Part shown: positions 1 to 64,000 of the stretch, piece by piece
Layout of the letters: every line of letters begins with the position of its first letter
Numbering within the stretch: position 1 is the first letter of the stretch
NCBI GenBank assembly: GCA_038501195.1
Contig: JBBPUQ010000009.1
Span: 1,860,001-1,924,000, forward strand
Direction of reading: 5' to 3'
Source: Nemania diffusa
Lineage: Eukaryota; Ascomycota; Sordariomycetes; Xylariales; Xylariaceae
Length of the DNA stretch: 64,000 nt
Translations under genes and position numbers: made by a program
The notes under the pieces: model-generated
What the model was told of the DNA's origin: nothing
Database searches by the model: none
What the model saw: the letters and a program-made list of their open reading frames with translations, nothing else

Positions 1-427
1 CCAGAAAGCTTAAGAACAACGAACGGGGAGGTGTTGAAAGTGTATTAGGTCAAGGAGTCACAACATGTACTGTACAGGAAAGGGGCTACAAGGCATCCAT
101 CGTGTATATAAGCTGGTCTTCCCACCTCTCTCACATAGTCAGTTAGTTAACAAGTAACGCTCATATACCTACTACTTCACCAGGAGGGACAACAATTTCC
201 ATAGTAATTATAGAATAAGCAACAAGATGATGGCGTGTAGAAAGAAGTATAAGTGTATTCAGTTGGCCAATCATAAAAGTTAATGATTCTTTACTTTATA
301 TTGTGTTGTTTAAATTCTATTGAAACTTGAAGAGGTTGGCTTATTCGCTGCCGTAGGAACAGTGAAATAAGACTGTTATATGATATAAAGATCGTAAATA
401 AAATCAATATCATGACAAACTGCTGGT
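1..427. other. intergenic, no gene seen
   Basis: AT-rich spacer downstream of the transcription factor gene on the minus strand. No open frame with coding character, tRNA or clear repeat was seen. Confidence 0.6.
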
Positions 428-2758
428 TTAATACATATTCGATGCATCAAACCCTAGCCATGGCACTATTACTTCCCCCTCTGTAATATTACCTGCTGTA
501 TAGCCTGTCGTAGTGATCAAGTCCTGGGTTAATAAGCGCTGGTTCACCGGGTCAATGTAGTCACGGGCCTCGTCGTTCACGTCGGGCCCGGGTGATGTCA
601 TTGTCACCGCAGGCCAAAAACTTGTTTTCATCGTGGTCAATCCTATTTCGGGTGATTCGGACTGGCCGCCGGAGTCCCTAATATTGTCCACATTTCCATT
701 ATACAGGAGTGTGATGCCGCCCACCGTGCGTTTGGATGCCTTATTTGTTTCGGGCACTTTGCTCAGCATCTGGGCCATAACGTTGGCGCCTAGATCTGCC
801 CTGTTGCTTACTTCAGCGAGCATCTTAAGCCGCTTTAAGCCCCCTTGCACGGCCTGTAGGCAAGCGTTCCGTGTGACGTGGTTACTATCCGCTTGTAGAG
901 GATCAGGGATGTTGGATACCACCGTAGTAATAGTTGGGGTAGTACTTGCATGCGGCTGCTTTCCCCCCGGGTCCACTTTTAGAAAATCTAGTTCAGAGAG
1001 AAGATATATTAGTAGCACGCCGGCCTCAAACGTCGAAACGACAATGCTGGCCTGGCGCGTGTGGCAGCCCCCAAGCAAGCTATGCAATTCCTTAAGGCAT
1101 CCCATGACTCGCAGTGCTGCGACAGCTAGGCAGTTCTTCTGTGAATCCAGGAGAACTGCCTTATAAGCTGGTAAACAGCAGGGCCTACGCATCAGCAACG
1201 GCCGGAAGTTCCAGCACAGGGCGTCGTAAATGGCCACATGGAGGAGCTTACGCTGCAGCGGAAGTGTTGGACACATTTTGTCCCAGCTTTTGTCTGGATC
1301 CTCCAACGAGAAGGCTGGCGGAAGCTGCTGCAGGTACTCGCGCCGGAAATTGTCGTATTGTTCTTCGGCGGCCATCCCGTCATATTCGCCACTTTTAACT
1401 GGATTCTTGTCCCGCCAGAAATCAGCCAAGCGGGCCTGCAGGAGCCGCTCGGTGAATAGGTCTGGAGCATCACCGGCCAGCTCCGCTTCTGCTTCCGCTT
1501 CCGCTTCCCTGTCAGTCCCACCAACCCGCCCACATGTGAGCAGGTGGAGCTGTGGCCAATTGCTGGGGCTCAGCGGCCCAGGAAGAAAGGAAACACGACC
1601 CAGCCGGCGCGACAGAAGACTATCCCAGATATACAGAGTGCAGAAAGTTCTGCGCGCCATCTCTCGCTCGACGTTTTTCATTTCGTCAAGGGAGCCTGCC
1701 CCGTCGCTGTGAATACCGATGCTCTGGGCGACGCGGATCGCACGGCCTAAAATCTCCCAGAACGCTATCATGCTTCCCTCGACCTGGCACTTCAGACCCA
1801 GAAAGGCCAGCTGCTGGACCTGAGCCAAGGACCCCCGGTGATCGCAGGACGCCCGAATGGATTCGAGTTTCTCAGCCGAATCGTCGCAGGAACTTCGTAG
1901 CTCGGCGAGCGAGACCCCACGTACCTTATCAAGCGGGTAGCTAGGCGACGGGAGGAACTGGAGCGCGTAGGAGCAGATACGCAGGACCAGGATGAAGAAA
2001 TCGACGTCGGATATGAGTTGAACGCATTCCATGGCCGAGATGGCTTGGTACCTGGCTAAAAACCAAGGCATATGCACTAATTGGTCCATCCAGTTGATCT
2101 CCTTGACGAAAAACTGCACCAGGAAATCTATTATCTGATTGTCGGGTATTCCCTCCAGCGCTCGGCTGATCTCTTCTGTCAATTCGGCACTCGGGACTGA
2201 TGAGCAATCAACAGGGCTCTCTTGGCGAGCAAAGCCCAGCTAAGATCTAGTTAGCCATCACGACGGCGAATTTGCCCCAGAACGATGGGTTGGTGCAGCA
2301 GATATCAACCTTTTGGACGAGGGACAGAGTGTTGCTCTCGCTGTATTGGAGGTAACCGAAAGATTCGGTCAGTGTTGCACCTGACCAGGCTGACTGAGCG
2401 GGCGGAATCTTTTCTTCATCGGCCCGAAAGCGCTTAATGGGCGGTCTTCCTGCGTCTGAGCATCCGTCCGATCCCCGGTGAGGCTGGGGACTTGGAGGAA
2501 TAGCGGCAGCGGGCTCGTAAATGCATGCGGTAACGCACCCACGCCTTGAGCAGTGATTACAAGGGTACTCGCGATTGCACTATTAGGGCCATATGCGGTT
2601 AGAGAACAAGAGCCGAATTATAAATCTACTTATCATACCAGGATACTAGACCAACAAGGGACATGGCCTCCATTGTACTGTATTGTCTTACGGACCTTTT
2701 GTTTGCGAGTGTAACACGGGATACATGATGTAATTACACGTCTTTTAGAAGATCGCAT
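428..2758 (-). CDS. Zn2Cys6 fungal-specific transcription factor
   Basis: Predicted DNA-binding transcription regulator acting in the nucleus. The large exon (2239-428) encodes the fungal_trans middle homology region, including LGRAIRVAQSIGIHSDG followed by a RRTFCTLYIWDSLLSRRLGR stretch. That exon alone lacks a DNA-binding domain. Two small upstream exons restore it: 2758-2696 (begins MRSSKRRVITSCIPCYTRKQ) and 2579-2310 (begins CNREYPCNHCSRRGCVTAC). Together they give a full binuclear zinc cluster with Cys12, 15, 22, 28, 31 and 40 (spacing C-2-C-6-C-5-C-2-C-8-C). Introns are 2695-2580 and 2309-2240; both donors (GTCCGT, GTTGAT) are weak, so the exact joins are inferred. Total about 714 residues. 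An Ala/Glu repeat sits near the middle of the large exon. Target genes are unknown; a methyltransferase and a dehydrogenase lie upstream. Confidence 0.85.
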
Positions 2759-4200
2759 GGTAAACTTTGAAAGTAGGACTAGGGGCCGGTGAGGGGATGG
2801 AGGAGGGAGACGACGTGTTGTAAGTTAGTTAGTGAGGGTTTGGACTAAAGAAATGCTAGGGCTATCAAGATACAGTAGGAAAGGGAACGAAGTGAGTAGG
2901 CATCTATCCATAACAGATCAGAGGTAAACCCTGGAAAGAAATCCCTTTTAGATAAGACTACGTCGTAATAGGCTCTTTTATATGTCTCATTGATATAAGT
3001 AGTTAGGCTTAGGTTGGTATTACATACTAAACCTGACCCAGTCGATCATGCCCATGCCTGCCCTTGGCACGTGCGATGGACCCTACCGGTTGTTTGATTC
3101 TATAGGTTCGCTTTCGCGGAGGTGTACTATAGAGGTGCACGTGAGATTGACGCTTGGGTTAGTATGTACTACCTACCTAATTGTCTAGTGAGCATGAATT
3201 GGGACTTTATTTAGATACCTTTAGCCGCATTGTACTGGTGGGGTTATAGAAGATAGGTGCACACCTATAAGCTGAAAAGTAGGAACCTTGTTCCGCCTGG
3301 AAAGTAATTGCCACATACCTAAGCCAGGGCGGCCCATCCCACTTCAACAATGCATCCTTCTTGTTTCTCACTGACTTCAGCTACTTGAATACCACGGACT
3401 CTCAAGCTACATACCTCTCTCGCTTGAGTCTATTTGGAAAGCTTCCCTTCGTGATTGCGCAGCCCGCTTCCACATGCAACTCAAAGCTCTGGATGGCACG
3501 TTACCTTATTATGCGTGTGCCACGATCATCCAAAAGTGCGAGCAACCGGGAACCCAAGGCTCGAGTCATAGACAGCCTGCATTATCAGTATGATGCTAGC
3601 TGCTAAAAAGAGGCAGCAGCACCCTGCGTATAGGAGACGCTTCGTGTAACTATGATTATTGCATCCTATAGGTAGCAGCGATATAGCGACCCACCGCAAC
3701 CATCACAATTCTTGTATTTATGCCCCCACGCATTTATTATATCCCACTAGATAGCTACTGTAGGTACTGTCAACGTACCTATGCATGTGTCAATTCAGTT
3801 ATTCATTTGTCTGACCTTGAATCAATAGGTTGCAGTATAATAACCAATCGCATAAGCATTACCTGGCCTTCTTAGATTGATATGCCCGCCAAAGCCTTAT
3901 AGTATGAACAAAATCTTACAATAATCCCAACATAGTAAATTGTATTCTCAAATCGTTAAGGTGGATGGTTGCATTTTGTCGTTGGTGTACGGAGAAGTGA
4001 CGCAACGGACTAGACGGGCCGCGTGATAGGGGAGGTAGCAGTAACAGAGAAAACTTACAATCGAGCACTACAATCGTATTTCTAAATCCATTTTTGACCT
4101 TCGGAAGTCCTAGTGGCATACCTTCTAAATATAAACACTATCACACCCTACAGTACTTATACACTTGAGGGTGTCATGTGACTGAAATTCCTTAATCCAG
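2759..4200. other. intergenic, 1.4 kb
   Basis: Promoter side of the transcription factor and 3' side of the methyltransferase. Short open frames (for example 3361-3606 on the plus strand) lack domain, codon or splice support. I see no gene. Confidence 0.55.
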
Positions 4201-5064
4201 CTACACTGTGGGATTTCGTGCGAGACATACAACCCGTGGGACACAAAGCGCGGCTCCGGACACGGACTCGCTGTACCCTTCTTGGATGAGCCGCGAGTAG
4301 CGAGAGGCCTCCTCTACCTTCCCGTGCTTGGCTAGGCCTGCGGCAAATTCCTCAGCTGTGAGAAGGTGTTGGTCGTTGAACGCCCTGGCTAGCTCGGGCG
4401 GATCTCCGTAATGCTCAATTTTGGTATCGACAAGGCCCTCCTCAGCACAAAAATCGTCTAGCCGGATGGTCCAATCGTGCCGGCCTCCCGCATGCGACCA
4501 GTCCCGCAGTGCATCGAGAGCCGGCGTCAGCAGAGCCGGATCCGCCTTCTTAACGGTCAAATTAACCGTGTCGAGTTCATCCCATTGAAGGTACCCTCCC
4601 GGCTTGAGCAGCTTCTTGAGATTTCGGATAATGGGACGAGGATCCCCAGCCTCAGCAACAAGAAGAAGAAGTCGCGTGTGGACGTAATCGTATTTCCCAG
4701 CCAGATGGTCCGGGATATCCTCGAGGATGTTCAAGTACGATATCTTGACGTTGGCGGGCAGCCACTGCGGGTGTGGAGACTGGTTCATGTCGTAGTCAAA
4801 CCCATCGATCTGGGTCTGGGGTAGCTCTCGTGAGGTATCGATCAGCCACATACCACTTCCTGAGGCCACTTCGGCGATGGCAGCATTCTTACTAATGGAG
4901 GACTGGATGGACGGGTGAATATTGAAACCCAGAGCTTCTTTCCAGAGGAAGAACTGCAGATTAAGACGGCCTGCAGCTGCGTGGCTGCGGTCCATATTCA
5001 AAATGTAACCCTGCCCATTGGTCACATCCCAGTCAGCCGTAGTAGAAGATCCTTGTCCTGCCAT
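4201..5064 (-). CDS. SAM-dependent methyltransferase, LaeA/UMTA-like
   Basis: Single-exon 287-residue class I methyltransferase of the fungal LaeA-like type, expected to transfer a methyl group from S-adenosylmethionine; substrate unknown. The N-terminal signature around RLNLQFFLWKEALGFNIHP is typical of the family. Motif I is around IAEVASGSGMWLIDTSREL, the acidic motif II around QIDGFDYDMNQSPHPQW, then KYDYVHTRLLLLVAEAGDP and LKPGGYLQWDELD (motif III region). Motif I is unusual: the usual D-x-G-x-G-x-G is replaced by E-V-A-S-G-S-G. The start codon is ATG and the length matches the family, so the gene looks complete. It lies between a Zn2Cys6 regulator and a short-chain dehydrogenase, which could point to small-molecule metabolism, but no backbone synthase is in the window. 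Confidence 0.85.
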   Translation of the reverse strand: MAGQGSSTTADWDVTNGQGYILNMDRSHAAAGRLNLQFFLWKEALGFNIHPSIQSSISKNAAIAEVASGSGMWLIDTSRELPQTQIDGFDYDMNQSPHPQWLPANVKISYLNILEDIPDHLAGKYDYVHTRLLLLVAEAGDPRPIIRNLKKLLKPGGYLQWDELDTVNLTVKKADPALLTPALDALRDWSHAGGRHDWTIRLDDFCAEEGLVDTKIEHYGDPPELARAFNDQHLLTAEEFAAGLAKHGKVEEASRYSRLIQEGYSESVSGAALCVPRVVCLARNPTV

Positions 5065-5696
5065 AGTGCTTGGCGTTTCTTGTTGTGCCTAGGGACAAAG
5101 AGACGGTGGTCAGATTGATTGTACATAGATAGTACGCAGTTGAACTGTTATCGTTTCCATCGCATATTAATAATCTTGCTTTGTCTTGAAGAGGCTTCAA
5201 TGCAACAGTACTGTACCATCTCGGAATCACTTCCGCCTATGCAATATAGCATGTTCTCGGCCGACGCATGGGGATCAGGATGGAAAGGCAGGTAAGTTGC
5301 GATTGGTGCATCGGGTGCCGCCCAATTCCCTCCCGCCCCAAGCCACCGGGTTGCAGCAATACGCGTCTAAGACAATGAAGTATTCATGTCTCTATTTCTT
5401 TTGTCGGGTTCAGCCTAACAATCAATTTGTAAGCTGTTGGTTACGGCTTAAGCCCTACGCCCGAAACATGGCTTACAAATTAATTGATAGCCTTAACCGA
5501 ACACGAAGGGGAGGGGTTTCACAGCCGCGTTGAATTGGTATGAAGCATATTTGGACCGTTGATATTATCCTTGCCAGCTATTAGTAAATTCCTTGCTATA
5601 TATTATCCCCCTAATCGATCCCACATCTACATTCCAGTACGCGTATACTACTTTTATAATTATCAACATTGCTATCATTAATCAACTGCATCTAAA
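5065..5696. other. divergent intergenic spacer
   Basis: Shared upstream region of the methyltransferase (minus) and the short-chain dehydrogenase (plus). It holds the inverted repeat at 5403-5504 and no gene that I can support. Confidence 0.6.
5403..5504. repeat. imperfect inverted repeat, about 32-bp arms
   Basis: The left arm (5403-5434) ends with CAATTTGTAAGC and the right arm (5471-5504) begins GCTTACAAATT. The inner 16 bases pair almost perfectly and the outer half is degraded. The spacer is about 36 bases. It could be a decayed MITE or a regulatory hairpin in the divergent promoter. Confidence 0.55.
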
Positions 5697-6646
5697 ATGG
5701 CTTCATTTCTGATCACTGGGTGTTCTCGAGGGTTTGGACTCGCCCTTACACGCGACCTTGCTTCGCGTCCTGTCTCAGAGGTTAGCAAGGTCTTCGCAAC
5801 TGCTCGCGGGGACTCGCCTGCGCTAAATGAGCTAGCGAAGGCGTCACCAGATCGCGTGGAACTAATCAAGCTCGATGTTACCGACCAAGCATCTATCAAG
5901 AAGGCAGTGGTCGAAGTTGAGGGCAAGTTAGGAGATAAGGGGCTGGATGTTTTAATAAACAATGCCGGCGTGTGCCAATATGTCGGTGCTGGAGTAAAGT
6001 CTATGTAGGCCACTCGCCCCCTCAAGCCGCGTTAAATATTTACCTAACACTATTTCAATAGGGATAACCTCCAGGACAGCTTCACCATAAATGTCATGGG
6101 TGTTCACTGGACGACTCAGGCTTTCCTCCCACTGTTGCAGAAGGGCAACCTCAAGAAGGTTGCTAATATGTGAGTCAACCGCACGTGTGCCCATCATTTC
6201 CGCCTCGTGGTGGCCCTGACCATTTCTTGACGCCAGCACAACCAACTTTGGTTCAATCTCTCTGGCACCCGCTGTGCACTATCTGCCGGCCCCGGCGTAC
6301 AAGATCTCCAAAGCAGCTCTGCACGCCCTCACTGTTCAGTACGCACTTGACCATGGAGATGAAGGGTTCTCTTTCGTGGCGCTCTGCCCTGGCGTAAGTT
6401 TCGTCTTCGTCTGTCGTCTTTATCTTTTCGGAAATATTGAGCTGACACGCATCGTTTGCTTAGTGGTTGAAGACAGAACTCGGTGGTGGCGACATGGCCG
6501 ATCTAACGCCAGAGGAGGGAGCTAAGGCTTCGCTAAACATCATTTTCAAGCCGAATTCCGAGACCAACGGCAAGATGCCTAAGGTACTGGTAGAAGGCTG
6601 GGAGACTAAGGGCCACTGCTACGATGGGAGCAATGTTCCTTGGTAG
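5697..6646 (+). CDS. short-chain dehydrogenase/reductase
   Basis: NAD(P)-dependent oxidoreductase of the classical SDR superfamily, 251 residues. Exons: 5697-6004, 6062-6169, 6237-6393, 6464-6646; all three introns have GT-AG ends and keep frame. Visible motifs: cofactor-binding TGCSRGFG at residues 7-14, NNAG near 88-91, active-site Ser145 or Ser147 in NFGSISLA, and Tyr160-x-x-x-Lys164 in YKISK. CPGWLKTELGG follows, as in C-factor-like SDRs. The protein ends shortly after VLVEGWETKGHCYDGSNVPW. The catalytic set is intact, so it is probably active; the substrate is unknown. It is divergent from the methyltransferase gene. Confidence 0.9.
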
Positions 6647-7555
6647 ATAAACTTAGTCTTTGCTTTCGAACGCTCCTGGGCCAATGTTCAGAAGCCCCTT
6701 TGCTTACCATTTTGGGGATAGAAATCAAACCATCGCGCAGTTATTTCCCATATCAGGGCCAATGTGTGACTTACTAAATAGGTTGCCGTTAGGCTTGCAT
6801 CTATGGAACAATGAAAGAAAACACCTAATTTTCAACGTGTCAAAATCCTTGGCTATATATGATGAATTGAACTACTTCTACATCGTCATCGTTTAACTAC
6901 AGCCACCATTTAAACACCCATTTATTTATATCACTTTATATTGAAATCAAAATATTGTGTCTGGCCTACTGGCTCCGGCGGAACCAAAAGGCTGTGTGTT
7001 GGCGCGTTTTCATTGTGTGGATCGTATTGAAGTAGACATACGAAGCTGTCTGTGTCATGGGATTTAGTCACAGAGTGAAGATAGGTCACAATAGGGTAGC
7101 AGCTAGTTCGCAGTATAGGTGTAGGGCTCAATATCATTGATTCCTGAGCCCTCCCAACACAGTCGGGGAGGGCTCACCTCCTTATATAGACCTACTATTA
7201 TAGAAATACACCCTAGGGGTCCTAACAGCGTGTCCCCTGCGACTTAATTGCCTGACAGTCTGTCGGCGCTGATCATTCGATAGGGAGGTATTCATAGACA
7301 CTAAAGCCGCCTGTATTACTGAGGTCATGAAAGGGGTGCGGTAGATACTATAATTAGTAATATCTTTTATACTATAAGCTATTACAGGTCCTAAACTTGT
7401 TGCCAATATTGAACTCATTACATGCAAATACTTGATACTGGGTACGTATCTTACTCCTTCACATGTGTGGCACGTTATAAAGCTTTCTTTACTTTTCTAT
7501 TCCAACCAAAACTTTAAGCCTACAGTCAAGTCCTATGCCAAGAAACGTCTCCCGT
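6647..7555. other. intergenic
   Basis: AT-rich spacer. Only short shadow-like frames are present. I see no gene or repeat with support. Confidence 0.5.
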
Positions 7556-8068
7556 CTAACCCAGGGTCATCATCCCACTCTGTCCGTCAACAGTCCGTCC
7601 CTCGTAGATGTCATTGCTCTCAACAACAGATGATACCACGGTTGATATATCGAAGATTTGGCCTGCTGAACCTGCCTCGAAAGTTGTTTGGTGGTGCCAA
7701 TCATCAAAGGGGCCCGGTGCGCCGCGATCTCGCACCATGTGGTCCGCTTGATTCTCATCGTATCCTAAGTAATTGATAGTTGGGTAAGGGGATGCAAAAC
7801 TAAAGTCAGCCGACGAAAGATGGCGTGCTTGGTAGCCCAACTGATTGATAGTTGGGTAGGGGGACACGGGATTAACGTTAGCCGTCGAAATAGGAGCAAG
7901 TTTAAAGCGAGGCCAGCCTGCTTGCTCCCTGTCCTGTCCTAAACCGGAGTCCACGGTGTCCTCGGAGTAGATTTCTTTCATTCTATCACTTTTCTCTTCA
8001 CGTTCTAATGGCATCGGGTCAAGCTTATCGACCCATATTTCTTTCATCCATCTTGAAAGCTCACTCAT
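7556..8068 (-). CDS. hypothetical ORF, possible 3' part of a decayed gene
   Basis: 170-codon open frame starting MSELSRWMKEIWVDKLDP, not recognised. It begins directly at the stop codon of the upstream frame (TAATG overlap), so it may be the continuation of the decayed gene at 8069-9074 after a frame break. It has two internal repeats: KEIWVD/KEIYSED near the start and SPYPTINQLGY/SPYPTINYLGY in the middle. No membrane segment or signal peptide. It may be untranslated today. Confidence 0.3.
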   Translation of the reverse strand: MSELSRWMKEIWVDKLDPMPLEREEKSDRMKEIYSEDTVDSGLGQDREQAGWPRFKLAPISTANVNPVSPYPTINQLGYQARHLSSADFSFASPYPTINYLGYDENQADHMVRDRGAPGPFDDWHHQTTFEAGSAGQIFDISTVVSSVVESNDIYEGRTVDGQSGMMTLG

Positions 8069-9074
8069 TAGCGGCCAGCTGTCACCGCTAGGACCTCTAC
8101 ATTTACCATCGCTTTAACATGCCCACCTAAAACCTGTAATGCATCCAACGTTATAGAAAGATCGCGACTATAGATATTAACTTTAGGATTCATAGTATAA
8201 ATATATATATATATATTAAGGACACGCTTACATGATTTGGTCAATCTTATCCGAAGCAAAGAGCAGGGGAATCAGGGAGCCTTGTGAATATGTGAACCAT
8301 CGATTCGCAATACGTCTGCGCATTCGTACGTCATCCTCTGATAAGAAGGACGCAACTGCACTATGGTGAATTTGAATTGCAACAGTCCTGTCATCTTCCC
8401 CGGCTCCCGAGTTCACTCGGCCGGCCATCCGGCCCTTTTTAATAAGCTTTCCTAGCTGATCTATTACAACTGCCATTCGTAGGAAGCATAATCTTGCCTT
8501 CCATTGTTGTTTTGTCTTGCGGGCTATAAAGTTTTCAAGAGCTTGAAAAGCTAGGCTTACTTTTTTATTGTTATGAGTAATATCAGAAGGCAACTCGGTG
8601 TCTTAAAGTAAAACGGCGTACGTGCTAAACAAGTCTCGGCACTCATCTGGCGAAAACGACTTGCTGCTTTGTTCAAGAATGGTTCGCGCAAGCCGTCGCA
8701 ACTGGCCATCGTCCCTCGCCTGTGCGCCCCTCCTCCTTTTACGCACCATGCCACCAGGGAGTGGAAAATCAACATCTATCGCGTCTTCGTTTCTAGCTAG
8801 CCGCATGATTGTCCTTGACTATGTACTCAATCAATAAAGGACACAGAATAACGCCGTCATAAAACTGTCCAGACATTATCGATGCTGCCTTTATATCTTT
8901 TCTGTTCAGCTGTTTAGGAAGTAGAAAATTAGGAATACTTTTTTGCCCTGCAGCCGCCCGCCGAACAGCGGGTAAGACCCAGACCAAGCCCTGTTGTTTA
9001 TCGTTCTGTTCCCAGCGGCTACACTCTACCCAGGCCTCAAGAGAAAGATAGTCTTTGATAGTTCCTAATGCTCT
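8069..9074 (-). pseudogene. decayed protein-coding gene, family not recognised
   Basis: Reading down the minus strand, protein-like sequence continues through several frames. Segment A (9074-8793) contains LEAWVECSRWEQNDKQQGLV and FLLPKQLNRKDIKAASIMSG. Segment B (8806-8232) contains a basic KRRRGAQARDDGQLRRLART stretch and a helical ALENFIARKTKQQWKARLCF region. A and B are in different frames, indicating a frameshift near 8793-8806. Within B one in-frame TAA at 8605-8603 separates LFSTYAVLL from DTELPSDITH; the ancestral codon was plausibly CAA. A good intron (8231-8168, donor GTAAGC, AT-repeat inside) joins B to a last segment ending at 8068. I do not recognise the family. It could be a mobile-element or accessory gene remnant. 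Confidence 0.55.
8168..8231 (-). other. intron of the decayed gene with AT microsatellite
   Basis: Donor GTAAGC and acceptor TATAG. Joining across it keeps frame (KIDQI to IRDLSITLDALQVLGG). It contains an (AT)n run at about 8200-8216. Confidence 0.5.
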
Positions 9075-9701
9075 CTAACTCTCTAATCATCTACCATGTG
9101 TGCACAATCCTCTTCAAGTCATAGACAGAGCTACAATAAGGGATCGCAAGAAGCATTCCGGGATGTGTAGGCAAGAGAGACAGATTCAAATCTAAATGGT
9201 AGAAGCGGATGACATGCAGGGTTCGGCGCCCGCCGCCGCGTTGGCCTCCATGAAATAGTTAGTGACTGCCCTGCTCTGTCCTGAAACAGCCGCACTCACT
9301 AAACACGATTCGTTAGGGGAGCACTACAGCACCCTCGGCATAGGCATGTGGAGGGAACTACGGCCGCAACGCAACACTGGCCGCGCCACACCTTGATTAG
9401 ACTGCCCTCTTAATTCTATGTTTTTAAACCCGGGCGGCAACTAGGAAAATTAGCTTGCTTTCTAAGCGCGACGCTTTTTCTTTCTCGTTTTTCTATTCTT
9501 TTCTCTATTAAAAACCAGGAGGGGAAACATACACAGCTCTATATGTGTGCTTATTCGCGGGTGCAGCACTATCTGTGATATTGCTAAAGACTTCCTCTTT
9601 AAGGCAGATTCCCTATAATACTCGTAGTATTTCACGCTTATAAAAATAAAAATAAAACCATTTCCATCATTCTTGGAATATTTCCTAGGACTACTCCTCC
9701 T
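9075..9701. other. intergenic
   Basis: No gene recognised. Mixed composition; short frames only. Confidence 0.5.
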
Positions 9702-10115
9702 TTGCATTCATTTCTCTCATTGAGAACAGATATGTTGCTCTTTATATTTTTGCTCTTGATCATGGGAGCCTTAGGCATGGAGATTTCTGCAGCAGGGACC
9801 GTCGATTTCAATGTTGAGATTATAACAAGTACCAATCCAGGCTATCTGCATTCCCACCTCGACCATTGGCTTCCAACGTCATTTGCAACAGCATCAACCG
9901 CTAAACAAACCAGTCTCAGTCTCAGTCTCAATCCCTCATACGCCACACCAGACGCCGGGGGATCCGGCAGCCCAGCTCTCATCGCGACTCAATTGTCTGC
10001 CCAACCTGCTGCTAATACCACTTCCCGAATCCCTCTCGCCACTACCACTGAACCTCTCTGCCACCCATTATTCAGGACTAGCCTGCCCATGATCTCCACC
10101 CCCGCGACTCAATGA
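9702..10115 (+). CDS. possible small secreted protein (weak)
   Basis: 137-codon frame. A hydrophobic stretch near its start (MLLFIFLLLIMGALGMEISA from residue 11) could be a signal peptide, followed by a Ser/Thr/Ala/Pro-rich, low-complexity body with a CAGTCT-type microsatellite (LSLSLN). No domain is recognised and only one cysteine is present. It could equally be a chance frame. Confidence 0.2.
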   Translation: MHSFLSLRTDMLLFIFLLLIMGALGMEISAAGTVDFNVEIITSTNPGYLHSHLDHWLPTSFATASTAKQTSLSLSLNPSYATPDAGGSGSPALIATQLSAQPAANTTSRIPLATTTEPLCHPLFRTSLPMISTPATQ

Positions 10116-10258
10116 AAAGTCCCGAAGTCCAGGCGATGTACAGGCGATGTAGCGCAATGTACCTCATGTCTCAGGTCAAGTCAACACGAGTCACTTCTGG
10201 ACCTGGGATAAATGCCAAGATAGATCAACTTCTGGCTACTAGGCATTGTTCCAAGCAA

Positions 10259-10329
10259 GCATCAGTGGTTTAGTGGTAAAATCCATCGTTGCCATCGATG
10301 GGCCCCGTGTTCGATTCACGGCTGATGCA
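10259..10329 (+). tRNA. tRNA-Gly (GCC anticodon)
   Basis: 71-base cloverleaf without intron. The acceptor stem GCATCAG pairs with CTGATGC. The anticodon arm CATCG-TTGCCAT-CGATG carries GCC. The T-arm reads CCGTG-TTCGATT-CACGG. Discriminator base A at 10329. A T6 run about 15 bases downstream is a good Pol III terminator. Confidence 0.95.
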
Positions 10330-10658
10330 TACGTCTGTAACTTTTTTGGTTTGCCAAAGATTCTTAGTCCGACTCACTTTTCCATGTTCTCTTTATTTTT
10401 TATTTTTTTCACGATTGAGTGGGGACTGTTAGATAAGTCGCTTGCTAACAAGTGAAAGGAGATGTGTATTAATCACGCTATTAAACTTAATATGGCAGCT
10501 GTATTGTAATAACCATCGTGCCTACACGTATGTTATCAGGGGCTGTCATTATGTTGTTGTGTGTAATCCAGTGAGTGAGTGCCTGGTTGAAAACTATCAG
10601 CAAAAGGCATTATAAATTAAACAGGGGCTGTCTATTTACACGGGTCATTTGTCATCCC
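10330..10658. other. spacer between two tRNA genes
   Basis: AT-rich, with the Pol III terminator of tRNA-Gly near 10343. Nothing else seen. Confidence 0.6.
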
Positions 10659-10772
10659 GGGAGTTTGGCCGAGTGGTTAAGGCGCCGTGTTTAGGTAATG
10701 TTAAGCTCCACGCTTGACCTACCATCAAACCCGCGGTGGGAAACCGCGCAGGTTCGAATCCTGCAGCTCTCA
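10659..10772 (+). tRNA. tRNA-Leu (UAG anticodon) with intron
   Basis: The acceptor stem GGGAGTT pairs with AGCTCTC (with G-T pairs). The anticodon stem CCGTG (10685-10689) pairs with CGCGG (10732-10736). The anticodon TAG is at 10692-10694. A 35-base intron occupies 10696-10730, one base 3' of the anticodon as is canonical in eukaryotes, and it contains CTA, able to pair with the anticodon. A short variable arm (GG-GAAA-CC) and the T-arm GCAGG-TTCGAAT-CCTGC follow. A T4 run lies just downstream. Confidence 0.93.
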
Positions 10773-12110
10773 TGTTACTTTTGCTTCAGTTTGCATCATA
10801 TTTTTAATACTCTTTATTACTCTCTTCCCTTCTTTATATATGTTAACTATTGATTTTACAATGGTTTATGTAGTGGGAAAGTACGACAGATAATCTTTGA
10901 AAAAATACCTCTCACAGCAGATGTTAGCTACGTAGTATATCAATTTAATTACCTTCATCTTTTTCTATAACTAGAATACTACATTCATTTGCTACAAATG
11001 GCTTCGATGGGAAAAAGACCTTGATTTAAATAAATATTATAAAAAAAATTCAAAGTATATTAGGTTCATTATTGTTAAACTAGACACCGAGAAGCCTTTG
11101 CTGACTATAGTACACCAAACTTGTCTTTACGCCGTTATAAGAGAGTACGGCACCAAAAGTGAATAATCTGTTTGCAAACATCCAAGTTGTAGTTCTTTCA
11201 TATTGAAACAAAGCGTGTAATACAATGCACACACTACGCACTCTGGAGGACTGGCCACGGTCATCTTAATCACTTCTAGAGATTTGAGAGGATAGCAACG
11301 AGTATTCTGGTAAAGCAATTGTATATTCTTGGTGTAGCAAACCCTCTAAGGGGAAGCAAAACCACCTAGTCGGCCACTGCCAAGTGGTATGTCTGTGTAA
11401 TAGAATATACTAACCTTCTAACTAAATAACAAACAGGAAAAAACTAGGCCTTGATGACCCAATCAACCTATCTAATGTAACCGTGTTGCCCACACTGTCT
11501 CCATATGCGCATATAGAAAAACCACAGGGTTCAGAGCCTATAGCGTTGGTAATGCTGAGTTTGAATTTAAGGCAAAGCTGGACTATAGAGCTCAGGGAGC
11601 TGCTGTTATAATCATTCTAAAGAGAGTTGCCGCAAAATCTTTAACTTGTACAATATGTAAAGATGTAGCAACGCACAATGAAACTCAGCCTTGGAGAATG
11701 AAAGTCGCATTTGGGATTTAGGATAATAGCGCCGCTAGAAATAAGAGACGGCAGCATCACCCCTACCAAGGTAAGTAGGAAAGGAGCCCGCTCCCAACTA
11801 AGATAAAGAATCACAAGGGGCATCTATAGAGCAAGGCGAATGCGTGTTGCGACTTGGCTGGCTCAAAAGTATCGCAATGCATTTAAAAGCAGGTTGTATG
11901 AGGGTCACCACAGACACTATACAAAGCCTGTTGTCAACGTCTATTTAAAATATATCAATTGCAAGCACACCTTAACCATATCATACTTCAAGTAAGAGAC
12001 AGAGCTGCTAATGCAATGCCTTCGTGAGTCATATCTACTCTCACCGTCGCCTATAACAAATGTTATCTATTGTTACAGCATTTCTTACATTCAGTTCATG
12101 ACCTCGTGAT
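10773..12110. other. AT-rich intergenic, 1.3 kb
   Basis: Low-GC spacer downstream of the tRNA pair and 3' of SLX4. Minus-strand frames at 11127-11318 and 11641-11823 have no support. It may contain old, unrecognisable element debris, as is common next to tRNA genes. Confidence 0.5.
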
Positions 12111-14654
12111 CTAGTATCGTTTGCGCTCCCTGCCTTTGACACTCTGCCGCCAGAGACAGATTACGCTCTTACTTTCGCACCATTTCTTCAAATCGAATGG
12201 AGATGCCTCACCATCGTATCCAACGCGTGTTAACTCGCCACCGTTAAGCCAAGATGCGAGATCTTCGAGAATAATAGGATCATAAAGAAGCATCTTCTCA
12301 TGCCACGACGGTTTCGACGGGTCCTGTGAACGGGGTGTGGAGATCACAGCCTTGGTAATGTATTTAAATAACTCCGTTTGTTGATCAGTAGGCGATATCG
12401 CTAGAGACGTATCGCCTTCGTCCGATATCGTGAGGTCTAATGGAGGAGGCGAGGAGAATACGGGATCCGGGGACGAGACAGGTGATGGAGTCTCGTTCTC
12501 TGAGTCCTGGACTTCAATGGAAGCAATACTCGACTTTCTAGGGCGACCACGTGGCCGTTTAGGGCTTGATGGGGAGATGCTTGACTTTCTTGTAGATGTG
12601 GAAGCGGCCCCGTTCATTTTTGCAGTACTACGCGAGCGTTTGGGACTTGGTTTATCTGACGTAGTAGGCTTAGTGACTGGTACCACAGTATCATCTTTCC
12701 TTGGTCGTCCACGTCCCCGTGGCTTCGTGGCGGATTTATTCGATACAGCACTACTGGATTGCTGTTGGGTTGGGGTTAGACTACGAGTAGATGTCGACAA
12801 AGGTTGTGTTGTAATGGCTGATGTCCCTGGGTATTTACTCGCCCAACACTGCTCTAGTAACGCAATCATTGCAGTGCGCTTCTTTACCGGCTTAAAGCCG
12901 TATGATGTAATTTGCTTGCTGAGTTGGGCATCTGTAAATAATTCGTATTTGGGGCGTGGTTCGGTACTGGTAGCATTGGCTGGGTCTTCTGATTCTAATG
13001 GTTTAGCGTCTAAACATTGCCCAGTACTCTGCGACTGGAAGAAGTATGAATTCGCCTGCCCAGATTCTGAAGATGCGCCCTTCACGGAGGTCACTAGCCC
13101 CGGCGTGTCCAATATATCGTCAATATCAACGAAGTTTCGACTGCTTGGCGTAGTGGCTGAAGTTGGTTCTGCGATTGTAGCCGGCACGTGCTGCAGGTTA
13201 ATGGTTTCCATTCCTATCAACTCGCCATCTTCGTCACGTGCTCCAGCCTGCCATAACCGTTGACCTCCATCGTCATCGAAAGGGTCGGAATTCAGACTAC
13301 CAGATGCGCGAATTGCGGCCTGAAGATCCCTTAGCGTTGTCGGAGATTCTTCCCGCACGAGTTGGCTCGATGTGCCAAAAACGAAATCCTGGTTCGAAGA
13401 CTGCTTTAATGCGGAGCTTGGAGACAGCAAAATTGGGTTAGCTGACGTGCCTGCTTTTCTCTTTCGTGGTTTTTTGGCACCTGGCTTTGTCTCTTTAGCT
13501 TTAGGGTTTCTTTGGGACATGACGGCCGACTGATGCTCAACCAGTGCCTTGACGGCACCATCAGAATCAAAATATTCTAACATTGACTCCTTAGTTATAG
13601 GCCCTGAAAGTTCAAATTCAGGTGCAGGGGATTTTGCGAAAGGAGCGGTTGCTAGTTCAGTAATAGTCCTCGCCTTCCTCTTGGGTGCAGGTGCCTTTGG
13701 CTCAGCTCGCCTCTTCCGCTCTTTCGGCTGTTCTGAGTCCTTTGGTATATCCGTTTCATTAGGCTGTTGCCTCTGATCTCTTTGGGCGGTAGATATTAGC
13801 TGGATCCGCTTCCGTTTTTTGAGAAATTCAGCTTGGGATTGCGGAGATGGATCTGGTACTCGGTCTGGTTTATGTCTTCCATACTGAGTGTATAGTGTTT
13901 GGAATACATCCTTTGACACTGGTTCTCTGTCAATGGATGAAAATAGCTCTCGAGCATCCGAGTCAGAATCTAGGACAATGCGTTCACCGGATCTCGGAGG
14001 CGTCCAATCCCCTCGACGGGGAACGGCGATTTCTGATTGAGTATCTTCAAGGGTTCTGTCGACTGATTCTCCTCTACGAAGCTGGCTATTTTCGTCCCTA
14101 GCGTTGATTCCGGCAATCGAGTCCTCATCCCCTGTAGTAAAATGCCGAGACACCGTCTCCCTGGGATTGTCGGACCGCTTTCTTGAGGACAAAGCCTTAG
14201 GGTGTACCGTGGATAATGTCTCATTCGTTCGTTCCGTAGAGGGCTTACTCTTGAATTTCTGCCATGGTTTGTGTTTCGGGGACAAGGGCTCAATCACAGT
14301 GGCTGGCTGATTCGAACTCCGACTGTTGGGTAAATTATCAAATGCAGGCGCCCTTGACCCATGACCCTTAGTTCTTGTCCTAGCTCTACATGGTGGCGAG
14401 CTAGTGATTGCCTCGGTGTCTATATCGATTTCAGGGGCCGCTCGTAGGATATCCGCGGCATTCGTGAATGTGGATTGTGCGTTGGCGGGTATGGTTGCGG
14501 CGAGGATTCCAGTTTGCAAGGGCGGCTGCTTAGGGCTCCTCTTGAGGAATATCTCATCGAGAGAGGGGAGGTAGGGCGAAGATGAGGATACAGAAGTCGG
14601 ATTAAAGGTTCGAGGCCGAGGCGGAGAAGACATGAAGATGTCTGTAGAAGACAT
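12111..14654 (-). CDS. slx4: structure-specific endonuclease subunit SLX4
   Basis: Regulatory subunit of the SLX1-SLX4 endonuclease, which resolves branched DNA in replication and repair in the nucleus. Single exon, 847 residues. The protein is mostly disordered and basic, as in fungal SLX4. It starts MSSTDIFMSSPPRPRTFNPT and has two AT-hook-like motifs, KPRGRGRPRKDD and KRPRGRPRKSS, in the C-terminal third. The last about 95 residues form the conserved SLX4 C-terminal domain that binds SLX1: LFKYITKAVIS, then WHEKMLLYDPIILEDLASWL, GGELTRVGYDGE and KKWCESKSVICLW. A SAP-like segment (LSKQITSYGFKPVKKRTAMI) precedes the AT-hooks. Length and order match Pezizomycotina orthologues. Confidence 0.93.
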   Translation of the reverse strand: MSSTDIFMSSPPRPRTFNPTSVSSSSPYLPSLDEIFLKRSPKQPPLQTGILAATIPANAQSTFTNAADILRAAPEIDIDTEAITSSPPCRARTRTKGHGSRAPAFDNLPNSRSSNQPATVIEPLSPKHKPWQKFKSKPSTERTNETLSTVHPKALSSRKRSDNPRETVSRHFTTGDEDSIAGINARDENSQLRRGESVDRTLEDTQSEIAVPRRGDWTPPRSGERIVLDSDSDARELFSSIDREPVSKDVFQTLYTQYGRHKPDRVPDPSPQSQAEFLKKRKRIQLISTAQRDQRQQPNETDIPKDSEQPKERKRRAEPKAPAPKRKARTITELATAPFAKSPAPEFELSGPITKESMLEYFDSDGAVKALVEHQSAVMSQRNPKAKETKPGAKKPRKRKAGTSANPILLSPSSALKQSSNQDFVFGTSSQLVREESPTTLRDLQAAIRASGSLNSDPFDDDGGQRLWQAGARDEDGELIGMETINLQHVPATIAEPTSATTPSSRNFVDIDDILDTPGLVTSVKGASSESGQANSYFFQSQSTGQCLDAKPLESEDPANATSTEPRPKYELFTDAQLSKQITSYGFKPVKKRTAMIALLEQCWASKYPGTSAITTQPLSTSTRSLTPTQQQSSSAVSNKSATKPRGRGRPRKDDTVVPVTKPTTSDKPSPKRSRSTAKMNGAASTSTRKSSISPSSPKRPRGRPRKSSIASIEVQDSENETPSPVSSPDPVFSSPPPLDLTISDEGDTSLAISPTDQQTELFKYITKAVISTPRSQDPSKPSWHEKMLLYDPIILEDLASWLNGGELTRVGYDGEASPFDLKKWCESKSVICLWRQSVKGRERKRY

Positions 14655-15175
14655 CGCCAGATAGACGACTGGTGAGCGCCAGGCGCCACCAGGGAAGCGG
14701 GGGACCGACAGGTTTAAGATGGATGGTAAGAATTGACCTTGGTTGCTTGGGAATCAGGGTCTCGCCATGGTCAAATTAGGGGGGAGGCACGAGGAAGGAA
14801 GAGCTGACAGTCAAGGGTGAGGCTTTGTCGTGTGTTCAATATGTATTGGTTGTACTCAGTACTTGGTTTGTATACACATACCTAAGTGTATCTATGATTG
14901 GCTAACACAGCAAACGCCACATGCGAATGGATAAATGAGCAGACCCCGACAAGGGCATATGATAAAACTGGGGCGCGGCACTCACGCGAAATAATCTCGA
15001 AAGCAGGTGACTGCGCACGTGATCTTAGCCGAAAAGAATACCAAGGTACGACCCCCCACCAAGATCCCACCACCTGCGAGCTTGGTTAAAATTGTTGAAA
15101 TTCCTTCGCGACAATATCACCATCACCAACTACATTTTCGACCTACCCAACCGTCAACGCACCCCAATTGTCAAA
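14655..15175. other. divergent promoter region SLX4/S21
   Basis: Spacer between slx4 (minus) and the S21 gene (plus). Short frames on both strands overlap each other and have no support. Presumed promoters of both genes. Confidence 0.6.
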
Positions 15176-15795
15176 ATGGAGAACGACCGCGGAGAACTCG
15201 TCGATCTTTACGTGCCAGTATGCAGGCATCCTTTGTGTTAATTGATACTCCGGGAAGACGCTGACAGATGCATCTCTACAGCGAAAGTGCAGCGCAACCG
15301 GCCGTCGTACGTTGTCTTCTGCTTTAGATTCTGCTTTGGATTCCGCATTTGTTTTGGAAGGGCGTCTGCCGATTCGCTGTCCCAGATCGCAGAGGAGAAA
15401 TAATGACTAACCACTCTATGCAATAGTGATCAAGGCCACAGATCACGCCAGTGTTCAAATCAGCGTTAGTCTCCAAACTACCTAACTGGAGCTAAACAAT
15501 AGCTAACTATATCAAAAAGGTCGCCAGACTCGATGAGAACGGAAGACAGATCCCCGGCGAGAACCATGTGTAGGAGAACCCAAAGACGTCCGGCTATGTT
15601 GTCGTTTGTAAATTAACAACAATCATAGCTACGCTCTGAGCGGATTCGTACGCGCCATGGTCAGTCTTTCTCCAATACACTGCCTACACCGTCCTGTACT
15701 AAGCTAACTGTGAATAGGGCGAAAGCGATGACGCCTTCAACAGAATCACCCAGAGGGATGGCCTCCTGAAGAGCGTCTGGAGCGCCAACCGATAG
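15176..15795 (+). CDS. rps21: 40S ribosomal protein S21 (eS21)
   Basis: Structural protein of the cytosolic small ribosomal subunit. It is split into six small exons: 15176-15217, 15282-15306, 15427-15464, 15520-15569, 15629-15659 and 15718-15795. Joined, they give 87 residues, the usual S21e length. The start [20 protein letters not shown], the middle ARLDENGRQIPGENHVYALS and the end QRDGLLKSVWSANR are diagnostic. All five introns are GT-AG and in-frame; several carry a CTAAC-type branch site near the acceptor. High intron density in a short ribosomal gene is normal in filamentous fungi. Confidence 0.96.
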
Positions 15796-16392
15796 AGCAT
15801 TTCTTATTGGTGGTATGTGCATCTATAAACGAGGCATACTGCCCAAACGCTAATTATAGGCTAATTAGGAAACGGCGTTCATGGGGAATTCGTGGTTAGG
15901 TCGACATGGAAAGATATCTGGTATTTGCAGTTTAGTCGATAAAGAAACACCGCCGTCTTAATGCGACTCCGAACACGATGACAATACGAACAAAATCATA
16001 CCCAATACCCGATGCTTGAGCCATGTGTCCCTTTAGACGGTGACGAATCCCATTCCCGGCTGGCTAAGTCTTCTCGCATCCACCTCCGAGTGAATCTATG
16101 GGCGAGGAGTCTGGGGCTACCTTGATAGTCTCCGTGCCGGAGATCGAGTTGTGGCCTTGAAAAAGCCGTGGTGCTCGAGCAGTTCATCACGGTACAGATA
16201 CGGGCCATATATTTATATCAAGAGTATTCTTGTGCTACGTCTTGGATCATGCATACATCTGCTTTGCCTAGTAGAGACGATTCCATGTGTTCAACGCACC
16301 ATAATCTGTGATCAATTCGTGGGCAGAGCTAACTTGCGTAGAGCCCAAAGATCCGAACCCATTAGCAAATAGTCGAAGGCTCTCTAGCCAGA
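15796..16392. other. convergent 3' spacer
   Basis: Lies between the 3' ends of the S21 gene and the acid-ceramidase-like gene. No gene seen. Confidence 0.6.
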
Positions 16393-17707
16393 TTACTCTA
16401 GAGATTCGTCTGGTGGCCCTCGTACCAGCCAACGAATATTCCCCGTTGTTGGATCGAGAATGGTTGTGAAGTGGCTGCACTCGTTGAGTGTCGGGTAGTC
16501 CGAAATCCATCTTCGTAGCGTTCTTTCCGTGATGCTCGGTTGCGTTGCTAAGGACACGGTCGAACTTTTCGTCCCAGGCCTAAATGTGCGGCGATCCCAT
16601 TTCTTTTGTAAGCATTGTAGTCTATCAACGGATTCTTCTACCCAGCCCTCAATTCCGAAGGCCGACGTAATCACCTCGCGTCGGTCTTGTCGAGATGTCT
16701 CGGGCTTTGGAGCCGTACTCCTTTCATGATCCTCGGGATCATGATTTGTCTGAACAATAAACCCTCGTGTCGATCGCACAGTGCCTGTGATATAATCCTT
16801 GACGACAACTACAGCTTCTTGGCCGTTGCAGAGAATCAGGTAACACGGTGCGCTTGGTATCAAAGTCAGGGTCATTGCTTGTTTTACAAATTTTGAAATT
16901 GGACCATCAGCAATGTGCTCTTCATCAACTTGTTCAAGGGGACGTAACAAAAACCGCCGCACAATCGAACCGATAGATCTCCGCTTTCCAAATAACACCA
17001 GAAGTTGATGCCATCGAAGTCTTCTGCCGGGGTAGTCATGGCAGGGTCGATGATTTAAGGATATAGAAAGCCCCGGTCTACGACAAAGATAAGCTTCTTC
17101 GGGCTGAACAGGGCATAAGTTTCCGTCTACACCACATTTCACCCACATACCTAATCATTGTCAAAGAACCAACAAACCCAGCATAGGTGATTGATCGTGA
17201 AATAACCCTATTTGAATTGTCCGATGATGAATCCACAAATTCTAACACGACGAGCAAATCCCGCAGCTCATCCATACCCCAATCTAAAGTCCTGAAGTGT
17301 AGGAGCCTCGTCTTCTCTGGGCTTGCCCTATCACCAGTTTTTCGCAGGGGTTTGCCAATGGATACAGGTACAGTACCGGATGTACAACCTAGCAAGCAGT
17401 CTAGGAGGTTATTTAAAGCAACGAGTAAGTATAGTGGCACACTTGAGGCAGCTGAGATGCCCTTTATCTCCTCATTCTCCTCTTCGTCGTACACCCTGCG
17501 GAGGCATATTCTAGATAGATAGATCACGATTAATCGTAGCCACACCGAAGTGATGAAAATGGATAGTAGGTCGTCAAGCAGTCCTCTGAGCGAGCGCATA
17601 CGAGGACCAAAGACCTGGACTACCTCATCGTATCGCTCACGTGGCGGTTTGGCCAAGTCAATGGTGAAGCGTGGTATGGGTTCTTCGGAAGCTGCCAGTG
17701 CCGACAT
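16393..17707 (-). CDS. acid ceramidase/NAAA-like amidase
   Basis: N-terminal-nucleophile-type amidohydrolase related to acid ceramidase and N-acylethanolamine-hydrolysing acid amidase; expected to cleave the amide bond of ceramide-like lipids. Two exons, 17707-17151 and 17077-16393, with a 73-base intron; the junction restores SLTMIRPGLSISLNHRP. Total 413 residues. The catalytic cysteine is predicted at Cys108 in LLGCTSG, preceded by PLYLLVALNNLLD. The conserved Arg139 and Asp142 sit in LHFRTLDWGMDELRD, and ITYAGFVG follows, as in the family. I see no clear N-terminal signal peptide, only a hydrophobic stretch at about residues 42-66. Fungal substrates of this branch are not established. Confidence 0.85.
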
Positions 17708-18590
17708 GATGATGTCGTCTACGCGGCCGGTTCATAGTTATAAATAGATAGAGGTCAATGATTCTATATTCACACAACGGCAGCTTCAACTAGCGCAAAT
17801 TGCGTCCCCCACAATAAGCAGGCAGCAACAGTACCTACTATATTGCTCACGTGATTAGGCCTCAACAATAACGATAAAGGTGAAGCTATATATATCCATA
17901 TTGAGGGCTCCTAGGTATCTAATAGAGCGATTGGAATACTTGGCGACACACTTACATTCTCTTCAATAACGTAATTAAGCAGATGCGCTTCAGCAAAGAG
18001 GACGATATATATATATACCTTTGAGCTTGCTCGGTGCCATCAACTAATCGGATAGTTTACTATTATTGTAAAAAAAACAAACCCCTTTTTCTGAGATCGA
18101 CATGGCAAATTTTTACACCTTTGTAGGCCAAAGAACACTGGTAGTTTAGCCACATCTACGTCACTATATGCGTACGCTACCTACCTACACATGAGGGACT
18201 ACATAAGCCACACCTACACAAGTAACCATCTCATTTTACTTGACGCCTCGTATTGCAAATGAACCCATCATAGAAATGTAACTGCGCAACTGTCTCAGAA
18301 TACTCATTACGCTTCTTTATACATAAATCACGACACTAATGCGTACTAACTTTATTTGACAAGTGTGGCTTTACTTGGCGCGAGTCACTAATCTTAGATG
18401 TTTGACGTAGTCGAGCAGCTCGATCTACGGAACAAATTGTCTTGTGCGTCATCGAGAAAGCAGCACAGCTAAAAGAGCAAACATGCAGGATACATTCGAA
18501 GGGCTGAGAGACAGCTCTTCGAGTAAGTCAGATAGGTCAAGGGTGTAAAATTAGTTTGGTTGCTAGAATCGTCGTTCTGCTCGTGCTTCT
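17708..18590. other. divergent spacer upstream of photolyase
   Basis: 883 bases between divergent genes. It has AT runs (about 18007-18019) and no supported gene. Presumed promoters. Confidence 0.6.
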
Positions 18591-20575
18591 ATGCCTCCGT
18601 CAATTAGAACCATTGTGCTGCCATTTCGTGTCTTCGCACACCGATTATTGTTCCAACGACGTCAAACCACGCGACTGAGCAGCATCGTTAAACGTATCCC
18701 GCCGCAAATCTATACATTTCATACCATGCCGGTTAAGCGAGGCGCTGAGCGCAATGCTGCGCTTGCTAGAGATCATGAAGGTGCCGACAGCAACAAAAGG
18801 CCGAAGCTAGAGAATAGTTCACCCGATCCTTTACGCGAGCCTCATCCTTCCTCTACCGAAGCCGAGGAGAATGGCATCGTGCTTCGCAAATACTACCCAC
18901 ATGAAATGAGTAACGCACGAGCTCAAGCCTACAACAACAATGAAATCCCTCGCCCTATTGAACATCTTGCCGCCGCTCTTAAGGAAACAGACGAGGCGCG
19001 CAATAAAGTGAAAGTTAAGGATGCCGTCGTCCATTGGTTCAAGACAGATTTGCGAATCACGGACAACCGCGCGCTGTGGGAGGCTAATGAGACAGCTCAG
19101 GCCGCCGGCGTTCCCTTGATCTGCATATATCTAGTGAGCCCGCAAGACTTCGAGGCCCATCTCACTGCACCAGCCCGCGTGGATTTTATGATGCGGACCC
19201 TTCACATCCTCAAAAAAGACCTAGCCGCCCTAGATATCCCATTATACGTCGAAACGGTAGAAAAAAGGAAAGAAATACCTGACCGGATTATTGAGTTCAT
19301 GGAGGAATGGGGCGCGAGCCATCTCTTTGCCAATATGGAGTATGAGGTCGATGAGCTTCGGAGGGAAGCGAATCTAGTGAGAACATGCGCTGGCCGCGGC
19401 TTAGCTATGGAAGTTTTCCATGATACCTGCGTCGTACCACCAGGAGAGCTCAGCTCGGGGAGTGGAAAGCAGTATGCCGTATACACTCCCTGGTATCGAA
19501 CCTGGGTTGCCCACATACACGAGAATGCAGAACTCCTCTCCACGTTCGAACCACCATCAAAGAACCCCCCGAGCGCTCGAGATAAAGTGGCTGCACTTTT
19601 CGACTGCGAGATACCCGATGTACCAGAGAACAAGAGGTTGTCCGAAGAAGATGCCAAGCGATTCCATGCTCTCTGGCCAGCAGGTGAGCACGAAGCTCTC
19701 GACAGGTTAGATAAATTCTGCGAAGAGAAGATTGGACAGTATGGCAAGCGGCGAAATTTCCCCGCCCAAGCGGCTACAGCGTCGATATCCGTACATCTCG
19801 CAGCAGGGACCCTTAGCGCAAGGACGGCCATCCGAACCGCTAGAGATACTAACAACACGAAGAAGCTCAACGCCGGGGCAGAGGGTATCCAGACCTGGAT
19901 CAGCGAGGTGGCCTGGAGGGACTTCTACAAGCACGTTCTAGTGAACTGGCCCTATGTCTGGTATGTGACAAGACCCTCCACTGTACCCATCACATGAAAT
20001 CGGTCCTGCTAACACTGTCGACTAGCATGAACAAACCCTTCAAGCCAGAATACTCCAACATCGAATGGTCCTACAACGCCTCGCACTTCACCGCCTGGTG
20101 CGAAGGCCGCACCGGCTTCCCCATCGTGGACGCGGCCATGCGCCAGCTGCGGAGCACGGGCTACATGCACAACCGGTGCCGGATGGTGGTGGCGTCGTTC
20201 CTGGCCAAGGACCTGCTGCTCGACTGGCGCCTGGGCGAGCGCTTCTTCATGGAGCACCTCGTGGACGGCGACTTCGCGTCCAACAACGGCGGCTGGGGCT
20301 TCAGCGCCTCCGTCGGCGTCGACCCCCAGCCGTACTTCCGCGTCTTCAACCCGCTGCTGCAGAGCGAGAAGTTCGACCCCGACGGCGCCTACATCCGCAA
20401 ATGGGTCCCCGAGCTCGCCGGCGTCGAGGGCAAGGCCGTGCACGACCCCTACGGCAGGGGCGCCGGCGCGCGGGCGAGGAAGGAGGGGTACCCTGAGCCC
20501 ATTGTGAATCATAAGGAGAGTCGAGAGCGGGCTCTTAGTGTGTATAAGGCTGGGATTGCGCGCGATAAGCCTTAG
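18591..20575 (+). CDS. phr1: class I CPD photolyase (deoxyribodipyrimidine photo-lyase)
   Basis: Flavoprotein that repairs UV-induced pyrimidine dimers with light energy. Exons 18591-19960 and 20026-20575 joined by a 65-base GT-AG intron restore YVCMNKPFKPEYSNIEW; total 639 residues. The N-terminal antenna (alpha/beta) domain begins at VVHWFKTDLRITDNRALWEA. The FAD-binding helical domain includes SASTG-type contacts, HFTAWCEGRTGFPIVDAAMR, MHNRCRMVVASFLAKDLLLD and DGDFASNNGGWGFSASVGVD. The first about 45 residues are Arg-rich without acids (mitochondrial-type presequence). A second ATG at 18726 (MPVKRGAERN) would give a shorter form with a nuclear-type KRPKLEN motif. The second exon is far more GC-rich than the first. 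Confidence 0.94.
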
Positions 20576-21310
20576 TTTGTTCGTGCTATTTGTCCACTTG
20601 CTCTTTTCGTTGCTTTGGAGCAACGCGATACTTTGCTCCTTGCTCACTGGCGAGGCGGCTGCATAGCTGTGTATTGTTAATTAGGTTAGGGCTGTGTCGC
20701 ATTCATGGTATATCTATGACCATGGCTATCTTCCATAGAACGGTGTTGGATGTTGCTTCCGGGTTGCGATTTTTGGCTATTGATATGTAGTTTCCACGAG
20801 AGATAGAAGTAGCATAGTAGTTACTCATTTATAACCAAATTGTTAGGAGACCTTGTCCGTTGTGGCGCGCCTGTGAATTAGCTAGTTATATAGCCTTCTC
20901 CTGACAGAACGAGATGCTTTAGTAGGTTATTGCCTATCGATATTTTCGTTCTTTGTAGATTCTTGCTAGCTTCTTTGCTACCTCGTAGGTATGCAGACTT
21001 GTTGGCCTAACTTACGGTGTACCAACGGAGATGTCGCAAAACAAAATATACTCAAAATTTTCAAATACTTAAAAACCCGGGTTTAGTCGTCTCGCCCGTT
21101 TATTAAGTAGTATAACGTCATCGAGAAGTTAAGGTGTACATACTTCAAGTGATTGATTGATGGAAATAGGTACAAGGATTAGCGCCGCTGTGGATCAACT
21201 GTTTCCAATGCTGACCTGTATTGAACCTCGGTATGCCCACACCTCATTCACTCCTATCTCGGTGCCCGCGGTATGACCTCGGTCTCCCCATTCGATCATA
21301 GACGGTAGAG
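20576..21310. other. intergenic
   Basis: 735 bases between photolyase and the first Nudix gene, both on the plus strand. No gene seen. Confidence 0.6.
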
Positions 21311-22748
21311 ATGCAATCGCTAATTTCACCAGCTTCATCGCTCCCTTGTTTTGTGACTCTAAATAAACGGTGCATAAGATATTTTGAGAATCAGAGACAT
21401 TGGCAACGGGGTTTGGCAGGTGGCTTAGTTCACTACCACACGACACGACCGCATCTAAGACAGACACAAAAGCGAATAGTAAATAGTGTAATAAGTCTCA
21501 GGGGAGGCTTGGTTTTTACTAATACTACGTCCGCGATGCCGAAAGGAGTCCGGCCGTCGAGTTCGGGGCCGGGAGCTCCGACGAAAGACAAGACGCCTTC
21601 CGAACCCCGCCCCAGCTCGAGCATCATACTTCTCTCGCCTACAAATCAGGTGTTACTACTTCATCGAGTCAAGACCTCGACATCATTCGCGTCAGCGCAC
21701 GTCTTCCCAGGAGGCAATCTTTCAGAGTTCCATGATGGAGATATCCCGCCGCCCGGCGATGCCAGGCGGCACGTGGACTCCTTCTCTTACAGGTTGGGCG
21801 CGATCCGGGAAACGTTCGAAGAGAGCGGGATCCTACTTGCGCGGCAGGGAAGCAAAGACGGGCCGTTGCTGAACCTACCCACGTCGGAGCGTGATAAAGC
21901 TAGAAAGGCCATTTATGAGAACGGCATCAGCTTCGAGAAGTGGCTAGAGAGCGTAGGCGGTATTCCTGATACAGGTGAGTCGAGAATACGAACCGCTCTA
22001 TCTGTCAAGGGGCACCTTGGAGTAGCTTTCAGTAGTATAACAAGCCCGAGGAGCATCGGCGAACTAATTCTACGATGCAGATAACTTGCTCCCATTCACC
22101 CGCTGGTTAACGCCACCAAACCTACCAAAGCGGTTCACCACGCAGATGTACCTGTACATGCTGCCGCTCCAGACGAGTTCAGACCCGGTGCTATCAGCCG
22201 CGCAGCACGAAGCCCTGATCCCGACGCCGGACAACGGAGTCGAGATAACCACAGCGCGCTTCGACGACGCAGCAACGTGGCTCGAGAAGCAGGGCCGCGG
22301 CGAGGTGATCCTGTTCCCGCCACAGTACTTCCTGCTGCATCTCATATCACAATTTCTCACGGGCGCGCCCGCGACCTCGCTCAGCCCCGCCGAGACGACG
22401 GCGCACTACTGCGCGCAGCGCGAGAGGCTACGCGCGTTCCTCGACACCGTGCCCACGGCCACGCACCCCAAGGCCGTTGGCCACCCCACGTCGCGGATCC
22501 CCTGGGCGCACAAGGTGATGAGTCCCGTCACACTGGGCCTGCGACATAGCGACAAGAGGGCGATCCTGGCGCTCGACAAGCCGGGCGCAGAGCTCAGGGG
22601 CAGCGGGCGGGGGGGCGATTGGGAGAGGGTTGTCCTGGTGAGGTTTGGCAAGGCCGGGGCGACGAATGTCGAGGTAAGGGGGAGAGAGGACGTCCTTGTA
22701 GAGGAGAGGGAGGCGAAGGCGAGAGAGGAGGCCGAGTCGAAGTTGTGA
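21311..22748 (+). CDS. Nudix hydrolase, NUDT19-like
   Basis: Predicted hydrolase of nucleoside-diphosphate-linked substrates; the NUDT19/NUDT7 branch acts on CoA and its esters. Exons 21311-21974 and 22081-22748 with a 106-base intron; the join reads GIPDTDNLLPFTRWLTPP; 443 residues. The Nudix box is split by a long insert, as in NUDT19: HVFPGGNLSEFHDGD, then RLGAIRETFEESGILLARQG with the REx2EExG core. Conserved W-L-T-P-P and FTTQMYLYMLP follow. The start is uncertain: an internal ATG at 21536 (MPKGVRPSSSG) would remove 75 residues that look like a weak mitochondrial presequence or upstream leader. The C-terminus is Arg/Glu-rich, with no clear peroxisomal SKL although it ends in SKL-like ESKL, which could act as a PTS1. 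Confidence 0.85.
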
Positions 22749-23217
22749 TACATCATGTTGTGGTGTAGCATGTTTTGATGTAGGCTCTCCCTATAGGCCC
22801 AATAGAAATTAATGTATAGATTCTGTATTCTACCACATTGTGCATGTGGAGATGGAGAACAACCAATGCGCCCAAACCTATCAGCATCCTTCCCTATAGT
22901 ATACTAAGAGTCATATTTTTTGTTATGTTGACGGAAGGCTTAGATTTTTGGTCTGACATGATGGATAATTGTAATAACCTCCCTCGTGTTTGTTTATTTA
23001 TGATGACTGCCTTGTGTTTTCCTCGTGCCTCGTACAAGGCTGACTAGGTAGACTAACAGCGAAGACCCCGCTATTGCATTGCACAGCCAGCAGTTATCTA
23101 GATACCCAGGTAGTTCCCCAAACATAAATAAGGACCTAAATGTCTTCATTCTACGCCTACTGTACGCATCACTTTGCTACAATCTAGAGATTTAGAATAT
23201 ACCTACATTTTGTAACC
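22749..23217. other. intergenic
   Basis: Spacer between two Nudix genes in the same orientation. No gene seen. Confidence 0.6.
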
Positions 23218-23934
23218 ATGGCTTCAACCACCACCAATGTCCGTGTTGGCACCTCCGTTATCCTACGTAACGGCAAAGGGGAGATTCTTATTGGAAAGCG
23301 AAAGAGTAGCCACGGCGCCGGTAAGCGACACTTCTCCAATCTCCATCCCGCCTGTGCCCCGACTTACACAGCGCTGCGCGCTCTTATCCCTCCCCACTCA
23401 TCCCACCTGTGTCTTCTACGACATAACCACAGCTTCCTGTGACATAGAAAATTCTATGAGATTAACTGCTGATTAAAAAAACCTGCAGGCACATGGGCTT
23501 TTCCCGGTGGACACCTCGAAATGGGAGAGGCGATCTTCAAGTGCGCTGAGCGAGAAACCCTCGAGGAGACGAACTTAGACGTCAAAGCCGTCAAGGTCGT
23601 CGGTCTGACGAATGACGTGTTTGATGCCGAGTCGAAGCATTATATCACCATATACGTCGAGTGCACCTTGAAAGACGCAGATGCCCAACCTGTGGTGAGT
23701 TGAACCTTCTGTCTACACCCCTCATCCAATTAAACTAAGGGGATGGCATGAAATGCTGATGGAGTGGTGCAGACTGCGGAACCCGACAAATGCGAGGGCT
23801 GGCACTGGAAGAGCTGGGAAACCATCAAGGGATGGGCCGAACACCATGATGACACGGCGATCGCGTGGGCTGACGACAAGTGCTTCTTGCCTATACTTAA
23901 CCTCGTGAAAGAGAACCCGCAGCTAAAACTGTAG
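23218..23934 (+). CDS. small Nudix hydrolase, NUDT15/MutT-like
   Basis: Predicted nucleotide-sanitising pyrophosphatase, 156 residues. Exons 23218-23320, 23489-23694 and 23773-23934. The joins restore SSHGAGTWAFPGGHLEMGEA and ADAQPVTAEPDKCEGWHWKS. The Nudix box is complete: GGHLEMGEAIFKCAERETLE followed by ETNLD (G-x5-E-x7-RE-x-x-EE pattern). The C-terminal WHWKSWE and FLPILNLVKENP are typical of the NUDT15-like group in fungi and plants. It is the second Nudix gene in a row but is not a close duplicate of the preceding one, which is much longer. Confidence 0.9.
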
Positions 23935-24930
23935 AGTTCTAAGGAAATTCGTGTTGGCGGGTACATCGCGGTTAGTTGGGCCTGCTGCCATTGTTGGTAG
24001 TATTGATGTCGTCAATGTAAGAAAAGATACGCAAATTTCATAGTCGAGTGCCAGGGGCAGGCAGTAGAATACATATACGCATAGATTACTGGCGATATGA
24101 AGTTTTCTTCCCGAAGTCATTGAACTCTAATTATGATTTTGCTTGCTTAACTGCCCAAGTCCGTACTACGTAACCCTTACCTACCTCGTAAAAAAAAAAC
24201 ACAATAAGGGAAGGAGGAAGAACAGACCCAATCTAAGAGTTTAGGCCCGGGCAGTGGTGGATTTGTCTCTTGGCACGATCGATCTACCATCTATCTAACT
24301 TAAATACATAGGTATTGTCTGCGTAGAACTTAGATCATAATATTGAACGAAAATTCCCAAAATAGTATACAGCGCTTAGTACTAACAGCACGACACAACG
24401 CGAGCTTCATATGAGAGTGTCCCGTCCCTCAAACGTGTATACAGTCGCTCAGAGAATTTGTTTCGGCCCCGTCAAATGGAGCAAACTGCGACTGTAATAC
24501 TACACCCCGTTATTTTCCAGGGTTTCCATAGCCAACCGGCACAATTTGCCGATACGACTTCGCCGCAACGCCGAGCCCGATTTGCAAAGCAACCATGCAA
24601 CCCAAGACAATTAGGAGGTGCTTGGCGACCTCCCATTGAGCCTCCGACTCGTAGATTCTGTCTGTACACTAGAAATAAGAAGTCGCAGCGTATTTAGACT
24701 TGGGTACACCTACCAATAATGAAGATTAGAATACGTCATATATGCTGCATGCACGACGAAGAATGTCCAACATTGCGTCCTGGCTGACACCGCATAAACA
24801 GTCCATTCGTTTATACTAAACCGCCTTCTTATCCGGCTCAACTGCAAACTTTTCTTGTGCCGAATTCAGGCTGTCATGCCACTTCCATTCCTTTACTGCT
24901 TCTTCCATCTGCTTACCTCAGTGGCCAAAG
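23935..24930. other. intergenic, 1 kb
   Basis: Includes a short A-run near 24190. Short overlapping frames at 24458-24697 on both strands are unsupported. No gene seen. Confidence 0.55.
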
Positions 24931-26192
24931 ATGACGATCGACGTTGAGAAACCGTTGTCCTCCCCAGGGCGCGGTCGACTTGCCTTTTTAAAGACCAAAC
25001 GAGCGATCGCTACACTGAGCGTGCTGGTGATTGTGTCGGTCGTTCTCATTGGTAAATATGACACCTTTGGCGTATCTTCTTACCATATTTTAATAAGCTG
25101 CTTGCTAACGCATACATATTAGCTCTTGGCGCAACCAACGTGCTCACTCCTCACAGCCACAGTAGCGCCGGCAATGTTAGCAATAGCGATAACGGCAGCA
25201 CCAACAACAGCGACGGCAATAACAATGACGACAGAAACGGCAATAGCACGAACGGCGGCAGCGGCAGCGGCAGTGGCAACGACAATGGCGACAGCAACGG
25301 TAACTTGACGACAAAGCCCGGTAATTGGCGGCCTGAAAACTCAAGTACCATAGCAGACGGCACGCCGCTGCGCATAATGTGCCTAGGAGCCTCCATAACC
25401 AAAGGCGAATTCTCCTCGGACGACAACGGCTTCCGGGACACGTTCCGCGCGGACCTGGCCCGGCGCGGGGCCCCCATCAACATGGTCGGGACGCAGCGGT
25501 TCGGGCTTATGGCCGACAACGACCTGGAGGCGTACGGCGGGAACCGCGTGCAGCAGACGCACGACCACGCCCGGGCCATCGTGCCGAGGCAGCAGCCGAA
25601 CCTCTTCGTCATCAACGCCGGCACCAACAACGTGCTGCAGCGCCGCGACGTCGACGTCGCCGGCGCGCACATGGAGGCCCTGATCGACTACCTGCTCGGC
25701 GCCTCGCCGCGCGCCACCGTCGTGCTGAGCACGCTGCTGACCAACACGGTGCCGGACCGCGAGCCCCTGATCCTGGACATCAACCAGCAGTTCCGCGACC
25801 TGTTCCGGAAGTACGAGGACAGGCCCGTCGTCCTCGCCGAGCTGCACCCCGCCACGGGCCTCCCGGGCAGACCCCAGGTTGAAGATATCGGCCCTGATGG
25901 TTCGCACCCTACCGACCATGGATATGAGATCATGGCCCAGCTCATGGTCGAGGCGGTCCTGGATGCCGACGCGAGAGGGTACCTGCGATGGCCGGAGGAT
26001 GGGCTGGCGTATGATGGAGAAATCGGTCGTCATAATGGGACCAAGACTTCGACTACGGAGGCTTTGCCGCCGAAGACAACCCAGTCAGCTAGCAGGACTA
26101 GCAGCGGCGAATCAGTTAGCAGCAAAATCACTCCAAGTCCTGATGCTGCTACTACCTCTTCTACGACGAATATTGTGGCCTCTACAAAATAG
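24931..26192 (+). CDS. SGNH/GDSL hydrolase with N-terminal membrane anchor
   Basis: Predicted secreted or membrane-anchored esterase/deacetylase of the SGNH superfamily, 396 residues. Exons 24931-25051 and 25123-26192 with a 71-base intron. A single hydrophobic segment (ATLSVLVIVSVVLIALGATN, residues about 27-46) follows a basic cytosolic end, suggesting a type II signal anchor. Next comes a low-complexity Asn/Ser/Gly/Asp linker (residues about 55-105). Catalytic blocks: CLGASITKGE (Ser), DTFRADLARRG, NAGTNNVL (Asn) and DGSHPTDHGY (Asp-x-x-His). The C-terminal tail is Ser/Thr-rich, probably O-glycosylated. The catalytic core is strikingly GC-rich in third positions while the linker and tail are not. 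Confidence 0.88.
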
Positions 26193-26510
26193 AATGTTTG
26201 AAGTGTCATAGGCCGGTCATGAAATCAACGGTTGGGGTTTGTGCATTCGTATTGGGACGGCAGGGTTTGGTTTTTACGAGGAATGGTTATCGCATTGTGA
26301 CGACAATGCAGAACCAGGGACTCCTCCACTATATGTATACATCATTGTAATTTCTGGGGAATTGGTCGTATAAGCAGGGGACTTCACTGTGTGTAATATG
26401 TGCATTCTAGAACTTAGGTACCCCAGCATTATAGATGCATCGAGCCCTCGCGGCGGCTGGATCACGGGGACTGATAAGTCAACACGTATGTCTTTTTTCC
26501 GATCCAAATA
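26193..26510. other. convergent spacer
   Basis: Short 3'-3' spacer; nothing seen. Confidence 0.6.
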
Positions 26511-27458
26511 CTACCTTAAACCCTCCTCTATCTTGGCCAGCTCAGCCATCTGTGCAACGACGTCCTGCTTGGCGGCGTCCGACGGCTCGATGTAGGGGCG
26601 TCTAGGCCGCAACTTCTGCTCCGCTCCCTCGATCCCCGCCGCCTTCGCCGTGTGGATGGCGGCGGCGTACTTGGTCGCCGCGATGCCCGACTTGCAGGGT
26701 TGCTCGGCGAGCGCGGCCTTCTGGTGCAGCGCGAGGGCCTCGGCGTGCTTACCCTCCTTGTAGAGCTCGTAGACCCGGACGATGGCGCGCGGGAAGACGT
26801 TGGCGAAGGCGGCGATGCAGCCCGCCGAGCCGACGCTGAGCCCGCCGATCAGGAAGTCCGACTGGCCCCCAAAGACGGCGAAGCGCTCCGGGGGCAGCTC
26901 CGCCGCGATGCGCGTGATCTTGGCCACGGAGCCGCACGTGAGCTTGACGCCGACGATGTTCTCGTGGCGGCGCGCGAGGCGGACCACGGTCGCCGAGTCG
27001 AGGTCGACGCCGTTGCAGACGCCGGGGAAGTTGTACAGCACCACGGGCAGCGGGCTCGCGGCGGCGACGTCGGCGAAGAAGCCGTCGACGACGGCGGGCG
27101 TGGTGGCCTTGCCGAAGTAGGCCGGGGGCAGCACGAGGGCGTAGGTGGCGCCCGCGGCGGCGGCGTCGGCGATGTGCTCGAGCACCTGCCGCGTCGAGTG
27201 CCCGCCGACGCCCGCCATGAGGGGGAAGGCCGGGCCGCAGGCGGCGCGCGCGACCTGCACCAGCTGGCGGCGCTCCTCGCGCGTCAGGAGGAAGGTCTCG
27301 GCGTTCGTGCCGAGGATCACGAGGCCCGCGAGCCCGGACTTGGACAGGTACGAATAGTACGTCCCCTGGTCGGCGGGGAGGAGCGTGTCCGTCTCCGGGT
27401 CGAAGAAAGTGATAGCTGGGGCCCAGATGCCGCTGGGCGGGACCTTGGGGAACGACAT
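26511..27458 (-). CDS. DapA/HOGA-type aldolase family protein
   Basis: Single-exon 315-residue class I (Schiff-base) aldolase of the dihydrodipicolinate synthase superfamily. Fungi lack the DAP route, so likely reactions are 4-hydroxy-2-oxoglutarate aldolase or L-threo-3-deoxy-hexulosonate aldolase (D-galacturonate catabolism). Visible: start SGIWAPAITFF, GTNAETFLLTREER in place of the GTTGE motif, LMAGVGGHSTRQ, the Tyr motif VVLYNFPGVCNGVDLD and the Schiff-base Lys in NIVGVKLTCGSVAKI. The TIM-barrel length is normal and the gene looks intact. Third positions are strongly G/C. It is divergent from RTC1 across about 1 kb. Confidence 0.9.
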   Translation of the reverse strand: MSFPKVPPSGIWAPAITFFDPETDTLLPADQGTYYSYLSKSGLAGLVILGTNAETFLLTREERRQLVQVARAACGPAFPLMAGVGGHSTRQVLEHIADAAAAGATYALVLPPAYFGKATTPAVVDGFFADVAAASPLPVVLYNFPGVCNGVDLDSATVVRLARRHENIVGVKLTCGSVAKITRIAAELPPERFAVFGGQSDFLIGGLSVGSAGCIAAFANVFPRAIVRVYELYKEGKHAEALALHQKAALAEQPCKSGIAATKYAAAIHTAKAAGIEGAEQKLRPRRPYIEPSDAAKQDVVAQMAELAKIEEGLR

Positions 27459-28485
27459 GGTTGGATTCTAAAATGAGTGATCGAGCGAGCGAGCGAGCAA
27501 CTATCTCTATGTAGTCCACACGGAAGATCTAAACCCCCCTATTTTCTCAGGATCTGGTCTCCTTTCCCCTGTTTCTAGTTCAATGATCTAGATACTTGGT
27601 GTCTAAAATAAGCTTAGACATTAGCAGGCTTTTATATACGCGGCAAAGTTGGTTGACGTGCTGTATGTCGCGATCGGCCTCGGGGGAGATATGCCGATCT
27701 CGCTGGCTTGGAGAGCTGTCCCGCACCAAGTTCGGGCCTCGATTCTCCATCCAGAGCGACTAGGTTAGGTAGGTAGCTATGCTCTCTGCTACATGGTATA
27801 TATAGCATCAAGATAGCGTAGATAGCCTACTCTTTATCTCGTAATCACCTTACTTCAGTATTCAATGCCATCGCAGTGTCGAGTTTCTCTACTTACTCAA
27901 GACTCGGAGGGATACATGGTAAGTCTATACGGGGCATTAAGAAATATAGTTTCGATAGGCATCTATGCATTACCATTGTTGGTGTTGGGGAAGTGCTATG
28001 GCTTCGCAATTCGTCGTATGAGTTTTCTGTATTCTCAGTGGTTGAGGGAGACGTGTAGGTACCAACGTAATGCTATAATGCAGGCGTCATTTATACAGCA
28101 TACACCTGAAGCAGGCCTGACTCAGACTACCTAGGTAGATGAAGGTACCTCTCTAGGCTCCATGTGTCTGCCTGCAGGCACGAGTCTCAGTGTTCAATGT
28201 GGGGCACCTGCCTCAAACCTCCTCTGCAGTTCGCCGCGCCGCGGTTCAGCGCAGCTTGCCCCTTCGCATTTCGTCGATGCTTCAACTCTCCGTCTGTCGC
28301 GACTCTACATTTATTCAAGAATGTTTCTGCACGATTGGCAAGCGCTATACCTCGGCACAGGCGCTTAGGACTGAGCTGATCACAGCTTCGAACACTGGAC
28401 GACCCCTGTGCCATCCGAACAATGACGCCGTCCCAATCGTGTCCTCAACCGGCCAAACTGCGCCGTCACCATCATCGTCCTTGCC
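27459..28485. other. divergent intergenic, 1 kb
   Basis: Promoter region of the aldolase gene and RTC1. It contains a GAGC microsatellite at about 27482-27500. ORFs at 27865-28134 and 28162-28510 are unsupported; they may be leader sequence of RTC1. Confidence 0.55.
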
Positions 28486-31400
28486 ATGTATAACCAAGGC
28501 AGGATCATAAAGAGGCTTCTTGGCCGTCCCGACACCGACATCGCTAGTGATTCTGCTCTCGACACCACCAGCTCTCCTAACCCCCAGGCTTACCGTCCGA
28601 AGGCCTCGCGAAACGCCTCCTACCCCTCGTCCGTCCCCGTAGCCTGCGTCGACCGCGCCACCGATGGCCACCTTGCTGTTCTGGGGGGCCGGCATATACT
28701 CAAGGTCATTCGCATAGATGGCTCTACAATAAAGGAGCTTGCCGATGTGCGCTCTGCCATCACCTCCCATCTCCCGAACCGGGGCTCTGAACATCTGTCG
28801 ATAAAGGATGTGAAGCTGGCTACTAGCCATGGCGGTGACCCCGCCGTCCTCACTGCGTGCGCCAGCGGCAAGGTCTTCATGTACGATGTCCACCGCTTAG
28901 CCTCGGGCCTAGGCTTCAATTATACGCAGATATGTGAAGGCTCGCGACAGATAAATAAGCTCGACTTGAATCCCCACAGGGGTAACTTATTGCTTGCGGC
29001 TGGTCAAGATGGCATCGTGCGCTGCTTCGATATCAATGCGCCCTTGCCGCCGGGGCGGAATGGCCCAGTCTTCCGCATATTACAAGCCATGAAGAATAAT
29101 TCTGATCCCGTTCGCGATTTACAGTGGGCACCCAAGGATGGCATGATGTTTGCCTGTGGAACCGAATCGGGCATCATAGCGAAATGGGATATACGCAAGG
29201 CCAGCGTCCCTCTACTCAGAATCAATGCGCACGACACTCAAAAGGGCGTCTCTTCGATATCATGGCACCCTGACGGCGACCACCTAATCAGCGCTGGACT
29301 TGACGGGAAATGTTACGTGTGGGACTTGTCTAAGAATGCCGAGAAGAGACAAAAGGCTAAATGGACCATTAATGCCCCGGCACCTGTGACATCTGTTGCG
29401 TGGCGGCCTGGGCTGTGGTCCGCTACCGCGCAAGGACGACGAGCTGCCCAGGTTGCCGTGTCCTACGGTGATGGTAGCAGTCTCAGGAACGGCATTAGGT
29501 CCGTACATATCTGGGATCTCGCGCGCCCGACGATTCCCTACAAAGAGATTGAATTGTTCGAGAATTCACCGGATGCCCTCATCTGGCATGATCAAGATTT
29601 GCTCTGGGCTGTAGGGCAAGACGGATTCACCCAATGTGATGTCGCCTTTGCCCCCAAGGCTATGGACCGCCGACCTGTTTCGAGTCTCGATTTCTCCCCA
29701 ACAGGAGAGGCGCTCATGTTTCTGGAGGAGAGAATTCAAGTGCCAAGACCACGGGCAATGGTAAAGGCTCATGATTTGCCCTCAACCTCTTCATATAGCT
29801 CCAGCCCAAGTGGCCAAATGCTTAGCATCAGCCGTAGCGATTCCGAAGAAGATGTAATAGGTAGCTTCTTAGGCCCGAAGCGCCGGGTGAATGGCAAGCA
29901 AAGAGGTACACATCGACCAGCACAATCACTCAGTACGACTCCTCCCTCGGGCCCTGGCCTTGAAGACCGGGTTATCTCGTTGGAGCAAGCAATCAAGCTC
30001 ACCGTGCCCTTCAAACCACAACAAGTAATGGCTGTTGGGCATATCCCGGCAGCTACTAACGTCGACACTTATCATTTCCTTTCGCAGCAGTACCTCGAAA
30101 TCCTCAGGCAAGACCTCCCACATTCGGATGGATCAGGGCCACTTGACGGGAGAATCTTGAAAATCATGGGTAAATATGCCCGGGCTGCTGAAAGTAAAAG
30201 CCTGTTTCGGCTAGCACAAACATGGCGTATACTGTCTTATGCTATGAGCTTGCTATTGGCAAATAGGTCAAAATACCATCTCGATTGTCGTCTCACTAAT
30301 ATCGCTGGGAACAAATCCTTTTTACGCCAAGGTGGTGATACGAAGTCCCCGTCCTTAAGAGTTAATTCATCCTCCCAGCTTCGAGATGACGGCGAAGAAA
30401 TTTTGAGGCCACCCAAGCCAATTCCATCTGTAGATCAGCGTCTGGCTCCCAGGTCGTTACACCTTATCGAAGAGGCTTATAGCGAATCTAATGTATCTAC
30501 CCCTCTTGCTCGGCCAGTGAGAGATGATAAAGCCGAGTTTGAGGGGCCTAGTACTGTAAAAAGGTTAACTCCAGTTTACGAGGTAGAGAGCTTCTCTTTA
30601 CCCCCGGCGATTCACGCTAGTCCCCGCCGGCGACTCGATTCTTCTTCTTTGTCTGTCATTAGTCAAGAGAGTCAAATATCAAGCACCGAAGGGTATGATT
30701 TTTACGATATAGAAGCTGCCGAAACCTTACCGATTGCTATTGATGTACCTAAGAAGAAGGAACCGCTGAGAATTGACCCTATGGAGCCAAGGTCGCCTAA
30801 TAGCCGCCGAAAACCTGCAGTCAGGCTCGATTCAGATGAAAGTTTCACCCAAATGTTTTCATTATCCGATACAAGCCGCCGGGCTTCCCTCATAAGGACC
30901 CCATCTAGAGAGAGTGTACCGCAAAAGCCATATCGACTCTCGCGAGAGAGCTCTCAGGAAGGTAGTGAAGTGGATTTCAGCAGCAGAATACAGGCCCGGC
31001 GAATCGAGTCCCCAGTCCGTCATGAGCGGTCATCACCGATTCGTTTTCACAGGTATACGTCAGACGGCTTATCGGAAGATTTCATGGTTTCTCAAGCAAC
31101 TACTGATACCATCGAAACTGACCCTACCAGTATTGAAGCACTTCACTATTCTACAGAAATTAAGCCCAGCCTACCAGCTATTCACAACACAGTGGCTCGA
31201 TTTAGACACAAAGATAGCAGGCCAGAGGATTGTACGTCGCCGATACTCACAGATACCGACTTTTTGCCTTGGGACGACGACCCGTCTTACCCATATCCAA
31301 TCAGCTCCGGGGCTGGCCCCGAAACTAGTTCGCCGCCCATTAATCCTTATCAAATTTTAGCACAGGCATTTGAGTTTGAGACTAGGCGCTCAGCTCTTAA

Positions 31401-32415
31401 CGCCTCTGCCATGATCTTGCTCCTGAAGCCTCTAATGCCGAACGGCATAATTGATTCACACCAAGCTACCGCTGTGCTACGGCAACATCATTCTCGGCTT
31501 ATGAACATGAAGCTATTTGTTGAGGCTGCAATGTTGCGAAATCTCTGCCTCCGTGGTTGGCCTTCTGGTATTGCCAGTTGGGGCGAGAATTATAGCTCTA
31601 TTTTCCGCCCAGCTCAAGAGCGAGTCGGCGGCGGGTTTGCATGCGCGCAGTGTCATAAGCCTCGCGAGGTCAGCCGCTCTTCACCCGAAGGCTCAGAAAT
31701 CTGGAGATGCGAGCGCTGTCGTGCACTTGTAGCGCCATGCGCAGTCTGTGGGCACCGAGAGGTGGCTTCGGAATCCACGTCGTTCACTATTGATGCAGGT
31801 TTGCGTACAGTCTTGACCCAATCCGAGGACTCGATTCTCTCGACTTGGTGGTATTGTCCAGGTTGTTCCCATGGTGGGCACGCCAATTGTCTCCAAGAAT
31901 GGCACGCGCCCGTTGTATCAACGCAGGCCGGTGAATTCCCTGACACTCCCAGATTAGATCTATTTGAAGATTATTATCCTCAGACCAATAGTGATGGTTG
32001 CTGTCCTCTCGACGGTTGTGGCCACGCTTGTCTTCCCGGAAGGTGGCGGAATGAAAGTAGTACAGCACGAGCCGAAGAGCTGGGACGGGCCGTACGGGAA
32101 CAGTATCGTGGTGTGATCACCGATCTTAAGAAGGCCGATAACAGGAAAAAGCTACCTAGAGATGTATCAGTTATTTCTACGCCTGCGGGCAGTGTGAGAG
32201 GGGACACCCTCGAAATCCCACAAAGTCGAGCCGTGGAGAGTGTCCGTGAAGTTCTCGCCGCAAGTGGTCACGAGAAATTCGACAAGCCTGGTGTTCTCAT
32301 GGGCATCCTAAGCTCTAGCCCTGGGCGAGGCGGTAGCTTCGCGGCTAGTGGCGGTGGGGTTGAAAGGGAACGCAGGAAGAGCGTCAAGTTTGCTGGGGCT
32401 GCTAATGATCAGTAA
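28486..32415 (+). CDS. rtc1: RTC1/WDR24-like subunit of the SEA (GATOR2) complex
   Basis: Restriction of telomere capping protein 1 (Sea2), a vacuole-associated subunit of the SEACAT/GATOR2 complex upstream of TORC1. Single exon of 1309 residues, normal for Pezizomycotina. The N-terminal half (about residues 55-400) is a WD40 propeller, with repeats such as DLQWAPKDGMMFACGTESGI, ISWHPDGDHLISAGLDGKCY and VRSVHIWDLA-type blades. A long Ser-rich disordered middle follows. The C-terminal region (about 1050-1190) has paired zinc ligands: CAQCHKPREV, CERCRALVAPCAVCGH, WWYCPGCSHGGHANCLQEWH and CPLDGCGHACLPG, the RING-like fold typical of SEA subunits. No break seen. Confidence 0.93.
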   Translation: MYNQGRIIKRLLGRPDTDIASDSALDTTSSPNPQAYRPKASRNASYPSSVPVACVDRATDGHLAVLGGRHILKVIRIDGSTIKELADVRSAITSHLPNRGSEHLSIKDVKLATSHGGDPAVLTACASGKVFMYDVHRLASGLGFNYTQICEGSRQINKLDLNPHRGNLLLAAGQDGIVRCFDINAPLPPGRNGPVFRILQAMKNNSDPVRDLQWAPKDGMMFACGTESGIIAKWDIRKASVPLLRINAHDTQKGVSSISWHPDGDHLISAGLDGKCYVWDLSKNAEKRQKAKWTINAPAPVTSVAWRPGLWSATAQGRRAAQVAVSYGDGSSLRNGIRSVHIWDLARPTIPYKEIELFENSPDALIWHDQDLLWAVGQDGFTQCDVAFAPKAMDRRPVSSLDFSPTGEALMFLEERIQVPRPRAMVKAHDLPSTSSYSSSPSGQMLSISRSDSEEDVIGSFLGPKRRVNGKQRGTHRPAQSLSTTPPSGPGLEDRVISLEQAIKLTVPFKPQQVMAVGHIPAATNVDTYHFLSQQYLEILRQDLPHSDGSGPLDGRILKIMGKYARAAESKSLFRLAQTWRILSYAMSLLLANRSKYHLDCRLTNIAGNKSFLRQGGDTKSPSLRVNSSSQLRDDGEEILRPPKPIPSVDQRLAPRSLHLIEEAYSESNVSTPLARPVRDDKAEFEGPSTVKRLTPVYEVESFSLPPAIHASPRRRLDSSSLSVISQESQISSTEGYDFYDIEAAETLPIAIDVPKKKEPLRIDPMEPRSPNSRRKPAVRLDSDESFTQMFSLSDTSRRASLIRTPSRESVPQKPYRLSRESSQEGSEVDFSSRIQARRIESPVRHERSSPIRFHRYTSDGLSEDFMVSQATTDTIETDPTSIEALHYSTEIKPSLPAIHNTVARFRHKDSRPEDCTSPILTDTDFLPWDDDPSYPYPISSGAGPETSSPPINPYQILAQAFEFETRRSALNASAMILLLKPLMPNGIIDSHQATAVLRQHHSRLMNMKLFVEAAMLRNLCLRGWPSGIASWGENYSSIFRPAQERVGGGFACAQCHKPREVSRSSPEGSEIWRCERCRALVAPCAVCGHREVASESTSFTIDAGLRTVLTQSEDSILSTWWYCPGCSHGGHANCLQEWHAPVVSTQAGEFPDTPRLDLFEDYYPQTNSDGCCPLDGCGHACLPGRWRNESSTARAEELGRAVREQYRGVITDLKKADNRKKLPRDVSVISTPAGSVRGDTLEIPQSRAVESVREVLAASGHEKFDKPGVLMGILSSSPGRGGSFAASGGGVERERRKSVKFAGAANDQ

Positions 32416-32879
32416 CAGTAGCGTCATTCTTTACTTGAGACTCGAAAGGAACTACATGTATTGGTGATAGGCAATCTTGGTTACTGCAGCCGCAGCTGGG
32501 AGACGGACATTCCTCGGTACCGCTTCGCTAGAGGTATGAGATGGTGTACTATATACTATAGCGTGTCGGATAGGCCTGTCTATAACTTTAATGTGTGTAA
32601 GTATAATGGGGAAGGCGTAAATATTGTACAAAACATGTTGTCCTTTAAACGTGATGAACCCATTTCTTTTTTTGTCTTTACTCCAAGACTGATATCTATG
32701 AAAGTGCTCGAACTTGGTGGGGGTTAGGTAACCCCAGATTCTCCTCACCATTTCTCCTCATTTCATCACAAACTTATATATATATCCAACCCATCGATCT
32801 ATGAAGATTCTATACATGTAACACTATAGCCTCAATTTCTCCAGAACCGTCAAGGGAGCATCACAACGACGGCCTAAAA
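32416..32879. other. intergenic
   Basis: Spacer with TATATATATA near 32777. No gene supported. Confidence 0.6.
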
Positions 32880-33422
32880 ATGGCATCTCCACACCCCTTC
32901 ACACCAACAGACATGGCCCACCTCCGCCGCACCATCGCCCTCGCGGCCGAGGCGCTCGAGGCGGGGGACGCGCCCTTCGGGTCGGTGCTCGTGGACGGCG
33001 CCGGGGCCGTGCTGCGCGAGGACCGCAACCGCATCCGCACGGCGGGCGACGGCACGCGGCACCCCGAGCTCGAGCTCGCGCGGTGGGCGGCGGCCCACGT
33101 GCCGGACGCCGCGGCGCGGAAGGCGGCGACGGTGTACACGTCCGGGGAGCACTGCGCCATGTGCGCCGCCGCGCACGCGTGGGTCGGGCTCGGGCGCGTC
33201 GTGTACGTGGCTGGCGCGGCGCAGCTGGATGGGTGGATGGAGGAGTTCAGAAGGGAGAAGAGAGCCGGAGGGGGGGATGGGGGAGAGGAGGAGAAGGCGC
33301 CGGTGGCGACGCTGCCGATTCAGAGGGTTGCGCCGGGGATAGAGGTTGCGGGGCCGGTGGGGGAGCTGGAGGGGGAGATTAAGGGGTTGCATAGGAGGTA
33401 TGCGGGTTTGGCGACGCCGTGA
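32880..33422 (+). CDS. CMP/dCMP- or guanine-deaminase-like zinc hydrolase
   Basis: Single-exon 180-residue protein of the cytidine deaminase superfamily (guanine deaminase/tRNA deaminase-like branch). It has the zinc and proton-shuttle motif HPELELARW (His and Glu) and the second motif YTSGEHCAMCAAAHAW with two zinc cysteines. The usual Pro before the first Cys is His here. The N-terminal core APFGSVLVDGAGAVLREDRN matches the fold. The C-terminal half has a Gly/Glu-rich insert (about residues 122-140). Its first 250 bases are extremely GC-rich. Substrate unknown: nucleoside or free base are both possible. Confidence 0.85.
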   Translation: MASPHPFTPTDMAHLRRTIALAAEALEAGDAPFGSVLVDGAGAVLREDRNRIRTAGDGTRHPELELARWAAAHVPDAAARKAATVYTSGEHCAMCAAAHAWVGLGRVVYVAGAAQLDGWMEEFRREKRAGGGDGGEEEKAPVATLPIQRVAPGIEVAGPVGELEGEIKGLHRRYAGLATP

Positions 33423-33721
33423 GGGATGATGGACTGTATAATTTGTGTGTGGCTTGTTACCTTTGACTCTGAACTTGCATTGGATACTGCCGAAAGGGGC
33501 TTACAAAAAACTAGCGACATGGTTACGTTTAATAGGGATGCTATTTATATGGACAACTGGATCAAGATTGTGTATTCTTCACGAGGCTTTAGATGTATGA
33601 AGGAAACTGTGCTATGCATGGCATTTACGTATTTATTCATCGAAAAGAAATGTACCTAATCTACCAAAGAACTATCACTCACCTTCTTAACTACTAGATC
33701 TAGTCAGCGACTGGATCTTTC

Positions 33722-34945
33722 TCACGGTTTGGGTTTCTTCGGCCTCCTCCGGGTCGTATCGCTCGGGCCTGGCATCCTCGTCGAGACTTTATGATCACTG
33801 CTTGATTTTGGCAACGGTTTACTTGATCTTGAACTCGGGCCTGTACGGCTAGAGTTCTTGTCAGCATGTTGGCCAGTCAGATCGGAGACACCGGACTCAG
33901 CGCGAAAGTTCCGGTCTTCCAGCGTATACACGCTCGTGCTGTTTCTGAGATCTCGGATACCTTCAAACTGGCCCGACTGTGCGGGGACGGCATCGCCGCC
34001 CATCCCGTACTGCGCCAGCATTGCGTTGTGCTCCCGCAGCGCCAGCGCCATGCGATGTTTCTGAAGGACCGCCCTAACGTCAATGCCAGCCCTCGCCATC
34101 TCCGGCCGGGCCTCGACATACTTACGCGTGAAATCGACGAAGAACTTCTCGCCGAGGAACGTGGGCAGGAAGCGCGGGTTGATGTGCGCGCGCCGGGACG
34201 CGAGGAGATCGAGGGCGAAAAATATATCCTGCGCGATGATCGCGAGCGCGCGCTCGTCGCCGCGCGCCGTGTTCTCCAGGTACCCGGCGGCCACGTTGTC
34301 TAGCTGGCTGGCTACGGACAAGATTGTGGCATTGCTAATATTCGAGCGGACGCGCTCTAGGCCCTCGAACCCATAGTCTACGTACTTGATGCGTACTCGG
34401 CGGGTGCTGCCGTCGCGCATCGATACGCCGATGGAATCTATGTACGCCTTGTGCCCCTGCGTCACCGCCCATGTCTTAACGTTGTTTTTACACTCCTGCG
34501 GGCAGATGATCGAGATTCTAGTGGCCTGGCGCCGAGTGAGGCCATGATCTATCAGAGCGGCGAGGCCGCAGATGGCATACGGGACGTGCTCTAGTGTTTC
34601 GTGTACGAGGTTGAAGAGCTCCTTGAGCTCCTCGCGGGTCATGTTGGTTTCCAACCATTGTGAGCCCGAATCCCTAGTGGGTCGACCTTGCGCCCGGATG
34701 CGCGGACGCGGTTCTAACTGGACCGGCGTCGACGTCGTAGTAAGACCTGGTGTGCGGTGAGGCCTGTGAGAATGTGACTGCGGGTAGTTAGCGGCATCTA
34801 AAACCTTTCCGGGTCGGGGCTCCGAATTCTGTTTGGCCATACTATAACCAGCTTTACGACCAGATGGCCTAGTAGGGCCTGGGCGATTCCAAGGGCGGAA
34901 GATCCCAAAGAAAGATTTGAATATACTAAAAAGGTTTCGTGTCAT
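33722..34945 (-). CDS. conserved-looking fungal protein of unknown function
   Basis: Single-exon frame. The ATG at 34945 (MTRNLFSIFKSFFG) gives 407 residues. I do not recognise a named family. The N-terminal about 100 and C-terminal about 90 residues are basic and disordered (end TRRRPKKPKP). The middle, from EELKELFNLVHETLEHVPYA, looks folded: ICGLAALIDHGLTRRQATRI resembles the start of a nucleotidyltransferase-like fold, followed by SIICPQECKNNVKTWAVTQG and FALDLLASRRAHINPRFLPT. This last feature recalls substrate-dependent nucleotidyltransferase proteins, but key acidic residues are not clear. Function not assigned. Confidence 0.7.
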   Translation of the reverse strand: MTRNLFSIFKSFFGIFRPWNRPGPTRPSGRKAGYSMAKQNSEPRPGKVLDAANYPQSHSHRPHRTPGLTTTSTPVQLEPRPRIRAQGRPTRDSGSQWLETNMTREELKELFNLVHETLEHVPYAICGLAALIDHGLTRRQATRISIICPQECKNNVKTWAVTQGHKAYIDSIGVSMRDGSTRRVRIKYVDYGFEGLERVRSNISNATILSVASQLDNVAAGYLENTARGDERALAIIAQDIFFALDLLASRRAHINPRFLPTFLGEKFFVDFTRKYVEARPEMARAGIDVRAVLQKHRMALALREHNAMLAQYGMGGDAVPAQSGQFEGIRDLRNSTSVYTLEDRNFRAESGVSDLTGQHADKNSSRTGPSSRSSKPLPKSSSDHKVSTRMPGPSDTTRRRPKKPKP

Positions 34946-35723
34946 CTGAGCACGCAGGAGATTTTGTGACAAATCTCCAGAACATTTCCTCTCAAAAACT
35001 TGGGCAAATTTTATACGCCTTGAGGAATGATATCATATTAATATGATAATTTAACTTAAACAGTGAGACTCGAAGACGCCTTGGCTGTATGAGACAGCTC
35101 TTTGCTCTGTGTCTAACACTGTCATTGTCCCATCGCCTGCGTTAAACAGCAAAAGTCTTTCACTGAAATACAGCTTTGTCGTACAATGCATTGTATATCG
35201 TGTTCAAAACGCAGCTATGGCTACGAATCAATCAGCAGTACTAAATAGTGCATCAGCGGACAGTGTAGATATACCTAACGCGACCAGTTGCCGTCGACAA
35301 TAGGCTAGATATAATAACTTTATCTTCCCTAATCATCGCCGCAACGATTTAAGCTTTAACGAAACTGATGACAACGGGCGAGTCTTCCGGGGTCTTAAAT
35401 AAACTTGTAAATATTTTAATGACACGCCCATTACCTTACCCTCATGACGTAGAGGTCTTTTGGTGCTAGCTGAATCGGATTTAACAAACGAATCAAGGCT
35501 GCTATCGAGGCGAAAGAAAAGGGTTTCGACTGTTGATATTTCGCTCCATTGTAGCTTTGGCCGAACTACACAGCAAGAGATAGTCAGGTCAGATGTCGAG
35601 GGTATTAGCTTGAAAGCAAGTCATCATTGCCCTTAAGACCGGGTTCCGCTAGCCCATTCCAACGCCTATGATACATAACCACCGGCCTAAGGTCGTGATA
35701 TGATTACTCTAGCCCGTGCACGC
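34946..35723. other. intergenic with hairpin-type short repeat
   Basis: No gene. It carries the sequence AGCTTTGTCGTACAATG at 35172-35188, which recurs exactly at 42008-42024. Confidence 0.55.
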
Positions 35724-36897
35724 TCACAGCTCCTCATCATCCTCATCCATGTGGTCGCCGTTTGCCTGGCCATTAGCCACAGCATCTCTTTTTGGCATTG
35801 TAGCCTCCTTGTCTATCATCTGCCGAGACACGGATACAATATTATCCTCAATCAGCTGTTGGCCAACATCTTCCAAGTGCTTCTTCGGGTCGAGTTTGCC
35901 AACGTAGCGAGTCTTGAGTTGGTCCTTAGTCAACTCAGTCTCTTCCTTGACTCTCTTCTCGTATCCATCGGCCAGTGTGACCAGTCTCTTGAACCGATCT
36001 TTATTACGCTCGCCTTCGTGACGGAAGTCTTCCATCTGCAAAGCCTCGGTCCATACGTGTTTATGGAGGTTCATGAGCATGTTCTCTTCTAAGGCGGTCT
36101 TCCTATAATTGATTCCGATCGAATAGTAATGTCGGTTGAGCCCGTGGATGAGAGCTTGTATGGAGGGTTTGTTGAGATGACCTAAGTTAGATGTGCTCTG
36201 TCTGGGCTCTTGCCCTAGCATCAGAGACTGTGGGTTAATGAGTCGGAAGGCGTCGATCACCACCTTGCCCTTGACAGACTGTATAGGATCGACAACAACG
36301 GCGACCGCGCGGGGGGTCAATTGCTCAAAGGACTGTTGGGTGTTGATATCAACCGACGAGAGCCAACAACCGAAGCCAGGGTGGGAGTGGTACCAGCCGA
36401 CTACTGATTCGGGCCTGAATATACAAGTCAGAATACGATCAACCCGTGCCTGCGTAGAAACAACCCTCTCTTACCTTCCAGTCTGTGTTAACATATCCAT
36501 CATCTTCTGCTGGAAAACAGGGTCCACAGCCTCGACACTGACACCAGTACCGCTTTGGGGCATCGCAAACACATCCACCACGCGGACTGTGAAGTCGTCG
36601 ACGAATTCGCCCAACATCAGACCCATGACCTCCATGGGGACACCAGCTCGACCATGCCGTAACATCTTCAACAGGGCTAGGGAAGAGATGTAGACCGTCT
36701 CCGAATTATCGATGAGGTTCTGGTTGTCCTATTCACACTCGCACGTCAGTTCGCTAGTTCATTGGCACGGCCGGACTATCGCCACTAGTTCTCGAGCTCC
36801 ATATCGAGGGTTAGGGAATGTCGCATACCGATCCAGGAGCTGCCCCAAGGCCACCCATGCCTGAGGCACCCGCGAGCATGCGGTTTAACCGGTCCAT
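35724..36897 (-). CDS. rpn11: 26S proteasome regulatory subunit RPN11
   Basis: JAMM-type deubiquitinase of the proteasome lid, which removes ubiquitin chains from substrates during degradation. Exons 36897-36829, 36728-36475 and 36414-35724 give 337 residues. The start [20 protein letters not shown], then [20 protein letters not shown] and [20 protein letters not shown], are near-invariant. The zinc site is intact: His117 and His119 in [16 protein letters not shown], with Asp130 and the upstream Glu of the MEVMG motif. The C-terminal part [20 protein letters not shown] matches orthologues. Introns of 100 and 60 bases have GT-AG ends. Confidence 0.97.
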
Positions 36898-37745
36898 GTT
36901 GACAGATGGGTGGGATATCTTCTGGGTATCGAAGGTCGCAATATGTCGAGCTATAAGCGCTAGTAGAGGTGCTAGAAGGGGTGATTGTATGGGACGTTTT
37001 GCGTGGGAAACGAGAATGAGTTGTAAGTAGGAAGCGAGGACTGTCTGTTTTTGATCTGAAGCTTGTGTGGTGAGGCAGATAATGTGAACCGTTAGGAAAG
37101 TGTAATCAGCTATGCTGCCCACCTAGGTAAGTACCTACTTTATGTGGAGGGAGCTTGACGTGACGAAACCCAGATCTGCCTGCAGGCGGGAACCAGAGAT
37201 TCAGCTTACTTAATAGACGCCTCTAAAGTACCAAGGTACAGAGTAGGTAGCTTAGCGGGGATACATGTAATTATCCCTCTCTCAATTCTTTCCTATTTGC
37301 AATTATCCCTTTGGGTGCCGTTTCACCTCCAGGACATAGAAAGTGGAGATTGTAACATGTATATTAGAATATAGTACTGTTTACGTAACTAACAGGAAAG
37401 GATCCGAGTGGTTAGAACTACTCGGATAGTTATATTATTGGTTAGATCAGCTATATAGTACGCCTCGATATTACGTTATTTATGTCACTTATTCCACTTT
37501 TTATGTCCTGGAGGTGAAACGGCACCCAAAGGGATAGTATATTATTTATGTATGCAGACTACCTAGGTGGGTATCCAGCTAGATGTACCTTTCTTATCTT
37601 ATCGCTAGACTACCTAATCCTGGTCATATTTTTCTATTGCGACAGTGTAGCTCAGTATTTCCGAACTACTTTCAAGCTGTGATCCTACAGCTCGACGTTA
37701 CGGTCTTGCGGACATTGGGATCCTTTCGCACTGCGTCTGGCCGCC
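36898..37745. other. divergent spacer RPN11/ROK1 with a MITE insertion
   Basis: Besides the element at 37306-37534 it has CCTAGGTA words at about 37121 and 37561. It is the shared promoter region of rpn11 and rok1. Confidence 0.6.
37306..37534. mobile_element. MITE-like element with about 40-bp terminal inverted repeats
   Basis: The two ends are near-perfect reverse complements. The left end begins TCCCTTTGGGTGCCGTTTCA and continues through CCTCCAGGACATAGAAAGTGG; the right end is its mirror with a single central change. TA flanks each end (37304-37305 and 37535-37536), as expected for Tc1/mariner-type target duplication. The 229-base body has no coding frame. An internal palindrome (ATCCGAGT...ACTCGGAT near 37400-37426) is present. 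It is non-autonomous, and no transposase is in the window. Confidence 0.85.
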
Positions 37746-39827
37746 ATGGACGTCCTCAAAATTCTGTCCCGTGGGGCCAAAAAGTCTTCCAACAAACCCC
37801 TCGAATTGAAGCCCGCTCCCAAAGTCCAAAATCCCCAGCTATACCACGACAAGGGAGTAAAGCGGAAGAGAAACGAGGAAGAAGATCAATTTGGCCGAGA
37901 GCGGGACGACGTCGAGGATCCCTTGCTCGACTTCTTTGCCAACCGAGAATCCAAGGAACTCAAGCCTGCTGCGCAACCAAAGGCGATTCTAGAATCACCC
38001 AACGCGAAATCTAAACCTGAGCCTTCGCTTCTCGACGAAGACGAGGTGCGGCAAATCCTACGATCGCATCGCCTCAAGTTTACGATACTCTCGAACCACG
38101 AAGATCAGAGGGCCAAGATTACAAAATCAAAGAAAAAGAAGAAGGAAGCGTCCAAAGTCAAAGCAAAGGATGCGAAAAAGTCCCTGTTTCCCCAGCCCTT
38201 GGTCTCCTTCACACAGCTGCGGACTACATGGAAATTATCGCCCCGATTAGAAGAGAACTTGTCACACCAAGGATATCGGATCCCAACAGAGGTGCAGTTA
38301 GGATCCCTTCCCCTTCTAATTCAGCCTGAGAAAGCAGTGCCTGCCACAGCAGCCTCCGAGTTGGGCATCGAACCGGGCGATGGCATTCATTTTGTTGCTG
38401 TGGCCCCTACAGGAAGTGGAAAGACCTTGGCGTTTTTGATTCCAGCTATCAACGACGTACTACGGCGTAGGGCCGAGATCACAAAAGACCGCGTTCTGGA
38501 AACAATTGTCGTTGTTCCTACAAGAGAGCTAGCTGAGCAAATTGCCAATGAGGGGCGAAAACTCACAAAAAACACTGGGGTTAAGGTTGTAATGATGAAG
38601 AAGGGGATGAAAATCGCAGCCGAAGGCCAGGCAAAAGTTAATGATGATATCGATGAGTCAAGCTCGGAAAGCGACGACAACAAGAGCGCCGACGAGAGTG
38701 ACCTTGATGAAAACGATGAATCAAAGCAAACAGCTCTCACGAAAGCCGATATTCTTATTACAACACCTCTCTTGCTAGGGAACTTTCTAAGGTCTAGAAC
38801 CCTACCAACCGTCCGATCGTTAATCCTAGACGAGGGAGACGTTCTTCTCGAGCAGCGGTTTCTAGAACAAACGCTACAAATATGGTCCGCCTGTGTTAAT
38901 CCTTCTCTGCGTTTGAGATGCTTTTCTGCCACTGTGGGCGCGCACATTGAAGAGTTGATATCAAATCAGCTGAGTGCACGGGATTCTAGCGATCGTACTA
39001 TTCCTCTTGTACGTCTTGTCGTGGGTTTGAAAGACACGGCTGTCCCGAGCATTAGCCATAAGCTAGTCTACTGCGCGACTGAACAAGGAAAACTATTCGC
39101 TTTGCGTCAAATACTGCACCCTCAATCGTCAAGTGCCTCGGTACCACACATGAACCTTCCAATACTTGTATTCACACAAACAATCGAACGTGCTACAGCC
39201 CTACATAGCGAACTAAAGTTTGATTTCCCAGTCGAAGCTGGTGGGCCATCGCGTATCGCTGCGCTTCATTCTTCCCTCTCCGACTCTGCGCGTTCGGATA
39301 TCGTCCGAAGGTTTAGGTCCGGCGAGATCTGGGCGCTGGTAACCACTGATATCCTCATGAGAGGCTTAGACTTCAGGGGTGTGTCCGGGGTTGTAAACTA
39401 CGATGTTCCCGCTTCAGCTGCGGCATATGTTCATCGCGTTGGGCGAACAGGCCGAGCGGGGGAACAAGGGATTGCCTGCACGTTCTATACGAACGATGAC
39501 GTCGCATATCTCAAAACTATTGCCAACGTCATATCCCAAAGCGAGAAGCAAGCTGGCAATACCAGTGAAGGGGGCGTACCTAAATGGCTTCTCGATTCGC
39601 TACCCAAAATCAGCAAAGAAGAAAAGAAGAAACTCAAGCAACATGGGATTGAGTCGCGCCGTGGAAACACGACTAAGATTACCACAAAGAGTGCGTGGGA
39701 AAGGCGGAAGGAGAACAACAAACGTGAAGCCATCACCAGTAGCAAAAAGCGAAAGTTACAGGGACTTCATGATGATACCCAAGAACAAAATAGCGAAGAC
39801 GACGAGTGGGGCGGCCTCGACGATTAA
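37746..39827 (+). CDS. rok1: DEAD-box ATP-dependent RNA helicase ROK1
   Basis: Nucleolar RNA helicase needed for 18S rRNA maturation (small-subunit processome). Single exon, 693 residues. The start MDVLKILSRGAKK is typical of ROK1. Motifs in order: Q-motif region ENLSHQGYRIPTEVQLGSLP, Walker A APTGSGKT (about residue 219), PTRELAEQI, motif II LILDEGDVLLE (about 361), SAT in CFSATVGAH, LPILVFTQT, TTDILMRGLDFRGV and HRVGRTGRAG. Motif II reads DEGD rather than DEAD. An acidic Ser/Asp/Glu insert lies at about residues 298-325, and both ends are Lys-rich. Otherwise full-length and intact. Confidence 0.92.
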   Translation: MDVLKILSRGAKKSSNKPLELKPAPKVQNPQLYHDKGVKRKRNEEEDQFGRERDDVEDPLLDFFANRESKELKPAAQPKAILESPNAKSKPEPSLLDEDEVRQILRSHRLKFTILSNHEDQRAKITKSKKKKKEASKVKAKDAKKSLFPQPLVSFTQLRTTWKLSPRLEENLSHQGYRIPTEVQLGSLPLLIQPEKAVPATAASELGIEPGDGIHFVAVAPTGSGKTLAFLIPAINDVLRRRAEITKDRVLETIVVVPTRELAEQIANEGRKLTKNTGVKVVMMKKGMKIAAEGQAKVNDDIDESSSESDDNKSADESDLDENDESKQTALTKADILITTPLLLGNFLRSRTLPTVRSLILDEGDVLLEQRFLEQTLQIWSACVNPSLRLRCFSATVGAHIEELISNQLSARDSSDRTIPLVRLVVGLKDTAVPSISHKLVYCATEQGKLFALRQILHPQSSSASVPHMNLPILVFTQTIERATALHSELKFDFPVEAGGPSRIAALHSSLSDSARSDIVRRFRSGEIWALVTTDILMRGLDFRGVSGVVNYDVPASAAAYVHRVGRTGRAGEQGIACTFYTNDDVAYLKTIANVISQSEKQAGNTSEGGVPKWLLDSLPKISKEEKKKLKQHGIESRRGNTTKITTKSAWERRKENNKREAITSSKKRKLQGLHDDTQEQNSEDDEWGGLDD

Positions 39828-40636
39828 GTTAGTACGGTCAATAAAGAATAGCTCAAGCTCTAATCCAGCGCTATCGTCCTTGAAACTAGCATTTGCTGTG
39901 AGGTGCCTTAACCCATTTTCTTAGACCCACCCATATCCCGAGACTATGGATCAAGTGCCACGATCTAGTATAGTCAGAATATGACGCTGACATAAATGTC
40001 TGTTATATAACGAGACAATCTCTCATATATAATGAAACTACCGTGGGAGTAGGAAAATACTCTAGCCAATACCGACGTTCATCGTGACTGATGCTAATCA
40101 ACGTTGCGGCAAGATGGCCGTTGACGGCTAACACCCCACCCTGTCAGGGGCTATATGCTAGTGCTCCGCACCAACAAGAACTATTCCTCAATATATAATA
40201 TCACTCTCGCAGACATACCGACCAGAGAACAATAGAACTTGATCAGGGTACAGCGTCTGGGTGTAACTTAGCAGGAGGCTAATAGGGGAGCGTTGGGTCG
40301 ACTCTCTCACTGTATTACTTCGAGTTCACAACACCAAATTTAACTTTACTTATTCTAAAATTCCGTGCTAGGTGAAGTATAAATTATCACGTGATAATTC
40401 AACCTTGCCCCTTGCTATTTGTTACGTACCCGAATAAGAGCTGCGATCCACATTTGAACCATAACGAAGTCGGTATGACTCATCTGATACCTAATCAACT
40501 AACCCAGTAGGTTGATCAGTTAAGAATAAGTAGTATTAACTGAACATATAGTACTGCTTATTTTCACCTTGTTGCGACTCAAACATGAGACTGGCATAAG
40601 AAATAAAAGGTACTATCTGTCATCTGATTATTCATT
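39828..40636. other. intergenic
   Basis: AT-rich spacer. An unsupported frame overlaps the 3' end of rok1. No gene seen. Confidence 0.6.
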
Positions 40637-41654
40637 ATGGCTGTAGACGATAGTGGCAAAGAACTAACTAGCAATATTCCTCCACTGTACCTAATCCCAT
40701 GGGATCCCGACTCACAAGAACATGTTGATCGTTTGAGACTACAGCGAATTGCATGTGGGTGGAAGGTTGAACAAGTAGAAATATGGCGGGATCCCCAGAG
40801 AAAAGGGGAAATCGGTCTCCATTGGGTGGTAAGTTCTCGAACACAACCTACCTAGTGCCTAGACCCGAAAATGCGCAACTCAGTAGTTGACAACTATAAC
40901 TATTACCTTCGTTCACTCATCGTCTATACCATGCCCTGAAACCAACCGATATCTCGTATCTCATAGATTGTAATGCGATATGTGTCACGTTCTAATAGAT
41001 GACAGGTTCTTCATCCGGATCATCCCGAAACTCTCTCGCGACTCGAGAAGCACTTTGGCGCCTATCCAAACGAAGTTGAGGCTCTCCAAGACACATGCAC
41101 GATGATTCTAGGTCGGCCCCATAAGCCTAACCTTCTTATTCCATCCTTCTTCCCTGTCGGTCATATAGCGCTTGATTCGGTCACTTCTGTACCTGAACTA
41201 GGGACAAGTCTCTCTGACGGCATATTGTCGCTCATGAACTTCTATATCTCAAAATCACTGCAGAGCCTAGGGCTCGGCGGGATTGCATTGAGCTATTGCG
41301 AAAAGTGAGTGAACCAGCTCGTGCGAGAACCCGGCATGCTGACGTTCCGTTAGAATGGCAAAGGAGGAGTTCGGCGCCAAGGCGATCACATTGGAGACGA
41401 TTTCGAACCACGAATGTCGGGCGGACAGTCCCCGGCTAATTGCTATGAAGCGACCGCCACCAAAGGTAGGTGGACACTTCGTTTAGGCTTCTTGCATGTG
41501 ACTAACAATCGATCTCAAGGTTACTAACCAAGATTGGTACTCGCGACGTGGCTATAGGGTTTATGGCTCGAAGGAGGTTGCTTGGTTTGATATCGATGAA
41601 ACTGGTAAAGAATGGGGTATTGGGTCTGTGTTTCTACGCAAAGACCTAATATAA
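40637..41654 (+). CDS. GNAT-family N-acetyltransferase
   Basis: Predicted acetyl-CoA-dependent N-acetyltransferase of a fungal-specific GNAT group, 245 residues. Exons 40637-40828, 41006-41304, 41354-41465 and 41520-41654; the joins keep frame and read HWVVLHPDHPETLSRLEKHF, LSYCEKMAKEEFGAKAITLE and PPPKVTNQDWYSRRGYRVYG. The acetyl-CoA loop is KSLQSLGLGGIAL followed by a helix. YSRRGYRVYGSKEVAWFDID at the end is the usual GNAT C-terminal beta segment. Substrate unknown. The 49- and 54-base introns are short but have good ends. Confidence 0.85.
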
Positions 41655-42178
41655 AAGCGTGAGATCACTTCCTAGAACATGTCAGATTTTATAAAAAGCG
41701 GCTCAAGCTTAAAAACACTTAATCAGTTGTCTTTTCTTAATGAGAAGTGTGTAGCAAAGGTAAGAATAAATAGATGTACCTGTGGTTGGTTGGAACAGCT
41801 AACCTAAGTGATGTAATTGCCTAGAGTAGAAGGTTGTGGCTTTGGCTATTCTGGATATAGTAGTTGCCGCTGACTACCTAGAGACCGAAACCTTGCACCT
41901 AGTAACTAAATCTTTAAAAACAACCTATCACTTTTAAAGATGTCTGCTCTGCTACTTATCATTTACCTACATCATTTGCCCGAGTATGTTTTCGCTTAAA
42001 AGAGCTTAGCTTTGTCGTACAATGGGATTGTACGAGGAAGGATCATAAGGGATAAACGAGTTCGATTTCCCTAGCAACCTTGCGGAGTATTTATTATTGT
42101 AACCACTACCTAAGGTCTAGAAAATGACCTACAACTTCTCTATTTTATAAATCTTACTTGCTCATCTAAAGTATCGAG
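41655..42178. other. intergenic with perfect short hairpin
   Basis: Contains TCGTACAAT-GGG-ATTGTACGA at 42015-42035, within a 17-base exact match to 35172-35188. No gene seen. Confidence 0.6.
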
Positions 42179-43105
42179 ATGGCCGAGTCTCCATTGTTAC
42201 CTCCATGTCCAGGTCCAAAGCTTCACGCCTTCAAGCACCAGAACGCCAAAATTCAATGGGGCCCAAGGCTTGATGAGAACCGTGTAGGCATGTCAGGTAC
42301 AGAAGGCTTCGTATTTAGCGTCAAGATCAAATCCAAAACATACGCTTTGAAAGTTGTAAGCTAAATTTTACAAAGCCACCCCATAGCTCTGGAATGTACT
42401 AGATAATAACACCTAAGGCGTAAATAGTTCAGATTTTTCGACCCCGAAGATGATCGCTTCTTCTGGGAATCTTATCTAGGCGACTCATATCCTATAGAAA
42501 AGGCCCTTTTATATACTGATCCTTTCTATGCCGAGTGTCGTGCCTTCGGTAGAATCCAGCAGGCTTATAACAACAGGGAGATCCACCACAAGCAAGTCCT
42601 TGCAGTGAAGTGCCACGGATATATGTTCCTTAGCAAACAGGATCAACTGAAGCTCGAAAAAAGAGGTTGCGATTTTGGAGCAGAGTTCCTCGATGACAAG
42701 CTTCTTCGAGCTTCAGGAGGTGATGGTCGCGTACGAGCCATCGTGAAAGATCTCGAACCCGATACTGGGCCTCTGGATGCAAAGAATATTCGGACCGCAT
42801 TTGCTCGCGTTCATGCCCTGAACGAGCTCGGGATATACAATCGAGATATACGTGCACAGAACTTTGTAAACTGTCGGCTTGTCGACTTTGGTCTGGCTTG
42901 GACTGAACCACACGCGATTCTCTCTGCCTTAGGCGAGCGCGGGATCACGGAGGAGAAGTTGGACTACAGAGTCACGTTTGATGAGATGATTGCGACCGAA
43001 AAGATCAAGACGAGGCTCAAGGTGTTTTCCTTGTCGAGAGATGACAAGAGATTACGTGTTCGGAACAAAACACACACTAACGGACTCGTACCTTCATCAT
43101 CATAG
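42179..43105 (+). CDS. kinetochore Sim4-complex FTA2-like, kinase-fold protein
   Basis: 284 residues from exons 42179-42355 and 42428-43105; the intron (72 bases, GTAAGC...AATAG) joins YALKVFRFFDPEDDRFFWES. Similar to fungal proteins annotated as kinetochore Sim4 complex subunit FTA2, a degenerate protein-kinase-like family. Kinase-like signs: GTEGFVFSVKIKSKTYALKV (glycine loop and Lys), IYNRDIRAQNFVNCRLVDFG (HRD- and DFG-like; the His of HRD is Asn). Many copies of this family are found in one genome and most probably do not act at kinetochores. Activity uncertain. Confidence 0.75.
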
Positions 43106-43744
43106 TATCACCCCAATAACCAGTCCCGTTATGTACTACTTTTATACGTTGAGAGGTCATGTAGCTAGCTTGCATGATGATGTTGGTGGTTGAGCTATTT
43201 ATATATGACCTCCTGGTCCCCCTGGAGGACCTAGATAGCCAGAAATCAATTGATCTTCATCTTGGGCTCCGTGTTACGCTCTTGTTCCTCGCTGTAGCAG
43301 GCTTCCTATTCACTTCGAGATTGAACCTCCTGACACAAATGTGCAGTGCTACTGGTAGTACGGTAGCTCATGGGTCTACACTGCCTAATTATATGAAATA
43401 GGCGATATATTGTACTAAAACAGGTGGCTCTAAGAACTTAGATTGAATAGCGAAATAAGGGGGAAAATGGGGACTAGTTACATAGGAAACCTTGATGTTT
43501 ATAAAGTATTTCTTTTTTCACCTGCGAGTTCTTACTCGTCCCGCTCCGATCACTTCTAGTTACGACTCCTCTGATCCTCCTGAGCCCATTTCCCATAATT
43601 CTCGTAGGTCTTGGCAGCGTGAATCCGCCAAGTTCATTACGTGACCTGCTCTAGTGTCTTATCCGTGGCTGTGGCATGTCTCCTGGTCCAGCCCCGTGCT
43701 TTGACATTAGCTCTCTGTCTGCTGAAGTTTGACGTGGTGCCTGA
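43106..43744. other. convergent intergenic
   Basis: No supported gene. The plus-strand frame 43174-43401 contains a hydrophobic stretch but no other sign of being real. Confidence 0.5.
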
Positions 43745-44158
43745 CTATAGAGTGTTTATCTCAATCTTCTCACCCAAGACGGCGGTACGAGTCTGACTCC
43801 TGTCGAGAAACCGTTCTTCGTCCGCAGCAACCGCGGCCGCAATATCAGGTTGCTGGACGTATTCGTAAAAGGCCTGGAAAGCTTCGGCATCCTTGAAGTC
43901 TATGGTTACGACAACGTCGTAGTCGAAGTCAGCCTGCGTGCCGAGGAAAACACTGGCGGGGTTTGAAGGATTCCGAGGCGTGTTACTGTCACTTGGAGCC
44001 GTGGTGCGATGGAGGTATCGTTGGGTGTGTAAAACCAAGAAGCGAGATCCGACAAGCTTACGGTATAGGGGTAGATGGGAGTTGTTATAGTAGTCCTTGA
44101 ACTGCTCCGGAGTTGTCCCGGGCTTGCGAGATAGGAAGACGAGGAGAGAATACGCCAT
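43745..44158 (-). CDS. EthD domain protein
   Basis: Single-exon 137-residue dimeric ferredoxin-like (EthD/Dabb-type) protein. It begins MAYSLLVFLSRKPGTTPEQF, then DYYNNSHLPLYRKLVG, the classic EthD opening (strand, K-x-G-x-T-x-E-x-F, H-x-P). The C-terminal half has the second repeat-like part VVVTIDFKDAEAFQAFYEYV and ends EERFLDRSQTRTAVLGEKIE. Family members act in polyketide tailoring or decarboxylation, or have no known function; no polyketide synthase is nearby. Confidence 0.88.
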   Translation of the reverse strand: MAYSLLVFLSRKPGTTPEQFKDYYNNSHLPLYRKLVGSRFLVLHTQRYLHRTTAPSDSNTPRNPSNPASVFLGTQADFDYDVVVTIDFKDAEAFQAFYEYVQQPDIAAAVAADEERFLDRSQTRTAVLGEKIEINTL

Positions 44159-45547
44159 GGTGCTTTATTTAGTCTGGGCAGATGGTTAATAGGTATTGGG
44201 AATGGAGGAATTATGATAAGTAAGCGTGCAGCGTAGTGGCCATCAGTAGACTGGACGCGGTGAACAATCCTCTATGGGAGGTATAATGCGATCCCGTAAA
44301 TCAATGCTTTATATATCTAGATTGGCATTTCGTACTTATAACACAATCGGATTTCCGCCCGAATTAATGGAAACCCGCCAGGCTGAGGGCAAGTCATTTG
44401 TCTTATTCCTATGTATAGATGCATCTCGAATTATCTAGAAGGTTCGCAATGCCTCTAGATGTAAGCGTGTACTCGCTTACCATCTACATTTACATCCTTT
44501 GAGGTGAAGAGCTCACCCTTGTAGACATCTCGGAATTACCTGATCAATCAGCTCGATCACATTCAACAGGGGAAGGGGACCAGTCATTAATACCGAATAA
44601 GCTAGAAAAATAGTAGGCTAGCAACGCCATCGTTTGTAAGCTAGCTTTGTCTTTGTATCTTAAATGCAAGCTGGGGGATGGGGAATATCGTGCGTCTACA
44701 AGACGAGGGATGGAAGGGGGCTATTATTACTAAAGCTCACCTCAATCTAACTAGGTAGATAGCTGGTCCCTAGATAAAGGGTTTGCATTTTAGCAACCAG
44801 AGGTGCGTCCTGCACGGTCACTAATTGCTGGACAAAGAATATTTCCACAGCCGCCATGTGTCGTTCAGAGGCATGTAGAAAATTCACTTGGTAAACGGGT
44901 CTACTAGTGTGATTCGTGGAGTCCGTGTAGCTCAGCTGAAGTCCGGCTTTTCGCCAGTTGGTGCTCGGCGACGAGTGAGTGAGAGTGATCTTATTACCGG
45001 GTTCTAACCCATAGCTTATGTATGTATTTGCAGGACAGCGCCCATCATGGTTGAGCTGTTGTTGAAGTTATCCTTGTACAAGATACTGATCTAGGGAGTT
45101 AACTGAGAGCTGTAGGCAGCTACCTAGGTACGGAGTTGAGTCTCCGCACGTTGACGTGCTTATCTAGCGGGTATGATTATGCGGTTACGCAGGTTAGTGC
45201 CCCTCACCTAGCTAGGTAAGTATTTACTATGTAGGTATTCTGGCTCCCTAAAATTGGGGTAGGTCTGCTATAATGTGCATATAGTAGCCAGCTAGTACCC
45301 CTGTAGTCTAGCTAACCTAGCTATCTGCATCTAGATAAGGGTCCTATATCGCATCACGAATCCTGCCGACGCACGCACGCCACGCTGCAACCTCTAATCC
45401 TAGCTTCGAGCTTCTCCAATTGACACCTCCCTCCCCCGCGCATGAGGGTGGTTGCTTACCTAGGTATTTAAGAGGCGGCGACTACGTGGCCAGCATGGTC
45501 TAGCAAGTATTCTACGCCCCGCGCTAGGCAATTGATTCTATTGAAAT
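44159..45547. other. intergenic, 1.4 kb, CCTAGGTA-rich
   Basis: Divergent promoter region between the EthD gene and D-lactate dehydrogenase. It contains several TACCTAGGTA/CTAGCTAGGTA words (about 45120, 45205, 45460). No gene seen. Confidence 0.6.
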
Positions 45548-47648
45548 ATGTCGGCTCTCGCGACCCGTCGAGTCTCGGCTGGGCCTCGCGCCCTAGCAGC
45601 AGCTCTGAGAGCCCAGAGCTGCCGTCGAGCAGTGCCACCATGTGTCGCAAGCAGCCGAGCTCTGAGCGCTATTCGAGCCTACTCCTCAGATTCCTCAGAT
45701 TCTCCAGATAAGAAGGAGAAGAAGTCGATCAGGACCACGTTCCAGGGCCAAATGATCGAAAGCATCACCTCTCGTATCGCCCGAGAAAGAGTAGAGCGCG
45801 CAAGATTTGCCCAGGAGAGAAAAGAATCAGTAAGCTCGAGAAGATGGGCAACAACCTTTGGTACGCCGATCTCTCTCTCTCTCTTTCTCTCTAGGTGATG
45901 AGCTATTCTCGACCCGAGCTAACCGCGCTCCCTCCTAGTCGTCCTCTTCGCCTCCGGTTTCTCGTACTTTTTAGGAACCAAATTCCCTCACGACCCAGAC
46001 CCTGCCTCGACCCTCCCTCTCAATCTAACTCGTGAGCCCAAGCACAACAACGGCAAGCCGAACCTAGAAGCCGCGTGGTTTGATTTTGCCGCCATCGTCG
46101 GGAAAGAAAATGTCAGCACCGTCGAGGATGATTTGCACCTACATGCTAACTCGGATTGGTCGAGCTATCGCAACGAGGAGTCGCAGAAACCATTCATGGT
46201 CGTCTACCCTAAGTCTACCGAAGAAGTCAGCCAAATAATGAAGATCTGCCATATTCGTCGAATACCCGTAGTTGGATACAGCGGCGGCACCAGCTTGGAG
46301 GGGCATTTCACCCCTACTCGAGGTGGCATCTGCGTTGACTTTAGAAGGATGGATAAGATTATCCACCTACACAAAGACGATATGGATGTTGTTGTGCAGC
46401 CTGCCGTTGGTTGGGAATACCTCAACGAGGAACTCAGCAAGGACAACCTATTCTTCCCTCCCGATCCGGGCCCAGGCGCTCAAATTGGCGGCATGATTGG
46501 CACTGGATGCAGTGGTACGAACGCTTATCGATATGGCACAATGAGGGAATGGGTCCTCTCTGTTACTGTTGTTCTAGCAGACGGAACTGTAGTCAAGACG
46601 AGACAACGGCCACGGAAGAGCTCTGCGGGCTATGACTTGACCAAACTCTTTATTGGAAGCGAGGGGACCCTTGGTCTGGTCACCGAGGCTACCTTGAAGC
46701 TCACGACCAAACCCACGAATACAAGCGTTGCTGTCTGTAGCTTCGACACTATCCGGCAGGCAGCTGACTGTGTTTCCAAGGTTGTGGGCCAGGGCATACC
46801 TGTGGCAGCCGTCGAGATTCTGGATGATGAACAGATGAGATGCATCAATACAGCTGGTATGACTTCAAAGACCTGGAAAGAAGCTCCCACGCTCTTCTTT
46901 AAATTCTCTGGAACAGAACGGGGTGTCAAGGAGCAGATAAGTATCGTGAAGGACCTCGCCAAGCAGGCTGGCAGCGTTGCTTTTGAATTTGCCAAATCCC
47001 AACAAGAGCAAGCCGAGCTCTGGAGTGCCCGTAAAGAGGCGCTGTGGAGTACGTTAGCTGTTGCGAACCCAGGCGACAAGGTCTGGACCGGAGACGTAGC
47101 AGTACCCATGAGCAGACTGCCTCAGCTCATTGAGGAAACCAAGGACGATATGAAGAAAAGCGGCATGTACGGCACTATTGTCGGCCACGTTGGTGACGGG
47201 AACTTCCATAGTATGTGTCGAACTGAGTATCATCTCCGTCAAACAAACTAACGAAGCTAGTCATCCTCCTCTCGAATGAGAAGCAGCGACAGGACGCCGA
47301 AGAATTAGTACATCGCATGGTTAAGAGGGCAGTTGAGCTAGAGGGGACTGTGACGGTATGTATTCCGATCCACGCCTCAGATCCCAACATTAACGCGAAT
47401 CAGGGTGAGCACGGTGTTGGATTAGTCAAACGTGACTACCTGCCACACGAGCTCGGCGAGAGTACTGTGGACTTGATGAGAAAGGTTCGTTGTCTTCGAC
47501 ACCATACTTCACACAAACAAATAAACCCCACTAACAAGCTGCTTTCCATCAACAGATTAAACTAGCGCTTGATCCATATTGTCTACTCAACTGTGACAAG
47601 GTCATCCGGGTGCAACGGCCGAAACCTGGCGAGATCGCGGAATGGTAA
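45548..47648 (+). CDS. dld1: D-lactate dehydrogenase (cytochrome), mitochondrial
   Basis: FAD-dependent enzyme that oxidises D-lactate to pyruvate and passes electrons to cytochrome c at the mitochondrial inner membrane. Exons 45548-45860, 45939-47210, 47261-47355, 47404-47484 and 47556-47648; 617 residues. The N-terminus is Arg/Ala/Ser-rich (presequence), with a hydrophobic segment VVLFASGFSYFLGTKF at the second exon start. FAD-binding type 4 motifs: PVVGYSGGTSLEGHF, GTGCSGTNAYRYGTMREWV and GSEGTLGLVTEATL. The C-terminal FAD-oxidase domain has VGHVGDGNFHIILLSNEK and GTVTGEHGVGLVKRDYLP. It ends KPGEIAEW. Intron 1 has a CT microsatellite. Confidence 0.94.
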
Positions 47649-48006
47649 ACCATATTACTTGACCGTATAAACCTAGATACCCCATCTTCTACCTTACCTT
47701 GTATATCACAATCATGATAGTCATGTACGTCATATAGCCATTGAACGAGACACAAGTTCCTTGTCACCCTCAGCCCAGCTTGAATGGTATATCATAAGAT
47801 AACTATTGTAAGAATTCGAAAGAGCTTGATCTATAGTTCTCGCATGTTGCTTTATTCTAAAGTGTTGAATGAAAGACTAGCTTTGGTGGCCTCAATGATA
47901 AGGTCTAGCATATTGCGTGTCAAACAATCTCCACGACATCCTCCCTGCCTAATCACTTGTCTGCTCTCGGCTGGTCGTTTGCCCTTCTCATAAACCAACC
48001 AACTTC
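47649..48006. other. convergent spacer
   Basis: Lies between the 3' ends of the D-lactate dehydrogenase gene and the GPI-type protein gene. Nothing seen. Confidence 0.6.
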
Positions 48007-48537
48007 TCAGAGCACATAGTACGAGATGAAAACCGTCGCGCATGCTGATGTTATCACTCGCATCACGATCATGGACCCATCAACTGAAGGCCCCGACCCG
48101 GAAGACCAACCGAATATACTACCTCCGAGTGGAAGCCATATCGGTATCATATAGCCACTATTGCTGCTGCTCGAGCTACTGCTGCTGCTCGAACTGCTGC
48201 CGCCGCCGTAGGAACCACTACCACGGGAACCCGCTGCACCCCCGCCTTTCTTGATAGAAATATCGCCTAATGGAAGCGTACTGTTAGTTTCAGCCGGTTC
48301 GTCGACTGTGTCGAGATCCTCGACTTGGGCTATCTCGTCGACATCTGGGTCGATTGTGGGTACGGTGCTACCCACGGGTTCTGTCGGGCTTGCAATTTGC
48401 GAGGTGTTGGTTTGGGTAAGGTTTAAACGCGCGTCGACGGAGCCATGCGAGGCGGGAAGAACCGCTGGTAAGGCGATGGATAAGGCGAGGGTGAGGAAGA
48501 GGAGACATAGTGAGGTTTTGAGATTGCGTGTCGGCAT
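48007..48537 (-). CDS. GPI-anchored-type cell-surface protein
   Basis: Single-exon 176-residue protein with secretion and anchoring signals; no enzymatic domain recognised. The N-terminal signal peptide is TSLCLLFLTLALSIALPAVL. An acidic Thr/Asp/Glu region with several N-x-S/T sites comes next, then a Gly-rich part and a run of about 12 serines (encoded by a trinucleotide repeat near 48163-48200). The C-terminal hydrophobic stretch MIVMRVITSACATVFISYYV follows a small-residue segment (SSGSGPSVDGS), a plausible GPI omega site. A cell-wall or membrane surface role is inferred. Confidence 0.75.
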   Translation of the reverse strand: MPTRNLKTSLCLLFLTLALSIALPAVLPASHGSVDARLNLTQTNTSQIASPTEPVGSTVPTIDPDVDEIAQVEDLDTVDEPAETNSTLPLGDISIKKGGGAAGSRGSGSYGGGSSSSSSSSSSSSNSGYMIPIWLPLGGSIFGWSSGSGPSVDGSMIVMRVITSACATVFISYYVL

Positions 48538-49170
48538 TGTGATGGCTGTTCGGACTTCCTACGCTGAAGAGTAGCAGATGTTGGATGAAGCTTGGTAAGG
48601 AAGTTCGGAGTGAAGTAGCATGGATCTTATAGAATATTGGGATATAAGTTTTCGCAAAATTTATGTGCTTTGTGCTAGGCACCAGCCAGTGAGTCAATAA
48701 AAAGACTGTTCATGTGTCGAAGCTTATGACCCTGCGCCTGATCGGCAAGATTGGTAGCGTTAACGAGTGAGTTGAATATTCAGAGCACAGAGAAGGGGCT
48801 AGAATGGAATTACACTTTCTCGAGAGGGGCTTGTGACTATGACAGGACTACATATGTAGATGGTAGGTTCGTCCACGTAGGGTAGTTAAACTAGCTCGAA
48901 TGTAAATTTAGCTTTTACAGAACTTCTCCTAGTTCGATATTGAGCGCGCAACTCCCCGTAGGGGGCTATGGTTAAGTTTTTGTACGTCACAAGATGAGCG
49001 CCCTCCACAAAGTATAACGTACACACTGTATAAGGTAGTCGCAGCCCAATGAACCCCATGAATAGCGAACGCGCCATAAGAAGAGTAAGACAGTAAATTA
49101 ACAGAATAGGTATCGGATCGGTATACGCTCCTTCGACCGATACTACCGTTCACTACAATAATGGGTTCGC
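48538..49170. other. intergenic
   Basis: No supported gene. Minus-strand frames at 48886-49153 are short and overlap. Confidence 0.55.
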
Positions 49171-50678
49171 CTATTCGTATACAAAGCAGAAAGGAGACCC
49201 TCCGACGGTGTCGAGAAGTTGGCGGTACTTGAAAGATGTTCCCACCGGGCTAATATCTAGTACATCATCAAGCGTTCCGTTCCGACTCGGAGGCTGGTTC
49301 ATCATCGTGATGGTCCCGGCCATAGTCTGTTAGAAGATTCCGAGGTTAATGCAGGCTTAATTAACTCTAGGTCCAAGATCAACTTACCTGTCGCTTGTCC
49401 CAGTCGAGATTCTGCCATAGGAAATACATGCGGTCTATCTGGCCGTGGTGCAAATAGAAGACTGGCTCCAGCGGCGAGAAGTAGAAGTCACCACCGGGGT
49501 CCCCAGCTGTAGATAATAGTCAGCATACACTCTCTCCTATCTCCCCCTATCGTCCTTCTAGCATGACACCCCTTTGTTTGGTGGGGGTTACAGTGAAAGC
49601 TTACCGATCGTGAAGTGACCACCCCCATGTACTGCCACTGACCACTTCCGCGCCGCAGGATAGCGGAAGTCCCCCTGGATATTCGCTTGGAATGTCTCGA
49701 TATCCGGGCCTTCGAGAATCGTCTCCGTCGTATTCTTAATAGACGCGAAGGTCGCACACAGGGCAGTGTTGAGATCACGCTTCAGGCATCGCGGGTTCGG
49801 CGCAAGGGGGTCCTTAGCTGTGTTCGGGCCGAAGTTGACAGTGTAGTTCTTAAACGGCCCAGTTGTAACGCAGCCACCACCCGAGCCACCGCCTGGGAAT
49901 CCGAAGCCTCCGCCGAAGCCACCACCGAAGCCGCCGCCGCTTCCTGGGCCAGTCTTATTTACCTTGGCGCCGTTAGATCCCATTGACGTCTCGGAGCCGT
50001 CGAAGAGCGGCGACTTCTCGACACCGCCGGCATCGAGACCCCATTCCCAGTACGGGAATGCCCCGGTATACCCACACAGATCTCGGAGCTTCTGTTCGTA
50101 TGTCCAGATGTAGAGGCGGTGAAAGAGCAGAAAGTAAGCCTTGAGTTGTGTTAATTCCGCCATCTAAGGGGTATTTCTGATCAACATACTGAGTTGTGAA
50201 CATATGGCGTTAGGTGGTAATGAAGGACTCCAAAACTGTCAAACATTGACCTTCGGGATGAGATTCGTTAGATTGAGATAATTTAGTTATTCTGGATAAG
50301 GCTATACAGGGGCTTACTTTGGACCTGTCACATTTGGGTAAACATTTGGTTTTTCCATAAGACATTCAACCGCCTTCACAAAGGAAGTTCTCTCGGGACC
50401 AGGTATGTTTCTCCTTTAAATAATCGTGAGCGTTTTGATGCTAACAATAGTTACGCATATCCCACTCACCATTCTTTGCGTACATGGACAGTATCCTTTG
50501 TACAAGTGGAATTTGATCCTTCGAGGCGCTTTAAAGCGTTATCATAGGCTGTCTTGCTCATTTGTTGTAGAGCTTTGCCAGAGATAATGTCATCTTGGCT
50601 ATAAGTCTGACCTAGCACCAGTCCTTGAAAGGACACGGCCAGTAAAGCGAACGGTAGAAACCTCATGATGAAAAACAT
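49171..50678 (-). CDS. tyrosinase, secreted type-3 copper oxidase
   Basis: Predicted secreted tyrosinase/polyphenol oxidase, 391 residues. Six exons: 50678-50470, 50413-50318, 50250-50190, 50139-49605, 49506-49388 and 49326-49171. The signal peptide is MRFLPFALLAVSFQGLVLG. The N-terminal helix reads LQQMSKTAYDNALKRL. CuA ligands come from VLHYHL (His112 or 114), YVHNS (His120) and FLLFHR (His129), assembled only after splicing. YEQKLRDLCGYTGAFPYWEW follows. CuB is in AVHGGGHF (His293, His297) and YLHHGQIDRMYFLW (His320 or 321). A Gly/Phe-rich insert (GGGFGGGFGGGFGFPGGGSG) sits before CVTTGPFKNYTVNFGP. The end DTVGGSPFCFVYE is typical of the short fungal secreted group. Confidence 0.9.
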
Positions 50679-51794
50679 CGTGTGAAATCAATGTCTTCCC
50701 TAGCAACCCCTAGAGGACAGAGACCCAGCATCAAAACTCTGGGCGCCGTATGCATATTTATGAGTGACTAGGGGTGGCAATTCCCCTGCCAGGCCAAGCC
50801 CCTTTCTTCATGTAGATGTAACGAGTCCGTGAGACGGCAGTGTATGAAAACCTATAATATGGGGAACGGCATAGGAGAGACATGTGGCGTGGTCCGAGTG
50901 AGTCTTAAGCTTACGTAGGGCCTTAATATGAAATAGGGCAAATGGATAAGCCTTACCTCGGGAGTTGAAGCCTCAGCTTTGCATCTTAGGCTAGGGAGAG
51001 TTCAATTGGCTGTCTACGCTGATCGTACTTGTTTCGAGAAACAAGAAAAGAAATTCCATATTTGCCGGAAGCATATGAGAACCCATGAACGAGCTGGTTT
51101 GGGCTAAATTGACAGTAAACCGGACACCTGATTGGAGAGAGGGAATGCGGAGCTACCTATTTTAGCAGACCTTAGATTCTCCCGAAATAATAATATCGGC
51201 CAGCAAAACAGAGTGTCGGGTCGTATCTTGGCAGCCAAGCATCGTATATACCGGATATTAGGTCGGCCCGCTAGAACTACAGTGATTCGCATAGCACAGA
51301 CTAAACTCAGGTGATCAATTGGGAAAGCAAATACGGCAAATAAGAGGTTGCATTTATGACGTTGTTGCTCGTGTTACTACATTTAGTTAATAATAAAAAT
51401 CAGCTTATGCGGCAGTTGTAGTTCGCTAGGATATGACATGACTTTTAGATGCATACTAAAGTATCGTACATGTCAGAAACTTCAAACGTAGACAATCCGC
51501 TGTGGTAGCGAGCTCACTTTTCGTAGTAGAAGTGTCTGCTGTTTTCTATCCACTTCGGCAATTATATTAACCCTTGGCGTCATTCACCCCATACAAGGTT
51601 ATCATTTATAATTCTCATATTATGTAACTACAGTTTACGGATAGATCAAGTATTTATAATATCATTTTTGTGAGAAAGAGTAGAAACATAATCATTGCTA
51701 GAAAAGAATACGGTAGAAATCAAGCTGTCAATATTAGACGTTGGCCTCAGTTCGTAGGACCGTGTTTACGAAAGTCCGCTGTAAATCTTTTTTT
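50679..51794. other. intergenic, 1.1 kb
   Basis: Spacer at the border of the gene-poor right part of the window. No gene seen. Confidence 0.5.
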
Positions 51795-52541
51795 CTAAGG
51801 TGATTGGGCAAGATTTTGGGAGTTGCTCCCAGGACTTACCTCGCTGTATTCCCTCCGGGATGATATGAGCTTGAAAATAATGCTGAAGAACGAGTTTTTA
51901 TCCGCTAGTTTCTGAACATGATATTTCGCAACATCTTTGAAAGGCGCGCGAGCCTTGTTCAAATCCATTGCCTTAAGTTGGAAATACATGAGAGCGTGGA
52001 AGAAAACCCAGCAGACATCATCTTCTCTATTATCTGTTGCGGCATCACGGAGCCACTGAATCATTCGGGTCTTTCTACCAACAGGTATTTCTAACTGGCT
52101 TAGCATAAAGACTAGAAATCGGGCGTAATGGAATTCGGTGATATCATCGTTGGGAAACGGGCGATGTACGGGCCCTGTCCAATACTGATCACGCCGATGC
52201 TCGTGTACTAGTGCCATAGTAGAAGTCCAATCGGCGACAGGAAGCCCCCACTTGTCGCTTGTATATTCGGAAAGAAATTCCTTCAGGGGATAGATAATTT
52301 CAGGAGTGGTAAACACGGACTGGGCGAGCCAGCGAGCCAAAACGTTTTGGTTAGAGTTGGGCCCGAATCCGAAAAGCGGTGCTAGCTCGGCAGCTACGAG
52401 ATCGACATTATTGGGTTTATGTTTGAAAATGCATCTTACGAACTTGGCGGCTTCAGCTGGATTGTCCTTTACTGGCTTGAATACCCATGTTGCAGCACTT
52501 GCCGGAGAAGCTTGGGCTGTAGGTTTATTCTGTTCGGACAT
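51795..52541 (-). CDS. hypothetical protein, family not recognised
   Basis: Open frame of 248 residues from ATG 52541 (MSEQNKPTAQASPASAATWV). An upstream in-frame ATG at 52577 is possible. The composition is that of a soluble, folded, mostly helical protein with many aromatic residues: EAAKFVRCIFKHKPNNVDLV, RWLAQSVFTTPEIIYPLKEF, YARFLVFMLSQLEIPVGRKT and CWVFFHALMYFQLKAMDLNK. No signal, membrane segment or motif recognised. It is isolated, with long spacers on both sides, and could be a lineage-specific gene. The regularly spaced, coherent sequence and uninterrupted length argue for a real gene. Confidence 0.6.
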   Translation of the reverse strand: MSEQNKPTAQASPASAATWVFKPVKDNPAEAAKFVRCIFKHKPNNVDLVAAELAPLFGFGPNSNQNVLARWLAQSVFTTPEIIYPLKEFLSEYTSDKWGLPVADWTSTMALVHEHRRDQYWTGPVHRPFPNDDITEFHYARFLVFMLSQLEIPVGRKTRMIQWLRDAATDNREDDVCWVFFHALMYFQLKAMDLNKARAPFKDVAKYHVQKLADKNSFFSIIFKLISSRREYSEVSPGSNSQNLAQSP

Positions 52542-55463
52542 TCTGGTAGAACGTGGGATACAAATGAATCGAATCATGTACGTGGTAATTCTTAGGTAGC
52601 TAGAACCGGAATAGAGACTGATAATTATATCCTTGATAGATTTTATCAACTCTTTTGGGCATAAACTTGAGCTACGGATAGCTAGCCTTCATATAGTTTT
52701 GGCACCAAGTAGCAACACCTTTGTTTCAATTTGGACTTCTTTTACCCCGTGAAACCGCTGTATCGTAAACATGCCCTTTAATAAAGACCGAGATATCGTA
52801 ACCTTTGTCTCTTCTTACGGGGCGTAAAAAGGGTTGCTTAATTACTATAGTCATCTATAACCCTTGTCTCTAGCGAAAGCTTATCAGTAGTTTTACTATC
52901 ACAGCGTTTTAGATGAGCATTCTAGGACCTCTTCTTACAGCCTTATTAGGAGTATCAGGGTTTTGCTTTTATGCTTAAACACAGTTCTATGACAGTAACC
53001 ACCACTTAATGATCTCAAACCTATTGAATTTAAGGTATTAGAAGATACCGAGTGCGATCCTCATAGTCTCATCGACTCCGGCTAATGCTGCGAGCATTTC
53101 CTCCTCTCCTAGTGAATTATCCGGTAAGCCCCAGAGAAATTCCCCATATACCCTTCAGCCACTGAACAACTGGTGGTGCGAAGGGCAAATCATTTCTCCT
53201 TTGAGTCGGGGTCGGAGTCAGAGTCAGAGCCGGATTCGTTCTCCAAGTTCCCCATGATGTCTCGCATATTGGAAAGTGCATATGCTGGGGGTGTTACTAG
53301 TAAGCTCAATAGTATTTCTCATCAAAGAATAAAATTCCACTGTGTTTGCGGAGTAAGTCATTCGCCTAGACAATGTATGTACAGTAGGAGATATTAGTAC
53401 TTATGGATTTATAAGGGTCCACTGCCAAAGGAGGGGGTTCACAGAGTGAATAGAAGTCCTGTCGCAGCTAGGAAGAAGGGTGTAGTATAGGGCTTAATAG
53501 ATAGATTCATTGATTCCTAACCTCCTAGATCTATAAGGGGGATTGAAGGTCCCTTATATATAGCCAAATCTTTAGATATAGCCACCCTATAGGGTCTTGT
53601 TACTTTATCACCTGACATCCACAGTCAATGCTGTCGGGTGTGCGAAGAGTCCAAGGAAAAATATTAGATCTCTAGATGTCTATATAGGGCTTTTGCTGTG
53701 TCACAGTCCTAACCTTGACAACGTTCTATTTTTGCATTCTGCATGAGTGGTTTTGTCGTATAGCGTTGCAGTTCTGTTCCGTGACATTCTGACTAGGCCT
53801 CAATTAGAGACGGTATACAGTTGCGGATGGTATTAAAGAGTTAAGGCCTAATCAGAACTAATTTGAATCTATTGCAGTTTGTATAGATAGATTAGTTAGG
53901 GGAAGCTAGCAGAAGTTAGGCTTACAGAATAACGAATAGATGAATGTATGCAAACCCCAATCTTAATAGTTATATCCCGAGCATCACCTGTTGTTCTTTC
54001 TATTTCCTATCTTCCACTTTGTTTGCACGCTTTAATTAGACACGTGATTTCCCCTTGTTCTCAGCAATACCAGAAGACTAGAAGACCATTCGACGACCCT
54101 AAGCTGTTCATTCGGCCTTGTAGAAGCCCTACTTGGTATCAGCCGTAATCTTCAATATCTTGCCTTGAGCATACAACCCAGAGCAGGCTTCTCCTGACAT
54201 ACCCTTCCCATGATCGGCCGTTTCCTAGGGTTGGGAAGCATTCTTCTCCTCTGCTATTATTCCTTACTTGTTGAGATTCTGTTTTCTTCCGCTAACGAGA
54301 TGGGGACCACTCAAGCAGTTTTGGTCCGTGTAGTCATCACAGAGAAGCTACGGAAAAGTAGGTAATTTAGAGAACTGCGTGTTTCCCCCAATTGTCATTG
54401 CCCTTAAAAGCAACGTTGTCCGGTAGCCAATCTGCTACACTACGTTAGAAGTCAATACCATGGAAGTTATGGCCGATTACATCATTTGGTAGATTACCGT
54501 CTCTTCGAACATAAATCTCAGTGAGGTCACGTGAGGGACGGGTAGGGCCGATATCAGCCACCTAGATTAGACGTTAATACTACTACCTACTACTATCATT
54601 TAGTATATTGACTACTATGTAATGAAACGAACCCACACCGTCTCAGTAATCAGCTCGAACCCCCTGCGAACCTAGAGAGGGCTTTCTGTCTTAGAATAGG
54701 GCTTCATTCCTTCCGATATTAAACCTGTTTATAGCTGGATACCTACCGCTCAGACAAGGGAAGGGAACATAGGAACAGGGCTACTTCTACCTTCCGACAT
54801 GAAAGGCATGTAGTAGGTACTAGATAGTGCTAATAATTTTAGGTTTGATTTGTAAGTGTGGCGTAGGAGTAACCACGTTGGTGGTATTAAGGCAAATCAC
54901 TGGTATCGGAATTATTGCCGCTATAAAGTGGTCCCACCGGCTTTGTCTCCGGCCGGCCGGTCTTTTAGACGCCGCATGCCCCACTACATTAGAGCAACAC
55001 TATCCGACTAACATAACTGTTTGCACTTGTTCTATTAGATATCTATTTTCTCCGTGTAAACCTCCGAAAGTGTCTGTTCTACCTTGACCATGATACGCTG
55101 AGAGAAAAAGCTGTTTAATAATATAATAAGGCAGTGAGTAGATGGCCGTCGCCCTGGAGACTATACACTAGGAGACGTATCTAGCAGGGGTCTCTTAAGT
55201 ATATAATATTCTATGGAGGTGTAATGCTAATGGTATTTTCAACACTACTTGTAGTAAAGTGGTAAGCATAGGCGTTATACCTATTACCCTTTAACTAAAT
55301 ATTCAGGCATCTTGAACAACAGGTGTATATAGAAACTAGCCACAACTTGTACAAAGTAGTGTGCAGGCCCTAAGGTCACTGAGGTACGAGACGATGCATG
55401 AAGTTTGTGTGGGTAAAATAGTCAATGGGTACACCCTGAAGTATTCAGGGCCAAGAGGTCCTA
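52542..55463. other. gene-poor AT-rich region, 2.9 kb
   Basis: No supported gene. Contains a GAGTCGGAGTCAGA-type microsatellite at about 53203-53230 in a short frame (53173-53397), and several short frames without support. Probably relic repeats; none could be identified by eye. Confidence 0.5.
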
Positions 55464-56238
55464 TTAAGCTTCTGACATTTGAAGCAACGGCTTAAGCCCG
55501 CATGTTGCTCCCGCAATGATATTCTTCTGCCGACTTTGCTGGTAGGCTTTATTGTTTCGAACAGTTGCAAATGTGGGCAATTCCCGAGGTTCCATCCCAA
55601 TAATCCCATTGAGCTGGTCCGCGGCCTCGCTCGTCGCGTTTCCTTCAATAGATAACTGCTGCTTAGACCTCGCTTCCATAGTCGGTAGCCGGTCCCCAGT
55701 CTCAGGCGCTTGAACCAACCGCCCAACCTCGTCTGCTATATTGTTTGTCAAACCCACATGTATCACGTTTATATGTATCGTGAGCTCAGTCTTGGCTTGT
55801 TCCAATCGCGTTAGAATGTTGGCTAACTTGGCCTCATCTCTGGACCCGTGACTCCAGGCACGCATACTCTGACGGAAGGTGCTCTTGCGCTGAAGTCTCG
55901 CCATTATTGTTAGTCTTTCGCACAGCTCGGTAGCAATATTCTTAATGAACTTCAACTGGGTGTCGATCTCGTCGGTGCGCAGTTTGGGCTCGCGTTCAAT
56001 TCCGCTTAACACTTGTACTAGGTTGGACAACTGTGTGTTCGTATCGAAGATCAACTTAGGGCTCGCTTTTACGCGCTCGTAGGATGTTTGGACTTGTTGC
56101 CAAAGGTCGATGGCTTGAGAAAGCAACTGGGATACCGCTGCTATAGAGCCGATCACTTCCTTAGATCCAGGACGCCATTAGTATCAATAGGGCTTCAATA
56201 TTTCTATTAGAAAGGGGAAATCGCCGAATGCTCACCAT
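55464..56238 (-). CDS. HET-S-like protein with two C-terminal amyloid-type motifs (putative)
   Basis: 232 residues. The first exon is only ATG (56238-56236); the intron 56235-56160 has donor GTGAGC and a TACTAAT branch site, then exon 56159-55464 begins EVIGSIAAVSQLLSQ. That is the usual opening of a fungal helical N-terminal family related to cell-death/STAND effector domains; LTIHINVIHVGLTNNI near residue 127-142 also fits. The C-terminus has two copies of a motif like the HET-s-related amyloid motif: EGNATSEAADQLNGIIG (173-189) and RNNKAYQQSRQKNIIAG (202-218). Both share N-x8-Q-x-N and I/G positions. Domain plus two terminal repeats is the layout of HET-S/HET-s. Assignment is by eye; role as a cell-death effector is inference. 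A divergent NLR-like gene lies 1.5 kb away. Confidence 0.6.
56160..56235 (-). other. intron separating the start codon from the HET-S-like body
   Basis: Donor GTGAGC directly after ATG, branch sequence TACTAAT about 20 bases before the acceptor CTAAG. Without this intron the long frame has no ATG in the conserved N-terminus. Confidence 0.6.
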
Positions 56239-57777
56239 TGAAAACCTAAGTCGAGTGTCTTGTGGTATATGTATACTGCTTGCTGTTCTTTGCTTGTTAC
56301 GAAATGGGCAAGTCTCGAAGTGTCTCACGAGGATCGATAGAAATTTGGCAACTTATCAGAAAAGTAAAGATTTAGTTATAAACATTATCACGTTAGAAAA
56401 TTTAAACTGGAGATTGTGGCGTGAGCACCAGTGAATGCACAAACTTCGTCATGCAGGCGAATTGAATGCCCTGTGATTCGAGCCACGATCTTTCGATATT
56501 GCTACCGAGACGTCGCTTCCTATCTATCCTCAAAGTTAGTATAGATAGGAGTATAGATAGATGCCGCTTTAGGGCTTTAGAGAGACAAAGAGTAGATCAG
56601 GGCTTCAGTCTACATCGGAAGCTGGTGCCGAAAGGAACCAGGATGTTGACGGGTGATACCGAAAGGAACCAGGATATTGATGAGTGACACGTGACTACAG
56701 TATACTAATTCAGATTCACATGATCTGAATCGAAATGTTGCGCCCCACCTGGATGTACTTGCTGTATAAATACAAAGTACGTATTGTTGGTTGGTTCTAG
56801 AACAGAGGATGTATATGCGGAAACACAACCACTGGATATAAGATTCGCTTACATATACATCCAAAGCCTTACTTTTTACCAAGCAGTTAGCACCGTATTT
56901 GTCATGGGATACCAAATTCGGGCTAGTTCATCTAAATGATTCCTGAGGTTTTCTTCGGGTGGGTCAGTATCTAGAGAAGCGGAAATAGATATCGAATTGA
57001 CTGCCCCTCCATGAATTTTCTCCATTATCATTAATACAAAGCACAGTAGGTACCTATGCGAGCGCTGCCGCTTCTGGTTAGGTAGCTATCATCGCCTGGG
57101 CATAATACCGCAGCTACGGATAATGCTGAATGGGGGTTATTGACTTGGAAGAACTTGCAAGTACGCATTTGGTATTTACACAGCTGTAACAATCGCCTAC
57201 TCTCGCACTCTCACGTAGCTATGCATGTCTGGAACGTGTCATCAAGAACGTGGAAGATTTGATGATTCATTTTGACTTACGAGCCAACTGACTAGATAGA
57301 AGCGAACATTCAAGTACGTATGGTAGCAGTGAACATCGCATTTGCCTCAAGAGAGCCAGCTGGATAATTAGATGGCCACTCCATTAGGGTACAGGCTACA
57401 GCCACAGGAGCTACCATCGCGCCAAGCCGAGGCAAACCCCGCCACCTCATTCGTTTATAGGGCCGGGGAGGGGAAGCATTCTCTAGTGGGGGGTGCCTAA
57501 CAGGGAGTAGTCTAGCGATACTGCAACAAGGTTGACAGTGAGGCTCATTGCGTAGGTAGCTGGATAGACTCTGGAGGGATAGGGCGCGGGCGGCTTTCCG
57601 GTCGGTTTGTTGTCAGCGACAGCACACCTGGACAACTCATTCCCATCCCAGAAATCGTGTTGTCATTTGTTGTAGTAACAATCGGAATCCTGAAGAGCAT
57701 CTAATTCGCGAGCTATATTAGTCTAGCACCGTTCTTATAGGGACTCATTGGGTGTGCGTAGCTAGCCGAGGGGGAGC
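56239..57777. other. divergent intergenic, 1.5 kb
   Basis: Between the HET-S-like and the NLR-like genes. Contains a short direct repeat CCGAAAGGAACCAGGAT at about 56628-56675. No supported gene. Confidence 0.5.
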
Positions 57778-58954
57778 ATGTGTCGCCCTACGTCCAACAG
57801 CGCCATTCGCAACAACACCGCCCTTAACAACGCAACACAGAACAACATTCAGATTTTAAACAACATTCGGATTTCAAACAACATTCAGATTTTTATACAA
57901 AACCATAGGATTCAGGGCGAAGAAGCAAAGACAACAGGTATGCAGATCCTCGGGAATAGGTGTGCTTGTGCATGCTAGACTCACTGATAATTTACCTCTC
58001 GCATAGTCTCGACTTACCTACGAGGCAATGTCCAAGATCAGACCGAAGCGAATGTCGTTGACACCATGACAGCTAATCAACCAGCAGAGCTGAACTCGCT
58101 GGAGGATTTGCGAACCAGCTGTTTCCCAATGCTAATACCAGTGAGAGACAACTGGTTGGACCGCGTACACCGCTATAGTTACGACAGGTGCACGGCTATT
58201 GAGGCATTAGGGCCAAATAACCGTGAATTATTAGGGTCTTGGTTGACGCAGTCCAACCCCGACATTTTAATAATAGATGTGAACTCCGAGCTTGACGATT
58301 CGTCATGGACGATTCATTTTCTCATAGAAACAAGGCACCTTCTCGAAAGGCTATATCCCAAGAACGGAGGTAGCCCTAGTGCTATCACCACTCATCTCTG
58401 TCCAAGAAGCGAAGCAGACAAAGACTACGGCCCAGACATTATTCTTCAGGTTAGCAAGTTAGCATGTTTGTCTGAGGCCCACCGAGATTTTCTAGTTGCC
58501 ACTCGCGCTCTATTGGGTCCGGCGCCTGATGGAACCTGCCTAACTAACATTTAACATTATCTAGGATCTTCTGGTTCAGATTATCGAAGCCCACCCTAAG
58601 AGATTCGGTAATTCTACAGTGGCTCAGCTACGTGCTGCTGCCCACAAGCCAGAGAAGCTCTGGGAATTGATCATCAAGTGCATCAGGCAGGCACAGATAC
58701 GCACACTAGTTATCTTGATCCATGATATCGAGCAGATGTTTCTAGAAAGTTATAAAGAAACTCGCAACAACGATTTCGGGTTTGTCCAGCGCCTCAACGA
58801 ATTCATTCGGCGCCTTCACAGAGAAGATAACATCAATGTCAAGACAATGGTAACATGTAGACTCGAGAAAGCCACTATCTGCTTCAAGGAAACTGGGGCG
58901 ATACGCATTGCGATATACAATCCACCCTATAACACCTTTCCCACGGCTGATTAA
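57778..58954 (+). CDS. NLR/STAND-like protein with N-terminal Asn-rich repeat and degenerate P-loop (putative)
   Basis: Three exons, 57778-57937, 58007-58449 and 58565-58954, give 330 residues with all joins in frame. The N-terminus (residues 7-50) is Asn/Ile/Gln-rich: RNNTALNNATQNNIQI, then three 6-residue repeats (NNIQIL, NNIRIS, NNIQIF). The rest resembles the NTPase region of fungal STAND-like proteins: LLGSWLTQSNPDILIIDVNS stands where a W-I-x-G-x-x-G-x-G-K-S strand and loop are expected, but no GKS/GKT is present. IILQDLLVQIIEAHPKRFGN and KLWELIIKCIRQAQ follow, then a Walker-B-like TLVILIHDIEQMFLE and a sensor-like VKTMVTCRLE. There is no C-terminal repeat domain, so it is short or truncated. 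The NTPase is probably inactive. Assignment by eye. Confidence 0.5.
57841..57894 (+). repeat. three 18-bp tandem repeats encoding NNI(Q/R)I
   Basis: Three consecutive 18-base units beginning AACAACATTC, in frame with the coding sequence. They encode NNIQIL, NNIRIS and NNIQIF, an alternating polar/aliphatic pattern that favours beta structure. Confidence 0.85.
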
Positions 58955-59327
58955 GGATTGCAAGCCGATATCCTCCGGCGTCCTCGAGAGGGTGGCAAGT
59001 CGATAGGGAGAAAGTAATTTATCGCAAGCATTCCATGATCAAATTAGAACCCAATCGCCATGGCTGCATAGGTAGTTGGTGTGCTGCCGGAACTGCGAAG
59101 AGATAATTCCACGTAAAAAAAAAAGGATAAAAAGAAGGAATTAGCAAAGCTTGTATCCAAGAGCATCCTAACAAGGTGGTTCGAATCAATAGAAGAAATT
59201 TTCATGCAACAAATATCCCAGCGGTGAGCTCAGCTGGAATGAGTTCATACATCTCATGGTGAGTAAGAAATAATTGAAACTGATGTACGGACCAACTAAT
59301 TACTATTTAAAGGAAACATTTATAACC
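58955..59327. other. convergent spacer
   Basis: Between the 3' ends of the NLR-like and AAA+ genes. It has an A10 run near 59117. Nothing else seen. Confidence 0.6.
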
Positions 59328-61946
59328 TCAGCGCCATCCCTTACCTTCTTTCTCTTTCTGGCGTGGTAGCTGCGGAATAAAATCATACATGGCCTGAGGG
59401 CTCCTCGGAGTCTTGTGCATGAGCTCTCTGAATTCTCGACCAAGTCTAAGAATTTTCCTAATGTGTATGATACCCAGGCACCCTGCGTCTAATATGTCAG
59501 TACCTGACTAGTGTGTAGATCAAATGTACTCATAAGGTCTGTGTGGATGAATGCAAGAGCTTCTAGTAATAAGGCAAAGGATAATATTATTAAAAGTTGA
59601 TTCAGTGAACGTACCTCTGTCTTGATGAGCAAGCGCCGATGCAGCAGCTATGCAGTTTCTGATTTGCCGTCCATTCATATTTACGTGTGCGCCTCCCTCG
59701 GTTGTCTCCAGATCAAAGTCGATGAATTCTTCCAATGTTTTTTCCTGGTTCTTGGTCAGACTTCCAAGACGCCGAATTTCGAGTTTCCAAATGCGCTTCT
59801 GCGACTCAAGTTTGATAATAGGAAGTGGTATGGCCATGTCTACCCGCGATTCAAGTGCAGGGTCGAGTTCAACACGGGTTGTAGTCATCAATATCAAGGC
59901 TTCAGAGTTATCCAGGTGGTGGAGGAAGATGGAGACTATAGCATAGCGCTTCAGATCTTGCATGTTCCGTGTTGTGATAAAGATATCGGCGTCATCTAGT
60001 AGTAAAATGGCCTTCCAGTTTGTGGCTCGGAGAAACACCTCCTGAAGTCTCCTTTCCAGGATGTCTACATCTGTTCCTAACTCGCCACACGTCACTTTGT
60101 ACAAGGGAACAACATGCTTGGCAGCAAGACATTCTATATCGAAGGATGCAATAGGTTAGCCAGCGCAAAACACCGAGAAGTTGGTGATTACAGCCTGCTT
60201 AGGACAACTGTGGGACTCACCTGCGGTTAGGGTTTTACCTGTGCCAGAACTGCCCTGCAAGAGAATGTTGAACCCACGCCCCTTTCTTCTGACCATATCC
60301 CCACCATTGACCCCCTGTCCATCTTCCGGTTTCAGATGGGTCAATAGAGCAGACTCAAGATAATTCTTGTGATCTACTACCATTTCAAGTTCGTTAAGCG
60401 CGCCATGTTGCTGTCGCACCTCCCTAATATCCTTAGGGAGGATCGCTTCCCAAGACTTGTGTGTTAATGAGAACGCCCATATCCTAGGTGGGCAGAAAAG
60501 CAGAGGAGCATCTAAATCGTCTAACCCCTTTTCGAAGTTTTTGTCTGAGCTGCGAGATGATTCTATACACACATCTAAGTCGTGCGGGGCCCCAGCTGGG
60601 TACGAGGGTAGCCCAAGAGCCTCGGCGACGCAAGTAGAACATGCTGAGCCGCCACAATCGGTCGCCGAGGCATTTCCTGTTACTCCAATATGCTTGCTAG
60701 ACGTCACATAATCAATAATGATGCTGACCGGGTCCTAAGACAAATGTTCAGCAACTTTGCACAAACCAAGTTTTGTTGGAGACTATTACTTACATTGCAT
60801 GAAGATCGAGGCCATGCATCACCATTATATTCCTTGTAATTTACTTCGCGACTGTAATTCAAGAACAATCTTCCTCGTTCGAGTAGCTGACGATGCAGGT
60901 CATTACGCCCCTGAAAGTACCATTCAGGCACGACCTGGAGATCTGCAATTGATCGCTCCGAAGTATACGATTGGACGCGAAGCACTTCGCGATGCGGTGT
61001 GAGCCATTTTCCAGTTGGATCCAGGTCGAGATACAAGCAGTGTATCAACATTATATCACTGCTTGAAGGAGAATTTGAGTCGGCCCTCTCAACTTTGTAC
61101 GCTCTCCATACCCCATCATCTTTTGCGAAGACAGTGATACCTGCAGGATAAATAAGCCACAGGTCCTCAAAAGCAATTTTCTCGCTCTTTCCGGCCTCCA
61201 AATCATTGAGCTTTTCCCAATCAGTGGGACGTTCCGCTTTAATGAAATCCAGAAGCAATTTGACGTGAATGCTAGTATCGTCTTCTTCATCTTCGCTTGC
61301 AGCTTGCGATATTCTCTTTCTATTGTGGAAGATCCACTCATAAGGCTCGTGGATAGTCAATTCAGGAGAAAAGCGATCCTCTTGTTGAAATGCGCCCAGT
61401 GAGTTGATAGAAGCTCGTTCTAAGACTCCCCTAAGAAGAGGGCAAATTATCCTCAATGAAGGACTTTTACGCATCAACCGAATCTCAAAGACTCGGGTAC
61501 CCTTAGGACTTCTACATTCATATGGTCCCAGATCTGATCGCGACGATTGCGTGCGGTCAAGAAGATGAAGCTACCGAAGAGTGAGAACTAGTTAGGCGCA
61601 ATGAACGTTTAGACAGAAACTAAGGGCATACATTCGTTTTCCTAAGCCAACTCTGCCCGTAGCTTGGCTGGTGGTGATCCACACACATGGCAGTACTCCC
61701 TCCATCAGTCGACAAATAAATAGCTGAGTCTCGCCTAGTTCTAGGGACCCCATCAGATACATGTTCATCCATTCTAGGAGCGTGGATCGGAATAGAGCTG
61801 CCTGGAGAGTAATGATCGATTGGGGAAACTGGTGCATCGTTATAAGCCCTGGGAACTAACTCCAGCGTGCGATTGCCTTGTGTAGGGGGTGCTGTCCTCA
61901 TAACGGCAACCTCAGTGCTGGGTTTGGATGGTGATTGTCCTCCCAT
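59328..61946 (-). CDS. AAA+ ATPase with fungal N-terminal domain (DUF7025-type)
   Basis: Five exons, 61946-61632, 61570-60794, 60734-60221, 60133-59615 and 59482-59328, in frame, give 759 residues. The N-terminal about 105 residues are disordered. The middle region (about 140-380), with FQQEDRFSPELTIHEPYEWI, IAFEDLWLIYPAGITVFAKD and VPEWYFQGRNDLHRQLLERG, matches the domain that precedes the ATPase in a large fungal family. The AAA core has Walker A LLQGSSGTGKTLTAGEC (split by an intron after the Thr-Ala), Walker B ILLLDDADIF, sensor LILMTTTRVELD, Arg-rich DPALESRVDM and the lid NGRQIRNCIAAASALAHQD. Walker B reads DD instead of DE. Such genes are numerous in accessory regions and of unknown function. 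The last exon join is the least certain. Confidence 0.8.
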
Positions 61947-63668
61947 TATGCAGCAAGCAGCTGGTGTTAGAATTACTGCCTGTCGCTGGCAATAAGCCGA
62001 GGGGGTGCGGATGAGAGGGGTAGGTATGAAATTTGAAAAAGAAGGGCACTCACAGGCAAAGCCCTGAGGCACTCGGGATGTAATATACGCCAGAAGGAGT
62101 AGCCACGGCCAGACCGCCCTTCTCGAAAATTTCCACCCACCCAAAATGGTCATGGCCTGTTTCTCTCTCTCTCTCTCCTCCCCCCCTCTCTCTCGGAACT
62201 ACTACCTACTTCAGAAGCTGAGTGTCATTATTGCCCCAAGCAGCATGCAGACGCTGTATGTTTCTGCAGGTAAGCAGGACTATGAGCCAGTAGCACCATA
62301 GGTTCTAAAGGTAGTGTACACCACGGTTCCCTTCCTGAGCCAGTCGGAGTTGGCTTCGATCCATCACAAGGTCGTTGCATGCTGTAATACGGCAGCGACG
62401 TCCGAAGAGGAGATATCACGCCGCAATCAAGCAGCGTATGATCCAATAGGGCCCGATATTGAACCCTAGGACCCCCATTATGCTGCAGATACACGTCTAT
62501 ACTAGCTAGGAGTTGCTGCAAGTACAGCTATCAATGCAACCACCAGGCGTCGTGATCAACCAATATGATGTTCACATTGGTGGCCTACCTGATTTCACAT
62601 ACAGAGGCAGGTCGGGATAAGCCGGCCAAACTAGAAAATTCGTTAGTTATGTGAAAACTCATGCCCTGCAAGCCATCCTAGAGGGGGAGGAACACTTTTT
62701 ACGTACCTACTGAAAAGGCTTACTGGTCCCCGGACCGGGATTCGCTTGGTAGGGGGTTGGGATAGCTTGGCAAAGCAGCATATGTCTAAGGCAAATATGG
62801 TGAATCCAGAAATTCCAGACATCATACTTGGTAAGTATAGTCATTCATTTGGACGTACCTAGAATGAGGCTTCTTAAAGGAGTCCCAAGACGGGTGGGGT
62901 TGGAGGTGAATTAAATAGGTACATGAAATTACCTAGCTCAAAACTGTTAAACTAGCTCACACTATCTAGACTTATTTGCGGGATACGTAGTGGCAAATAT
63001 GACTGGAGGTTTTCTGTATTACGAAGTAATGGAATAGAAAAGCCAACGTTAAGAATATATAAATTCCGCTTCACTTTAATCCTATAAATAAAATAGGTAC
63101 CTAGCCAGAAAACAGGGGTGGTTTTCAGTATCCTAATATAGTTAGTCTCTCTTAAATATGTAGGTACCTAAGGATAATTGATAAATTAGAGCCTTTTGGT
63201 TGGCTGCACCCGCCTTATCAAAAATAAGTCCTTTAACCACACTACCTATTTCTCTAATGTACCTTGACTCCTTTACAACGATTTGCAAACAATCACTTTT
63301 CTAACCACCCTTCGCAACGCCCCTTTGGCTAGGCAGGTACCTAGAGGTTCTATTTCTAATAAGCCCGGCACAGAGGGACTAACCATATTAGGGCGCTTTA
63401 ACTCCCCTCTAGTTTTCTAACCCCCTTCCAGTAATACCGTATGTTATAGGGTTAAAGATAACAATACGCGGAATTTATAGATCCTATTTAGGTAGAAATA
63501 TTTCTTTAAATGCCGCCTCGGCACCGTGACTTAGAAAGTGTGATAGCGAGGCCGCTCGCACAGCTTCATACATCTAATAGAAGTATAAAGCTAACTCGGA
63601 TATGGTTCTATTGAGTATATGAAGATGTGCGAACGGCTCTGCTATTCCACTTTTTATCAGTGGGGATG
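61947..63668. other. gene-poor right end
   Basis: Contains a pyrimidine-rich microsatellite (CT runs) at about 62161-62195. The minus frame extending upstream from the AAA+ gene to 62153 has a hydrophobic stretch (WPWLLLLAYITSRV); it is more likely leader than part of the protein but could mark an alternative start. Frames at 62228-62825 have no support. Confidence 0.5.
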
Positions 63669-63838
63669 TTGAGTACCCACTCCGTGACTTAAAAATGGGG
63701 TGGAGGGGCCGAGCTTTACTTGCATACACCCAATAAAACTATTATCCGAGCATTATTTATACCTTTATTGGGTATGTGCATCCTTGAGATCGGCCCCACT
63801 ATGCAACTTTTAAGTCACTATGCCGAGTCAGCACTCAA
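63669..63838. mobile_element. MITE-like element, imperfect long inverted repeat
   Basis: The outer ends begin TTGAGT and are inverted. Further in, GTGACTTAAAA, GGGGCCGA and ACCCAATAAA on the left are mirrored on the right. Overall about 70-bp arms of roughly three-quarters identity surround a 25-base AT-rich centre. No coding capacity. The target duplication is not clear. GTGACTTA also occurs at about 63526, perhaps a second, degraded copy. Confidence 0.65.
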
Positions 63839-64000
63839 AGAGATAAACACCTGACATAAGCACCGCGGGAAAAGAACGCGAGTGTAGATAGTTGGTCTAC
63901 CCGTCGAATTCCTCTTTCTCGTCGCAGATAAGAAAACAGACATACAGGCTATTTGGGATCCCATACCCCATATCCTTAGGCCACTACTCTACGCAGCTAC
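63839..64000. other. window end, no gene seen
   Basis: 162 bases without a recognisable feature. Confidence 0.5.

Follow-up and report, generated by a model that had tools for sequence, protein, structure and literature searches.

We analyzed a divergent gene pair in the window, a 64-kb stretch of the Nemania diffusa genome, and found amyloid signaling of the HET-S/NWD2 kind to be the best reading of the locus. From their predicted products, the two genes are likely to form a signaling module in which a 232-aa killer protein is paired with a 330-aa protein acting as its template and trigger. A short repeat is found twice at the C terminus of the former and once at the N terminus of the latter, and this shared repeat is probably the contact by which the neighbor switches on its cell-killing partner.

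A Predicted Cell-Death Effector with Two C-Terminal Repeats

An earlier note on this DNA had described three motif strings and a 232-residue minus-strand protein with two C-terminal repeats beside a divergent neighbor. All three strings were found in the sequence where it had placed them, and both genes gave clean splice models. The effector gene occupies 55464..56238 on the minus strand. In its splice model, a one-codon first exon (ATG, 56236–56238) and an intron at 56235–56160 (GTGAGC...AG) precede exon 2 (56159–55464) and bring the protein to 232 aa, laid out as an N-terminal domain (approximately residues 1–141), a variable linker and the two repeats.

The N-terminal domain is predicted to be helical and distantly SesA/HeLo-like. 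Pfam matches were found to SesA in five of the seven effector family members (best E 0.0053) and to the HeLo-like PigL_N in three of the seven (best E 0.004), all of them below the Pfam cut-offs; the window effector itself scored 12.9 bits for SesA (cut-off 26.3) and 15.1 bits for PigL_N (cut-off 27.2). The AlphaFold2 model has four long helices at a mean pLDDT of only 49 and a disordered tail with pLDDT about 30. Among the best 50 Foldseek matches of this model we found only generic helical ones (best E 0.043) and no HeLo or MLKL entry, and sequence searches against solved structures yielded no informative match (best E values of 0.058, 0.83 and 0.97, and in one search no match).

The effector family alignment, in which six relatives align with the window protein, places the 19-residue repeats R1 (LSIEGNATSEAADQLNGII; residues 170–188, 55599..55655, minus strand) and R2 (ATVRNNKAYQQSRQKNIIA; residues 199–217, 55512..55568, minus strand) on either side of a 10-residue loop. 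Over the seven sequences, the mean identity to the window protein is 0.74 in R1 (9 of 19 positions invariant) and 0.77 in R2 (6 of 19), against 0.30 in the loop and 0.37 in the linker. The two repeats differ by order, with NxT in all seven copies of R1 and NxA in six of the seven copies of R2. Charge pairing between R1 and R2 peaked in register, with 14 opposite and 2 same pairs, but it is not unique to the true register, a shift of three giving 12 and 1. In the window, R1 contains three charged residues and R2 four, compared with one in r0, the copy in the neighbor.

A NACHT-Like Neighbor Lacking the ATP Site

The neighbor lies on the plus strand at 57778..58954, diverging from the effector gene, and reads as a single 330-aa protein across three exons (57778–57937, 58007–58449 and 58565–58954). 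Two receptor relatives cover 99 to 100% of this protein, and their alignment runs gaplessly over the second splice point; the linker that holds the first varies too much for such a test. The possibility of the first open reading frame being a tandem-repeat artifact was rejected: the splices are in frame, and the relatives keep the motif without the repeat.

Residues 115–300 (58189..58861, plus strand, split by the intron 58450–58564) make up a NACHT-like core of the NPHP3_N type. Profile–profile comparison with 21 NPHP3_N domains, all of this genome and all chosen to carry Walker A, gave an E of 6.7e-8 and a probability of 92.5%. From the 30 fetched NPHP3_N loci, 29 were listed (L048, with an in-frame stop, was omitted) and eight were dropped by a filter requiring an open frame and GxxxxGK[ST]. 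The Pfam NPHP3_N match of the neighbor reached 16.7 bits, under the cut-off of 24.8, and the top folds for the model of the Xylaria curta receptor were ORC, TnsC and other P-loop ATPases, all weak (best E 0.0057).

Relatives with an intact Walker A read PGxGKT where the window has NSELDDSSWT (58282..58311, plus strand). The form ExxDSSWT occupies this place in all three receptor sequences, the window having ELDDSS there, and a pattern search for GxxxxGK[ST] found no occurrence in proteins P0007 and P0008. No C-terminal sensor repeats (WD40, ANK, TPR) were found in the neighbor, which stops at 58954, and both receptor relatives terminate at the same point. Across the three proteins, 82 of 216 core positions are invariant, and DSSWT is kept in all. 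Neither a second receptor copy in this genome nor, among 2268 word-sharing candidates, a long NLR relative was found at E 1 or better. Judged from its predicted domains, the neighbor has a NACHT-like core but is not a complete NLR, having neither Walker A nor C-terminal repeats. What stands of the proposed HET-S/NLR-type pair is the divergent arrangement, a double-repeat effector that is predicted to be helical and distantly SesA/HeLo-like, and r0, together with the consecutive genes of X. curta and a parallel pair of this genome whose receptor has a P-loop and WD40-like repeats; the full NLR is not supported.

Sharing of the Motif between the Two Proteins

The motif at the neighbor's N terminus, r0 (SAIRNNTALNNATQNNIQI; residues 8–26, 57799..57855, plus strand), has RNN-x-A-x5-Q-x-N-I in common with R2, a sharing first noticed by eye and now borne out by the matrix ranking below. 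Among the three receptor sequences, its mean identity is 0.74 with 12 of 19 positions invariant, and that of the linker after it 0.24; R1, R2 and r0 are conserved islands amid variable linkers. An 18-bp tandem repeat of 2.9 copies (57841..57893, plus strand) repeats the NNIxI tail of r0 and was not seen in the protein of either receptor relative. The AlphaFold2 model of the X. curta receptor has a low-confidence helix at residues 14–37, overlapping r0.

Because local 19-column HMMER profiles lacked the power to give r0 a clear rank (E 3.3 to 19), we used a full-length matrix. Computed from the seven R2 sequences only and scanned on 208,320 windows of 19 residues, drawn from six-frame translations of 52 sequences (the 64-kb window and 51 loci), the matrix ranked r0 first after R2 itself, at 17.3 bits, with the next window scoring 12.0; the r0 copies in the two receptor relatives would rank 2nd and 14th. 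Of 5000 shuffles of the neighbor's N terminus, 13 scored at least as high as the original with the R2 matrix and 3 with a matrix of R1 and R2. For the two relatives, the corresponding counts were 10 and 76 of 5000 (R2) and 11 and 60 of 5000 (R1 and R2), the test being weak for the third receptor, from a genome labeled Lasiodiplodia mahajangana, at 76 of 5000. R1 alone failed to find r0, with 266, 232 and 573 of 5000 shuffles reaching the score for the window and the two relatives. The matrix and shuffle results therefore indicate that r0 has a genuine likeness, of modest strength and owed in part to an N/Q-rich composition, to R2 and not to R1.

The pattern [IVL]xxNx[AT]x5[QM]xN, set after seeing these sequences, occurred eight times in 245,355 positions, and all eight occurrences were inside three effector/neighbor pairs: r0, R1 and R2 of the window, the same three in the locus L015, and R1 and R2 in the locus L016. 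Among the relatives' sequences, 11 of 12 effector repeats and both r0 copies conform to it. Whole-genome queries with short motifs (r0, R1–R2 and the L016 repeats) returned their own loci only, so the frequency of the motif cannot be read from them.

Comparison with Known Amyloid Motifs

We compared the pair with the HRAM definition, which has two C-terminal repeats on a small HeLo, HeLo-like or SesA protein, a loop of 6–18 aa and a single N-terminal copy in the adjacent gene, with G19 in every repeat, hydrophobic residues at 5, 8, 10 (or T), 16 and 18, and R/K at 15. The layout agrees, with two C-terminal repeats, a 10-residue loop and an r0 resembling R2 and not R1, on a domain assignment that is itself sub-threshold. 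As for G19, R1 carries NG, but the aligned residue is I in both R2 and r0 of the window, Y in R2 of L016 and R in R2 of L015; the window r0 contains no G, and the G in the relatives' r0 is too near the N terminus for a 21-residue register. Among the three best registers per protein, six of the seven effectors had at best three of the five hydrophobic positions, the effector P0005 reached four of five in a register straddling the loop and R2, and R/K at 15 was absent throughout. On the G19 and hydrophobic patterns we rejected membership in the HRAM classes. The broken HRAM rules, together with a receptor having neither Walker A nor repeats, point to what is probably a new subfamily of the motif, paired with a reduced receptor devoid of an ATP site, as judged by the published patterns and Pfam profiles; membership in a named HRAM class is not supported.

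The lack of any match to amyloid motif profiles had been named in advance as evidence against the amyloid reading, and no Pfam amyloid motif profile matched; this is a weak refutation because, as reported in PMC4518210, of 155 HRAM proteins with a double repeat, the Pfam HET-s profile matches only 38. The published core patterns of PP, PUASM and GDQN were absent from the motif sequences, and the NACHT_sigma profile, which as a positive control picks out three sites of a single cluster at another location in this genome, had no match in the pair's proteins. Among the definitions testable, the motif fits none of PP, PUASM, GDQN, HET-s and sigma. Searched against PDB chains, the motif profile matched none with an E under 0.97, and no amyloid entry was among the matches.

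The closest systems, as described in PMC4518210 and PMC5485727, are HET-S/NWD2 and the HRAM1–5 pairs, which likewise have a small double-repeat effector, a single N-terminal copy in the adjacent gene and repeats differing by order, the loop here being of 10 residues; the window r0 is closer to R2 than to R1, a feature of HRAM1 and HRAM4 too. Nearness to R2 and few charged residues are published tendencies of HRAM receptors, and the window r0 shows both. The pair differs from these systems in R2 and r0 without G19, in having no register with the whole HRAM pattern, and in a partner that lacks both Walker A and C-terminal repeats. FNT1/HELLF (HRAM5), compared for HELLF by description only, also sets a HeLo-like effector, whose double motif is divergent, beside an NLR, but that receptor has NB-ARC and TPR (PMC7885112). 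A Fusarium oxysporum pair described as outside the named classes joins a SesA-domain effector C terminus with a probable NLR N terminus, but its GDQN pattern is absent from the window pair (PMC12261475). The PP, sigma and PUASM pairs share the signaling layout as described in PMC9815663 and differ in the PP and PUASM patterns and the NACHT_sigma match, which are absent here.

Related Pairs in This and Other Genomes

Two more effector/neighbor pairs of this genome, L015 and L016, carry variants of the motif. With the matrix of R1 and R2, the next three matches were motifs of two other SesA-like loci that had been fetched via their N-terminal domains and not via the motif. The L016 pair, a double-repeat effector beside a gene with an intact GGPGKGKT P-loop and WD40-like repeats, is HET-S/NWD2-like in its predicted architecture; its r0 does not fit the core pattern. 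The r0 of L015 is not charge-poor, having four charged residues. Each N terminus scores best against its own effector (3/3 rows and columns); 32 of 1000 shuffles attain the own-pair score of L015, and the window/L015 cross-scores come close. A fourth SesA-like locus (C1, L017) was rejected as a further pair, the neighbor's N terminus finding no matching stretch there.

Both genes of the pair were seen together in two of five genomes, the five being this one and four named ones. X. curta has them as consecutive genes (NUW58_g1663 and NUW58_g1664), its receptor NUW58_g1664 being 59% identical over 99% of the window neighbor; the effector, at 81% identity, is more conserved. The third receptor protein is 39% identical. 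No receptor relative was found for the effector carriers X. multiplex and X. arbuscula, and no effector for the genome labeled Lasiodiplodia mahajangana.

More tentatively, the pairs may represent a new amyloid-motif subfamily with the core [IV]xxNx[AT]x5[QM]xN and, within a single fungus, three or more channels distinct from one another. The receptor of one such channel would consist of r0 and an ATP-site-less NACHT core, with the conserved ExxDSSWT replacing Walker A, and act as an amyloid trigger without a nucleotide switch.

Proposed Mechanism and Alternative Explanations

In the proposed mechanism, the 232-aa protein would be a cell-death executor whose helical SesA/HeLo-like domain, probably membrane-attacking, is held inactive, and R1 and R2 in its disordered tail could fold into stacked beta-rungs. 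The 330-aa protein, with its single r0, would act as the template: once NACHT-like cores were brought together, clustered r0 copies would fold and seed R1 and R2, releasing the killing domain. Since Walker A and sensor repeats are both missing from the core, the clustering would probably not be driven by an ATP switch; our guess, held with somewhat less than even confidence, is that the receptor oligomerizes on a ligand or on another receptor as an adaptor-like trigger.

An opposite role for the 330-aa protein, as an inhibitor or decoy whose r0 caps or captures the effector repeats, appears unlikely. The loss of the ATP site and sensor would then fix the off state of an antidote beside a killer, in keeping with the retained motif and core and with the failure to find a long relative. 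The adjacent r0 protein is, however, an activator in the HET-S/NWD2 system as described in PMC9815663, and the L016 receptor of the same genome has an intact P-loop and WD40-like repeats. Decay is a quite unlikely explanation: the neighbor would be the remnant of a degenerated NACHT receptor, and the effector would answer another receptor or none. Although the lost Walker A, the absent repeats, the lower conservation of the receptor (59 versus 81% identity to X. curta) and the failure to find it a second time in this genome at E 1 or better would suit a relic, three proteins, with relatives as distant as 59 and 39% identity, retain the open frame and the r0 island, and they have the 82 invariant core positions, DSSWT and the C-terminal end in common. 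It is very improbable that the sharing reflects chance or composition in an N/Q-rich, partly repeat-made N terminus beside an unrelated SesA-like gene, since X. curta and the third protein conserve the motif and not the tandem repeat and variants occur in two further pairs, even if the 18-bp repeats pass through the r0 tail and shuffles sometimes attain the score (13 of 5000).

NLRs are regarded as ATP-driven switches. If the amyloid-signaling reading is true, a conserved receptor keeping the amyloid trigger and oligomerization fold without the ATP site and sensor would show the minimum for starting amyloid signaling, and three related, distinct pairs in one genome would be a natural set for testing the separation of amyloid channels.

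The start codons of the two genes are separated by 1.5 kb of shared divergent upstream sequence (56239..57777), which contains a 31-bp tandem duplication at 56628–56687. Beyond the neighbor, the next gene lies on the opposite strand, its 3′ end approximately 566 bp past the stop at 58954.

A divergent gene pair with a shared motif

The effector gene (232 amino acids, minus strand) was modeled with a one-codon first exon, the ATG at 56236–56238, followed by a 76-nt intron and an exon at 56159–55464. The receptor-like gene (330 amino acids, plus strand), lying in divergent orientation 1.5 kb away, was modeled with exons at 57778–57937, 58007–58449 and 58565–58954. Both splice models give an uninterrupted single reading frame; for the receptor-like gene, relatives back the second splice point only. 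The source genome spans 55.6 Mb in 16 contigs, and the named relatives of both genes are all fungal, mostly from Xylaria. Next to the receptor-like gene, at 59520–61570 on the minus strand, lies an ordinary gene for a fungal AAA+ ATPase, whose domains include DUF7025 and AAA_lid_13.

From 333 candidates, we scored six relatives of the effector, with identities of 81% (X. curta), 67 and 59% (X. multiplex), 62% (X. arbuscula), and 61 and 40% (two others). Pfam matches in this family were all subthreshold, with SesA found in five of the seven members and PigL_N, a HeLo-like profile, in three. In the AlphaFold2 model, of low confidence (mean pLDDT 49), the protein is predicted to form four long helices, while the tail, which carries both repeats, R1 (residues 170–188) and R2 (199–217), is disordered. 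Mean identity to the window effector was 0.74 for R1, 0.77 for R2, 0.65 for the domain, 0.37 for the linker and 0.30 for the loop. In the alignment, R1 has NxT in all seven effectors and R2 has NxA in six of seven; the repeats therefore differ by order, as is published for families of the HET-s-related amyloid motif (HRAM) in the available text of PMC4518210. Seven further stretches of the genome matched the effector (E from 2.4e-6 to 0.05).

Using an R2 matrix on 208,320 windows, we found the N-terminal motif of the receptor-like protein, r0 (residues 8–26; 57799–57855), to rank top after R2 itself (17.3 bits vs. 12.0 for the next), and its score was matched by 13, 10 and 76 of 5,000 shuffled N-termini for the three receptors. 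With the combined R1 and R2 matrix, three motifs from two other loci ranked directly behind r0. The R1 matrix alone did not find r0, and shuffles equaled its score in 266, 232 and 573 of 5,000 cases. The R2 rank and shuffle tests, made on few and mutually related sequences, thus uphold as real and moderately strong the motif that an earlier note had proposed to be common to the effector and its neighbor's N terminus. Predicted structure models were poor over the motif regions. Both genes were seen in two of five genomes (the window's and four named), which annotation gaps may explain. An 18-bp tandem repeat at 57841–57893 extends the NNIxI tail of r0, is missing from the proteins of the two relatives, and could alter seeding.

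Comparison with known motif classes

The earlier note had proposed the pair as a candidate HET-S/NLR-type system, of a divergent motif subtype. In the available text of the founding HRAM paper, 310 repeats were analyzed and glycine at position 19 is reported as perfectly conserved (PMC4518210); window R2 and r0 lack it. The full HRAM pattern appeared in no register, the best having four of five core positions, in one relative and without R/K15, so membership in a named HRAM class is not supported. Pfam HET-s and NACHT_sigma had no match at the pair, and the window motifs contain none of the PP and PUASM (PMC9815663) or GDQN (PMC12261475) patterns, as given in the available parts of these sources. 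Elsewhere in the genome, the HET-s(218-289) profile had one subthreshold match on contig C3 (locus L053, C3:5733402–5733587; 27.4 bits vs. a cut-off of 32.2). NACHT_sigma had three (L054–L056, C1:352654–355343) beside an NPHP3_N gene at C1:351793, possibly a sigma/ses-type cluster.

A reduced NACHT-like protein

Two relatives of the receptor-like protein were scored out of 1,113 candidates: X. curta NUW58_g1664 (59% identical) and O1611_g3128 (39%; labeled Lasiodiplodia mahajangana in the database entry). In X. curta, the effector is NUW58_g1663, so the two genes are numbered consecutively. Invariant across the three receptors are 12 of 19 positions in r0, 5 of the next 60 and 82 of 216 in the core. 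Pfam NPHP3_N matched all three weakly (best E 0.0017; window protein 16.7 bits vs. a cut-off of 24.8), and profile comparison of the core with 21 NPHP3_N domains of the same genome gave E 6.7e-8 across the whole domain; by these sequence comparisons, we consider the core NACHT-like. The closest folds to the AlphaFold2 model of the X. curta receptor (pLDDT 62.6, pTM 0.67) were ORC, TnsC and other P-loop ATPases, none below E 0.001. With each exon counted separately, NPHP3_N matches the genome 120 times (E of 0.01 or lower), which points to a large NLR-type repertoire.

Walker A is absent from the receptor-like protein, in which ELDDSS aligns to PGxGKT of the NPHP3_N domains compared; at its former place, ExxDSSWT is conserved in all three receptors. 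All three stop at the same place, with no C-terminal repeats. Neither a longer relative (2,268 candidates) nor a second copy in the source genome was found at E 1 or better. Since noncanonical P-loops (PMC4986451) and NLRs without terminal domains (PMC12258605) are already known in fungi, either loss alone is not new. Their combination with an amyloid motif had no report in the literature searched, and a search joining Xylariales, NLR and amyloid returned nothing.

In the system described in the available text of PMC9815663, r0 of the activated NLR folds, templates r1 and r2 of the effector, and releases its pore-forming domain. The anatomy of the window pair fits this order of events: r0 of the receptor-like protein would fold and template R1 and R2, unleashing the effector domain. 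The trigger would differ from that system, however, as the 330-amino acid protein, lacking Walker A and sensor repeats, is unlikely to work as a standard ATP switch. Our preferred guess is an adaptor clustered by another molecule; the main rival explanation makes the protein an inhibitor and not the trigger.

Parallel pairs in the same genome

Locus L016 (C8:4191500–4201499) encodes a double-repeat, SesA-like effector with R1 VILNNLTWHQATQINGPIG and R2 VEIKDNRAGTFSAQINYPVA. Its divergent partner has an intact P-loop (NPHP3_N 85.3 bits), an open frame of 1,422 amino acids, a putative exon 1 reading MNVSSNTNYFGVQVNAPIG and, in the portion of the gene retrieved, several WD40-like repeat matches, each under its own cut-off. 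A double-repeat effector divergent from a P-loop, WD40-like receptor resembles HET-S/NWD2. The L016 motif variant is QxN[GAY]P[IV]; its r0, with N one residue closer to Q, lies outside the core pattern [IVL]xxNx[AT]x5[QM]xN and aligns best with its own R1. Locus L015 (C7:3885500–3895499) encodes another double-repeat, SesA-like effector (VEIVDNKTEGRANMINGYIG and VHIARNVAKDDSIMVNRNIS), divergent from a partner with the N-terminal motif ASIDNNLARDSALMLNGDN and a following stretch with a weak HeLo match. The two downstream ORFs scanned gave no NACHT match, only the weak HeLo match, and the partner is possibly of a non-NLR type.

Own partners scored highest in all three pairs (39, 32 and 39 for the window, L016 and L015 vs. 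17–35 for others), with shuffles equaling these scores in 6, 6 and 32 per 1,000; the cross-scores for the window against L015 (35) and the reverse (33) were close to these. The core pattern, fitted after inspection of these same three pairs, occurred eight times in 245,355 positions, every time within one of them. A fourth SesA-like locus, on contig C1, had no such motif pair. Further SesA-like genes at L009 (C3:1110512) and L005 (C6:3879236) lie near ORFs with repeated SGN/GNN-type stretches, FEDIDVSGDRSDIGHSMG and FTKIRVSGNDSKIGHTCQN at L009, which are possible further motif types.
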